The notes beneath the pieces were generated by a model. It was not told where the DNA came from. It worked only from the letters and a program-made list of their open reading frames with translations, and did no database searches. 64,000 nucleotides of DNA from Galdieria sulphuraria (taxonomy: Eukaryota > Rhodophyta > Bangiophyceae > Galdieriales > Galdieriaceae). Made by a program: the position numbers and the translations under genes. Numbering within the stretch: the stretch's first letter is position 1; every line of letters starts with the position of its first letter. The stretch covers positions 44,071 through 108,070 of the forward strand of contig NW_005178423.1 of NCBI RefSeq assembly GCF_000341285.1, given 5' to 3'. Below are positions 1 to 64,000 of the stretch, piece after piece.

Positions 1-1493
1 TGGATAAAATGACAAAAAGTATAATATCGATGAAAAAGCCGGCCTCTTCAATGCTAAGACATGAAGATTCACTTTTTATTGCGAACAAGGAATGGAGAGA
101 AAAGGGTCCAATTTTGGGTTCCTTTTCACACATGTTTGACGGTAAAGTTGTAAGCGATATCTTGTTGCCAAACTGGTCAAATGTATCAAAATGTAAGGAA
201 CTTCGAGTAGAAGAGTTGAATCAGAACAAGTCAACAGCATCACATCCAAAATACACTTTGGAGAGCAACTCACCAAATATTGAAAGATTTTATGGTTCCG
301 AAAGTTTATCGAGTTCTGGGGAATACTCATCGGAAAAACAAGTTATCAGTTCGGAGAACGAAAGTGAGACTTTATCAAGTGCTGAAGAGTCCGTAAGTGA
401 CTCGAGTTATAACACTGATGAGGAGCAAAACGTTTCCGAAGAAAGGACTAATCCTATGATGAAATCGGAGCCAAATAGGTCATTTATTTACACTTTGTCA
501 GGCAATGATCAGAGTCTTCTTGAATCAACGAAAGAACAGTCCCTAATATCTGAAGAGCTTGCGAACAAGAAAAATGGAGAGTTGAAGGGGACGCAAGTTG
601 ATTTGGTTTCTGAGTTGAGCACAATGTGGCCAGCATCCAAAGAAACTTTACTTACAAAGACCAAGAAAAACTGGAAGAGGCTAGTAAATGGTTGGAATTG
701 TGGAGGTATTGAAATAGACTACTATGTTTCAAGACATGCATCGGTTTACGGATTGGATGTTGGCATCGTTTGCTTGCTTATGAAGAACACAAATTTATTT
801 GTAGTCTCGAACATTCAGTTATTGCCATATCAGAAAGATGAAGAAGGAACGGGATATCAAATACCGGAATTGTTAACCTCAGAGGAAGCCTTTGCTTTGA
901 AGGAGAATGAATTGAAGGAACTTGCTCTTCATGTCAAGTTCAAGGGGCGTCCAGATCAGGTTTGTTGCGTTTTGTTGGTTGTTTATGTGACACTATTTAT
1001 GTTTGGTATTTAGTTGCCTCTGGAACTGGAATGTAGTATCGGGAAATTCCCTCTCAGTTTCCGGTTTACCGTGGGAGAAATTCTAAGACCTGAAGTTTTC
1101 AATATTTCAGAGTTTGAGAAAAAGAGATCTCTTATGAGTGGAATGTTGCAAATGGAATCACGTATTTGTATCCAAGAATCAAAGACATTTTCCATGGATG
1201 ATGATAAAGTTTTGGAGGAATTTCTTCATTCGACTATCATCTCCACAACAAACGTTGCTCGAGTAACGTCTGGAAGGCAAGAAAGTCAACCTGGAGAGAG
1301 TAATTTATATTATAGTGCCCGTATACGCGGAAATGAGAAGCTGGTACTGATGAGTTTATCATGGAAAGCTTCAGACTGGAAGGCAGGTATCTTTTTGTTG
1401 CTTAACAGTGAGGATATTGTCGTAGGCTCCAATTTGTTACAATATGTGAAGCGCCAAATAGATAATGCTGCAAAAGAGGCTCAGTTGGATTGA
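1..1493 (+). CDS. AP3B: AP-3 adaptor complex subunit beta, C-terminal part (5' end outside window)
   Basis: Seen: the frame is open from the window edge (codons from base 3) and continues through a GT-AG intron at 960-1013 to a stop at 1493. The visible part is a Ser/Glu-rich acidic hinge (about codons 90-150), then an ear-like region with GGIEIDYYVSRHASVYG and FTVGEILRP. Known: AP-3 beta carries a Ser-rich hinge and an ear with a similar PPVGELLLP stretch, and a short LGSxSxxxxxKVVxxxxLPxW patch before the hinge; an equivalent patch starts near codon 38. AP-3 sorts cargo from Golgi/endosomes to vacuole or lysosome-like organelles. Inference: the N-terminal adaptin solenoid lies upstream of base 1, so the methionine at base 9 is probably internal. 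Recognised by motif order only. Confidence 0.8.
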
Positions 1494-1664
1494 CAATCAT
1501 GAAAGTATTTTGCAGGCGTTGAATCGTTTGGAAGTCATGTTTGTGAGAAACGAAATGTATTTATCTATTAAGCATTTGATTCAACGATTCTATTCCAGTC
1601 TAACGGGGCAGTTGTTCTCTCCAAGACAAACAATCATACTTTTATAACCAAACACAGCACATAG

Positions 1665-3599
1665 TTAAGAAACATGATTTGCTACTAGTTCAGTATCATG
1701 AAGACTAAACTTTGGAACAACATCGTCAAACAGGCGGAAGATATCTCCGGCAACGTAGTCGTTATCAACCACATTTACCAACATAAAGTTGTCGTGAATA
1801 TGACGTAAAATTTGCTGACTTGTGGAATCTTTCTCATAAAGTCGACCCCACAATTCTGTCCATATTGAAAATGCTTCTTCTTTCCATACCAAAAAACTGT
1901 AAGGATCAACAACAGTTGGTTGTATGATTTCCCTGTCAGGAAACACACCCCATGTTACAGCATTAGCACTGGACAAATTTTTGGTATTGGTTAATAATTC
2001 GCTGTCTTTAGAACTAACAGCAAATATTGTAATCAAAGGATACGACTTGGAGGCTTCTATCAGAGCTTCAACTACCTCTCTCTTAGCAAAGAACTCAATA
2101 TATGCTTTTTGATAAACATAACCTCCTGGTCCTCCCCATCCAAATACAATATCGCTAGAAGGAACTCCATTGACTCGTGGTTGAGAATTAATAGTAAATA
2201 ATCCGTGCTTGTTCAACCATTTCAGCGGTTCCATAATTATCATAGTTTCCTTTGCCAAACCATCCGATTCACTCCATAAAAGTCGACTTACTTCACCACT
2301 CAGGTATCGAAGAAATATATTGGAAACGTCCGAAAAATTTTTCAACTCTCCATAGGCCCTATGCAAGGCTTCCTTTTCCTCTTTGGAACGAAAACCGCCG
2401 CTTCCCAACAGATGGTGCTCCGTAAGTTCTCCAAAAGCAGGTGAACGATTGTCACCCCAGCGACCATTTGGAAACTCATCCCAACCTTCCGTTCTTGAAA
2501 TATACGACTTTGGACGGTTGGACCAAAAGATTGGTCGAACATCTTCATGTCTACGACGATCAATAGTAGCAGGTCTCCATGGTAAAGAACGAATGGATTG
2601 ATTCTTAGGAATCATATCTAGGCCTTCAATAATGGACATAACAGCCTTTTCAAGATTTAACGTGTAAAAATGAATACCAGGTACAAGACCACTGTGCAGT
2701 ATCCTTCGACACATATCTATTCCCAGTCGAATACCAAACTCTTTTACAGCTGCATCATCATCCTTGATAGGCTGTAATGCTTTCAAAACTTCGTCCGGCA
2801 CATGAGTCTTACAGAATTTTGTCATTCTTTCAAAACCATTGTAGTTCTGGATAGGCAATATTCCAGGAATGATAGGTACCTCAATACCGATACTACGACA
2901 GTCTTTAACAAACTGCAGAAATCTATCTGTATCATAGAACATCTGCGTGATGATAAAGTTACCTCCTGCTTCCACTTTCTCTTTCAAGAAATGCAACTCC
3001 TGCTCGTAGGTCAAGTTGCCTTCAAGTAAGCCAGCAGGGTGACCTTCTGGATATCCAGCAACACATATACTAAAGTGTTCTCCAAAACTCTTACGTATAT
3101 GTCTTACAAGGTCTACAGCGTGTTCAAATCCTCCTTCGATGCTATGCCATTCCTCTCCTTTTGGAGGATCCCCTCGTAAAGCAACAATATTTCGTATTCC
3201 TCTTTCTTTCGCAGCATTGAGTGCGTCATCCACTTTCCCTGAAGGCATATTTGTGCAGGTCAAGTGCATACAAACATCTAAACCGAAATAGCGCTGAATG
3301 TTACCGCTGATTTCCAGTGTCAAGTCAGATGTTGAACCACCTGCACCCCAAGTCACGTCGACAAATAGTGGTTCTACTCGAGACATGCGGTCAATTCGAT
3401 CATAAAGGTTATCTACACCGGACTAGAAGAGGACAGTACGGGTAAGTCGTGATACTATAACAAAAACTGGGCAACTCACTGGAGTTTTGGGAGGAAAATA
3501 TTCAAAAGAGAAGAATATTTTTCCCATGTCCTGTCGATGTTTTATCTTCTCGTGTACTTTAGGAGTATCTCTCAAGTTTATGTCTCCTCGTGACGGCAT
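1665..3599 (-). CDS. MTHFR: Methylenetetrahydrofolate reductase
   Basis: Two exons, 3599-3480 and 3422-1665, joined across a 57-nt GT-AG intron, give 625 residues. The enzyme reduces 5,10-methylene-THF to 5-methyl-THF for methionine synthesis. Seen: exon 1 ends in FFSFEYFPPKTP, and exon 2 continues with the DVTWGAGGSTSD and HLTCTNM stretches of the FAD-binding TIM barrel, then NIVALRGDPPKG, CVAGYPEGHP and IITQMFYD. After about residue 340 comes the eukaryotic C-terminal module (FGWGGPGGYVYQKAY), so the length matches eukaryotic rather than bacterial MetF. The start at 3599 is the first ATG in frame and gives a short leader with no clear targeting signal, so a cytosolic location is likely. Whether it is inhibited by S-adenosylmethionine cannot be judged here. 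Confidence 0.95.
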
Positions 3600-3798
3600 C
3601 TTACTTTCTCAAATCCAATAACACACAAATATATTTCATGAATCAATGCAATGTCTTTTTGGCTGTTTTGTGTGGACCGATAAAAATTCGAAGCGTGGAA
3701 TCGTTCCCATTTTATAATAACCCCAAGTCCCTCTCTATATAGTTTTCGGTTGTTACATACTATTAGAAGTATTTGACTCGTCTTTTCCCTAAGAAGTT

Positions 3799-4311
3799 TC
3801 AGATAAACCCATAGAATCCACCAAGAAAAGATACTTTCTGAATGGCTGCATAGAAAAGAAACAGAAACGAAGGTAAAGAACTCACTAAAATAACGCTTGT
3901 CAATTCTCTCCCATATTGAGGATGTCCCTTGTATAGTAAACTATGGGTCAACGTCATATCGACAAAAGGTTTTAACTTGCTTACGGAACTGAGTTCAAAA
4001 ATAGAACCAACAAAAGCAATCGCTAACACACAAGACACACCAAGTAAGATTCCACTTGGCACATTTAAGGGTGGCTTCGAAGAAGGCGCTTTTTTCATCT
4101 CAAGGAACCGAATACTATATTCAACTCGTCTTCTTGGACAGCTGTACCGCTTTTTTGGAAAATCAGTTGACCCACTATCATTGCGACCTAGTGAAAGCCG
4201 TATATGACTAGTACTACAAAAGGAAATAAAGCAAGAACTGGACGAGACAATATGGAAACAATCTTTTCGTGTCATTTCACTCGAAAACTTGACCCAAACA
4301 AATTCTATCAT
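3799..4311 (-). CDS. Hypothetical small membrane protein, possibly plastid-targeted
   Basis: A single-exon frame of 170 residues lies between MTHFR and ribosomal protein S13 on the same strand. It has a Ser/Arg-rich N-terminal stretch of about 75 residues that could act as a transit peptide, then two hydrophobic segments at about 86-106 (GILLGVSCVLAIAFVGSIF) and 140-160 (LTSVILVSSLPSFLFLFYAA), with KGHPQYGREL between them. I do not recognise the family; the layout resembles small thylakoid or envelope proteins but no specific match is claimed. A shorter start at an internal methionine is possible. Support comes from the uninterrupted frame, the two membrane segments and the spacing to its neighbours. 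Confidence 0.5.
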   Translation of the reverse strand: MIEFVWVKFSSEMTRKDCFHIVSSSSCFISFCSTSHIRLSLGRNDSGSTDFPKKRYSCPRRRVEYSIRFLEMKKAPSSKPPLNVPSGILLGVSCVLAIAFVGSIFELSSVSKLKPFVDMTLTHSLLYKGHPQYGRELTSVILVSSLPSFLFLFYAAIQKVSFLGGFYGFI

Positions 4312-4466
4312 AATCTCTCAGGCACTTGAGTTATGAGAGCCGCAAAAAATAAATTTTGGCGAAACTTTCGTCTACTACTACAATTGGATATATGAGCCTT
4401 TTAGAATACCAGATATATGCATAGAAAACTTGACAGTAATTAACAAAGCACTCGCTGTGAGCTTTA

Positions 4467-4975
4467 TTAGGCGACAAGTGCGGATGCAGTGGCTGACTCA
4501 TATTTCCAGTTGGGAGGTAACTGCTTTGTACGTTTGTAATACCTAGAAAGTCGATGTATTCTGCTCTCAATAAGAATCAACCGAAACTTGGAATCCTTGT
4601 CTTTTCGGTTCCTTTCCAAATGTTTACGCACTGCAACTGCCTTTTTAATCAAAAAGTAAAGATCCTCAGGTATTTCTGGAGCCAGTCCGTTTGCCTTTAA
4701 AATCCGAACAATCTTATTACCGGTTATTTGTTTCACGAGAGGAACGCCTTGAGAATCACGAAGATGAACACCAATTTGGGACGGTACCAGTCCTTTTCTG
4801 GCCAGCTTGCAAATCATATCGACAACTTCGTTCGGTGTTGTCTTCACCCAAGACGGTGGGTTTCTTCGATACGGAATAACCGATTGGGCAATTCCCTTGC
4901 TATTGGGATCAACTTGAGTACAAAATACACATCATGTCCAAAATATACAAACCCCTTACTGTGCATACGCCCCAT
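4467..4975 (-). CDS. RPS13: Cytosolic small-subunit ribosomal protein S13 (uS15)
   Basis: Two exons, 4975-4953 (MGRMHSKG, last codon split) and 4899-4467, across a 53-nt intron, give 151 residues, exactly the usual length of eukaryotic S13. Seen: [54 protein letters not shown] and the basic end [22 protein letters not shown]. It is part of the 40S subunit, binding the central domain of 18S rRNA. The intron after codon 8 is a common arrangement for ribosomal protein genes in compact genomes. The next gene upstream (on the right) starts only beyond a gene-free stretch. Confidence 0.97.
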
Positions 4976-5445
4976 CTTAGTTTATTCACGTTCCTCTCTG
5001 TTACTTGGTGTTGTTCTTTCCCCGACGCCGAATTCGCACAATCAACCACCAATCAATCAATCAATGAAATCAATTGGATGAATCAAGTAATGAAGAAATC
5101 TCCAAGTTGTTTGTAAATATAGTCATGATAGCATAATAATATTGCCTGGACACAAGCTAGCTTCAAACTAGCATCGAGAAGCTTTCAATTATTACGAAGT
5201 GTCTATACGGCACTCATTCTTTACAACAAAATACCCTACAAAACAAACCCCACCTTGTTCTTGTATTCTAAACGGAAATTTCAAAGTATTGAAAGCTAAA
5301 GTGATTAAAATCTGTCAGATAGTCGGTCAAAGTAGCGTGTCATGTGGATTGAATACGAAGTTTGACATGAATTACAAACATAAATGGTACAAATTCTGAC
5401 TCCTACGGATACTACTCAACTAGTATGTGAAGACCCTTCATCGTC
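4976..5445. other. Intergenic, nothing recognised
   Basis: Holds the promoter of the S13 gene at its left end and the 3' flank of the endonuclease III gene at its right end. Short frames occur but none has codon structure or family features I can support. No RNA gene or repeat was seen. Confidence 0.6.
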
Positions 5446-6415
5446 TTACGAGGTTCTCGACGTAGACTTGAAATACTGACAACCTTTTTGTAGAGTGCAA
5501 GCTTCGCAACGAGGACTTTGAGAACGGCAGGTCTCCCTTCCGTGACTTATTATCAAAAAATGCAAAGGAACACGGAGTTCCAAAGGTACAACGCTATTCA
5601 GTGAACGAAAAGCTTGATCTCTACTACAATTCGGAGAAATCCAACCGAGTCTTTTACAAACGCGAAACACATGAGTATCAACTAAAACTTATATTAATAA
5701 AGGCTATACCTCTAAGTAATAATACGCACCAGGAAATACTTGCAAACCCAAGGAGAACGCCGAAACACAAGCCATGGTTTTTAAACCGACTCCTTTAAAG
5801 CGACTCAACTCCTTCTCTACAGTTTCTGTGCAGGACCCTCTCAAACTTTCCAAACTCAGTTCTCCTCGTTCTTTTTGTAAAGTTTCCAACAACTCCTTTA
5901 TTCTGGCTGCTTTTGTCTTTGCTAAACCTGCAACCCTGATACACTCTTCAACATCTCTTAGAGGGGCTTCAATAACTTGATTCCAATCCTCATATCTAGT
6001 CTTCAAAAATAGTTTGCTTATATTGTAAGTTTTTCTTATGGTAGGATACCTTGAGTTGCTCAAACGCTTTTGTTGAATTACGATCAGTTGTATTCTGTGA
6101 CAGCATAACCGCTATAAGAGTATCCAGGACTGTGTTAGCGCCTACGGAAATGGCTGGAATAGGATAAACTTGAGAAAGGACCTCATAAGCTTTTTGAAAA
6201 TGGGTCCCTTTCTCTTCTCCTTGCATCACTACTAAAGATTTTCTCCAGTACTTACGAAAAACACCACGAGCAAGTTGCAAACTGAAACGTTTTGGAAAAT
6301 TTGCTAATAAAAGACGATACGAAAAACCAGAAACAATAAGTTGCCTGTCAATTTGTAGAAACATAAGATTTTGAATGGTTAAGGATATGTTCTCCCATTC
6401 CCAACATTGTTGCAT
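5446..6415 (-). CDS. NTH1: Endonuclease III homologue (DNA glycosylase/AP lyase)
   Basis: Three exons, 6415-6050, 6000-5730 and 5681-5446, with introns of 49 and 48 nt, give 290 residues. The enzyme removes oxidised pyrimidines and nicks abasic sites in base-excision repair. Seen: DTLIAVMLSQNTTD, the helix-hairpin-helix FKGVGLKTMA with the catalytic lysine, then across intron 2 VDTHVFRVCKRLGW with the catalytic aspartate, and near the end an iron-sulfur loop C-X6-C-X2-C-X5-C (from GRETC to GCQYF). All key residues are present only when both introns are removed, which supports the model. The N-terminal ~70 residues are not conserved and may include a targeting signal; the start at 6415 is less certain than the rest. 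Confidence 0.88.
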
Positions 6416-7066
6416 CGAACAGACTCATATGCTTTTATTGGGAGAATAACTTTAAATTGAAAGATTCTCCAACACAGGCAATATCAAAAATTCACGGTTA
6501 TGAAGAGTTTGGGAGATTTTAAGAAAAGACATAGATAGTAACAAATTCTAAGAAAACTCTTCGAAATTCAGACAATGGACAATTAGTGTGTCATATTCGT
6601 TTAGTTTCTTAAAAATGAGCTCCTAAGGATGACTTTAAGCCAAATTGTAGGGGAATCAACGTTTCAGTTATTCAAGAATAGAACACTTGAAAGATTCTAA
6701 AGATGAAAATGCCATATGAAATTGGCCTTCATATGTAACATATCTCTTCAAAGTAAAATCAGAAAAATTTTACTGAAGGCTTGGCGAACATATATAATTT
6801 TATCAAGGCACTGTTTTAGAAAGCAAAGATTACGAGAATGATAGAATCGAGAATAGACCTTACAAAAAGAGAGACATTGAATAGTCTCAAGTCTTCTTTA
6901 TTGAAGGATAATTAAACAGTCTGTTTTCCAAACAAATAATCAAGAATCTCTTTCACTTAAAAAGATGATAAGTGGATGAAATTTCGAGGACAATTCCTTC
7001 ACGGAGCAGACACTTTTCTATATGGCCATTGTCCATTATTTCATTTGATCTAGAAAGAGTTAAGGC
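6416..7066. other. Intergenic, nothing recognised
   Basis: About 650 bases between the divergently transcribed endonuclease III and pyruvate kinase genes. AT-rich, with no convincing frame on either strand, no RNA gene and no repeat. It presumably holds both promoters; the last ~100 bases are the likely 5' leader of pyruvate kinase. Confidence 0.6.
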
Positions 7067-8757
7067 ATGGCAAATGCTGGTCAGGTATCGTCGTCCCCTT
7101 CCAGACTGTCTCGAAATGTAAGCATAAGAGTCAACGAAGAAGACCTTATTTCGATACAGGCATCATCTTTATTCCATGGACTCCCCGCAAGGTAAGACGC
7201 TTCTAGTGTTTTCCTCCAGATTATTTTATGTGATGATAGTGTGATCAATTTGGAAAAGCCTCGTAGAACAGGTATCATTTGTACAATAGGACCAAAGTCT
7301 CTTCCCAGAATTGGAGAGCTTTTAGACGCAGGCATGAACGTTATGCGTTTGAATTTTTCGCATGGAACTCACGAGTATCACGAGAGTTGTATTCGTAAAC
7401 TTCGCGAAGAACTGAAGAAGCGTCCTGGGATGCTATGCGCCATAGCTTTGGATACAAAAGGTCCTGAAATTAGAACAGGATTATTCGTAAATTCAACGGA
7501 CGTCCGTATCGAGAAGGGATCGCAGGTTACTATTACTACAGACGAACAGTTTCGTGAGAAAGGAACAGCGTCGAAGTTTTTTATTGACTACAAATCTCTT
7601 TGTACCACAGTGAAGCCTGGAATGTATATTTTCATATCAGACGGAGTATTAAGATTGAAAGTAAAGGAATGTAGAGAGACCGAGGTAATCTGCGAAGCTA
7701 TTAATAGTGCAGTGATTGGAGATCAAAAAGGAGTTAATCTTCCTGGGGCAAAGGTTGATCTTCCTGCAGTTTCAAAAAAAGATATCGACGATCTTCGTTT
7801 TGGTGTCCAGCAAGGTGTAGATGTTGTGTTTGCATCGTTTATCCGAGAAGCTTCACAAGTTTTGGAAATCCGCAAGTTACTTTCAGAAGCAGGTCCTGAG
7901 GGGAAAGATATAAAAATATTTAGCAAAATCGAGAATCAACAAGGTGTGTAAAGTTTTTTGGAGATGAATAAATTTACAGTATCTTGCAAACAGGGCTTGA
8001 TAATTTTGACGAGATTTTGAAAGTAACAGACGGTGTTATGGTAGCTAGAGGAGATTTGGGTATCGAAATTGCTCCTGCTAAAGTATTTGTTGCCCAGAAG
8101 AAGTTGATTCGCTTATGCAATATTCACGCAAAGCCAGTTATTTGTGCTACGCAAATGTTGGAAAGTATGGTGAACAACCCTAGACCTTCGCGAGCTGAAG
8201 TGTCAGATGTTGGAAATGCGGTGGTAGATGGTGCAGATTGTGTAATGTTAAGTGATGAAACAGCAAAGGGTGACTATCCAATAGAATCAGTGCAGCATAT
8301 GGATCTTATTTGTGTGGAAGCCGAAGGATTCCTTGGTTATGAAAAAATATGGGCGGAGATGAGAGCTTCGACTCCACGTCCGATGGAGAATATTGAATCT
8401 GTATCTTGTGCTGCAGTGATGTTGTCTTTTGATGAAGAAGTCAAGTTAATTGTGCTTGTTTCAGAGAATGGGAAATTAGCTAGAAATGTGAGCAAGTATC
8501 ATCCGAATGTTCCTGTCATTGCTATAACCAGGAATCCTCGAGTAGCACGTCAGCAACTTTTGAGTCGCGGTATTCTGTCATTGCTAGTGGACTCTTCAGA
8601 GTTTTCCTCTGTCAACAATTTGTTAAATATTGCCTGCCATGCTGCTGTTGAGGTTAACTTTTGCAAACCAGGAGACAAAGGTGTGGCAATCTATGACACA
8701 GAGCTGCGAAAAGACAATGAAGAAGCCTCCGTGATGCATGTGTTTAATGTTGAGTGA
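7067..8757 (+). CDS. PK: Pyruvate kinase
   Basis: Three exons, 7067-7191, 7240-7943 and 7994-8757, give 530 residues. It converts phosphoenolpyruvate and ADP to pyruvate and ATP, the last step of glycolysis. Seen: RRTGIICTIGPKS, MNVMRLNFSHG, ALDTKGPEIRTG, KIENQQG joined across intron 2 to LDNFDEIL, VMVARGDLGIEI, PVICATQMLESM and CVMLSDETAKGDYP, so substrate, K+/Mg2+ and ADP sites are all represented. The first exon gives about 40 residues before the barrel without a strong transit-peptide look, suggesting a cytosolic form. Introns are 48 and 50 nt. The allosteric C-terminal domain is present (LIVLVSENGKLARNVSKY). Confidence 0.97.
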
Positions 8758-8900
8758 CCATAATGTTTATGGTAAGCTCTCTGTGATTCCATTGCGCCTG
8801 CAGACATCTTTCTATATATTGCGTCGTTGTAAACTTGTTTATCTTTTTGTGTAAAATTTGTTTTCTTTCGATATTAATCAAAAGAAAAAATGCTGAGCCA

Positions 8901-8909
8901 TTTGGCGCC
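8901..8909 (+). promoter_or_regulatory. E2F-like site TTTGGCGCC
   Basis: Exact TTTGGCGCC, matching the E2F/DP core TTTSSCGC. It lies about 60 nt before the first usable ATG of the gene at 8966. One of four exact copies found near gene starts in this window; function is inferred from the motif only. Confidence 0.35.
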
Positions 8910-8965
8910 TTTGAAGTTGTCATTATAAAAAATGGCCAATCATGTCGTTTTCGTAAAATATTGCA

Positions 8966-11441
8966 ATGCAGGCAGTCGAGTATAGAAACTATATCATCAA
9001 ATCCACTAAAGACCTCTTGCCGGGTTTTTTACAGGCAATGAAAAAAGATAAGACTCCATTAAATCATATGCATATAAATATGGCGGCTCTGCTATCATTA
9101 GTAGCTCTTTGGACCCAAGATTCATCTCTATATCAACAGAGTTATCTTATCTTCAAATCCTTCCTGCAGCAGTTTGGAATGGAAACTTTAAATTTAGAGA
9201 TATATAGAGAGCCACATAAAGTGCGTAATCACAGCTGTCCATTCACAGGATATCCATTCATTATCTGTTTTCGTAACTTGCAAAGTGTTGAAAACCTTTG
9301 GAGTCAAATGACAAAGGAATGGGATCCAAAAGTATTACGAAAAATTATTTCTGATGTTGCCTTCATATTCTGTCGACCGATGCAGAGAGGTGATCATAAC
9401 CAAGCAATGGCACGGGCTTTAGGAACTGCTCTAGCACTTTCGGCTCTCGACTTTATGAAAAAAGAGCAAGAACCCATTTGGAGTCATTATGTTGAGGAAA
9501 TATGGGAAGAATGGAGAACATATGAAGACACCTGCGAAAATGCACCCTCTTACAATGCGATCTATCTTTGGTGTTTGCTCATGATGCTTGATTTGTATCC
9601 CCAAAAACTAAAATATTTTACACAGAGCAAACGAGCATATGCCCTCTTCCAAAGATATAGAGACCATGTAGGTGACAAGAAGAATGATTGATATCATCGA
9701 CTGACCGAAATAGTATTAGATATCGCAGTCATTTTGCACTATTCCAAAATATGGAGATGATGGCGGTCCGGGTGACTTGTTCTTTCGATCCGCAGATGCA
9801 TGGCCTGCAATCTTCGAGAAAGTTGCTTCCATATTTGATGACGAAACATTCCAATGGGCAGCCCTCCAAATGTTTAGAGGAGAGAAGGATGGAAAGCATC
9901 ATGCGACAAGACAACCACAAATGTTATTTATGCTTGCCATGGCTAGCAACTGGAAACCCAAAATTTCAAAAGCCCTACCACCATCAACTGGGAGTGCGAT
10001 TCTATACCGAGGAAGAGACATACCTTCTATGCCACAAGACATTCCAACTGCAGACAAAATTGTATTGACACAAAACAGATTTTCACAAGCACCATTTGCA
10101 ATGTTCGAAATATTTTCAAGAGGTCATCACTCACACTTTCATCCGGGAAGCCTGATTTGGTATGATAATGGACAATATGCAATGTTTGCTAGCTTGGGAT
10201 ACCACAATAGTTACCAACATCAAGCGAATTCTCTTTTCATCGATACATATGAGCCCCAACGTTACTGGCAAGATGCTGCTAGCATTTATAGCTCTTGGCA
10301 ACTGTGTCAGATTCCTTCAGTACTCTTAAAACCAGTTATTAATGGAGACTCTAAATTGAGAATAATAGAAGCAATAACTTATCGCTTTGAAAATCCGACC
10401 AATTCACCCATGCATTTGCAAATAGCAAATGTTGGATTAGAAGGAGGGTCAGAATTCTTCATCTTGGAGCATTTCGACGATCCACAATATCATATGAGAA
10501 ACGCACAAGTGATACAAATGCGTCACAGTGACAATGCTGATGCACCATCTCAAAATTTTTTGGATATCTTGGTATTTCCAGGAGTTTCCTTCAACAGTAC
10601 TGACAAGAACTCATCTTTAGCACCTCAAAATATAGTCGTCGATACACAAAGATTTCCATACTTCAAATTTTGGTGGCGAATAGAGTCTCATGAAATTTCC
10701 AATTGTTTAAAACCATCAAATTTCATAATCCGTACCTCTGATGCCCTGTATGATATAACACCGCTAAACCCCAAATTTGTTTTACATTTTGATAAGCGAG
10801 CAGCGATGGTGCTTCAAAACGCCGACGGAGATCAATTTACTCGCTTCCGGTTTGCGCATTATGGTGAGGATTTGAATTATGGTAGATTTGTTATTCTTTT
10901 GAAAGAAGGCATCTTGTTAGCTATTGACAGCATTACCAAACCTCCTGGTAAAGAACTTAAAAAAATAGCTTCCATCAGTTGGCACGTACTCGCTACCGAT
11001 GTGGTACAAGATCTAGCAGTACTTCAAGGTGAAACCTCTGAAGACTATCACAAGAGTATGTGGGCTGAGTTCCGTGGTTTTCCACACGTCAACAACCTGA
11101 ATACGAGAACTATCGACCCTAATTCATCTTTACTGTTCGTAACTCCGAGGCAAGAAGACCAATCAGTTGCACTTGTTGAACCATCTTTTTGGGGAGTGAG
11201 ACCCAAAAGTATTGTACTGGGACGACAACTGGAAGCCAATGACAATTGTTTGAATTTTGTCAGTTTGTTTTACCCAAAGAACCTTTCACTCGATAGCAAG
11301 AAAATTGTTAGCCAAATTGTATGGAAAGAAGTTGCTTTGTCGACAATTCGCGTAGAGTTGCAAACTTCAGTACAGTCGTTATGTATTTGTGTTGTTCTCA
11401 ACTTTTCTACAGCTCCAGAGTGGACTGTTTCAAGGACATGA
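8966..11441 (+). CDS. Large two-domain protein, possibly heparinase II/III- or polysaccharide-lyase-like
   Basis: Two exons, 8966-9667 and 9729-11441, joined in phase 0 across a 61-nt intron, give about 804 residues. The N-terminal ~270 residues look all-helical (for example RALGTALALSALDFM), then a beta-rich part follows that contains GHHSHFHPGSLIWYDNGQ and YHNSYQHQANSLFID. Known: heparinase II/III and related lyases combine an alpha/alpha barrel with a beta-sandwich and have a GHGHxDxxSF...G motif plus downstream His/Tyr. The resemblance is at the level of layout and His spacing only, so the function is an inference. The first exon may be preceded by another, since a CAG sits just before the codons following the chosen ATG; no signal peptide is visible from this start. 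An E2F-like site lies upstream. Confidence 0.45.
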
Positions 11442-11637
11442 AGAAGCCTGTGAAAAATTCTAATTTTCAGATTTTAACACGACTGTTGCGTTGGGTTGTT
11501 GCAGAATAGTTTAAGGGCGCAAGAAAACCGAAGACTGAATCCGTTTTTGCGTACGCGGCTTGTGTTCTTTATAACATATAAAGTCTGCCATGCAGTTAAT
11601 CATTCATTCCGCTTCCAGTTGGTCATCAGTAGCAAGC

Positions 11638-14143
11638 TCACTCTTTTAAATAGTGTTCATCATTTAACAAGGTTTTGAATTCTTCGATGACTGACATGGC
11701 TTCCTCTGAGTTTATATCACTCTGTGTTTGTCGTTCTTTTGTGTCTTTTACCGTCTTTGCACGCAAACTATCCACCGCAATTTCATGAAGTCGTAACAAG
11801 ACTTTTTGTAATTGGTTGTTAAGAGATGACTGTAGTCTCGCTTCAACAATTTTTACAAGTTTTGGAATACTCTTTCCTGGAAAGATTATAAAAACATCGA
11901 AATGCTTCACCAACATAATCCTCAAGGCTTTAGAGAGGATATCTGGTGCTTCCATTGCATTTTCCAAAGCAGTCTTCATTTCCTGAAATTCTTCGTGTCG
12001 AAGATGTTCTGTTTCCTGCGAGGACAAGCTCGGCACCACTGGAACCTCTGAATTCTTAAATCTATCATAGAATTCCAGTAACCAAGCTGCCAAGCGAAAT
12101 GACTCCAACTTGTTCTGTTTGTTCTCATTTCGAAAAATTGCTTCCAACTTTTTTACAGATTCTTGCATATATGGAGGAAGTTTCTCAAGCATTTTTCTCC
12201 ATTCCTTTGACGAAATAGTTTGTCCTTCAATTCTAAAGCCTAAAGTAAAACCTAGATAGGTCACAGTTGCTTCCAAAACTTCGGTACCCAAGGTGCGACA
12301 AATGTAGCTATCAACCTGTTCAAGAACGTCTCTTTCTTCTTCTTCGACAATTTGATCCGAGAATTTCTTCAGATTCCGAGAATAGAAATAAAGTCGCCGC
12401 AAAAGCTTCACCAATTCTGAGCGAAGCTTTTCATCCTTTGTCTTAGTTTCAAGTATGAGATGTTCTCTAGCCTCTCGAATGACATCTCTTCGTATCTCCT
12501 CCCAGGCTTTAGAAAATATGTCTTCCACCAAAATTCGCAATAAGTCTTCCTCACTTGTATTTCCCAAAGCATCGAACTCAAAAATTGGTTCCACCTCTGA
12601 GTATTGTCGCAGCGAGTGCAAACAGTGCTCCAGTGAAAAACTCAGTTTGGAAATCACTGTCTCATTGGTTGACCTATCTTCTACAGTTTCCTTCTTTGTT
12701 TTCCCCTTTCTCTTCTTCTTGCTCTGCTGTAACTGTGTTTCGGCATTCAACTTGTACAACTCATCGGAAGCCAGCATATTTTCCTCACTCAATGAACTTG
12801 AGGCTTCTTTCATACTCCAATCATAAAAGAGCTTATAAAACTTTCGTATCAGCTGAATACTAAATATCCATCTCCAACGTATCACGAGTCCCACACCACT
12901 TTCATTGTTGTCTTCACCTATAGGCATTCTCATTCAAATAAGAAATGAAAAACAATTGTGTAACCAACCTTTTGTTCTTAATAGATTAAGTTGCTCTGAA
13001 GGTTCAAAAAGGCAACAAGCTTTCAGCTCCGACGTTAAGGAGAACAGAATCTGGCGATCTTCTGTTTTCCAATGTATCGGTAATATAAGATTCCAGTCCA
13101 ACCAATGGCCATTTCTTATAGCATCTAAAGAAGATGACTCTAAAAAAGACAGCATTTCTGGATGAACAGCACAACTTGAAATCAGAAAACCATCACCAAA
13201 ATGCTCTTGGCAATATTTCTGGGGTTCCTGAATGTAAAATAATTTGAGAAAACGATAATCGACATATCGATTACGTGAATAATTCTCTTCGATGATCTGA
13301 AATCGTTTCCTATCAAAGAAATTAGGGACAAATAAGGTATTTTCACCATTTCCCTGCAAAAATCCTTCCAACTTCTTTTGTACACACCAAACCTCCGCAT
13401 TCTCTCTTATCCATTCCACACTTGAATGTATTCTCTTTGCCAAATGATGTAATGAAACAGGTAAACAAGCAGCTTTCAAAGTTCCAAATACTGTTGCTTC
13501 CAACTGTCGAACATATCCAGTATTGTAAATAATGTTTTTCTCAATTTTGCCATGAATAATAGTATCCAAATACTTGTGTACTATTTCGCTCATCATATCC
13601 ATCCTCAAATCAAACCTTGAAGATAAATCTGCAATAGTTGTAAAATTCATGGTTTGAAGAAGCTCTTCTACTTCTTGGGCAACACTAACAAAGTATGTCT
13701 GACTGTAAAGAACTCCTTGTTCAAGTCGAAGTGTGTTATCCCTCTTTAAAATTCTCTCAGTCTGACAAAAAAAGGCCATAAGCTTCAACAAAGAAACAGG
13801 ATAAGGTTCTTACAGCGCTTTCAATATAAGGTAGATCAACACCCAATAAAGAAATAAGGTCCATGAGATTCAGTCTTCCCCCGTGAAACTTAAGTTCTTC
13901 GAGCACCTCTTCTTGCAATCTTTCAAAAGTCACGTACTCTCTTCCATCTTGTGTATACAACACTTGCACTAGTCCTCTTTCAACCAATTTAGAAACCTAA
14001 CCGCAATATTTGACAAAGCAAAATAGTCAAACAAAACGAATACTTACAAGCTCTATGCAGTTGCGTTCAGAAAGTGACTTGTTTACTTTGCCCAGTTGCA
14101 CTTGTTGCAACTGCCTTCTTAAGGCTTCGATAGTACTGCTCAT
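11638..14143 (-). CDS. UFL1: E3 UFM1-protein ligase 1
   Basis: Four exons, 14143-14048, 13996-13814, 13761-12969 and 12917-11638, with introns of 51-52 nt, give 783 residues, close to the human protein's 794. UFL1 transfers UFM1 to targets such as ribosomal protein uL24 at the ER membrane. Seen: LSERNCIELVSKLVERG, LYTQDGREYVTFERL and HGGRLNLMDLISLLGVDLPYIE, the diagnostic N-terminal winged-helix block, which reads through only when intron 1 is removed; a Lys-rich stretch (SKKKRKGKTKKET) lies mid-protein and long helices follow. The gene starts 28 nt after the stop of UTP20 on the same strand. The E1 of the same pathway, UBA5, is 30 kb away at 43.7 kb. Confidence 0.93.
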
Positions 14144-14171
14144 TCAATTAATGACAAAACCGAATATAAAT

Positions 14172-17100
14172 TTATTTTTTCAATTTTCTTGCTTTTCTTC
14201 TTTGTATGTATTCTTCTCGCATATTATTTAACAATGTGTGATAACTGGAAGACATTCTGGAAGACAACAAACATTCAATATCCTGTAATACAAGTTGAAT
14301 TGTTTCCGTTTCATCCAGGCTCGTTTTCAAAGATTTCTTTTTCCTCTTCCGATTCAGTTGTTGCCTTTGTGGTTCACCGAAATCTCTCCAACAACGAAGC
14401 ATTAACCTGATAAGAGGTCTTGCATAGGATTCTTCCGTGCTCACATTGGTGGACCATATTGAATGAGCCACTTTCAATCTGTCCCTTACAAGTTCTAAAG
14501 CAATTTGACGTCGAAAAGTTCCGAATGTATCACTAGGTAGGTTAGGACCTGAAGCAATTTTGGACAATTTCATCAAACAATCGAGACTTATATGTTCCAC
14601 GGTGGACTTTCGAATATCATTCGAACGAAACTTCTCCATCCAATTGAGCAGTCGGTTAATATTTTCTGATAAAAGTTTTGCAGTATCGTCTGCCAAAGGA
14701 TCTACACTCAGATGGTCAATACAACAATTCAATAAAGTTGCCAAGAAAGTATCTTCAGCATTTAGTAGCAATAAATGCTCAGCTTTTCGTTCCAGTACTC
14801 CATTCAGTGTCTCAAGCGACAATGACAAACTTGCAATAAGACTATCCAATTTTCTACGAACTGACAAAGTATTCGTTGCAAACAATTCATATTGCCACAT
14901 GCACTTATAAATATCTAAAAAAGACTCTCGTACTATCCAATCTGGTCGATGCTTCAAAATTCGTTCCAAACAAGACAACAATGCTCCAAATGCAAAATGG
15001 ACGTCAGTAGCTTCCAAACTTGAGAATTGGAGACTCATCGATTGCAAACACTTTCCACTTATTTTCAACAGTAGGGCCAACTCTGACTTTCTCAAATTGG
15101 AAATATCACAAAGACATTCGACAACGACAATGGCAAACAACTGCAACTCCTTCTTTTCATTGGATGACCATTCTTCTATCATTTCCAATACATAGACTCT
15201 TCTTTGTTCATCCATACAAGAAAATAGGGTGATTAGCAAATTGGAAAAAGTTTGTCTAACCTGCAAATCTTCCTCATTGGCCTTTTGAGCACTTGTCGCA
15301 ACAAAGAGGGAGATTTCCTTTTCTTTCCAAATAGGAGAAGTGGAAGATTCTAGTAACCACTTGGATAGAATATTTGCCGATGCTTGTCTTCCAAAGGAGT
15401 AAGGATACTGTAAATTGCTGACAAAATATTGAACATATTCATGGAAAACACTTTCAGGAATTGGATAATGTAAAATGAAATCGATCCATATAGACACGAT
15501 AGCTTCACGAACTGCCTTTTCAGAACTCTGTATTGCCATTTGTGAAAGTGTGTTCATCAGTGAAAACATTTCAGGAGCACGAAAGCCCAAACGATGTTTC
15601 ACAAAGACACGTATCAAATGCAACAGTGAAGGCATCCAATCTACTGAAACACTAGAAAATATCTGTTGCATAATTCTTATTAGAGGAATGATATACTCTT
15701 CTTGCCAAGATTTGTTCTTGTGACCATTTGCAGGTAACTTAGTAATGATAGTTGACAAAGTTCGAATAGCAGCATGTACCAAAGCACCATTGCTTGAGGA
15801 ACCTGTTCCATCCAACCGACTGACATTTGATAAAAGACTGGAAGCATATTGAAAGATATCATTCCAGTGTTTTGGTGTACGAGGAAGAGCAGTTACTTTC
15901 CATAACAACTGAATGACTCTCAAACTGTAGCTACAAAGAAATTCGTTTTTGGTACGAAACAACTGATTGACCATTGGAAAGAATGTCTTCAATACATCCT
16001 CATATTGAGTTGGGTTCACTTGGCTATTCAAACGCTTCAGTAGACGATAAAGTAATTGTAACGCAAATTCCAATAGGAGAATAGACGACTCTTCCAAAGA
16101 TAATTTTTCTTCTTTTTGTCCATCTTTTCCCGTCAACGGCTGCTTTTCCTTCATGAGAGCATATACAAACCAAAGAGCTTGATTCAAATCAGGACAAGAT
16201 AATAAACTTTTTACCAAATGCGGAAAGAAATTGCGCACAAGTTGTTTCTTCCTGGAAGGATTTTTTACTCCATTCAATCGACAACAACTCGTCAAAAAGT
16301 ACTTCCATAAATCCCACGATTCCTTTCCTTGTGCAATCTTCGCCAATAGAGTTAAAGCATCATGAATATAAAATGAGGAGACTTCTTTACACTCTTGATA
16401 GGGAATTCTATTTTCTTGATCATCCACGAGACTAGAAATTTCCTCTTGAAAGATATTCATCCATTCTCTAACCAAATCAGCATCTTGGATGATCATATTA
16501 TTCTCAGCTAGACATTTGACATAATAAAAAATAGAGTAACGCAATACATAAACACGGAATCCATCCTGACAAGTGGCCTTCGTTGCATCTATTCGAGCAA
16601 CAATCTTAAGCTTTGAAAAAAGAGAACGACAAAATAACTTTCTTACCATAAATACGACGCATATAAGAAACTCCCCAATGCTTCAACATTGTACAAAAAC
16701 AATTTCTTGCCAACTCTCTTTGTCTCTGAGACTTGGAACGTATCTGACTGGTCAAATAGCGTATAATCTCATTGACATATTTTTCTCGTTGAGAATCATC
16801 TAAACTATGCAAAGCACGAATGAGAAGATCGGCAAACTGTGGAGTGATACGGCTATATTTCTTCTCTTCAATAGAGATTGAGGAGTAGCTAAGTTCTTTC
16901 AAGACTCGAGCAATCAGAGGAATCAACCTCTCTTCCATATAATTTTGATAAGGATCATAAACAACTCCTGATTGCTGTGACTCATGAATATCTCCATCGT
17001 CGTTCGTATCCCTTCCCAAGTATAATTCTTTTCTGTTCTTATTCTCCAATTCTATCCATTTTGGTAACGAAGAAATGAAAATCTCGCCAAGTTTTATCCA

Positions 17101-20100
17101 TAGATTCCACTCCTTCTTAGAAGTTGGATGCATACAATTCTTCATATGAATCCATTTCTTTAGTATTCTTTCCAAAAAATGTTTGTAATCTTGCCACGCC
17201 ATCTTTTGGACACTCGTATCGACCAATATACTCATTACTTGATACCAACGCTCCATTGTTCCATTTCTAGTTGCATTGATGGATTCCAAACATCTTTGAA
17301 ATGTCCATGAAATAGCAAATTTCATGAGTATATTAGCAAAAGGTTGACAAACGTCCACTTTGCGACTGATTTCTAAACACGCACGACAACGACGATGTAA
17401 TTGTAAATGGACCATATTGGCAAACCAACTTTCTTCTATATTGCTTAAACTAGAGGATATCATCGGAAAGAAGCATTCTAAACAAGGTATCTGAATAGTT
17501 CGACGGCTTGAATCACTACAAATAGAGTACCAAGTGTATACCCAAGTACCAATAGTCATAAACAATACCCGTTGTATGCCAAAAGAGGAATGTGAAAACA
17601 ACAACACGTTACATGACTCTACTAGTTGTTGCAACACAATGTCATATTGCATCGAAGAATCGCTTACATTCTTTGCAAGTTGTGAAATGAGAAATCTTCC
17701 TACTGCTTTCAAACCTCTTCCAGCCAAAATGCATAAACTAAGGTCCTCTAAAACTATGTTTCTGAAGCATGCGTAACTAAGCAATAGCAAAGGTATGTAA
17801 CTAGGAGGACAATCTCTTTCATTAGAAACAAACAATCCTTCAACACTATGTTCTGTTGTTAGATCGAGCAATGACTCTAAATTGGATACAACGACTTCCA
17901 AAGCATTGACTCTTCGTTCTATCTCTATACAATCTTTGCCATTTTCATTTACGATACACAACATATCAGGCAAATGTTCCGAAACAACATTTAGCCAACT
18001 TTCTGATAATTTCTCGGCAAGACACTTGCACAATTCAAGTAACATCTGATCCACCTTCTCAATAACACAGTGATCTTCTAGAATGACGGTATTCAATTCG
18101 AAAAGAATATATGCCAGTTTTGAACAAATTAAATGTGAAAGCCACTTCTGACCATCCATTCTTTGAATGTATAAAGCCATCAAGTCTTTGCTTTTTTCTG
18201 CCACATGAGATGCATGTTTCCAATAATGAATATTTCCAAGAGTGGAAACTATGTGCTTTAACAATTTTTCAAAAGGACTTTGGAGTTGTTTATCTATTCC
18301 TGTAGTGACGCTTTGATGATAATCAAATTGAAGCATCATTTCCAACAGAGCATCCAGCGACTGAAGCTTCCTCGAATGACTTTTACCAGGACGCTTAATT
18401 GTATCCCAAATACGAAAAATGTTGTTTGTCAAGGATAGCCATATCTCTTCTCGCTTGGATTTTCCTTCCAAACAACTCAAACAAATGTTGTTGTCTTGAG
18501 CGACACTAAATAAATGCTTCCAAATAGACACACAGTAGAATAATGTATCTTCATTTTGACGGTAATAACGAATAAATTTGAGCATCAATTCAATACAACA
18601 TTCACAGAGATGTTGATTTTCCATAATTCTAAAGGTAAGAGGTTCACAAGAGGTAATCTTATCCAGAGCTATTAACATTGCTGGTGTTTGACCGTCATTT
18701 GGTCGATATGCTTCCAACGTAGAACGCATGTTTCTTAACCAGTCAAAGATATTGGAAATCATGAACTCTGAAAGAGGCAAGGAAGAGTCTATGATAGAAG
18801 ATAAGAGATAGAGACTGACTGACCGAAGTTGATGTCTAATTCCTTTGTTACTCTCCATAAAGACATTTCCATCTTGAGTACGGTATAAACAACCAATGCA
18901 CCACCTTTGCAAAGTTTCTCGCATGTTCAGCGCAAATAAAGAAAGAGGAATGGCTTTCTGTATTTTCTCCAAACAAATACTGAAACGAAGTTTATCATTC
19001 CAAGGAATATCATCTATGCGCTCGAGTACCTCCTCTACTTGGTCAAGACCCATACAATCTAATAAAGGTTGCCATAACAAACGCCAAAGAAGGTTCACAT
19101 CGTCAGGTTCTCTAAACCCTGAAAGTAAGGTCAAAACATTGGTTTCAAGTTTAGCTTTTTCAGTAATATCATTCAACTTTCCAAGTAATATCTGAAGAAC
19201 CAACTTTTTGATTTCCACTAAATGTGAGGTTTGAATGGATAACGAACTTTCCGATGTTCCCAGCATCTGAATGCTCACATTCTGAAATAATGCCGCAAAG
19301 AAATGAGTATAAACGTCCTTAAAATGCTTTGAACTTTGCAAACGAATTAACCAAGTTTCATATGATGACAAAAAAGGCTGCATACAACGAACTTGACATG
19401 ATAATGCCAATTGTTGAGTATTACCTTTACCACTTACAATTACTGATAAGAGTCGGTCTTCAATGGCTTGATAATTGTCTTTTACCCATTCTGCAAATGT
19501 TGTCAAACGATGTTGTTCCTTATGACAACACAAGAAAAGCGATAAATAGCGTTCCATCAACTTGAAACTCCATTCTGCGAAAGCGTTCTTAGCAGCATTT
19601 CTGCCAACCACAATCATAAAAAAACTCTTCAAAAGATGCAATGCGATGATTTCGCTATCAGGAAGCGTTGCTTCTATTGCTTTCAACAATTGAATATGCC
19701 AAGAATTAAAATTCATTCTTTCATCTAACCAATCTTTTTCCTTGCATTCACTTTCTATTATATCTGAAAACTCCATTACTTTAGAATCGTTCGAATTTTG
19801 GCCATTCTCAAGGAGACTTTTTAAGGCTTCATAATAGAATATGAAAGACTTGAAATGCTTCTGGTTCAATTGAATCCATTGAAAAATGGCGTTTTGTATT
19901 TGCGAATGTTCGGTACACATGACTGAAGATATATGTTCCTCTAATGTCCGGGGTTCCTTCGTTATTTGTGACAAATCCATCGACAATACTTGTTTCACTG
20001 CAAACAACACCGCATTCGGACACAGTCTACACAAGTGTTTCCATATTTCGTAAATATTTGGTTGCACAGGTGATAATTCACATCGTAACCACGTCAGAGT

Positions 20101-22341
20101 TTCAAAACACAATACGTACATAACGGGTGAACTATCTGCAATAGAGGTCAATCCTTTTCTTTGATATTGCAAATAGTCAATGACACGTTGAGTTTTTAGA
20201 AGTGACTCTGAAACATATGTTGGAATCTTTGGTACATTCTCAACAGCAAAAATCAACTCGAACACGGAACAATCCTTCCATTCAACCCACTTGCCAATAG
20301 TTGACAACAATTCCAAAACCACTTGTCGTTTCTTGATAGAAGCAAATAGTAGGCACTTTAACAAATGATTGGGAGCAATTTCCTTCAAGTTGAAAGAAAC
20401 TCTTGTTTTCTTGCATAATACACCATGTGTCTGTAGGGAAATCAAAGATGCTCGTAGGACTTGCATCTCTACTTCATCTTCTAGGAAAACCAGCTCTTGA
20501 ATCCATTCATGAAACCAACTACTCAAAGAACAACCGGAAATCAGCATTTTTGAACATACTCGTGACATTAACCATTTCGAAGAGGAGTCTACTTGTCCAT
20601 TCTTTAAATAATACTTCTCAAGAAACGATTCCCATTCTCTCAACATTCTGTCATTTCGTATCTCACAACAAATGTCAAGCAACGACCTAAACAATGACAT
20701 TTCACTTGTATGATTGGAAAGATAGGATAACGCAGATGTAAAGAGCTGTTGAATCACGTCGATACCAACGTCAATCTCTACATGTTGTTTACAAAGAGCC
20801 AAAAGAACTTGCCAATAAAGTTCATTCTCTGGACAAACTTTGAATCGTTCCCAATATAAATATAAACTATTATGGCAAAAAATATTGATAAGCTTCGAAT
20901 GATAAGATATAGATACAATCATTCTCTTCAGAAAAAGAGGAAAGTATGCATTTCGAATATACTGTTCCATCAACTGACTCCAAAGAATGTTCAACTGAGA
21001 TGCATCCTCGTTTGCCAAAAGTAACAGCAAATTTTCCAAAGAATAAAATAGACAAGAATAAGAAAAAGCATCCATGACATAGCTTTCAGTGATGATGTCC
21101 GTCATTTGAAGTATCGATTGAAAAGCATTCCAAATGTTATCGATAGTAATGACATGGGAAAAGTCATTCAAACAACAAAAGCCCATCAAACATATAGACA
21201 AAAAGTAAGGAAAGCGACATGAAGACTTGTTTTCTATATTATTCACTATAACTACCTCATTGGAAAGTAAGTCATACTTCAAAAAGTCTAATAAATGCAC
21301 GAACAACCACTGCGTTCCTGAATAGGGAATTTGCTTCAAAATCTTTACAAACAATTGCTGCAAAACAAAAAACCCAGAACAAGCAAAACATTCGTTGTCC
21401 ATGAATGCTTGTTGTAGTAATGTCTTCAAAACCAAGTCAGACTTTGATAACAATTGCTTTCCGATAGGTGATACTAAGATTTGTATAAAACTCTCACAAA
21501 CTCCATCGACAGTACGTTGAAGCATTTCTCTGCATTTAATAGACTCTAGGGAAGGAACTGTTACTTCTTGGAATATTTGAGTTATCATATTCGGGAGCAT
21601 ATCTTCCACAATTCCTTTTCTAAGGACAAAACCAAAACACTGAGCAGCCAACACTCTGACTTGACTTGTCTTGTGTACAATGAAGGGCTTCCAGAGATTC
21701 CAAGTCTTCGGAAACTGCTTCAACATGGGTTCCCATAAGATTTTTCCGAGGCTATTCAATGTAGAGAATATACAAGACATTATTTCTTCGCTTTCAAAGT
21801 CCATAAATTCCGATAAAACCTTCCAAGTTACAGGAATATACTCCACGAAGCGGTGTCTGATATCTCTCACAAAAGCAAGAAGACAACCACATAGACTCTG
21901 AAATGCAATAGTTCTCGGTCTCTTACGTAATCTATTCAACAAAAGTTTCACAGTACGTCTACGTTTCGCTAACAATAGTGATAAAGAATGACCATAGAGG
22001 TTTGTCTTCTGCCGAAAACTGACAAAGTCTGCAGAAACGTCCAGTTCTGACCAATAGTCCAAAGCCTCTCTGAAGAAAGTAAAATTTGGTTTTTTAAGTT
22101 TTTCTTGACGGACCCTTAAGATAACTTTGAGTCCATAGACTTTATGCGAAATGTGCAAGAATGACTTACGGTTCTGTCCAAGGTCTATATTCTCCAATGT
22201 TTACCAGGTTCAATCTATCCTTTTTCTTCAGAAACTACATTTTTTGAGTCATTTTCCAAAGACTAAGTGCATAATCAGTCAACTTACCTTGTATTTTTTG
22301 CTGCCTCTGTTCTCTAATACGTTGAGAACTTTCGTCGACAT
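14172..22341 (-). CDS. UTP20: UTP20, giant HEAT-repeat component of the small-subunit processome
   Basis: Four exons, 22341-22288, 22234-22170, 22114-16647 and 16588-14172, encode 2,667 residues, near the ~2,500-2,800 of known UTP20 proteins. It is a nucleolar scaffold for 18S pre-rRNA processing. Seen: N-terminal KKYK/FLKKKDRLNLVNIG/RPWTEP assembled from exons 1-3, SQVRVLAAQCFGFVLRKG in the first helical repeats, thousands of bases of Leu-rich helical repeats without low complexity, RRIY-D-ATKATCQDGFRVYVLRY spanning intron 3 (like the GYQVHVL block of UTP20), and a Lys/Arg-rich end (YIQRRKARKLKK). Intron 3 must end at 16589 rather than at an earlier AG to keep frame. It is the largest gene of the window and has only three introns. 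Confidence 0.9.
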
Positions 22342-22859
22342 ATTTCCAATGGGAAATAATTCCCAAATTGCTCCGACTTGGTCACCGTCCGTTCTTATTC
22401 ATTCCTCTTTATAAACCTTCAACGTATTATATCATGAATTTAATAAACCCTAAATATCGCTTCAAGTATAACCAAAACAACAACAATTGCTCTCGATATT
22501 CTCAGTTGTTTAGACTATGAGGTACTCTGTACTTGAATTCTTCTATATCTACAACAGTATCTTCCAAATAGTTTCTAAACTAGGGAAGGAGATTCATTTA
22601 TTCATCAATATCGAGATTCTACATAAATGATTCAAATAGTGCGGCGCTACATACATATCCTTCAAAAAAATCAAAGCAACTCATCTAAATCTTTCCTACC
22701 GAATCCTACACCACTCTAATCACAAATGAACAACAAGACCAATGATAAAAATATTTTCTACCAATCGATGTACTTCTGTATATACTCTCTATAGACCTAT
22801 ACACAAGTCCACCATTTCTTCTTCATTCAACCCCAAGTTAGTATTCTATAAATATCTCT
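22342..22859. other. Intergenic, nothing recognised
   Basis: Separates UTP20 from the GATA-finger gene, both on the minus strand. It holds the UTP20 promoter side and the 3' flank of the GATA gene. AT-rich, with no supported frame, RNA or repeat. Confidence 0.6.
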
Positions 22860-23555
22860 TCAAAGTTTGCCATATTTGGCAAATCGTAGTCCACACGCGT
22901 TGCATAGTTCTGTCTTGCCGCTAGGTCCTCTTCTCATCATAGGAGTTTCTTCTTTCGACTTTCCACAGTAAGTGCAGTGGTCCATACATTCCTTATTTTT
23001 CACCGAAACTTTGTGAGAACTTCTTTTGACATGGGTTCTACGTGAGTTGGAAACTTCAGAAGGTGAATATGAACTCTCTTCAGACTCCAAACAACTGCTG
23101 TCTGCTTCTAAATTAGGAGAACCGCCATCCATTTCTTCAAACTCTTCAACAACTTTATCTTCAACGAATTCTTCTTTATCAGATATTTCGTCTTCCGATG
23201 GTAATGTATTCCATACCGCTTCCGCTTCCAGAACAGGCTTTCTTCTCTTCAAGAGATATGCCGCGAAAACTTCTGGAACTAAACTACGAACATAATCTTC
23301 GTCTTCTAACGTTATCTTTTGTCCTTTTTGAGGATGCAGATATCTCCACTCCACTGCCAGTTTACAAATATTCTGAGAACTGTCTCTTACCTCACCCAAT
23401 ATGGATACGATAGGTGTCAGTGACGCAGTTTCTTCTTCATAATCATCTCTTGTCTCTTGTGGAAACTCTGGAAACCCCTCAGGTTCACTTTCTAAAAACT
23501 TTTCTAGTCTGGATAATGTTTCTCGAGGAACGGACATCAAAGCATCGCGATCCAT
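22860..23555 (-). CDS. GATA-type zinc finger protein
   Basis: Single exon, 231 residues from the first ATG at 23555. The finger is at the very C-terminus: HCTYCGKS, then [22 protein letters not shown]. The spacing is C-X2-C-X20-C-X2-C. Known: GATA factors usually have X17 or X18, with X20 in some plant and protist members, and most have a Trp in TPxWRRGP; here that position is Met (TPMMRRGP). The middle of the protein is acidic and Ser-rich, typical of a regulatory region, and the N-terminal ~100 residues contain a compact stretch around [21 protein letters not shown]. Probably a nuclear transcription regulator. The start codon is only 19 nt from the divergent start codon of the ferrochelatase gene. 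Confidence 0.85.
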
Positions 23556-23574
23556 TCTTAGAGTCAACCAAGGA

Positions 23575-24111
23575 ATGTTGAATTTTCATTTTGTGGAGTT
23601 ACAGAGTTATCAGCATGAGAGGAAAAGTTACTTTTGTAACAGAGGAATCTGTAAGTCTGGAAATAATTGGAAACGTTTCAAACAACAAAGTCAAACTTTT
23701 TCTTTTATTCAGAACTTAACAGGGCTTACTTGTCAACGAGCTCTCATACTGATTGACCACGGCAGTAAGCTTCCTGAAGCAAATGATCAATTGGCCAAAG
23801 TAGCTTCGTTGGTTGCCAAGCGTTGTCCTACTGTATTTGTTACCTTTGCTCATATGGAGTTGGCTAAACCTGATTTGATGGAGGCTTTTATGCGTTGTGT
23901 CGAAAACAATGCAAGGAGCATCACCGTCTGTCCTTTTTTCTTGTTTCCTGGAAGACATTCAACAGTTGACATTCCAGAAATGGCCAAAAATTGTAGCAGT
24001 CAATTTCATAATGTGACTTGTCGAGTTGTGGAGCCTTTAGGTGTTCACGAAAAGTTGGTAGATATTGTATTGGAAAGGGCAGGTTTTGTTCAAGAAGGAA
24101 AATACGAATAG
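23575..24111 (+). CDS. SIRB: Sirohydrochlorin ferrochelatase (CbiX/SirB type), plastid
   Basis: Single exon, 178 residues. Inserts Fe2+ into sirohydrochlorin to make siroheme for sulfite and nitrite reductases. Seen: [19 protein letters not shown] near residue 57 with the catalytic His, [15 protein letters not shown], and [19 protein letters not shown] with the second metal-binding His. This is the short single-domain CbiX form, as in plants. The first ~50 residues are Ser/Lys/Gln-rich and lack conservation, fitting a plastid transit peptide. The ATG at 23575 lies 19 nt from the start of the oppositely oriented GATA gene, so the two must share or overlap promoters and leaders. Confidence 0.9.
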
Positions 24112-24317
24112 AGAGTTTTCCTGTCACCTTAGAATTTCGTGTTTTGACTTTTCAATCACATAAGTGTGTCCGCCTTTTTAGTGTAGATATGGATTGTTTC
24201 CAAGTAAACACAATACTGAAGGAAAAGAAAGAATAGTTGAGTAGGGCAACCATCAAAATGTTTTTCTAATTGGAACTGGACTTATTGTTACTCATCAAAC
24301 GTTGCTTTGCAAAAGGC

Positions 24318-25865
24318 ATGGTAGACTCCATTGCTATTGCACAAAGAGAAAAACGTTTAAAAAGAAACTTGGTTCTCATTCCCATCGCAAGAGCTTTGAA
24401 TATGGCACTCTTAGGCCAAGCAGTGTTTAACGTCTTTTGGTCTCGTGATATCGGCCTTGACGTTCAAAAGATATTTACTCTTCAAGTAGTTAATTCCATC
24501 TCAGTAGTGTCACTGGAAATTCCATCTGGAATAACTTCGGACACTCTGGGAAGGAAGAAAACTCTAGTAATTGCGTGTGCTCTGAAAATTGCAGCTTTTG
24601 TAGTTTATGGAAGTGCGCATTCCTTTGTTACTTGTTGTATTGCGGAATTCTTGCTTGCTGCAGGAAGCGCTGCGTGGTCTGGTACAGATACTGCCATTTT
24701 GTATGAAACTGCTGCGGAACTCAATCGTTCAGCGGAAGCATTGGACAGAGAGTCTTCTAATGTATTTGTTTCACAAACAGTAGAAGGTTCTTGTGCCATT
24801 CTTGGTGGATTTTTGGCAACTTGGGGTAGTGTTCGTTTGGCGGTTTCTGCTACTGCCCTTCCTTTTGTTATGGCTTGCCTTGTAACCTTTGGTTTGATTG
24901 AGCCAAACTGGAAGAGTCCTTCACCATCTTATGAACCAAGCCATCTTTCTGATGGGGTTGAATTGGAGGATAGAGCTGGAGAAAGTGACCCGATTGATAC
25001 GGAAGACTTAACTATGGACCCTTTGAAGGAATATATTCCTCTCCATTCGAAAAGTCCGAACGATTCAGATACCACTGAAGAAGTTCTTCAAAAAGGAAAT
25101 AATTTTGAGTCAATTTCCTTAGGCAATAGTGAAGACAATATCGATGTTTCCAATCATCAAGTTTTGAGTCGTGAAGACAGATTGGATATGGACCATGGAA
25201 GAGTTTTCGATTTTGTTGGTTGTCAGTGTTTTCGACTATTCCATCATCAATGGATTCTAGTGGCTGCTACTTTGCAAATGTCACAAGTTTTTGAAGCAAT
25301 GTGTTCCACTATATTTGTATCTTGTGCTACGTATACTGCTGTTTGGTTTTATCAGCTGCTTTTTGAACGAGCCAATATGTCTTTAGATGCATATGGTCCT
25401 TCTTGGGCAGTTTTAAACTTTGCAGTTGCACTTGGCGCATATCTTTCTCCGATATTCTATCGAAAATTGGGTTTGTTTTTGACTCAATCTATTTTGGGTC
25501 TCTGGCTACTTTCCTGTTTTATTGCTCTTGGATTGTGGATTTCTCCTTGGGTAGTTGTGATTGGGTGTCTGTTAAATATGGTTCGGGGTATTAATCAGCC
25601 TATGTTTATAACTCATCTGAATCATTTACTTCCAAGTTCTTGTCGTGCCACAATGGGATCTGTTTATTCTTTAGGCACTAGATTGCTGTTTTCAGGAGGG
25701 GCGCTTATACTTGGTATAGTTTCTCGTGTATATAACCTGACAGTTGCTTGTATTATTTGTGGTATTTTCTATGGAGGGGCCGCAGTTATATTTGGATTTA
25801 TGTTTCATAGAACGCAAAAACAATCAAGTCGTTCATCTTTTATAACCATTGCTACAGAGGATTGA
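24318..25865 (+). CDS. Major facilitator superfamily transporter
   Basis: Single exon, 515 residues from the first in-frame ATG at 24318; upstream codons in the same frame lack an ATG. Twelve or so hydrophobic segments are split 6+6 by a hydrophilic loop of about 110 residues (roughly 205-310) rich in Asp, Glu and Ser. Seen: LEIPSGITSDTLGRKKTL, the loop 2-3 signature of MFS carriers, and GSAAWSGTDTAILYETA in helix 4-5. Known: the EVPSG-D-xGRK and SGTD-A-LY combination is common in bacterial drug/sugar-type MFS proteins. The substrate cannot be told. The lack of introns and the bacterial-like motifs would fit a transferred gene but do not prove it. Confidence 0.85.
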   Translation: MVDSIAIAQREKRLKRNLVLIPIARALNMALLGQAVFNVFWSRDIGLDVQKIFTLQVVNSISVVSLEIPSGITSDTLGRKKTLVIACALKIAAFVVYGSAHSFVTCCIAEFLLAAGSAAWSGTDTAILYETAAELNRSAEALDRESSNVFVSQTVEGSCAILGGFLATWGSVRLAVSATALPFVMACLVTFGLIEPNWKSPSPSYEPSHLSDGVELEDRAGESDPIDTEDLTMDPLKEYIPLHSKSPNDSDTTEEVLQKGNNFESISLGNSEDNIDVSNHQVLSREDRLDMDHGRVFDFVGCQCFRLFHHQWILVAATLQMSQVFEAMCSTIFVSCATYTAVWFYQLLFERANMSLDAYGPSWAVLNFAVALGAYLSPIFYRKLGLFLTQSILGLWLLSCFIALGLWISPWVVVIGCLLNMVRGINQPMFITHLNHLLPSSCRATMGSVYSLGTRLLFSGGALILGIVSRVYNLTVACIICGIFYGGAAVIFGFMFHRTQKQSSRSSFITIATED

Positions 25866-26016
25866 TTCATGATACCTTTTAGAGAGAGATCCAATATTTT
25901 ACTAGGAAAAGCGTTTTTTCATTACATTGTGTTGTTTTTAGATCGATAGGAAATTTGTGCAGTTTGTTTTGGATTATATTGTGCAACGATCGTTTTGGAT
26001 ACCGAAATAGAAAGGC

Positions 26017-26539
26017 ATGAATGACTTGTCTCAGTGGTCCATATCCAAAGACTCCAACTTGGATAGTCCTTGGATAGAAGGAATACCGGGTTGTGGCATA
26101 CCTGGGGCTGGAAGTCTTGTAGAACATATCGACCGACAAATTCTTGTACTCCAACGCGATGGTCGCTATATAGTCGGTTTGCTTCGTTCTTATGATCAAT
26201 ATGCGAATTTGGTATTGGAAAATACCTTTGAACGCTTTGTATTGAACGATTCCTATTGTGACGAACCTTTGGGAGTATTTATCATTCGAGGAGAGAACGT
26301 TGCCCTATTAGGAGAGGTTTGTTGACACAAGAATATCTTCGGTATGCTATGATTGACTCTACTGGATGGCAACTTAGGTGGATGGAGAAAAGGAAAGTCA
26401 GTGGCTATCCCATTTGCATACGGTTTCCTTGGAAGATACCAAAAAGACTATTCGAGGAAAACGACAAGCAACAAAGGCACTTTTGCATAGCCAGCCAGAA
26501 CGAGTTGAATGGACTTTCTACGATGATGCCTTTTTTTAG
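26017..26539 (+). CDS. LSM1: U6 snRNA-associated Sm-like protein LSm1
   Basis: Two exons, 26017-26316 and 26378-26539, across a 61-nt intron beginning GTTTGT, give 153 residues. Seen: LVEHIDRQILVLQRDGRYIVG and LRSYDQYANLVLENTFERF (Sm motif 1) and GVFIIRGENVALLGEV (Sm motif 2, completed across the intron). These match LSm1 closely. LSm1 is the subunit specific to the cytoplasmic LSm1-7 ring that binds deadenylated mRNA and promotes decapping. The N-terminal ~30 residues and the charged tail after the Sm fold (KKTIRGKRQATKALL) are lineage-specific; the C-terminal extension of LSm1 is known to matter for RNA binding. Confidence 0.92.
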
Positions 26540-26666
26540 ACGACGACTGATAGTCTGCTTATCCCAATTGCTGGATAACTAAAGATATCTCATTCACTGG
26601 GGTTTTTACAGGTTGAGAGACAAAATATTCCAAGATAGAAACTGAATGATTGTGGAAATAAAATCT

Positions 26667-27569
26667 TTATTTGCCACAATTCTTTCTGTTTTCAAAGTAA
26701 TTCTTCAGTTGGTAAATATCTTCCCATCCAACAGGCTTATCTTCTGTATCCACTGATAACGACTCATTATCTTGTTGAGAAATGGATAGTAGACTTTCCG
26801 AAACCACATTCTTCCGATATTCTCCAATAGGAATACCAGGACAACTTTCATCACACAATATTTTACTAGGCAAAGATAACATAACGGAATCATATACATG
26901 AGAATACAACGAGACTTGATCAACATCTGAAGTAAAAGGTTCCCATACTTCCATTTCCAAGTCTTCAAAACCCACCACTGTTGTTGACGTCAACTGCTGG
27001 GTTTCCTTCTCTTCTCCTCCTACAACACTGTGATCCACTTCTTGGACGTTGGGGTTAGAAGAAAGCAACAACTGAAAATAACCTTCCACTGCTAAACGAA
27101 ACGGGTTTAAACAACGATCACACTCACAGGTCAAACAAGTATTCACTCTACTTTTTACTATATAATCACTACCGCACTTTTGAACCAATAACTTGATTTC
27201 AACAGCTTCTTTCACATCTCCATATTCCAATATCCCTATCTCTTCCAAAGTAGAACGATAAGAGAGTTGAAGAGAGCTTTTACATCTGTTCAACTGTTGA
27301 CGCGTAAGGAATAGTTTATCAGTAAAAACACGGTTATGTATGTCTTTCTGTTTTGCAACGTTGGACTCTAAACAAGAACGAATAGTAGAATAGTTCCCAA
27401 GGCACTTGGTTGGTAACTTGAACGAGACTAAAGGTCTACCACTCCAGTTTGTTCTTATCCAACCACGACGAGAACTCTTTCCAGTCCAAAGATGGAAATA
27501 ACGACAAGGCACTATAAAACCACAAGTCATTGACCCCACGTTTTGATCCTCCATTCTCTTTATCCACAT
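26667..27569 (-). CDS. YceD/DUF177 family protein (rRNA accumulation factor), organellar
   Basis: Single exon of 300 residues (or 295 from the ATG at 27554). Seen: CLTCECDRCLNPFRLAVEGYFQLLL, the CxRC...PF core of DUF177, an acidic stretch and DQVSLYSHVYDSVMLSLP, then CDESCPGIPIGEY near the end. Known: bacterial YceD and plant DUF177 proteins are needed for 23S rRNA accumulation, and the plant ones act in plastids or mitochondria. The basic N-terminal ~80 residues would fit an organelle leader. The first ATG lies inside the last codons of the upstream same-strand deubiquitinase gene (10-nt overlap), while the second ATG would leave a 5-nt gap; either way the two genes abut. Confidence 0.75.
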   Translation of the reverse strand: MWIKRMEDQNVGSMTCGFIVPCRYFHLWTGKSSRRGWIRTNWSGRPLVSFKLPTKCLGNYSTIRSCLESNVAKQKDIHNRVFTDKLFLTRQQLNRCKSSLQLSYRSTLEEIGILEYGDVKEAVEIKLLVQKCGSDYIVKSRVNTCLTCECDRCLNPFRLAVEGYFQLLLSSNPNVQEVDHSVVGGEEKETQQLTSTTVVGFEDLEMEVWEPFTSDVDQVSLYSHVYDSVMLSLPSKILCDESCPGIPIGEYRKNVVSESLLSISQQDNESLSVDTEDKPVGWEDIYQLKNYFENRKNCGK

Positions 27570-29445
27570 TTTCGAGATATATAAAACAACAAATAGGCTT
27601 GAGAACTACTTGCAACACTTTCTGTAGAAAAGGGTTCTACACTGATGACTTCATCATCACATTTCAACCAAGTATTTTGTTCCCTTATCCAAGTAATATA
27701 ATGTCCATGGTCCATCTTTCCAATATGATTCACAACAGCATACAAGTCATAAAATATTTCCTCCTCATTATAGTTACTTTGAATATTCCATAATGAAGTA
27801 TTCATGTTGGAGCCATCGTTCAACTCTGATAGCTGTTCTTTGGTTGAACGACTGCATAAGTATTCCTTCGATTCCGATAAAGGAAAATCGTTTTGAATAA
27901 AAGATGATGATATCTCATCATCCTTTTTTGCTTTGCTTATGGACTTGAATTGAATATCTTCTTCATCGTCTCTTTCAACTCCAATAGGACTTGCTTGAGG
28001 TAAATCATTTCTTTCAAGTATTTCTGAAGAAATGTAACGTGACATATCCAAACTACGAATAGGAAATCCAATTTCTGACTCAATTTTGGAAGAAACTCCT
28101 TTTCCATCCAATCCATGTTGAAAGCGCTTGAGATGAAAACATAATATTTGAGGTAACCTTTGAATAGCAACTCTCTTATAAAATGAAGTGTGTTGTTGAC
28201 AATAATCACAATATCGTGTGGTTCCATTATCAAGTTCCTCTGGACTAGTGAAATAAGTCAAACATTCTTGTAAAGTACGAACACTTTCATTGCATTCCAT
28301 TTCTTCCTTCTCCATTTGACTAGAGTGATTCAAATCCAATGAAATGTCAAAATAATCTTCCAAAGTTGCCGAATAACGTTTGCAACCACCACAATAAACA
28401 TGAGATTCGATAACTCCAGAAAATAAATGATCGATGACTTCTCTCCCATTGACTTTCATTCCATTCCTTTCCTTCTTTGGACAAGCATCTTCGCAAATAA
28501 TATGTTGTCTAAGAACATTTACAAAGGTGATAAAAAACTCGTGTGCATCATGTTGTGCATAACTGGCCAAAGAATCACAATGTCTCCAAATAATTTCTAA
28601 AATAAATTGTGGTGACAACGCTTCTCTTTCTGACAAGTCCTTTTCGAAACTTTCATGAAATCCTTTCATAAACAAATCATCTAAGGCACAAGCTGCACAT
28701 TCTTGAATGTTTCTTGAAAATGAACAAGCTATGGATAACAAACTGCATTAGTATGATTCCAGAAAATGATGTCTCACTTACTAGAGCGATGAGAATCGGA
28801 TAAAAAATATCGCTTCAAAGGCAGTGTATGTAACATAACTTGTAAAATGGCATTCATGTAACAAGAGTTTCCTAAATTCAGCAAACCACATAGTCCTGGA
28901 TAGGGAAACAGGGTGGATTCTTTTTCATCCGGGGAGACTGAGTATTCTTTGATCCACTCCAACTCTTGTTGAGAAGGTATCCATAAAAGTTGTCTCTTTA
29001 CTGTTGGAGGCAACGATGCCTTTTTCAAAACTTGACGAGTCTTTTTTGTCCAATCTAATCGACAGATAGAAGAAATAATTGAGGAAGATAATTGGTCAGC
29101 TACATAATCCTTGCAATCGAAACAATACATTCTCAAAAAGCTCATATCGAAAAACAAAGAATGGCCAGATAATTGGCGATGTTCCAAGATATGGCTTTCT
29201 TTTCTACATAAGAGATATACACAAGATAAACATAAAAAGCCATCGATAAAACAGATATGAGGGTCTCTCATATTACAGCAACACAATAAGAGTGGTTGTT
29301 GCAAGTTGTTCCACTGATAAGTTAGCAAAGTCACTGCAGTTTGTATTCCCCAACGTGCTGCTTCTCTTTTGTCTCCTCTCAAAGTCTTTTGGTGAGGACA
29401 GTTATGTTGTGCCAGTTGTGAGTTTGGTTCTAAACTTATCTCCAT
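27560..29445 (-). CDS. UBP8: Ubiquitin carboxyl-terminal hydrolase, Ubp8/USP22 type
   Basis: Two exons, 29445-28778 and 28742-27560, joined across an unusually short 35-nt intron, give 616 residues. Known role: the deubiquitinase module of SAGA, which removes ubiquitin from histone H2B. Seen: an N-terminal Zn-finger UBP region with paired Cys/His (CCCNMRDPHICFIDGFLCLSC to MYCFDCKDYV), the Cys box GLLNLGNSCYMNAILQ with the catalytic Cys, DAHEFFITFVNVL, ILCFHLKRFQHG and the His box GKMDHGHYITWIRE. An insert of about 90 acidic residues lies in the USP domain before the His box. The join gives FLSDSHRSS-N-LLSIACSF, which aligns with the FLSDRH region of USP22. The stop abuts or overlaps the DUF177 gene. 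Confidence 0.87.
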
Positions 29446-29554
29446 AACCTCTTCTTTCTAGTTTTCCTTTTGTCTTTGACTATTCTTTTGATCCAAAACA
29501 CAAATGCAATGAATATATATATATAAATATAAATGTTCGATTTGTGCTTTTGTC

Positions 29555-31622
29555 ATGGCGTTGAAGGAAACCAAAGAACTTAAAATGGCTTTCAAGTTGA
29601 ACAACGCTAACAAAACAAAGTTAATTCTTTCTTTTTCTCTTCGAAATGTTCCACAAGGTAAGTAGAAGACGGATATCTTGAACAGAAGAGTTGACAAAGG
29701 TATAGACTCTTCCAGCTGTCTCTATATTGTGTTGTATGAAACAGTCTGCCGAAGAAAATACCCAATTTATGTCTTTTTCTACTCAAAAAAGAAAGGAAAT
29801 TGGTAGAACTGAAGCTTTGCCTACAGATTCCGAGTTGTGGTTTCATAATAGTGTGGAATTGAATTATACGTTCGAAGATACTCAAAACCTCTATATTCAA
29901 GTGTGGAAACAAAAAGACCAAGAAAATGTATTTACAGACTCACAAAGACAACTATGGGGAGAACAGTGGATTTCAGTGGGTCAAGTAAGTCTTGATTCAA
30001 CCGATAGGAATACTAGAGATTGACTGTACTCTAGTTATTGGTACGTTTTGGCTGTATCGCGTTGTTACCACTTGCACTTGGAGAACTAACTGCAAGTAAA
30101 CAAGAGCCCATGGTTGAGATAACGGCAGTGGAACCAAAACATGTAAAAAGCGTTGTATCGTTGCACTTAGCTGCAGCCAAGTTGAGAAAGCCTTCAGGTA
30201 TTTTCGGAAGTATTCGTCCTATTCTTATTCTTAGAAGGTCTTATCAACATGAATTGGCTATTGACTCATCCAAGAACGCTAGTCCTTATGGAGATGAGAC
30301 GTTATGGGAAGTCGTGTATGAAACGGAACCTGTCAAGGAAGAGAATATATTTCATTCATTGACCAGAAACACTGCTTTGCAAAGGAATATGTTTGATTTC
30401 GGTCGTTTGGATTTGTTTCAAGAAGATCTCAATCGAGGCAATGTCGACTTACCTCTTTCATTCGAAGTCATACATTTAAAGAAAACAGGACAACGCTCTC
30501 CCATAGGAACCTTTTTGACCAGTCAGAAATTTTTATCGGATCAACAACCAAACTCAATCTTTCCTTTAGAATCAGCACATCGCGATCATCCATCACCTCC
30601 AGGTTATATAGTGTTATTATCTCCTATTCGGACACATACACTTCGTACTTTTTTGGATTACATAGTCGGAGGCTGTGAATTGAGAATGATTTTGGGTATT
30701 GACTTTACAGCTTCCAATGGTAATCCCAGACAACCCGGCACATTACATTATTGTGGTGATGCTAGTAGAAAGAATGAATATGAAAGAGCTATTCGAGAGA
30801 TTGCCAATATTTTATTAGCCTATCAAGTGGAACAAGAGATTGCTTGCTACGGATTTGGTGCAAAACTGCCTCCACATGAAAAAACTCATCATTGTTTCCC
30901 TTTGACATTGGATGAAAGGAATCCTTATTTTCGAGGACTAGAAGATGTTATTGCTGGCTATCACAGTATGTTGCGAAGCATAGAATTTCATGGTAACTCA
31001 TTTTATATTACTACGATAGTTTTGATTGATAGTTTGTAGGTCCAACCGTGCTTGCTCAAGTGATCAAAACGGCAACCAATATGGCAATAGAACAGTTGCA
31101 AGTTGCTGCTAATGCTCGTTATTTCGTATTGTTTATTTTAACAGATGGCGCTATTTCTGATATTCACGCAACGACGGAGGAAATCATAAGAGCTTCTCAA
31201 TCAGCTCCCTTATCGATCGTTCTCATTGGAATAGGAAGTGACGACTTCAAGGATATGGTTAGTTCTTCCTTACTTCTCCTCGCAGTTCTTTTACCCTGTT
31301 GATAGGATTCTCTGACAAGTTGTTATCAATTGGAGCGTCCAATTCTACAGTTTGTTCCTTATCGCCAATTCAGCAACAGTGGAGGTAGCTTTTCGAATCT
31401 TGCCATGCGGAAAGTTTTAGCAGAGTAAGTGAACTGATCGTACATATTTATTTCTTAGGGATTAATAATGATATGGACAACAGGATTCCTCAACAAATGC
31501 TTGCCTTTATGAAACTTGCTCAAATCAAGCCAAAGCGCCCTATGAGACGTTCTTTAAACCTTTATCCACAAATTGTTCAAGCTTCTGCTCCATTGGCTAC
31601 AACAACTTCATCTTCTCCGTAA
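29555..31622 (+). CDS. Copine family protein
   Basis: Six exons (29555-29657, 29716-29984, 30035-30992, 31040-31257, 31306-31424, 31484-31622) give 601 residues with every junction in phase. Copines are membrane-binding proteins with two C2 domains and a von Willebrand A-like domain. Seen: KLILSFSLRNVPQ and RKEIGRTEAL (C2A), LGELTAS, FGSIRPILILRRS (C2B), then FLDYIVGG and the MIDAS-like DFTASNGNP, YGFGAKLPP, GYHSMLRSIEFHG, RYFVLFILTDGAISD and LERPILQFVPYRQF. The C2A domain lacks the usual SKSDPF calcium-binding loop under the exon join used here, so calcium dependence may be altered. The 71-nt gap to the convergent phosphoglycerate mutase gene is short. Confidence 0.88.
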
Positions 31623-31693
31623 TAATAACCCAAAAATAGCCAATTCCAACTTGGTTATCCTTACAACACTACATTTCATTTGTATAACCTTAT

Positions 31694-33047
31694 TCATTCA
31701 TTTGAATGAGTCTGCTGACTCCTATTTCTATCAGTTGCAAAATATTGAATAATTGACATTACTTGATCTCCGGTAAATCGGCCCAATAAACCAAATCCTG
31801 CATCTATTTCAGAAAAGCTGGTTACTTTTTCCTGTTGCCAAACAGCTGAAAGGGATCCAAAAGGCAATGGACAAAGTACAAAAGGAACAGGTTGCAAACT
31901 ATGATCCTTGCGAGTGACTGGAGTGGAATGATCACCTGTTACTACCAAATTGACACAATAATCTTCCAACTCCTGTATTAAGACATGTATCATTTCGTCA
32001 ATCTTCTCTAGAAACATACATTTCCCTTGCAACCAACCATCATGTCCTGTATCGTCTACAGCTTTGATATGAACAAACCCAAAATCATAGTCTTCTTTTT
32101 TCATCCACTCTACACAAGTACGAGCTTTCGAAAGAAGATCCGTATTGTAGTCGCCCGTAGCACCCGATACATGAACCAACTGCATACCCAAACAAAGTGT
32201 CAAACCTGCAATAATTTTGGTAGGCGCAATAGCAAAAGCTCTTAAACCATACTTTTCACGAAAACTTGTCACTTCAATGCGACGTCCACAGCCTCGAAAC
32301 AAAACAATATTGGTGTATGTAAGCCCTCTCTTCCTTCTTTCGATGATCAAAGGATGCGCTTCCAGTGCCTCGTGTATTGCCTTGGAAAGTTGGTTTACTA
32401 AGATTGCCGTTTGTTGAGCCTCCGTACTGAAAGTTAAAGGAACGCTCGTCTTCAAAGGTAGATTATCTTTTAAAGGATCCTAAAAGCTACTTTCAAAAAA
32501 CTCCAACAAAACCTATCTCACTTACTGTATCACTTATCTCATCCGACAACCCTGGGCCTTGAATACGAACCCCACAACGGTGTTCAGTTGCATACTGAAA
32601 GGTCACTTTGTGTCTAGGAAAATCGCAAAGTTCGATATGTTCACTTAAATAGTCACACAAAGACCTTCCCCAAGTGCCAAATTCTCTATCTGCTCGTCTC
32701 TTTAGAACAATACCGGTGTCAGGATCATACAAAGCAAAATTGCACTTGAAACCAATATCTCCTACGTCCATGTGTAAACCTGAACCCATCGTTTCGAATG
32801 CTCCTCTTCCTCTGTAATAAACTCGAGGATCAAAACCAAAGATAGAAAGATGTGCAGTGTCTGAGCCACAAGCTAGTCCTACTTGAACGGGGTCCATCAA
32901 GCCACAAACACCGTTCGCTGCTAAACTGTCCAAGTTGGGCGTTTTGGCATACGCAAGAGGTGTTTGATTTTCTATACAAGCAATATTTACATCACCTAAA
33001 CCATCTATCAACACAAATACAGTACGTCTCTTACAACTCTTAGTCAT
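31694..33047 (-). CDS. apgM: 2,3-bisphosphoglycerate-independent phosphoglycerate mutase, archaeal type
   Basis: Two exons, 33047-32526 and 32479-31694, across a 46-nt intron, give 435 residues. It interconverts 3- and 2-phosphoglycerate in glycolysis. Seen: FVLIDGLGDVN, TPNLDSLAANG, GLACGSDTAHLSIFGFDP with the nucleophilic Ser, YYRGRGAFE, GDIGFKCNFAL, then HIKAVDDTGHDG and TGDHSTPVTRKDHS with metal-binding Asp and His. This is the aPGAM branch of the alkaline phosphatase superfamily, shorter than the ~510-residue iPGM of land plants. No transit peptide is apparent. The archaeal-type enzyme is known from archaea, some bacteria and scattered eukaryotes, so its origin in this genome is worth tracing. 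Confidence 0.88.
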
Positions 33048-33154
33048 TTTGTTAGGCCATCTGCTCCTCCTTCATCAATCAGAAATCTCTAAGAGCTTGT
33101 GTAGCTTCGAGTTTTATTATCTGGATCCATAGAAAAACTTGTGGTATTTATAGA

Positions 33155-34114
33155 TTAAAGTAGATTGGTTTGCACAAAGTTATCCGTTTTAATAGTCCTA
33201 AAAAGCGTTCGTTGCTCTTTACTTCCATGTTGATTATCCACTGCATGTGTTGTTACAGAAATCAAGGAGCCGTTCTTAGGACGCTTACTGGGTAACTGAT
33301 TGGACCATTCCCATAACTTTTCCGCAATAATATCACATGGAGTCCAATCTTCACCTGCACAACCATTGTTCTCAGCACGATGAAATGGTGTATCTAGAAC
33401 AACTGGTACCAAACCAATGACAGAACTATTGCGTGGAAGTGCTCTGCCTACTTCGCCAGATAAATCCATAACAAGTTGATGAATAGCGGCTTTTGCCAAA
33501 CTATACGCAATCATATCTGGAGTTGGAGTCAAAGCAACTGCACTACCCATAAATACTAATAACCCTCCAGGAGCTAAAAAACGTGATGCAAGCTTGGCAA
33601 GAACGAGGGAAGTTTCCACGTTCGATCGGTGCATAAAGTCAACAGAATCAAACAAATTATCATCCATTATTGCACCCGTTGTCCAACCAAGAGACGCATT
33701 CACCATCAGACCAAATCGATGATCTGCTAGGCCACTCTTCTCCAGTGTCCGAACAGCAATGTCTACTTGAGCCTTGCAAGTTGCACCTGGAGGAAAGCAA
33801 ACTGATTCTGTACACTCACGACTGCCTTCTGCAGAATCAACTGAAACCACTCCGTTCCCTCCTTCTGTAAATCGACGAGTAATTTCCACTCCAAAAGCTG
33901 AAGCTCCTCCATAACAAAAGACGGAAGGTTCTCCGGTTCCTGTCGAGATATTTCGCACTTTTTCCGTCAAAGACGACTGGAGATTTATTTTCCTGTGTTT
34001 CAAGCTAATTTGCTTCCTTGAAAACAGGACGTAACGGTTCCGTGTTGGTCGGATTCTACGCTGTAATAAACTCGAATAGGAAAGGAACATCAAACGCTCT
34101 CCTTCAATGCTCAT
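33155..34114 (-). CDS. QDPR: Dihydropteridine reductase (quinonoid), SDR family
   Basis: Single exon, 319 residues. Seen after a basic ~60-residue extension: VFCYGGASAFGVEITRRF (Rossmann nucleotide loop), LMVNASLGWTTG, GGLLVFMGSAVAL, TPTPDMIAYSLAKAAIHQL with the SDR Tyr-X3-Lys, VIGLVPVVLDTP and NGSLISVTT. These follow the order in animal QDPR, which regenerates tetrahydrobiopterin from its quinonoid form with NADH; it is about 244 residues there. The extension (RRIRPTRNRYVLFSRKQISLKHRK) looks like a mitochondrial or plastid leader. The ATG is 13 nt after the stop of the tubulin cofactor C gene on the same strand; a second ATG at 34090 is possible. Confidence 0.85.
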   Translation of the reverse strand: MSIEGERLMFLSYSSLLQRRIRPTRNRYVLFSRKQISLKHRKINLQSSLTEKVRNISTGTGEPSVFCYGGASAFGVEITRRFTEGGNGVVSVDSAEGSRECTESVCFPPGATCKAQVDIAVRTLEKSGLADHRFGLMVNASLGWTTGAIMDDNLFDSVDFMHRSNVETSLVLAKLASRFLAPGGLLVFMGSAVALTPTPDMIAYSLAKAAIHQLVMDLSGEVGRALPRNSSVIGLVPVVLDTPFHRAENNGCAGEDWTPCDIIAEKLWEWSNQLPSKRPKNGSLISVTTHAVDNQHGSKEQRTLFRTIKTDNFVQTNLL

Positions 34115-34127
34115 CTTTCATTCCGGA

Positions 34128-35066
34128 TTATCGACGCTCATTTCGACCGCAAAATGAGTCATCATCTTCTTCCACCAAACTCCAGTTGTTTTCTTTAGGA
34201 TTCGAAAAGAACTGAAAGTCTCTAACTTTCTTCCAGCTATCCTTTTCACAGTATAATTCTACTTGTTGAAAATCTTCCTGTATGAACTTGAATTCGTTGC
34301 CAGAGGACATGTTTATTATGCTTACCTCTATTCCAGGATACTCATAGTTATAGGGTCCAAACACGATATCCTTAGAACGCTCCAATATTGAACCCTGTTT
34401 GGACTGTACACGAAATACACATCTCTGACAGTCGTGTATTCTGATTTGTTGGGCTGCAACGCATACAACACAGTCTATGCACTCTTGAATGTATGCGGCT
34501 GTCTGAACGGGACCTATCATAACTTTGCAGTTTCTCAAATTCTTGATTTGGCAATCTCTCGTCCAGCTATTCAAATATAAACAACAGTTGTTGCAGTTGA
34601 GGAAGCGAACATCTAACCCACGTTTGTCAACACTGACAAGAGAATCAGTAACATCACTAGTTTCATCTGTCAGGTTTTGGATAATAACCTGCGCACTTTT
34701 GTCTGAAACAGTTTCTATTTGTTGCGAGCTGGGAACCATATCCTCTGGTACTTTTCGTTCCTCTTGTGAAACTTTGTCCTTCCTAGTAATATCCCAGCGT
34801 AACTTTCTTGTAGGTTGCAACTTGTCTTTGATATTTTGAAGTCCTTCATGCACTTCATCTAACAAAATATTCATTTTTCTTTTCTCATATGCAGTCAAAA
34901 GACGTTGGTTGGAAGAAGTTTCCTGACAGAGCGACATAAAAATTGAGTCTAGGTTTACAATATTTTTCAGTTGCACAGGTTTTTCACAGTCAGCTAAATT
35001 TTGTATTTCTTGTTGTAAACTTTTGACTTTCATTTGCATGTTGTCAAAAAAAGTGTGGGTTGACAT
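34128..35066 (-). CDS. TBCC: Tubulin-specific chaperone C
   Basis: Single exon, 312 residues. The cofactor works with TBCD and TBCE to release folded alpha/beta-tubulin by triggering GTP hydrolysis. Seen: an N-terminal helical part (KVKSLQQEIQNLADCE), then the C-terminal C-CAP/TBCC beta-helix with short repeats: FLNCNNCCLYLNSW, IKNLRNCKVMIGPVQTAAYI, CIDCVVCVAAQQIRIHDCQRCVF and FGPYNYEYPG. The Arg in QQIRIHDC aligns with the arginine finger of human TBCC. An exact E2F-like GGCGCCAAA sits directly upstream of the start. The downstream neighbour QDPR begins 13 nt after the stop. Confidence 0.9.
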   Translation of the reverse strand: MSTHTFFDNMQMKVKSLQQEIQNLADCEKPVQLKNIVNLDSIFMSLCQETSSNQRLLTAYEKRKMNILLDEVHEGLQNIKDKLQPTRKLRWDITRKDKVSQEERKVPEDMVPSSQQIETVSDKSAQVIIQNLTDETSDVTDSLVSVDKRGLDVRFLNCNNCCLYLNSWTRDCQIKNLRNCKVMIGPVQTAAYIQECIDCVVCVAAQQIRIHDCQRCVFRVQSKQGSILERSKDIVFGPYNYEYPGIEVSIINMSSGNEFKFIQEDFQQVELYCEKDSWKKVRDFQFFSNPKENNWSLVEEDDDSFCGRNERR

Positions 35067-35075
35067 GGCGCCAAA
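35067..35075 (-). promoter_or_regulatory. E2F-like site (TTTGGCGCC on minus strand)
   Basis: Exact TTTGGCGCC on the minus strand, ending one base before the TBCC start codon. It may lie in the leader or core promoter. One of four exact copies in the window; function is inferred from the motif. Confidence 0.35.
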
Positions 35076-35140
35076 AATGGAAAAGTTTGAAGGGCGCTGA
35101 AATTGAGCACACTGGCGAACTCATTCTTTAGGCAGGTAAT

Positions 35141-35187
35141 CTCTCTCTCTCTCTCTCTATGTATATATATATATATATATATATATA
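35141..35187. repeat. (CT)n/(TA)n compound microsatellite
   Basis: (CT)9 at 35141-35158 followed after three bases by (TA)13 at 35162-35187, in the gap between TBCC and the gene at 35268. The length is likely to vary between strains. Confidence 0.95.
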
Positions 35188-35267
35188 CAACTTGGCGCAA
35201 ATTCATAAAATAGTAAAAGGGATACATAACTATAAACCCCCATGCTTAAAAACACAACCTAGCCTTT

Positions 35268-35690
35268 TCACAGTTCTCCGATAAAAGGATCGTTTCTGTC
35301 AAATATCTTATCAAAGTCTTTTCTGTCCAACCTATTTCGAAGTGCCAAAAGAGTCCTTTCTAAAGCCAAACCAAAGTCGTCTCCACTCATAGGCGATGAA
35401 TACTCTGCAGGTAAGTCATAAAGTTGCTTAACGTCAACATCGACTTTGTCTGCACAAGCATCTAAATTTTGTTTATCTCCTGGTTCGGAATCCTTCAACA
35501 GAGAGCTGCTCAGGTTCAATCTTTTCTTCTTAAGACGTAGGAGGTGCGAACGACGAGTTCTGCGTTCGTCATTCTTATTCCAGACGTACTTGTTTCCAAA
35601 ACAACCGCAGGACCAAGAACAACTTGGTAAACAACCTATCAATGTAAACGACAACTGTGAACTTTTCATTGTAAAGGACTGGCACTTCAT
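35268..35690 (-). CDS. Hypothetical small protein with leader-like N-terminus
   Basis: Single exon, 140 residues. The N-terminal ~40 residues are Ser/Cys-rich and hydrophobic, then a very basic stretch (RRTRRSHLLRLKKKRLNL), an acidic linker and a tidy C-terminal block LALERTLLALRNRLDRKDFD followed by KIFDRNDPFIGEL. The C-terminal block looks conserved because it is helical and compact, but I cannot name the family. A plastid location is possible. It is divergent from YIPF6, with about 100 nt between the start codons. Confidence 0.5.
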   Translation of the reverse strand: MKCQSFTMKSSQLSFTLIGCLPSCSWSCGCFGNKYVWNKNDERRTRRSHLLRLKKKRLNLSSSLLKDSEPGDKQNLDACADKVDVDVKQLYDLPAEYSSPMSGDDFGLALERTLLALRNRLDRKDFDKIFDRNDPFIGEL

Positions 35691-35793
35691 TCACACCTCT
35701 GTCCTCTTCCCGGAATGATATACAAGTTGTTGCTTTAGCTCAATACGATTGTGGATTTGGATCATCCTATAGATATATTGACAACAACTAGCC

Positions 35794-36574
35794 ATGGATA
35801 CCACAGAAGAGTCCACTTTAGACGAACCTGTGTGGAGCACGATAAAGAGAGATCTCGGACTGGTTTGTCAGATTCTCTTAGCAGTAAGGTTTTCACTCAG
35901 TTGTTGTTTAGATTGGTCGAAGGTTGAAGCTAGTTATACTCCCCAAGGTCACCGCAGTAAGTAAGCAGTTGTAGCATCCTTCTTGTGCTTTAACTTAATA
36001 AAGGTAGAAATGCAAGCGGAATTAAGAGATTGGGATCTCTGGGGTCCTTTATTTATTTGTATGACCCTTGCCACTGTGCTTAGTGTGGAAGCAAGTGAAG
36101 ATGCCAGTTTGATCTTCTCATTAGTGTTTCTGATTATATGGTGTGGTTCCTTTGTAGTCACTCTCAATGCACAGTTACTTGGTGGCGCAGTGTAAGTGGA
36201 ACTTGACTCGTATTATGGCAGTTGTATAATGATTCTCCAGTTCCTTTTTTATGGGTGTCTGTCTTTTGGGATATTGTGTGTTTCCACTACTTGTGGGTGC
36301 CTTTTTTTGTATTTTTTGGACAGCTGTGTTGCCAACAGGAGTTGCCGTCGTTCTTCGTTTCGTAACTGTAGTTCTTTTGCTGATTTGGTCCATTATGGGT
36401 ATGTGTGAAACGATTTTCTTTTCAGAAAAATAATCTTCTTTTTAAGCTGTCACTGCTTTTTTTGCGGACGTAAAGTTACCTGAAGGACGGAAACTTTTGG
36501 CAGTGTATCCAGTGTTCTTATTTTACTCAGGTATCGCGTGGATGATATTGGTAGGCTTTCAAGAACACAAATAG
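35794..36574 (+). CDS. YIPF6: YIPF6-like Yip1-domain membrane protein
   Basis: Five exons (35794-35862, 35912-35956, 36004-36191, 36241-36398, 36447-36574) with introns of 47-49 nt give 195 residues. Yip1-family proteins span the Golgi/ER membrane five times and take part in vesicle traffic with Rab GTPases. Seen after joining: VWSTIKRDLGLIGRRLKLVIL, AELRDWDLWGPLF, LNAQLLGGAVSFF, CLLGYCVFPLLVG and LLAVYPVFLFYSG, in the same order as human YIPF6. The tiny exon 2 (45 nt) would be missed by an ORF search; the motif GRRLKLVILPK confirms it. Confidence 0.9.
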
Positions 36575-36758
36575 AACAAACTGCACATATCCGACTGAAC
36601 AAAAATCCTTTACTTGCAGCAGTTAGAATACAAACTCTTATCAACAGTTGTTCCTTTGCCTCATTTGCAAAACTCCAAATAAACTGCATGACAATTACTT
36701 CATTTGCAATTGTCATATGATAACTCTTTCTATACATATCTCTCCATGATTTCCACAG

Positions 36759-38411
36759 TCACTTATCTACAAAGACTCCATGCGAAGTTATTATTCCGGG
36801 ATCACAGAATCGCGCATTTTTCTCAGATAGACCAGAAGTTTCGGATACATGTTTGCTGCTGTCTTTCACATCCTTTCCTGTGGACGAAGCTGGCAAATGT
36901 ACATTACGACTGGACTTCCTTGATGCTTTATATGCTTGATATTGTGAGATTAGAGCAGCAGGGCTTTCCTTCAAACTACCAGGTACGGAACCATAACTCT
37001 GCCTTGTACCAACTTGCTTACTATTCTGCTTCGATGACTCACAATTGCTAGAATCCTTGTTGTCTCGTTTACTCTCTTCTTTAGAATCACCTCCGTGTAA
37101 GGACCTCTCTCTGCTATTACTAAGAAAAGAAAGGTCACTAGTTTTCCTGGAAGAGGAAGCATTTGAAGAGAATATGATACTACGAAGTTTTTCGTTTTCT
37201 TGTCGAAGCTTCTCAATAATAGACTCTTTTGCAGATATTTCTAATTCGTTATTTTGTGCCGTTTCTTTCCAGTTTTTACATTCATCACGTAAATTATCGT
37301 TTTCTGTTTCCAAATGTGCAACGCGTTCCTCCAACGAACGAATATTTCCGCTACTTGGCGACACCGACGATGGAGGTGTTACTGCAACCTGAAAACTTCG
37401 AGCGTCCAAAACATCGCTCTCTCCAAGAAACTCGACAGCCCCTGAAAGCCACTGCTCTCTTACGAGTTTCAAAGAGGGCTTCACAGCATCTAACGAAGCA
37501 GAAAGAGTCCCATAGTGATGCAGAATAAATGCTCCGGCCTATAGTCATAAGTATTTCAATATTTCCCCAAAATAATTAAATACGTACATGTTCCAAAAGT
37601 GCTTGATGGTGTTCTTGTTCCAGTTGTGTCGCAAATCTCAACAAATGCGAAGAAATGTTGCTATATTCTCTTCGCAACTCGTCTACCTTCGCCCAACCCT
37701 TAACTTGAGCTTCCATAGATGTCTTTGGCTTCGAAAGTTCCTTGTTCAAAGACTTTTGGGCTTCCAAATACCGCATCTTACAATTCTTGTAGTGTTCCTT
37801 TAACCGGTGAAGCTCCATATACTTCTCATGAAATCTTCTTCCTTCCCTGATGATAGGATTACTCACTCTCTCCATAAACAACGACGTTCCTTGTCCACAG
37901 TGTCAATTATAACCTCGTGTCTTCTCTTTCACACTTACCATCGTGTGCGTTCTTTTCCGCTTCCCCCAAAACGGTCAAAAGGTTACGAATGTTTTCAGGA
38001 TAAAGAAATTTTGTATTTCCTTCTTGATCTTCAAAAACGACGGAAGAAGTATCTCTTCTAGTGCCGAACATGGAATGTGCCTGTGACCGTCTTCTTTCTT
38101 CCTCAAACTATGCCATGTGTTAACTATGAAACGTATTCCAACTCTCTTTCGTCACGAAAATTACTTACCGTTGACTTTGTGAAGTCGGCAACACAAGTAT
38201 ATACTTCCCCAGCAGCTTTTCCTGCAACCGCCAATTCTCCTAGGGACCTGCGGTAAGCTTTTGCTGCACGGACCACCATATCCATCGTGTCTCGGTACTT
38301 TTTACAAGACAGTAGAATAGTGCGTAGTTCTTCATCGTCGTCATATATATAACTCGAAACGGAAGATACAGAAGGAACCACGGAAACCGCACTGGACCAT
38401 AATGTCGTCAT
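36759..38411 (-). CDS. BAR-like coiled-coil protein with Ser-rich tail
   Basis: Four exons (38411-38169, 38107-37939, 37889-37588, 37538-36759) with introns of 61, 49 and 49 nt give 497 residues. The first ~330 residues form long helices: YRDTMDMVVRAAKAYRRSLGEL, ENIRNLLTVLGEAEKNAHDG, REGRRFHEKYMELHRLKEHY and LLRFATQLEQEHHQALLEH, ending with LKLVREQWLSG. Spacing and composition fit a BAR/AH domain that bends membranes. A leucine-rich coiled coil follows (LEERVAHLETENDNLRDECK), then a Ser/Lys-rich tail that looks unstructured. The domain call is from pattern only; exact family unknown. Confidence 0.6.
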
Positions 38412-38535
38412 TCGAGAAGTGTCAGTGGATAACGCGCCTTCAAGCCCCAAAAATGCAAAAATGAAACAATGGATTTGAAATTACACACACCTCATTTTTT
38501 TTATTATTGAAAAGCACATCAACAAGTTGAAAAGC

Positions 38536-41500
38536 CTACATTCTTGATGCTCTATCGAATGTAGTGACTTCATAAAGAGCAGCAGCGCCCATCCCTGAGC
38601 CGATACACATGGAAACCACGCCATAACGTCCACCTCTACGATGAAGTTCATTCAACAAAGAAACAGTTTGACGGGCACCTGTGACAAAGACAAGCATTCA
38701 AACCGACATTCGCTATTAAAAAAATAGAATTATCTCACCTGTCATTCCTAAAGGATGACCAATAGCAATGGCACCACCATTTACATTCACTATATCCCGA
38801 TTGATTCCCAATACAGCTATACTGTATTCCGCTTGGGAACCAAAAGCTTCATTAATTTCATACAAATCAATGTCATTTACTGCCAAACCGGTCTTCTTCA
38901 ACAAGGCTGGAATGGCAACAGCAGGACCAATTCCCATAACACTTGGTTCCTAAAAACATACACTTCATAAGAAGCCAAACAAAATGCATAGAAATCCAAT
39001 TTTTCACTCACCACTCCAACAACTGCAAAAGCTCGAAGGGTACCAAGACAACCAAGTCCTCGTTTCTGTGCTTCCGAACGTTTCATGAGTAAGACAGCTG
39101 CTGCTCCATCACTAATTTGTGAAGCATTGCCTGGAGTTGTGGAGCCTTCTTTTCTGAATACGGGTTTCAACTTTGCTAATGAGGACATAGTAACTCCCAA
39201 ACGAATACCTTCGTCCTTGTCCACTACAACTTCTCTTTCAACCATCTTCGAAGCTTTATCCTTTGGATTCTCAGGCATCTTTACTTTGGTTTTGATGGGA
39301 ACTATTTCACCGCGTTGCTTCCCAGATAACATTGCTGCTGCAGCTCTTGCATGGCTTACAACAGCTAGTCGATCTTGTCGCTCTCTCGAAATGCCATATC
39401 TAGCGGCTACATTCTCTGATGTTTCGCCCATTGATAGATAACAGTCCGCCGCATTACCACCTACACGTAAAACTTCTGGATGTTTCTTTAAAGAATTATC
39501 ATGAAAAGCATGAGTACTCATGCTTTCCACTCCTCCAGCAATGGCAATATCATAATCACCCCTTGTGATAGCAGCTGCAGCATCTGCAATGGCTTGCAAA
39601 CCTGAAGAACAAAGTCGATTTACTGTTTTGCAAGGTGTTGATTCAGGAATTCCAGCAAGAAAGTTTGCACTTCGAAGTTGTACTTCGCCATGGTCACCTC
39701 TAGGTAAAACCTATAAATAAGAAGAGACCGTGAGCGGCAACCATATCAGCACATATCAAAACATGCATTTACTTACCATTCCCATCACAACATCTTGAAT
39801 ATCCTTTGGATTGATCTTGGTGTCTTCCAATAAACGCTGCATTATGGGACGAATAAGGTCTTCCATTGGAGTATCCTTAAACCCACCTCTGTATGCCTTC
39901 CCTACAGCCGTTCGGAAACCTGAAACAATTACCACATCATCATCGCCTCCCATATATCGAGGAGGCCTTGGAGGACGTTCCAACGGTGCATTTAACATTG
40001 CAGCTCGAACCAGTGCAAATGATGGAGCAAACATAGGACAGTTTCCTGTAGCACGATAAAGATAATCAAGTCTCTTCAAAATGGCTCCTGAATGACCAAA
40101 CTGGGATTGAGCCCAAAACATGATTCCGCCCTTATATGCAGGAAAGCCCATTCCAAGAACACTAGCAATATCCAGATCACTGGCTCGTTGTGAAATACCT
40201 TCTTCTAAAACTCTCATTCCTTCGTTAACTACAGGGAGAATCAACATGTCAATAATATCGTTGTCTTTAATATTTTGAATAAAACTCTGTTCGGGAGCTC
40301 GGATATCCAATTTGGAAGCAGTTTGTCTCACTTCTTTTGAGGCAGCTTCAATAAAGGACTTCACAGACTCTTCGTCCTTTTGAGGTTGTCTCGACTGACT
40401 AGAATAACGATAAAAACCTGCTCCAGACTTTTGTCCTTTGCGACCTTTCTCAATCATACTCTGTGTTCATTATAAGTATTCAAATATCTGAAAAATAAGC
40501 AAAACACGCACTTTCAGTAATGATGAACGGAATACTCTGTCCGCATATGCAACCTCAGCTACTCCTCCAACTGCAACACTGACATCAAAGCCAACCAAAT
40601 CTCTCAACTTGAATGGTCCCATCGGTAAACCAAACTCTTCTGCAACTTGATCAATTCTATACATAAAAAGTCGAGTTACATAAACAAATAACAAAATGGA
40701 ACATCTCTACCTATAGGGACATAAACCAAGATATGTAACGAGAATATCAGAAACGTTCGACTGCGGGAAATACATTCGATTGACAGCAAACCCAACACAA
40801 TTGCCAACTACGATAGGAGTCTTTCCCATTTTCTTACCCAACGTTACCAAGTCTTGAATAACTCTAGCAGATGTTCGATTGATACTTTTGAACATGGCAT
40901 AATTAATCATATCCACTACATTTTGGAACATGAACTTACCGAACAATTTCCAACAACTGCATTATATGCGCTGGAGAAAAGAAATGGGCACCAACAACCC
41001 GACCTTCCTCAGTTGCCTTTGGACAAGCAGTAGCTATCAAATCAATATCGATAGAAGATGTATTGGTTGCAAGTATACAGTCGGGCTTTACTAACTTTCC
41101 AAGAGTGGCAAATATTTCCTGCTTTAGTCTCACATCTTCGATAGCAGCCTCAATAACCAAATCAACATCACGGAACTTATCGTCAAATTCAGTGGTAACT
41201 GTAAGAATCCGCTTTGCGTTATTCAATGCTTCTTGAGATAACTTGGAGCGTTTACGAAAAGATTCCAAGTTAGCCTCGATACGCGTGCGAGCTGCCTTTG
41301 CAAATTGTTCATCCACTTCTTTTACTACAACCGGAATTCCACATGCAAGAATCGATGTGGCTATTCCACTTCCCATTAAGCCACCTCCAACAACTGCACA
41401 TTTCTTCGGAAGTTTGCCTTTGTATTCCGTAGAAACTCCAGGAATAGCATCCAACTTGCTTGTTGCTCGAGTAGCGAAAAATACATGAATGAGTGACTTG

Positions 41501-42545
41501 GCTGTAGGCGAAGATACCAGTTCACGAAACTTTCGCCTCTCATACTTACACATACAAGTCAACAAATGTTCCAGATGTGAGCAAATGAGACTTACTTGTA
41601 AACCTGCTTCACCTCCATTTCGAACACCGTACATGATAGTTTCCAAACATTCTTGATATTGTGGTTGTCCTTTTATCATTTTACTCTTGCTCAATTCCGA
41701 CCTTGCAAACTGCTCTATCTTATTCCATTGTTCAGGTGAGCCTAGTTTGTCTGTTCTTTTCAGATGATTCTTCCTTTCTCTCAGTCCTTGAGCTATTTCC
41801 AAAGCAACTTTCTTAGCAGTGGCCAGCAACTCTTCTTCTCCATCAACTAGCGCGGCCAATAAACCAAGCTTATTGGCTTCTTGACCCTTTAAAACCTTTG
41901 TCTGAAGCATAACAGGTAAGGCTGCTTCCAGTCCAATAACTCTTGGCAATCTTTGGGTACCACCCAACCCTGGAATAAGACCTAAGCCAATACGTTACCC
42001 ATCCTGTCAACACAACAAACAACCGAGTAGACCATACCAATTCGTAGCTCTGGTAATGTAAAACTAGCACGTTTTGTACCCACACGTTCTTGACAGCAGA
42101 GAATCATTTCCAAACCACCACCAAAAGCCACCCCATTGATGGCTGCGACTGTTGGTTTCGAACCTTCTTCCAACATTTGAAATATATGAGCCTTTACTTC
42201 CACATCTTTAGGACTTGCTTTAGGGTCATATAAAGCAGCAAACTCTGTAATGTCGGCTCCACCAGAGAAAACACCATTCTTTCCAAACAGAACGATTGCT
42301 TTCACATCAGGCCTCTCATATGCCTAAGGCAGTTGTTCAGTGGGAGTATGACAGATAACGTTCAAACCAACTTGTTTCAATTTTTCAAAGAGAGACTGAG
42401 AAAGAGGATTGGAAAGGGCGTTGACAGGCGGGTTGGAAAAGGAAATCTATCAAAGTTATCTCAAAGAACAAAGACTTTTAAGTACTCATACCAGAGCAAC
42501 ACCTTGGTTATCTACGTTCAACTCTACACTCCAACCAGACTGCAT
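38536..42545 (-). CDS. Trifunctional beta-oxidation fusion: enoyl-CoA hydratase/3-hydroxyacyl-CoA dehydrogenase/3-ketoacyl-CoA thiolase
   Basis: Eleven exons: 42545-42492, 42446-42372, 42323-42038, 41981-41596, 41544-40940, 40884-40711, 40656-40512, 40460-39777, 39710-39012, 38949-38739, 38678-38536. All junctions keep frame, giving 1,153 residues. Residues ~1-190 are a crotonase fold (SGGADITEF; Glu115 in GGGLEM and Glu135 in LPELRIGLIPG). Residues ~310-730 are the dehydrogenase ([10 protein letters not shown] near 320; His454 in [19 protein letters not shown]; second helical half with [10 protein letters not shown]). A Pro/Arg linker ([15 protein letters not shown]) leads at ~750 into a full thiolase: Cys837 in [40 protein letters not shown]. 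The last residues are SRM, a plant-type PTS1, suggesting peroxisomes. Known: multifunctional protein and thiolase are normally separate polypeptides (FadB and FadA). The order here equals the fadBA operon order. Confidence 0.9.
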
Positions 42546-42892
42546 GGTATGGAACAAATATTCTCCAAAAATGGATATGCACCAAGAATGTTGAAGAGTG
42601 AGAGAGAGACAATAAGAGAAACCCAAAATGAGTCGAGAGCGAATGAAATGAATAAATTCTATTGGACAAAACGCTGATGGAAAGCTTTCCTTTCGATGGT
42701 CGATGGGTCGAAGAAATGTTTCAAAGAGGCAATTATCTTTACAACTACTTTTACAGAAGAAAACGAATCCATTTTCCTGAAAAAGAACAAAATATTCTCC
42801 AGTGTAATGAAACTCTACTCGCAAATATACTTTCTGCACACAAGTATTTGCCATACATAAAGCAGTTCTACGTTTTCCTTGTTTAATTGCTG
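42546..42892. other. Intergenic, nothing firm
   Basis: Between the beta-oxidation fusion gene and a poorly understood minus-strand gene. It should hold the fusion gene's promoter. Frames on both strands are short and show no family features. Confidence 0.5.
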
Positions 42893-43644
42893 TTATTGAA
42901 GAACCTCCAATAACACACCAGTTGCATATTCTAGTGGAGTATATAGTCCTCCAAACTCATTTGTGTCTGGTGTTAGAGTGTCAAAACGACAACAATACAT
43001 TATTCTGTGACTATTTTCTAATTCAGTATGGAACAATACAAAAAGTTGCAGCTTCTTAGTAAGTTCTGACAATACTGCCAAGTTTGGATTCATACGAGGA
43101 TGGATACTCGCTTGGTTCAGACACTTGCTTCAGCGTCTCTTTGTCATAGTCCGGATACAACAAGGTCACCGTATCTATTTCCTCGTCATGAGGTGGTCTG
43201 CATATGGCTTGCATAAATGGAGAATTTGTAAGATCTTTCGATAATGGAATAGTTTCCTCATTTTCAAGATAAAGTACTGGACAACGTCAAGTTTTTGTAT
43301 AGAGAATCGTCAGAGTAGTATTGATGTAAGAGGAAAACGACACTTTGCACTTTGACACAGGCACAGTAGAATAGCACAATCTTCACTTTTTTGATCAACA
43401 TAACAGTATTCCAAGCAACTCCAGCTACAGCTACAATAGTCGACTCTCCAAATGGTGGGGTCTTTCTGGTTGCTACTTCTCCTAAGTAGCCTTTGAAATA
43501 TTTTTTTGAAACCATTCACAAAATATTGTAACTTGTAAACTTACAAGTATTCGAAAAATTACTTAGAAATAGATCTTCTACGAATGCATAGTTTATGCCT
43601 TGAGCCTCCATTTCTTTGTTCTCGTCAAAAAGTGTGTCTTCCAT
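42893..43644 (-). CDS. Unrecognised multi-exon gene, model uncertain
   Basis: A probable start at 43644 opens 33 codons (MEDTLFDENKEMEAQG) to a good GTAAGT donor at 43544. Splicing to 43490 stays in frame and gives YLGEVATRKTPPFGESTIVAVAGVAWN. Farther left are coding-looking stretches LENEETIPLSKDLTNSPFMQ with IDTVTLLYPDYDKETLKQ, and, in another frame, LSELTKKLQLFVLFHTELEN followed by FGGLYTPLEYATGVLLEVLQ, which ends at 42893. I could not find one set of introns joining all of these, and I do not recognise the protein. Two neighbouring small genes or a missed exon are possible. The start is 50 nt from the divergent UBA5 start. Confidence 0.35.
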
Positions 43645-43694
43645 TTGAATAATTCATGTTGATTGAATTGTGATATTTTTGTTGAGCGCTCATC

Positions 43695-44833
43695 ATGAAT
43701 GAAGAAATATCTGCTGATAATCCTTACAGTAGACTAGTAGCGTTAAAGAAGCTCGGTGTTGTGCAGAATTTTGACGAAATTAGAAAGTTTTCGATAGCTG
43801 TGGTAGGTTTAGGCGGCGTGGGTAGTGTGGCTGCGGAAATGCTTGTTCGCTGTGGTATTGGAAAGCTCGTTCTTTTTGATTATGACACAGTTGAGTTGGC
43901 AAACATGAATCGACTTTTTTATAAACCAGAACAACGAGGCAAAACAAAGGTACAAGCAGCAAAGGAAACTTTGGAAGCAATTAACCCAGATGTCGTTGTT
44001 GACGGTTATCACTTTGATATTACTTCGGTTAGAAGCTATGATAAATTTGTACAAGTATTAAAAACTGGTTCAACGGGTGAGTTAAATAGCATGGATTTAA
44101 TGAACACTCTGATTATGTTTTTTGTTTAGATGAAGCTTCTGCTGTCCATCTCGTGTTGAGTTGTGTGGATAACTACAACGCTAGAAGTACCATCAATATG
44201 GTTTGCAATGAATTAAGATTGACCTGGTTTGAAAGTGGTGTTTCAGAAGATGCTCTTAATGGTCACGTGCAGTTCATAGTTCCTGGAGTCTTTGCTTGTT
44301 ATAGTTGTGTCCCTCCTCTTTTAGTTGCTTCAGGTGTGGATGAGTCCACGTTGAAGAGAGAAGGAGTATGTGCAGCCTCTTTACCAACTACTATGGGAAT
44401 CATTGCAGGTTTATTGGTTCAAAATAGTTTGAAATATCTCTTAGGGTTTGGTCAAGTATCCAATTACATCGGTTACAATGCATGGACTGACTATTTTTCA
44501 ACGATGACCGTGAAGCCAAACGATTCATGTCCCGATCCTAATTGTTTGCATTGGCAAAGAGTTTATCAAATGGAACAACAAAATAAGCAAGCATTAGAGG
44601 AACCTGATAAAACGAGTCATTCCAATGTGGAAAATCCCGTCGTCCATCAAGATAATGAATGGTCTATTCAAGTAGTTGATGATGGTTTCGAGATTGAAGA
44701 GCAGCTTTCACATGTGAAGGAAGACAAGAAGAAAGTATTGGAAGAACAGACTGGTGAGTCATACGCTTATTCACTTTCAGAGGAAAGCTTAGAAACGCAA
44801 CAACTTGTAAAGCAATTGCGTTCCATGCGATGA
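43695..44833 (+). CDS. UBA5: UFM1-activating enzyme E1
   Basis: Two exons, 43695-44076 and 44130-44833, with a 53-nt intron, give 361 residues. It adenylates UFM1 and passes it to the E2 UFC1. Seen: [36 protein letters not shown] (ATP site), LANMNRLFY, the zinc Cys pairs CYSCVPP and CPDPNCLHW, and [17 protein letters not shown] with the catalytic Cys at residue 208. The tail has [11 protein letters not shown], which matches the UFM1/ATG8-interacting motif of human UBA5, and a C-terminal helix ([13 protein letters not shown]) where UFC1 binds. So the regulatory tail as well as the core is retained. UFL1 of the same pathway is at 11.6-14.1 kb. Confidence 0.95.
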
Positions 44834-44899
44834 GATGAATAAAATAGACTTGATTTGAATTTGTGGCGGGTCGTGTTGTTCTCTTGTTCTTTGGTTGAA

Positions 44900-46669
44900 A
44901 TGTCTAAACTATCTCCTCAAAAGTTTCAAAGATGGATACGAGACGAGTTGGGTATGAAGAAACCACCGTCCGAAGCAAAACTTGCAAAAATCTGCAAGGG
45001 AACTCTTGCCAATGTGTGGTTACAACTGGTAGACAACTACGGTTCACAAACAACCCAAAAGAGCTTCTACAACAGTTTCCTTATACAGGAAAGCTATTTG
45101 AAAGAGAATAAAGTGCCTGTAAATAGCGAAAAAAAGGAACAAAGCAGTAACGATGAAGATTTTGCAAGGTGCAACGATGCAATAAACGAATATAAGCAAA
45201 GATTATCAGAGTTGGAAAGAGAGATATTTGAAGTAGAACAACAGGTATTTCCTTATGAGTTGATACACTCTTAAAAACTTGTGATAACTTGTCCCGTTGC
45301 AGATACAACTAATTCATTGCCGTCAAGCTCTTTCACGGCGGACTTGGGATAGATTCTCGGCAGCTGCGGAGAAGATAGCCAAGGGGATTGAAGCTATCGA
45401 TGAAAGAGTTTCGCAATATAATCTTATCGAAAGTATTGCTGAGTCTGGTGTCGAAACTGTCAACCTCGAACAATGTATCCTTCACTGCTCAAATATTTCT
45501 TCTGCAATGAGCACTGTGTCAGATTTTGTTCAAAAATGTATGGAACCTTTTACACAAGAAGAGTTTCTGACTCTATTAGAGCAACATATGGGTAAGCAAG
45601 ATATAGTTCATTCCTTGAAACAGAGTTTGTATTGTTCATTGCAATATGACAACTTGTATTCTGAAGAATGTAAATCTATTGTCGATGGCCAAAAATTGTT
45701 ACTATGGAACTTGCAAGCTCTCTTGTCTGATTTAAGATTGAAAAATACAGAATATCAAAACCAACTGGAAGAAATATCGCTTCATAGGAAAGATTCTACG
45801 GATGATTCTTGCCATGAAAATAATGATGAAAAAGATTGGATAGAAGCACGTACATATGGTGAAGAGGCAACCGAACGAATGTTGAGAAATATGCAACATC
45901 AGTTGGAAGCTAATTCATCCGTTTGGATTTCGGATGAAGAATTAGAAGAGACTTTGTCTCAAATGACTAACATTGCAACTCAATTGGAAAGTAATGTGTA
46001 TTCAATGAAATCGACGAATGACGAACTGGAAAATGTATGCAACGATTTGAAGCGAACCGTTGATGACTCTACTCATCAAAAGATAGAACAGCTTTGCCAT
46101 CTAAGTAGAAAGGCAGTAGATTCTATTAAGAACTTCATCAAGCTGCACAAAGAGAAATTGAATGATATCAGTTCGTTAGAAGAATGTAAAGTTCCTGCTA
46201 TTGCTAACCACTGTGCAAAGACAGACACAAGAATGCACAATGAAGATTTGGATATTGATTTAAGAGATTACGACTACATGAGGAAAGCTATTCAAGCCCT
46301 ACCAAGCAACGGAAATGGCATCATTATCAAAATCTGGAAAGATGTGGAAATTCTGGTAGTGCACATGGTCTACTGAGTTATGTTGTTGAAACTCAAGTTG
46401 AGAAAGACTTGGCTGTACTCGGCTACAAAGCTCGCAATTTTGAGCATGAAATGCTAACCGATTTGATTACAAAGGAGTATCATTTGACTGCCATGCAACA
46501 GCAAGTGGAGCAACTACAACATTATTGGACTGGGGAAATAAGTCCTCTAGTACAACATGCAAATAGTGTACTGAACAACGTTACTGAGTTACTTCCAAAT
46601 ATAAGAAACTTATTGGATGTGTGGATTTCCCAACCTGGTCTGGTGATTCCTCAATCTCTTGCAAAGTAA
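44900..46669 (+). CDS. Augmin-like coiled-coil protein, HAUS5/AUG5-like
   Basis: Model: exons 44900-45244, 45303-46190 and 46265-46669, 545 residues. The first intron (58 nt) is firm. The second is inferred from a frame change: the upstream frame decays after about 46190 and the lower frame resumes at 46265 (LRLHEESYSS), with a weak GTTCCT donor. The N-terminus, FQRWIRDELGMKKPP then LAKICKGTLANVWLQLVDNYGSQTT, resembles the start of HAUS5/AUG5, where a Trp-containing helix is followed by a C-x-G-x-x-x-x-x-W block. The rest is long helices typical of augmin subunits, which recruit gamma-tubulin to spindle microtubules. Another coiled-coil family cannot be ruled out. Confidence 0.5.
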
Positions 46670-46758
46670 CATACTATCTATCGCCAACTCCATTCACAAA
46701 ATATAAAAAATGTTAAACAAGCAAACATAAAACAAATGATGATTTATTATCCGAAGTT

Positions 46759-51267
<4,509 letters not shown>

Positions 51268-51542
51268 ACTTGGAGAATAATAACGACTGTCTCAATAATG
51301 AATCTTAAAGCGGAAGAATAGTTTTTTCTATGTCTTGTATCGACCACGCTTCTCTTCGAAATGATGTGTATAAATGAAGACTTCCTTTGAAATACAAATT
51401 ATTTTTCAAGAAAAGGCTCAACAACTGTCACATTAGATATGCAAGCCGACATATGTCATTCGTTATTTGTGTTCATATGGCACCAAACTGTATAGCATTC
51501 ATGACACAATATGAGTATGGCCCTATCTCAAAGAGAAATGCT

Positions 51543-52614
51543 TCAAGTAAAATCGCCCTTTCCAAAACTTCGTCTTTGTGCGGTACCGATATAATATGCA
51601 TATATGCCTTGGCTACAGCCTACAAACAACTTGTCTCCGTGTGGATTGAAGCAAAGGCCAGCTATGTCGACATCTCGTTCCGTTTCTCCAATAAATTCAG
51701 GTTGGCTTCTTGACAGGTCTCGAATGTCCACCAAATGAACGCAGTTGGCATGTTCAGTAAAAGCCATGAGGTCTAAAACTCCACAAGGCGAGAATTTGAC
51801 ACAGCGACAGGCACCTCTAAATCCATTTGACTGCCGACTTGAAAGTTTTCCAATCCTTTTTTCTGTTGCACTGTCAAACAAATAAACATGATCATCTTGG
51901 CTTGCTACCGCAAAAAGGTGACCATCGGCACTCCAACTACACGACACTACTGGTTCCAAAGAAATGCGAAACGATGAAAGGATACTAAAATCTCCCTATT
52001 TGTTATAAAAACAATAAGAACTGTGCAACACGTTTGGAGGCACAACAAACCTCTACATTATAAATAAAAGATTCTCCACTATCTCCAACGGTAAGCAACA
52101 ATCTGCCGTCAGGGGACAGGGCCACATGATTTAAACAAGTAGGACTTTCAAAACAGCAAAGCCCGACCATTTCCAACGAACAATCTTCGACCAAACGAAA
52201 ACAATGAAGTGCACAATTATTATTTACAAGAAATAACAACTTTTCATCTCTTCTCTTAGTAAGTAAGACAGAATTGTTGACTTGGTTTCCCACATTTCCC
52301 GCAAAGAAGCTTCTGCCGTCTTCCAACCGCAAAACTTTTAGCTTTCCACTTTGTCCACCAGCTGCTAATACTCCTTCGTAAATGGAAAAGCAAGTTGGCT
52401 TAAATTCCAACTGATGAACAAGTGTCTTCACTTGTTTCTTCAAGTTGACTTTGTATATTCCAAACCCTTCGGTTATGTATACCTCCTCCGAGTTTTCACA
52501 GTGAACCAAATCTCTCAACTGCCAGTGTTGTATCGTTGGGGTTGCTAACTTATAGTGACAATATTGAGTTGCAAATTGGGGGAAGTTGTAAAAGTCTTGT
52601 AAGTCTTCCCTCAT
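51543..52614 (-). CDS. WD40-repeat protein with DUF2415-like segment
   Basis: Two exons, 52614-52057 and 51995-51543, across a 61-nt intron (GTAGAG to AAATAG), give 336 residues. Seen: repeated WD40-type strands such as GVLAAGGQSGKLKVLRL, CLNHVALSPDGRLLLTVGDSG, VSCSWSADGHLFAVASQDDH and IAGLCFNPHGDKLFVGCSQG. The stretch CVKFSPCGVLDLMAFTEH followed by CVHLVDIRDLSRSQ matches the DUF2415 signature found in fungal and plant WD40 proteins of unknown role. A shorter 34-nt intron is also possible but gives a poorer join. The start is the first ATG in the frame. Probably a scaffold protein; function unknown. Confidence 0.75.
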
Positions 52615-52742
52615 AAGAATCAATCTCCAACGATCTTCTCAAAATGGTTGGGGAGAGTCGAAATTCGTAATAACTTGTCTCTATCACTTTATACACAAAC
52701 CTTGAAAATGTTTTACGTTTATGAGCCTATTCCAAGAAGAAC

Positions 52743-53645
52743 CTAGTCGAGTCTTTTCTCTCCTTCCTCTATAGCTGCCAAACTCAAGACTTCGAAAAAT
52801 CCATCACGGTTTGTTTCCTCTTTCAGTATATTGTCAATTTCTCTATAACTACCTGGATCAATGAGAACCACCTACACTTTGTTGAATAACAAAAACTTTT
52901 TCTTTCAGACACAAGGTACCGTTCTAAAGTTTCCCTCCCTTTCCTCGGACTCTACGTGTATAATACAGTTTTTCATACGCTGCTTTAACTCTTCTGCATA
53001 TTTTAAAGGCGCTTGTATTTTGATTCGCATGGACGCTCTTCGTATATGTCCTTTTTCTTCAAGTTTGCGAATCACCTCCAATGCCTGTTTGTTTATAAAG
53101 TTGGGAGCACATAAACACGAAAATTACGTTATACAGACCTGTTGCTTTGCACTCTTTTTGGGAACGACAGAAAAGTGTATGTTCTTCATTTCCTTCTCAG
53201 CTCTTGATACCGTTAAGGGACGATTGGTTTCTACATCTATACATTTGTTTGCCACTATTGTAGCAATTTCATGAACCAAACTTTCATAAACTGTATTGCG
53301 TTCCTTGTCTGAAACCTGAAGCTCCCCTTTATTCAATATCTCAACACATATCTTTCGAATATCCGTCGTCTGAAAAGCCTCCAGTAAATCCTGTGCCCTC
53401 AACCCGTCAGAATTATTTACTGCGACGATAAGTTCTTTTACCTTTTTGTTGGCTACAACACCTTTGGACACATTAGAAAATACGTTTTCTACTTGAAGCA
53501 CTTCGTCAAGGTCTTTTTCTGTTCCGTTCCTCCAAGAAAGAACTTTATTTCTGTAACAAGCAATTTCGAAGCGTTTTCCGTGTTTCTTTAAGCGAACAAC
53601 AACAACGTTAGTGAGTCGGACTTGGGTTACTGGTTGTTTCAACAT
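52743..53645 (-). CDS. SBDS: Ribosome maturation protein SBDS
   Basis: Three exons (53645-53139, 53084-52920, 52871-52743) with introns of 54 and 48 nt give 266 residues. SBDS works with the GTPase EFL1 to release eIF6 from pre-60S subunits. Seen: the FYSH domain ([38 protein letters not shown]), then [19 protein letters not shown] and [31 protein letters not shown] joined to ALEVIRKL, and the third domain ending [16 protein letters not shown]. All three domains are present. Eukaryotic SBDS is about 250 residues, so length is normal. Confidence 0.95.
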
Positions 53646-54367
53646 GGCTTAAAAGTTGAAGCGAGAATCTACGTTGTCTTCGCTACAATATACAAAATGC
53701 CCAATTCCATTATTCGTCATAATTTTGTTTCTTTTTCCAATGACGAATCATCTATGTGTGGTCTCCTGTAGTCCTTCTTGTACAGCTGCCTGTGAAGAGT
53801 CTTTGGAACGTATAGAAACGGTATTTTTTTACAACTTGTGTTTGACAGAGATATAAAAGTGTATCTATAGGCTTCTTCAGGTATGGAGGCCAAGAAAAGA
53901 AGTTCTCAAGTAAAATCAACAGATAAGAAGACGTGTCAAGTGTTAAAAAGACCTGAAAGTAATTGGCTCCTCTCCTCTTAGCTGCTTTATGAATAAGCCT
54001 TGTTGGTAGAGATAGGTGAATCCAAAAATCAAAAGGAACCCAAGTGCTGTATCGTTTGTGTGGAAGTAAAGGAAAAATAGGAGTTCTCGTTTACCAATAC
54101 GATAGTCGGGTAGTTAATTTTCTTTACTATTATTTTTGCTTTATAATATGATAACAATGTAAAATGGTTTTCATTTGTTTCACTATGACAGGCGTTTCCC
54201 AACTTTCATGGATGATTGTTTGGAGAGACGTATCAACGGTCATTGGAATATAAACAACCTTTTTTTGTGTTACAAGGAAATAGCGTAGTGTAACGAGTTT
54301 ATCAGTAGACATATTCATGTCTGTAACTTGTCTACACCTTGACGTCTAGTTGTGTATAGTTGAACTC
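53646..54367. other. Gene-poor stretch, nothing firm
   Basis: About 720 bases between SBDS and the small membrane-protein gene at 54368. One plus-strand frame near 53656-53856 has a hydrophobic run followed by Cys-rich residues (VVSCSPSCTAACEESLERI) but lacks an in-frame ATG before the hydrophobic part. I do not call it a gene. Confidence 0.45.
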
Positions 54368-54658
54368 ATGACAAACTCTCTGGTACAAAGCTATATTCTT
54401 TCGAGTTTTGGCTCGTTTTTGTTGATGGTAGCTTACGGTCTGAACCTTTTTGGATTATGTTCCAGTACTTCTTTGCTATATTCAAGTTTTAATGCTGTTG
54501 GAGGAGCTCTCAACGTAGCAGGTTCTGTGCTTATCAAGACTTGGCCTTTCGTGGTATTGTACGGACTTTGGGCTATTGTCGGTATTTTTGGCGTTTTGAG
54601 ACTATTCTATGAAAAAGTAAAGTATATGGTGTTAAACAGATACAAGTTTGAAGAATAA
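54368..54658 (+). CDS. Small three-helix membrane protein, CBU_0592-like
   Basis: Single exon, 96 residues from the ATG at 54368. Three hydrophobic helices: residues ~9-28 (SSFGSFLLMVAYGLNLFG), ~36-55 (YSSFNAVGGALNVAGSVL) and ~58-80 (WPFVVLYGLWAIVGIFGVLR). Known: bacterial CBU_0592-like proteins have the same LxAYxLN...N..GA...W..IG..G..R pattern and length, with unknown function. The match is by pattern and not proven by search. In a eukaryotic nuclear genome such a gene may be a bacterial or organellar acquisition. It lies alone between a gene-poor region and a trinucleotide repeat. Confidence 0.6.
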   Translation: MTNSLVQSYILSSFGSFLLMVAYGLNLFGLCSSTSLLYSSFNAVGGALNVAGSVLIKTWPFVVLYGLWAIVGIFGVLRLFYEKVKYMVLNRYKFEE

Positions 54659-54688
54659 AGTGTTTATTATTTTGTACTCGATAATTGC

Positions 54689-54690
<2 letters not shown>

Positions 54691-54720
<30 letters not shown>
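54691..54720 (+). repeat. (AAT)10 microsatellite
   Basis: Ten perfect AAT units just after the stop of the CBU_0592-like gene and before the Cys-rich gene. Confidence 0.95.
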
Positions 54721-54721
<1 letters not shown>

Positions 54722-54787
54722 GGGAAGAGATGGAGATGGCATTTCATCCTATCCTCCTCTTATTGGGAGCTCAAAGAGATCAGGTTG

Positions 54788-55666
54788 ATGTTGACGAGCC
54801 CTGAGCATTTAGGTTTCCATGGATGGCGTTGGCATTCTCTTTCCATTTCATATGAACTTGGCTGTCTTCAAAGGTCCAGTCTGTTCTATGCAAACCAATG
54901 CCACGACTGTTATCAACGCTGTTCTCCTTCTGACCTGACTTGTTTCAAAAGTTGTAAAAAAACTTGTGATAACATTTCAAAAAATCTGAGTAGTTCCTTG
55001 CAGCATGTTTGGGGTTGGAATTGGAATACTTTTGTGATGGTAGAAGAAAAGTTGTTTTTCCCTTGGTTACGAAGCTATCAAGTGAAATCTGCTTATGAAA
55101 ATATCCTTCAAGCTCTGGAAAAGGAGCGCAACCGCTTGCTCCAGTTTTCCAACAATCAAGGGCAGCTGTTGAGATTGTCTGTTTGGCGTAAGAGATTGGC
55201 CGCCATATTGAGTCCTTTGACGTTTCTTTGGAATGAATGGTGGTTGCTGAAAGGACAGAAAAGATGCACCACCACGACATCAGTTGTCGAGCACTGCAGG
55301 CAGTTAAAAGTTGAAATGGAGCAACAATATCAACGACAACTAGAAATGCACCGATTCATTGCTCAATTGCATAAAATGTGTGACAAGTATTTTGTTCATG
55401 AAAGAACGTGGTTACTTCCAAAGATAAGTGGCCTGGTACCAACATCACAGCAGATAAAGTTTAATAACCAAGTGTTACGGTTTCTTGGTTATTCAAACTG
55501 TCGACTTCAACTGGTGGTATTCGATGAGTCCCTAAAACAGTCAAGTAGGGAAGAGTGGCTACTATTTCGTTCTCAAGTGCCTAGACCCATTCGACTTTTC
55601 ATTCCTTATTGGAAACGTTGCTATTATAAACAACTGCATCATCGTATGTGCCTGGTCAATCGATAA
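54788..55666 (+). CDS. Unrecognised Cys-rich helical protein, weak hemerythrin-like features
   Basis: Open frame of 292 residues from the ATG at 54788; an upstream ATG at 54730 opens MEMAFHPILLLLGAQRDQ in another frame and could be a first exon. Seen: a Cys-rich block CHDCYQRCSPSDLTC then KSCKKTCDN, then WNTFVMVEEKLFFPWLR, a basic helix, and QLHKMCDKYFVHERTWLLPKI. The F-x-HE-x3-LxP pattern, and the earlier EEKLFFPWL, resemble helices 2 and 4 of hemerythrin-type four-helix bundles, with some His missing. I cannot name the protein. The Cys block looks like an insert. The aromatic content is high throughout. Confidence 0.45.
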   Translation: MLTSPEHLGFHGWRWHSLSISYELGCLQRSSLFYANQCHDCYQRCSPSDLTCFKSCKKTCDNISKNLSSSLQHVWGWNWNTFVMVEEKLFFPWLRSYQVKSAYENILQALEKERNRLLQFSNNQGQLLRLSVWRKRLAAILSPLTFLWNEWWLLKGQKRCTTTTSVVEHCRQLKVEMEQQYQRQLEMHRFIAQLHKMCDKYFVHERTWLLPKISGLVPTSQQIKFNNQVLRFLGYSNCRLQLVVFDESLKQSSREEWLLFRSQVPRPIRLFIPYWKRCYYKQLHHRMCLVNR

Positions 55667-55733
55667 CAATAATTGTTGATCCATAAAGTTGAATAAACTT
55701 GTATACTAGCTAATAAAAGAGAATTGAACATCT

Positions 55734-56899
<1,166 letters not shown>

Positions 56900-57001
56900 A
56901 TCCAACAATGGCCAATCCAATCACAACTTTGTGACGATGCCTTTTACACGGAATGAAGTGTTTAACCTTTCCTCCAGTCAGTTATTTATAATTTGAATAA
57001 G

Positions 57002-57010
57002 TTTGGCGCC
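57002..57010 (+). promoter_or_regulatory. E2F-like site TTTGGCGCC (palindromic core)
   Basis: Exact TTTGGCGCC within the palindrome TTGGCGCCAA (57003-57012), about 105 nt upstream of the GALT start. One of four exact copies in the window. Confidence 0.4.
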
Positions 57011-57177
57011 AAGGCTGACTAGCAGTTTTCTTCAAACGCTATTGTCCCACTCTGAGGGAAATGGCTGTTCCTGAAAAGAATACGTTGTTCAATACCATAA
57101 TCAAAACAAATGTAACTCAATTTTCCTACAAACTCTCTCGAGCGATAAAGGCGTCATAGAAGCTTTCATTGAAAAGT

Positions 57178-57589
57178 CTAACTACGCTTCCTCACATTTC
57201 TATGACCAAAAGGACTATTAGACTTCAGTTTCAACTAGCCATGGAATCAAATTCTCAACATAGTCTCACCAGTGTCTGCACCTGTTGCCACAACAAGTAC
57301 CTTTTGACGCCAAATACTTTGCAGTGAGAACCATATACCCAGTTTTGGGATCCACATAAGTCGGGTCATCAGCCAATCGGGACTCTGCTTCTTTCTGAAG
57401 TATCTCATCAGACACTTTGTGAACTACTCCTCCACAGGGGCCGCAAGGTTCCCAACTCCCTGCACAACCTCCCACTTGTACACTTTCCCAGACTGCACTC
57501 CAGTCATACTTTTCATCTTCGCACGACTGAGTCTTAGTTTCCAAACGCGTTTCTGTATCCTTACTAACTGAGTCATTTCTATAGGTCAT
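57178..57589 (-). CDS. DUF5522 family small Cys-rich protein
   Basis: Two exons, 57589-57270 and 57214-57178, across a 55-nt intron, give 118 residues. Seen: a C-rich block GGCAGSWEPCGPCGGVVH, then DPTYVDPKTGYMVLTAKYLASKG and CCGNRCRHC-PFGHRNV, the last part formed only by splicing. Known: the DUF5522 family has the pattern ...GY/VFT..YHL.RG.CCGSGCRHCPY; its role is unknown but the Cys cluster suggests metal binding. Without the second exon the protein would stop at RHW, so the intron is well supported. The start is 55 nt from the divergent gene at 57645. Confidence 0.75.
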
Positions 57590-57644
57590 TTTCAACCTTT
57601 TCTGCTCTAGGGTGAAATGACAGATCAACAAATGTTTGAAATTC

Positions 57645-58544
57645 ATGAGTGAAAGTGGAGGAGGACTTGATGGATCAGAAGAAGAGTTTACAGAGTTTGC
57701 AGAGGCGAAGAGTGAAACAGAAACACCTGTCAGCTCAACTGAAATATTCTTTCAAACTGATGAGAAGCCTTTTTCAGGGGATGATTTCCAAGTTCCCGAG
57801 CAATTGCAGTCTTTATTAAAAGTTGAAAATGACTCTCTTTATTTGACCAAGGTCATTTCCTCACTCGATGAAAAGGAAAGAAAAGACCTATTTCATTGGC
57901 TTATGAACGAAGGTAATCCCTTTTGCCAAGAAGCGGTAACTGTAAGTCAACCCTTTTCCCAAGTGAGTTTGGCAGATGATGTCTTTCCATCCATTCTCTC
58001 CCCTTCTTTGAGAAACCATTCAGCAGAAACGGAGCAATACTTTGCTCAGGTTTTCCAAAAGTTTGTTCAGAAGCAAGTTTTAGAGTTGGAAGAAACACCA
58101 CAACCACCCGATTCGCTGGCCATTCATCTTGCTAGTATACTTTCTACGTCCGACCTGTCGTTACACTCCGCGGAAGCAGAGTTACCAAAAGAGATAGCTC
58201 ATATTAAGGAAAGAATAGCAAAGATTCCTTTACCGAGTTTGTACGGAAAAAATGTAAACAAGGAATATTTGAACCGCGCTCCTCTAGCAGAGATGTTGGC
58301 TGCTGAAAGAGCTACATCTCGTGTTCTCAGGGATATGGAAGACTTCAAGCAAGACTCCCAGGATACGGAATATTCCGAATCTGATCTCGAAGATATTCCT
58401 AGTCCAAGAAATTGGCAGTTATTTGTGACTTCTGAAGAGTCGACGGGTTCTTCTCTTCCAGAAGAAACTGGTAAGTCCCTGTCTTCTCCAAAGACAAAGG
58501 AAAGCAGTCAAAAGGAGGAGCTATACGACGTAGATCTGAATTAG
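57645..58544 (+). CDS. Hypothetical acidic protein
   Basis: Single exon, 299 residues from ATG 57645. Strongly acidic and Ser/Glu-rich at both ends (GSEEEFTEFAEAKSETE; DTEYSESDLEDIPSPR), with a helical middle: LYLTKVISSLDEKERKDLFHWL and IAHIKERIAKIPLPSLYGKN. No domain recognised and no signal peptide or membrane segment. The uninterrupted frame and the divergent promoter shared with the DUF5522 gene support it as real. Possibly a nuclear or regulatory protein. Confidence 0.6.
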   Translation: MSESGGGLDGSEEEFTEFAEAKSETETPVSSTEIFFQTDEKPFSGDDFQVPEQLQSLLKVENDSLYLTKVISSLDEKERKDLFHWLMNEGNPFCQEAVTVSQPFSQVSLADDVFPSILSPSLRNHSAETEQYFAQVFQKFVQKQVLELEETPQPPDSLAIHLASILSTSDLSLHSAEAELPKEIAHIKERIAKIPLPSLYGKNVNKEYLNRAPLAEMLAAERATSRVLRDMEDFKQDSQDTEYSESDLEDIPSPRNWQLFVTSEESTGSSLPEETGKSLSSPKTKESSQKEELYDVDLN

Positions 58545-58644
58545 ATTCAAAGCTAATATATTTCATGAAGGAGATGAAAGGGTTTGCTTTCACAAGTTGT
58601 AGTATTCAGTAAACGTTGAACTCATCCATTCATCTCATCGATCG

Positions 58645-61182
58645 ATGATGGCTTTTGTATTTCAGTTCAGTGGAAGCTTTCTTCCTCACTCAAGGTTGGA
58701 AGACAGGGTTACAAGTTTTATTCTTTTAAAGCGAAATAATATATCGGAAGGATTTCGCAGAAAATGTAACGTGAAAAATAAGCGTTTGTTGGCTCAGTTA
58801 CAGCCGTCCACTCGGGAAAATCCTGAACACTCACCACAGCATGCTACAGAAACTCCATCCGCTAATGGCCATTCTTTGGCTTCCGAGTATAAAACTTCTC
58901 GAGTTGTTGACTACATGGAGTCTGGAACTCTGGTTAGAATTCGACAATTGTATTTTTATCTTCCACTTAGCCTATCGCAAAGAGACTTGCTCACTTTATT
59001 GCAGGAATATGGCAGAAGAAGTTGTGGAGAACCTGACTGTATAAGGGTGAATATTATCGAAGTGAAGAATATCACTGGAAACTCTGACTTATTGCAGCCT
59101 CAACTGTATTTTTGTATAGAAGCTTTCCGTACAAAACAAGCAATGGAAGCTCATGAACACTTGTCACATACTATGGAACTTCGTAGATTTATCAAACAGT
59201 ATTGTCAGAAACCTGAAACAGAAGACGACAGTGATGAAAAGGAGACAGTAGAAACTATTGTTGATGGAGTTTCCCCTTTTCCATTTCGTAATGGTTGGAC
59301 TTTGAAGAAGAGTTATGCACCACTTCGAACACCAGATCCTAAAGACCCTTGGAAACAAAGAAAGAGAGCTTTAGATTTACTGGCAAAGGATGTGGGAGTT
59401 CAAAACATTACTATTCGTGTTACACGATTGCTACCAGCTAGAGCAAGCAATATAGCTACTTTGAAAAGGAATGTTTTCAAGATTGCTCGTTCTCATTGCA
59501 CTAAAGATGGAGTAGTTCGCGTCGATATTATAGAGGAAGAAAAATATCCAGGCGGCATCTTTATAATAGAGGCTTATGAATCAGACGACTTAACAAAATT
59601 GGGTTATTTGGAGTATGAGTTTGAGGAAAGTTTGCAATCTGAAGTTTTTCCATATTGTGATGCTGATAAGAAAAGTGTGTGGAAAGGATGTAACGTATTT
59701 CCTGATTTAGAAGTAAGTGCGTATGGATGGTAAATGAATGAGTTGTTCAGATTATTCCATTTTATTAGGAATGGAAGCAAACCATTTCTCCCGAGAAACT
59801 TCCAGAGGCAGAGAGTAAGCCTATGAATGTATACCAAAAGATGTCGTTGATATTTGGAATGGGTGCTTTGGATAAGGTCTCTACCTATGCCAAAAGATGT
59901 GGAAGTAGAATTTTAATTATTACAGGCTGGAACCAGGTAGGTTGACCAAAGTCCATTCCTAAACATATGTAATCATCGTTCTAAATAATAATAGGCTAGA
60001 CTTGATCCTCTCTTATGGGAATTAGATGCGGAAATGGTTCAAGGAAATATTCAAATACTACCTCCTATATCAATACCGGGAATGTTGTCATCTTCTACAT
60101 TTGAAGAGTTGGTTCAAAATGTGAGGATTCGAAAACCTGACGTTATCATTGGAATGGGTGGTGGATCAGCATTGGATGCCGCAAAAGCAGTTTCCTTGTT
60201 TGCACATCCTGATAATGAAACTATTCATTCTTTTCTACAACAACTAAGAAATGCGGAGAAAAGTGAATTATTGACTTTTGAATTCTTTTGTGAAGGACCA
60301 TTACTCCCATTAATTTTGGTCCCTTCAAGGCCTACTTTAGGAGCGGAAATTTCTCATTCCTCTATCTTTGGCTTTCCTGGAATCTTTCATGCCTGTTTGG
60401 TTCATTTTGTGTCGGATGAGAATAATCTTGTGAATTCCTCTTCTTCTAGTAAGAATAAGACTCCAGGTTCGATACAAAATATGATTTCATTGGTGGATGC
60501 TCGTTTATACATACGAGGACATCATGTTGTCATTCCTACTGCTGCGATAGCTTCATTGATTTTGTGTCTGGAAAGCTTCTTATGCAAGGATTCGAATCCA
60601 TTCACCATTGCGTTGGCCAAAGAAGGTATGTGTTTTCAGTTGTTGTGATAGCCAGAAATGATCGAGAGTATAGGAATTTCCACCGTTGCAAGTTACATAG
60701 AAAAGGCAACAGACGATTTTAAAAGCACAGTGGTTGCGGAGAAAGTTGCTCTTACTTCCGTTATTGCAGGTTTAGTGAGAGAAGGAAAGAATTTTGGATT
60801 AACAGGTGCCATAGCTTTGGCACTGAGTGGACAGAGTGCTATTAGTTTTAGAGATTTGGTGATCCACATCGCGAGCATCACATTACCCTATTATATTGCT
60901 TTCATAAGGAAAAGAGGGCAAGATGAAATACGCCAGCGATTGAGACAAGCTTCCAAAATGATAACAGGGAGTGAAACTGCTACCGAAGATGACCTCTTAA
61001 TTTGGTTCCATCAAGTTATTCAATTGGTCCATCTGCCTAGTTGGAAAGATGCAGAACTTTTCAACGTGCCTTGGAAAGATATTGCTCGCATTGTAATGTC
61101 TGAGTTCAATCGTGTAGAATTACCGGTGGAAATGAGTGTCGAGGATGTAAATAGCATACTGGAAGACTTGGCGAATAAATAG
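58645..61182 (+). CDS. Two ABM-like domains fused to an iron-alcohol-dehydrogenase-like domain lacking metal ligands
   Basis: Exons 58645-59712, 59769-59936, 59995-60625 and 60656-61182 give 797 residues, all junctions in phase; the last intron is only 30 nt. The N-terminal ~85 residues are Ser/Arg-rich, like a plastid leader. Residues ~97-190 fit an antibiotic-biosynthesis-monooxygenase (ABM) fold (IRQLYFYLPL, FCIEAFRTKQAMEAHEHLSH), and ~250-350 a second, more divergent copy (IRVTRLLPA, GIFIIEAYES). From ~380 an Fe-ADH fold follows: LIFGMGALDKV, IIGMGGGSALDAAKAVSLFA (nucleotide site, GGGS at 467-470), GLTGAIALALSG. Known: Fe-ADHs bind metal through DAxxH and later His residues; here these positions read ASLIL and GLTGA, so the metal site appears lost. 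I infer a non-canonical enzyme or binding protein. Confidence 0.75.
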
Positions 61183-61329
61183 AATAAGTGTGGGTATGAG
61201 AAAGAGGGTCTCGTTCATTGCCATGCTCCCTTTTGTTCACAAAATGAGTGTCCATCTTTCCAAAAACAAGGGACTATTCTCTGCACTGGATACACTTTTA
61301 TAACCAACATGCACATCTCACAAAACTGA

Positions 61330-62102
61330 CTATGACTGACGAAGTGCCTCTTTGACATCCCTCATTTCTTTCCTATATGATAGATCTATAAAACGTTCAC
61401 CAACTTGTACAGTGAAACCTGAAATCAACGATGGATCCTTTTTCACGTGAATTTCCAGTTCCGTTTCCGGGTCATCGGGAAAGAATCTACGAATGAGTCG
61501 TTTCCTTAAAAACGCGATTTGCCACTCAGTTAGAGGACTAGCGGTCACCAAATAGGCAACACGCTGACCTTTATCCCCTCGAAGCATATTGTCCAGCGTC
61601 TCTATGACGGACGAAAGATCTTCCGTCCTCCGATTTTCTTCAATCACACCAACGAAACGATAAAAGAGATCTGAAAACTGTTCACGTTTTAACAACTCTT
61701 GTATAAATTGCTGTTTCTCCCCTTGCGGGATGGTAGGATCTTGTAAAAAGCGCTTGAAATCGGGGTGATCGGACTCCAAAGTACGAAATTGCTTGACATC
61801 CTTGGTGATTTTATCCAAAGCGCCCTCTTTTCGTGCAAGAGATAATAAAGTAGACGCATAACGACTGGCTACACTTGAACCTAAAGTGCTGCCCTTTTCA
61901 CCATAACAACATTAGTGAAGAAACTCGTACAAGAGAAGAAAATCATACCTGTTCACTGCCCGTAGAGCTAGCTGAGGAAGACTCACTACAAAACGAACGA
62001 GAAAAATAAGTGGAACCCCAAACTCGAAGCTACATAACCAATTGAACAATACAAAGGACTTAACCACCAGTTACTTACCCTGGAAGCTGCTATGCGTAAC
62101 AT
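61330..62102 (-). CDS. ATP5O: ATP synthase subunit O (OSCP/delta), mitochondrial
   Basis: Three exons (62102-62079, 62029-61949, 61893-61330) with introns of 49 and 55 nt give 222 residues. It links the F1 head to the peripheral stalk. Seen: a Ser/Arg-rich presequence (MLRIAASRLRVWGSTYF), then VASRYASTLLSLARKEGALDKI, the DHPDFKRFLQDPTIP and LDNMLRGDKGQRVAYLVTAS blocks, and the C-terminal LEIHVKKDPSLISGFTVQVG, all in OSCP order. The arginine-rich leader suggests mitochondria, but plastid delta is a relative, so the compartment is an inference. Confidence 0.88.
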
Positions 62103-63397
62103 GTTGGCTCGGAACAGAAATCAGTCAACAGCCCAACAAATTTGTAATGAGACTAGATAATAGAACCCAATTTGCAACTCAGCGATTGAAAATAATGAAT
62201 CCATAGAAGACCTTGGCAAAAATGAACAGTTAGAGGTATTCAACGAGTTTCCTGCGATCCGTCTGTTGAAAACGAGGAAGCTGTCCAGTTTATTACGTGG
62301 AAGACCGCATGGTAGAACTGACGAATGCAGAGTTCGTTAGCTTGATGGTTTGAAGCATAAAACAACAATTGTTTAATGACTTTTTAAACAAAAAAATTCT
62401 ATGCAGCAGTCACTATATTATCCTATAAATGAAGGACAAAGATGGTACTATGCATTGGCAAACAAAACAAGGCAAATTTCTCTCTTTGACTACCTAGAGA
62501 TTATGAAATAAAACAAATTCCTTGTTTCAAAAAGGAAGGAGAAGTTTTCATTCTTCACATATAAAGTTAAAAAAATTATTCAATGAGTGTTTTATTTGAC
62601 TTACAAAGCTGTTTAAAAATTAATTGGGATATATTCCAAGAAAGATGCTGTAATTTTGGTTCCATCAGAAAGCAAGAATCTCTTCGCACCTATGTCAAAA
62701 AGTAAATTTAAGAGCTATGCAAAAAATAACTTATCAGGAAAGAACAAAAAAATTAATAAAAAATTATTGTCAAAGCAAGGTCTGAAACTGTCGAGTCGAA
62801 ATATTATTTTTATTTCATTTAAAAATAATTTTGCGAAACTTGCATAATTTGGCCAAATATACAGTTCAAAATAAAAAGTATATTAAACTAATTTTAAAGA
62901 GACAGTGGTTTTAAAATCTATACTATTTAATCGTAAATTTAAAATGATTCAACATAAGAAAATGGACTATAATAAATCATGGCACTATTTATTTCTTTTC
63001 AGATTGATTTAACCTCAATACTAACAGATCAAATTGATTGTCAAATCTTTAATTGTTCTTTTTTTTAAATAATATGCGTCTTCCATATCTTGAGTATTAA
63101 CCATTTCGTGCTTTCTGCTTGGTTCTCTGGAAATTATTCGGTTTTTAAAGATGAAAACGGTTATGTCTTTTGGTACAGAGATGGAGACAGTTTGTAGGCA
63201 CAAATTTTAACGGTTTTACGACCAGGAAAACAGATTTTATAAGTCATCGATTGCTAGCTGAAAGATACGCAAATAGATTGGCAGGCTGTTCAGACGCCCG
63301 ACCGTTTACGAGTGGAGGTATCGGAGCATGTCATACAATAGTGTAAACTTAATGAATTTCTATGATCTAGTAACGTATTACTTACAAGTAATCTAGT
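62103..63397. other. AT-rich gene-poor block
   Basis: About 1.3 kb without a supported gene. From ~62,350 to ~63,200 it is markedly more AT-rich than the rest (long A and T runs), with only Lys/Asn-rich short frames such as the one at 62656-62847. From ~63,200 base composition returns to normal. It might be a decayed element or a heterochromatic spacer; no terminal repeats were seen. Confidence 0.5.
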
Positions 63398-63952
63398 TTG
63401 GCACACCCAAAAATGGAGTCAACTACTACAATTTCGTGGACAAAACAAACGTTCCTATACTGGAGGCCCGAAAAACACATCTCAAAACTGTCGATTTCAA
63501 CACCATATTTTATCCCAATTTCCTCTTTTGTGCTNCACCTGGAGGTCTTGGATACAATTTCGGAGTGTTTGTATCTTTTCTCNAAACGATTNTCGCCTTT
63601 CGTCTGTGATCAACTGGAGAAGGCTCTTTTTCAACATAATGTATATCATGAAAGGTTGCTCCTNCATCATCTNTTGCATTACAAGCTCTCTTTNTCTCAC
63701 TACATTGCGCGTCGACTGACTTCTGAGCTNGCAAATATCCTCCTTCTTTCNGAAAAGGAATTGTCCATTCGACAAGAATATCCAAAGAAGCTNCAGCTCT
63801 CGCAGTTNCAAAGTCGAATGACTCTCTCNTTTCCTCTTGCTGACCGGCTNCTTCGACACGAGTCCACAGACAGCGAACCGAGTGAAGTTGCAGTTGCTCG
63901 ATTNTTCTTTGTTGAATTTCCACTTTCTTTCTTGTTTTATCTNTCNAAGTGA
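63398..63952 (+). CDS. Putative unknown gene in a region with ambiguous bases
   Basis: Plus-strand frame of 184 residues from ATG 63398 that contains most of the window's N bases. In this frame each N is the third base of CTN, TCN or TTN, so Leu or Ser (or Phe/Leu) results and the frame is barely affected. Helix-like stretches (CDQLEKALFQHNVYHERLL, SHYIARRLTSE) give it a protein-like look. The family is unknown. Minus-strand frames across the same bases also exist, so the coding strand is not certain. See the finding on the phased N bases. Confidence 0.3.
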   Translation: MAHPKMESTTTISWTKQTFLYWRPEKHISKLSISTPYFIPISSFVXHLEVLDTISECLYLFXKRXSPFVCDQLEKALFQHNVYHERLLXHHXLHYKLSXSHYIARRLTSEXANILLLXEKELSIRQEYPKKXQLSQXQSRMTLXFPLADRXLRHESTDSEPSEVAVARXFFVEFPLSFLFYXXK

Positions 63953-64000
63953 TGTTACAGTCTGGCACTGCTNTAGCCAAAGGAATTCCCGGTATCCAAC

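Follow-up and report, generated by a model that had tools for sequence, protein, structure and literature searches.

In red algae, the last three activities of beta-oxidation have been reported within a single polypeptide. Thus, in 2016, single chains carrying ECH, HAD and thiolase domains were identified by means of Pfam in Cyanidioschyzon merolae (CMR380C) and Porphyridium purpureum, and the available sections of that report present the three-domain chain as a likely red-algal feature that might catalyse three successive reactions (PMC4928187). According to the same sections, C. merolae possesses one mitochondrial and one extra-mitochondrial beta-oxidation set. When GFP was provided with the C-terminal peptide of the equivalent C. 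merolae protein, it was not found in peroxisomes, and the protein is also absent from the peroxisome proteome, as stated there. The effect of the fusion on targeting signals is not discussed in these sections. Trifunctional enzymes of another make-up, in which the thiolase is separate, are described in excerpts of papers on Guillardia (PMC9244630) and on Euglenozoa (PMC9512073).

A gene of the red-algal kind is found in the window analysed here, a stretch of 64,000 nucleotides from Galdieria sulphuraria, at positions 38536..42545 of the minus strand. As judged from its sequence, its product is very probably a trifunctional beta-oxidation enzyme of this known kind, located in the peroxisome and made of a plant-type multifunctional protein (MFP, with 2-enoyl-CoA hydratase and 3-hydroxyacyl-CoA dehydrogenase), a short linker and a peroxisomal-type 3-ketoacyl-CoA thiolase (KAT). 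An earlier note on this DNA had supposed such a fusion to be undescribed, which does not hold as red-algal examples are reported in the sections of PMC4928187 cited above. The kind is known since 2016; what is new is that the switch of targeting signals has been counted and that the distribution is wider.

Eleven exons spliced from 42545 down to 38536 yield a single open reading frame of 1,153 residues that runs through the three enzymes and ends with SRM, as the earlier note had read it (about 1,153 residues), and all ten introns are of the GT..AG type with a length of 45-66 nt. This ECH-HAD-thiolase model relies on splicing, on Pfam searches made with a version of 1,157 residues, and on the alignment with P0001, a protein labelled Galph1/Gphleg and taken here as that of Galdieria phlegrea. 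P0001 has the same length (1,153 residues) and aligns with zero gaps, displaying 80% identity over the MFP half and 90% over the thiolase part. Exon 1 (42492..42545) opens with the ATG at 42545, and exon 2 (42372..42446) has the donor GTTGGT. Another donor for intron 2, located 12 nt downstream and leading to the 1,157 residues, was rejected because it adds four residues that are missing from P0001. This longer version, with its four extra residues near position 44, served as query for Pfam and for the structure and protein searches, and also provided the MFP-half queries and the query row of the MFP tree.

Searched in the 1,157-residue version, the Pfam domains follow each other in the order ECH_1, 3HCDH_N, 3HCDH, Thiolase_N and Thiolase_C, each over its cut-off. 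In the numbering of that version, the closest solved relative by sequence is Arabidopsis MFP2 (2wtb) over residues 9-730, and Arabidopsis KAT2 (2c7y) matches residues about 752-1147. In exon 3 (42038..42323) lie the codons of two hydratase glutamates, Glu115 at 42110 and Glu135 at 42050. After exon 4 (41596..41981), defined by splicing, exon 5 (40940..41544) carries the NAD-binding GGGLMGSG stretch of the dehydrogenase, starting at residue 320, together with His454 (40986) and Glu466 (40950). Exons 6 (40711..40884) and 7 (40512..40656), also placed by splicing, lead to exon 8 (39777..40460), which includes the dehydrogenase end, the linker and the thiolase start. The thiolase nucleophile Cys837 (codon at 39611) lies in exon 9 (39012..39710), Asn1069 within NEAF (38853) and His1101 within GHPLG (38757) lie in exon 10 (38739..38949), and exon 11 (38536..38678) ends the gene with Cys1131 (38607), the SRM tripeptide (38539..38547) and the stop codon.

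E115 and E135, H454 and E466, and C837, N1069, H1101 and C1131 are presumably the catalytic residues of the hydratase, the dehydrogenase and the thiolase, respectively. None of the eight varies in an alignment of 30 fused relatives chosen from 71, and the Galdieria protein carries the same eight residues. The catalytic positions are also conserved in the alignments with 2wtb and 2c7y. The two hydratase glutamates and the dehydrogenase His-Glu pair of a plant-type MFP are present, as is the Cys-Asn-His-Cys set of CIGxGMG type of a peroxisomal KAT (C837, N1069, H1101 and C1131). With Pfam domains and catalytic sets complete, the earlier claim of a crotonase, a dehydrogenase and a full thiolase in one polypeptide is confirmed.

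The AlphaFold model of P0001, computed with 30 fused sequences, has a mean pLDDT of 88.3 and a pTM of 0.88. Its pLDDT is 80 at block 731-740 of the linker and 84 at 741-750, and falls below 50 for residues 1149-1153. Because the pTM is high over both halves in this monomer model, it suggests that the two halves of P0001 are held in a fixed packing with the tail exposed. Thiolases of this kind are dimers, whereas the model is that of a monomer. In a Foldseek search, 2wtb comes first and the best 50 matches listed are all MFP-type chains.

The distribution of the fusion was assessed by three protein searches, at most the best 120 matches of each giving 307 different proteins, in which a protein was considered as fused when more than 400 MFP positions and more than 300 KAT positions were covered. 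At least 71 of the 307 listed proteins are fused, with the MFP preceding the KAT in all 71, and four more are partial. Among these listed matches, 62 fusions are of red type and nine are non-red; a red-algal source name stands on eight of the 62, the others being mostly classed by similarity. The named sources include, besides P0001, Porphyridium purpureum, an MMETSP entry beginning with Porphyrid, Hildenbrandia, Agarophyton, Timspurckia, Chondrus and Pyropia. One non-red fusion bears the name of Balamuthia mandrillaris, and the prefixes of P0082 and P0086 presumably stand for Andalucia godoyi and Cyanophora paradoxa. The fusion extends beyond the two species in print to a wider red-algal set, and also outside the red algae. 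No description of it in protists was found in open-licence papers, which is not a proof of absence.

In trees including 14 of the 62 red-type fusions and the Galdieria protein, the red fused rows form one clade, with supports of 100/99 in the KAT half and 100/100 in the MFP half. The Galdieria protein is sister to P0001 and, for either half, groups with the fusions that bear a red-algal name. Each red clade includes one single-half row, namely P0191 (KAT only), which begins within the linker, and P0153 (MFP only), which ends before it; both look truncated and were counted with the fused rows in the AU tests. It is possible, if somewhat doubtful, that the fusion predates the red algae, a single event in an early eukaryote having been retained by red algae and by several distant protists, while green plants would have separated the two parts again. 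Indeed, there are nine non-red fused proteins, the one named Balamuthia among them, and the AU test rejects the grouping of all fused rows into one clade neither for the KAT half (p-AU of 0.207) nor for the MFP half (p-AU of 0.493). However, the deep branches are weak and the clade of all fused rows has no support in the trees, the nine non-red fused rows taken alone do not form a supported clade in the KAT half either (p-AU of 0.111, not rejected), and the unfused MFP rows are almost all from plants, since plants dominate the best matches listed. With deep branches of this weakness, independent fusions fit equally well.

As the order of the domains is that of fadBA operons, the earlier note had suggested a fusion of neighbouring genes. 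On the evidence of 80 prokaryotic loci and of the trees, the horizontal acquisition of a fused operon of this type from bacteria appears very improbable. In its favour, a thiolase ORF comes after a dehydrogenase-containing one in some bacteria (L020-L023), whereas the gammaproteobacterial loci L026, L029 and L032 display the opposite order, thiolase then MFP. A scan of GTDB contigs found 163 prokaryotic relatives, and no ORF of at least 200 residues matching both halves occurs in the 80 loci examined, the scan being seeded by six short P0001 peptides so that distant fusions could be missed. In the trees, the KAT half groups with eukaryotic KATs, all nine bacterial rows standing apart (100/100), and the MFP half groups with plant-type MFPs and with the remaining fused proteins; its separation from the bacterial rows is supported at 88/97 only. 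A further point in favour of operon capture is that, in the first MFP tree, rat MFE1 joined the bacterial rows on a long branch, so that the MFPs of eukaryotes do not form a single group in it. From the second MFP tree, rat MFE1, the four bacterial rows L026, L029, L032 and L090, two rows from eukprot and a metagenomic row were left out, with one bacterial outgroup remaining. Because there is no fused prokaryotic ORF in the loci examined and neither half is close to the bacterial rows, the operon origin is not supported, and the comparison of sequences favours the joining of two eukaryotic genes for peroxisomal proteins over operon capture.

The linker (39945..39995, residues about 731-747) lies within exon 8, where the earlier note had located the boundary (about 730-750). 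This exon of 684 nt has a single open frame, the other two being interrupted by 13 stops each, and after 5,000 shuffles of its bases the frame was never open. An in-frame ATG forms codon 745, at the thiolase start, and Met745 is common to P0001; an additional short thiolase product may therefore exist beside the fusion. That the locus gives two separate proteins, by an assembly error, separate transcripts or initiation at Met745, with a fusion that is only apparent, is hardly credible: this methionine just ahead of the thiolase core would suit it, but the same junction is found without gap in P0001, a second Galdieria-labelled protein, and in at least 71 fused proteins among the 307 listed, two of which bear transcriptome names (P0010, MMETSP; P0009, TRINITY, N-terminally incomplete), no N was found in the sequence of the gene, and exon 8 is open across the junction.

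The fusion goes with a change of targeting signals, considered here with the patterns [SACGP][KRHNQ][LMI] for PTS1-like ends and R[LVIQ]xx[LVIHQ][LSGAK]x[HQ][LAF] for PTS2. Among the matches listed, PTS1-like ends are displayed by 65 of the 68 MFP-only proteins, mostly from land plants, and by 2 of the 164 KAT-only proteins. The PTS2 motif is present in the first 60 residues of 92 of the 116 listed KAT-only proteins of at most 520 residues. Owing to the MFP-KAT order, the C-terminal signal of the MFP and the N-terminal PTS2 of the KAT are both buried in the fusion. A PTS1-like end is carried by 59 of the 62 red-type fusions among the matches listed, while, with the last 12 residues shuffled over 2,000 rounds, such ends average 1.0 and never exceed 7 out of 62. 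The strict PTS2 motif occurs in the first 60 residues of none of the 62 red-type fusions (some being N-terminally incomplete), in the first 45 residues of none of the 71 fusions, and at none of the six junctions examined; reading the Galdieria protein by eye revealed no N-terminal PTS2.

Among the red-type ends, 38 of 62 belong to the 48 validated plant PTS1 tripeptides (as listed in the available part of PMC3427985), and those outside this list are AKM (13), GKL (7), AAL (2), CRM (1) and AML (1). The three exceptions to the PTS1-like pattern are P0060 (AML) and P0063 and P0065 (AAL). The latter two are probably Cyanidioschyzon-like in view of their ends, because a C. merolae thiolase, whose gene is not named, is listed with an AAL end in the consulted section of PMC3178647, whereas the Galdieria fusion ends with SRM. 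The SRM end is common to the Galdieria protein, P0026, P0027 and P0039. This putative peroxisomal signal is given as the endogenous PTS1 of a tagged plant MFP in an extract of PMC1325227 and figures among the validated tripeptides of PMC3427985, so that its earlier reading as a plant-type PTS1 proves right. None of the nine non-red fusions has a PTS1-like end; three of them (P0078, P0082 and P0088) carry an N-terminal RRExxLxHL, which is PTS2-like but departs from the strict motif at its position 2.

PEX7 is reported to be absent from Galdieria sulphuraria (PMC8172628) and from C. merolae (PMC7710942, PMC3178647), in the sections available of these papers. That of PMC7710942 also mentions a transition of cargo from PTS2 to PTS1, possibly contributed by a red alga, by a mechanism qualified as 'yet unknown'. 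Given the signal switch in the fusions and the reported lack of PEX7 in two red algae, the fusion is a plausible, if unproven, route out of the PTS2 pathway for the red-algal thiolase. Joining MFP to KAT would place the PTS1 of the former and the PTS2 of the latter inside the chain, and a new C-terminal PTS1 would bring all three activities in through PEX5. With the fused thiolase imported by PEX5, the classic PTS2 cargo would need no PEX7, which could then be lost. That the fusion is how the red-algal thiolase actually left the PTS2 import route is a correlation and is proposed tentatively, the chances being somewhat against it. If true, it would answer the transition named for a red alga in the cited section of PMC7710942, the fusion would be as old as, or older than, the loss of PEX7, and fused lineages keeping PEX7 would use an N-terminal PTS2, to be compared with the PTS2-like stretch of three of the nine non-red fusions.

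Several published observations go against this proposal. Fusion is not needed to obtain a PTS1 thiolase, because diatoms and C. elegans, which are without PEX7, are listed with one, and Naegleria has PEX7 plus a PTS1 thiolase (available section of PMC3178647). C. merolae is devoid of PEX7, yet no peroxisomal signal is reported on its fusion in the sections of PMC4928187 at hand. In the part of PMC7710942 considered, stramenopiles are taken to have received their PEX7 from the red alga they engulfed, and some red algae would therefore have had PEX7. A link between the fusion and the loss of PTS2 was not found in open-licence papers, which does not prove its absence from the literature. The fusion makes it testable why some lineages lose the PTS2 pathway and what the initial fate of thiolase, its best-known cargo, is.

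The genome was surveyed over 12.05 Mb in 102 contigs, the fusion gene being on contig C53. In this genome, two of two candidates match the ACOX family, seven of eight match ECH_1, and two of eight match 3HCDH_N (the fusion gene and one on C19). All nine candidates match the thiolase N-domain, two of them in the fusion gene and the rest on C59, C20 and, with one weak match, C5. In the thiolases of C59 and C20, the active site displays a CNGGGG-type stretch, which is taken here to mark acetoacetyl-CoA thiolases. The fusion gene therefore seems to be the sole KAT-type thiolase, as well as the sole MFP, found in the genome, judged without C5. In the proposed scheme, acyl-CoA oxidase would make the enoyl-CoA used as substrate by the fused chain, which would catalyse its hydration, oxidation and then thiolytic cleavage. 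The protein would enter the peroxisome via PEX5 using its C-terminal SRM, and channelling of acyl-CoA between the three active sites may be inferred. A natural covalent three-step beta-oxidation enzyme represents a model for acyl-CoA transfer between active sites. By analogy, the scheme of one mitochondrial and one extra-mitochondrial set known from C. merolae may apply here, the second set being peroxisomal. As the C. merolae equivalent was not seen in peroxisomes, this location is not to be assumed for the whole class.

The systems with which the Galdieria enzyme can be compared differ in how the three activities are assembled. CMR380C and the P. purpureum MFP likewise carry ECH, HAD and thiolase in that order in a red alga; in the sections of PMC4928187 considered, no peroxisomal signal was detected on CMR380C, whereas the Galdieria protein ends with SRM. 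Arabidopsis MFP2 (2wtb) and AIM1 align to the first 730 residues, with the same catalytic residues and the same type of signal, PTS1. The plant MFP chain stops before the thiolase and bears its PTS1 after the dehydrogenase part, whereas the Galdieria chain runs on into the thiolase. Arabidopsis KAT2 (2c7y, 2wu9) and human ACAA1 (2iik) align to residues about 748-1143 with conserved Cys, Asn, His and Cys, but both are separate proteins, whereas the Galdieria thiolase is part of a fused chain. Finally, FadB-FadA and the mitochondrial trifunctional protein (1wdk, 6dv2) unite the same three activities in an alpha-beta complex, yet they do so with separate chains of lower sequence similarity, whereas in Galdieria the three enzymes are encoded by a single reading frame.

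Immediately upstream of the thiolase core, the fusion gene carries an in-frame ATG as codon 745 (39951-39953, minus strand), and the corresponding Met745 is common to the fusion protein and the Galdieria-labelled P0001. Judging from the sequence, internal initiation at this codon could yield a short thiolase with the SRM end unchanged.

Among the matches listed, the three-enzyme fusion is also found in nine non-red proteins (P0069, P0070, P0071, P0074, P0076, P0078, P0082, P0086, and P0088), one of them bearing the name Balamuthia, and none of the nine has a PTS1-like C-terminus at its listed end. Three red-type fusions (P0060, P0063, and P0065) terminate in AML or AAL, without PTS1. PMC3178647 gives AAL as the C-terminal end of a C. 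merolae thiolase, which would fit the non-peroxisomal location published for that species.

Elsewhere in the window, ordinary genes encode methylenetetrahydrofolate reductase (1665-3422), HSP90 (46759-48645), and galactose-1-phosphate uridylyltransferase (55772-56614), all on the minus strand. A ThiF-family ORF (44090-44833, plus strand) resembles a UFM1-activating enzyme.

In three gammaproteobacterial loci (L026, L029, and L032), the thiolase comes first and is followed by the MFP ORF, a gene order reversed relative to that of fadBA.
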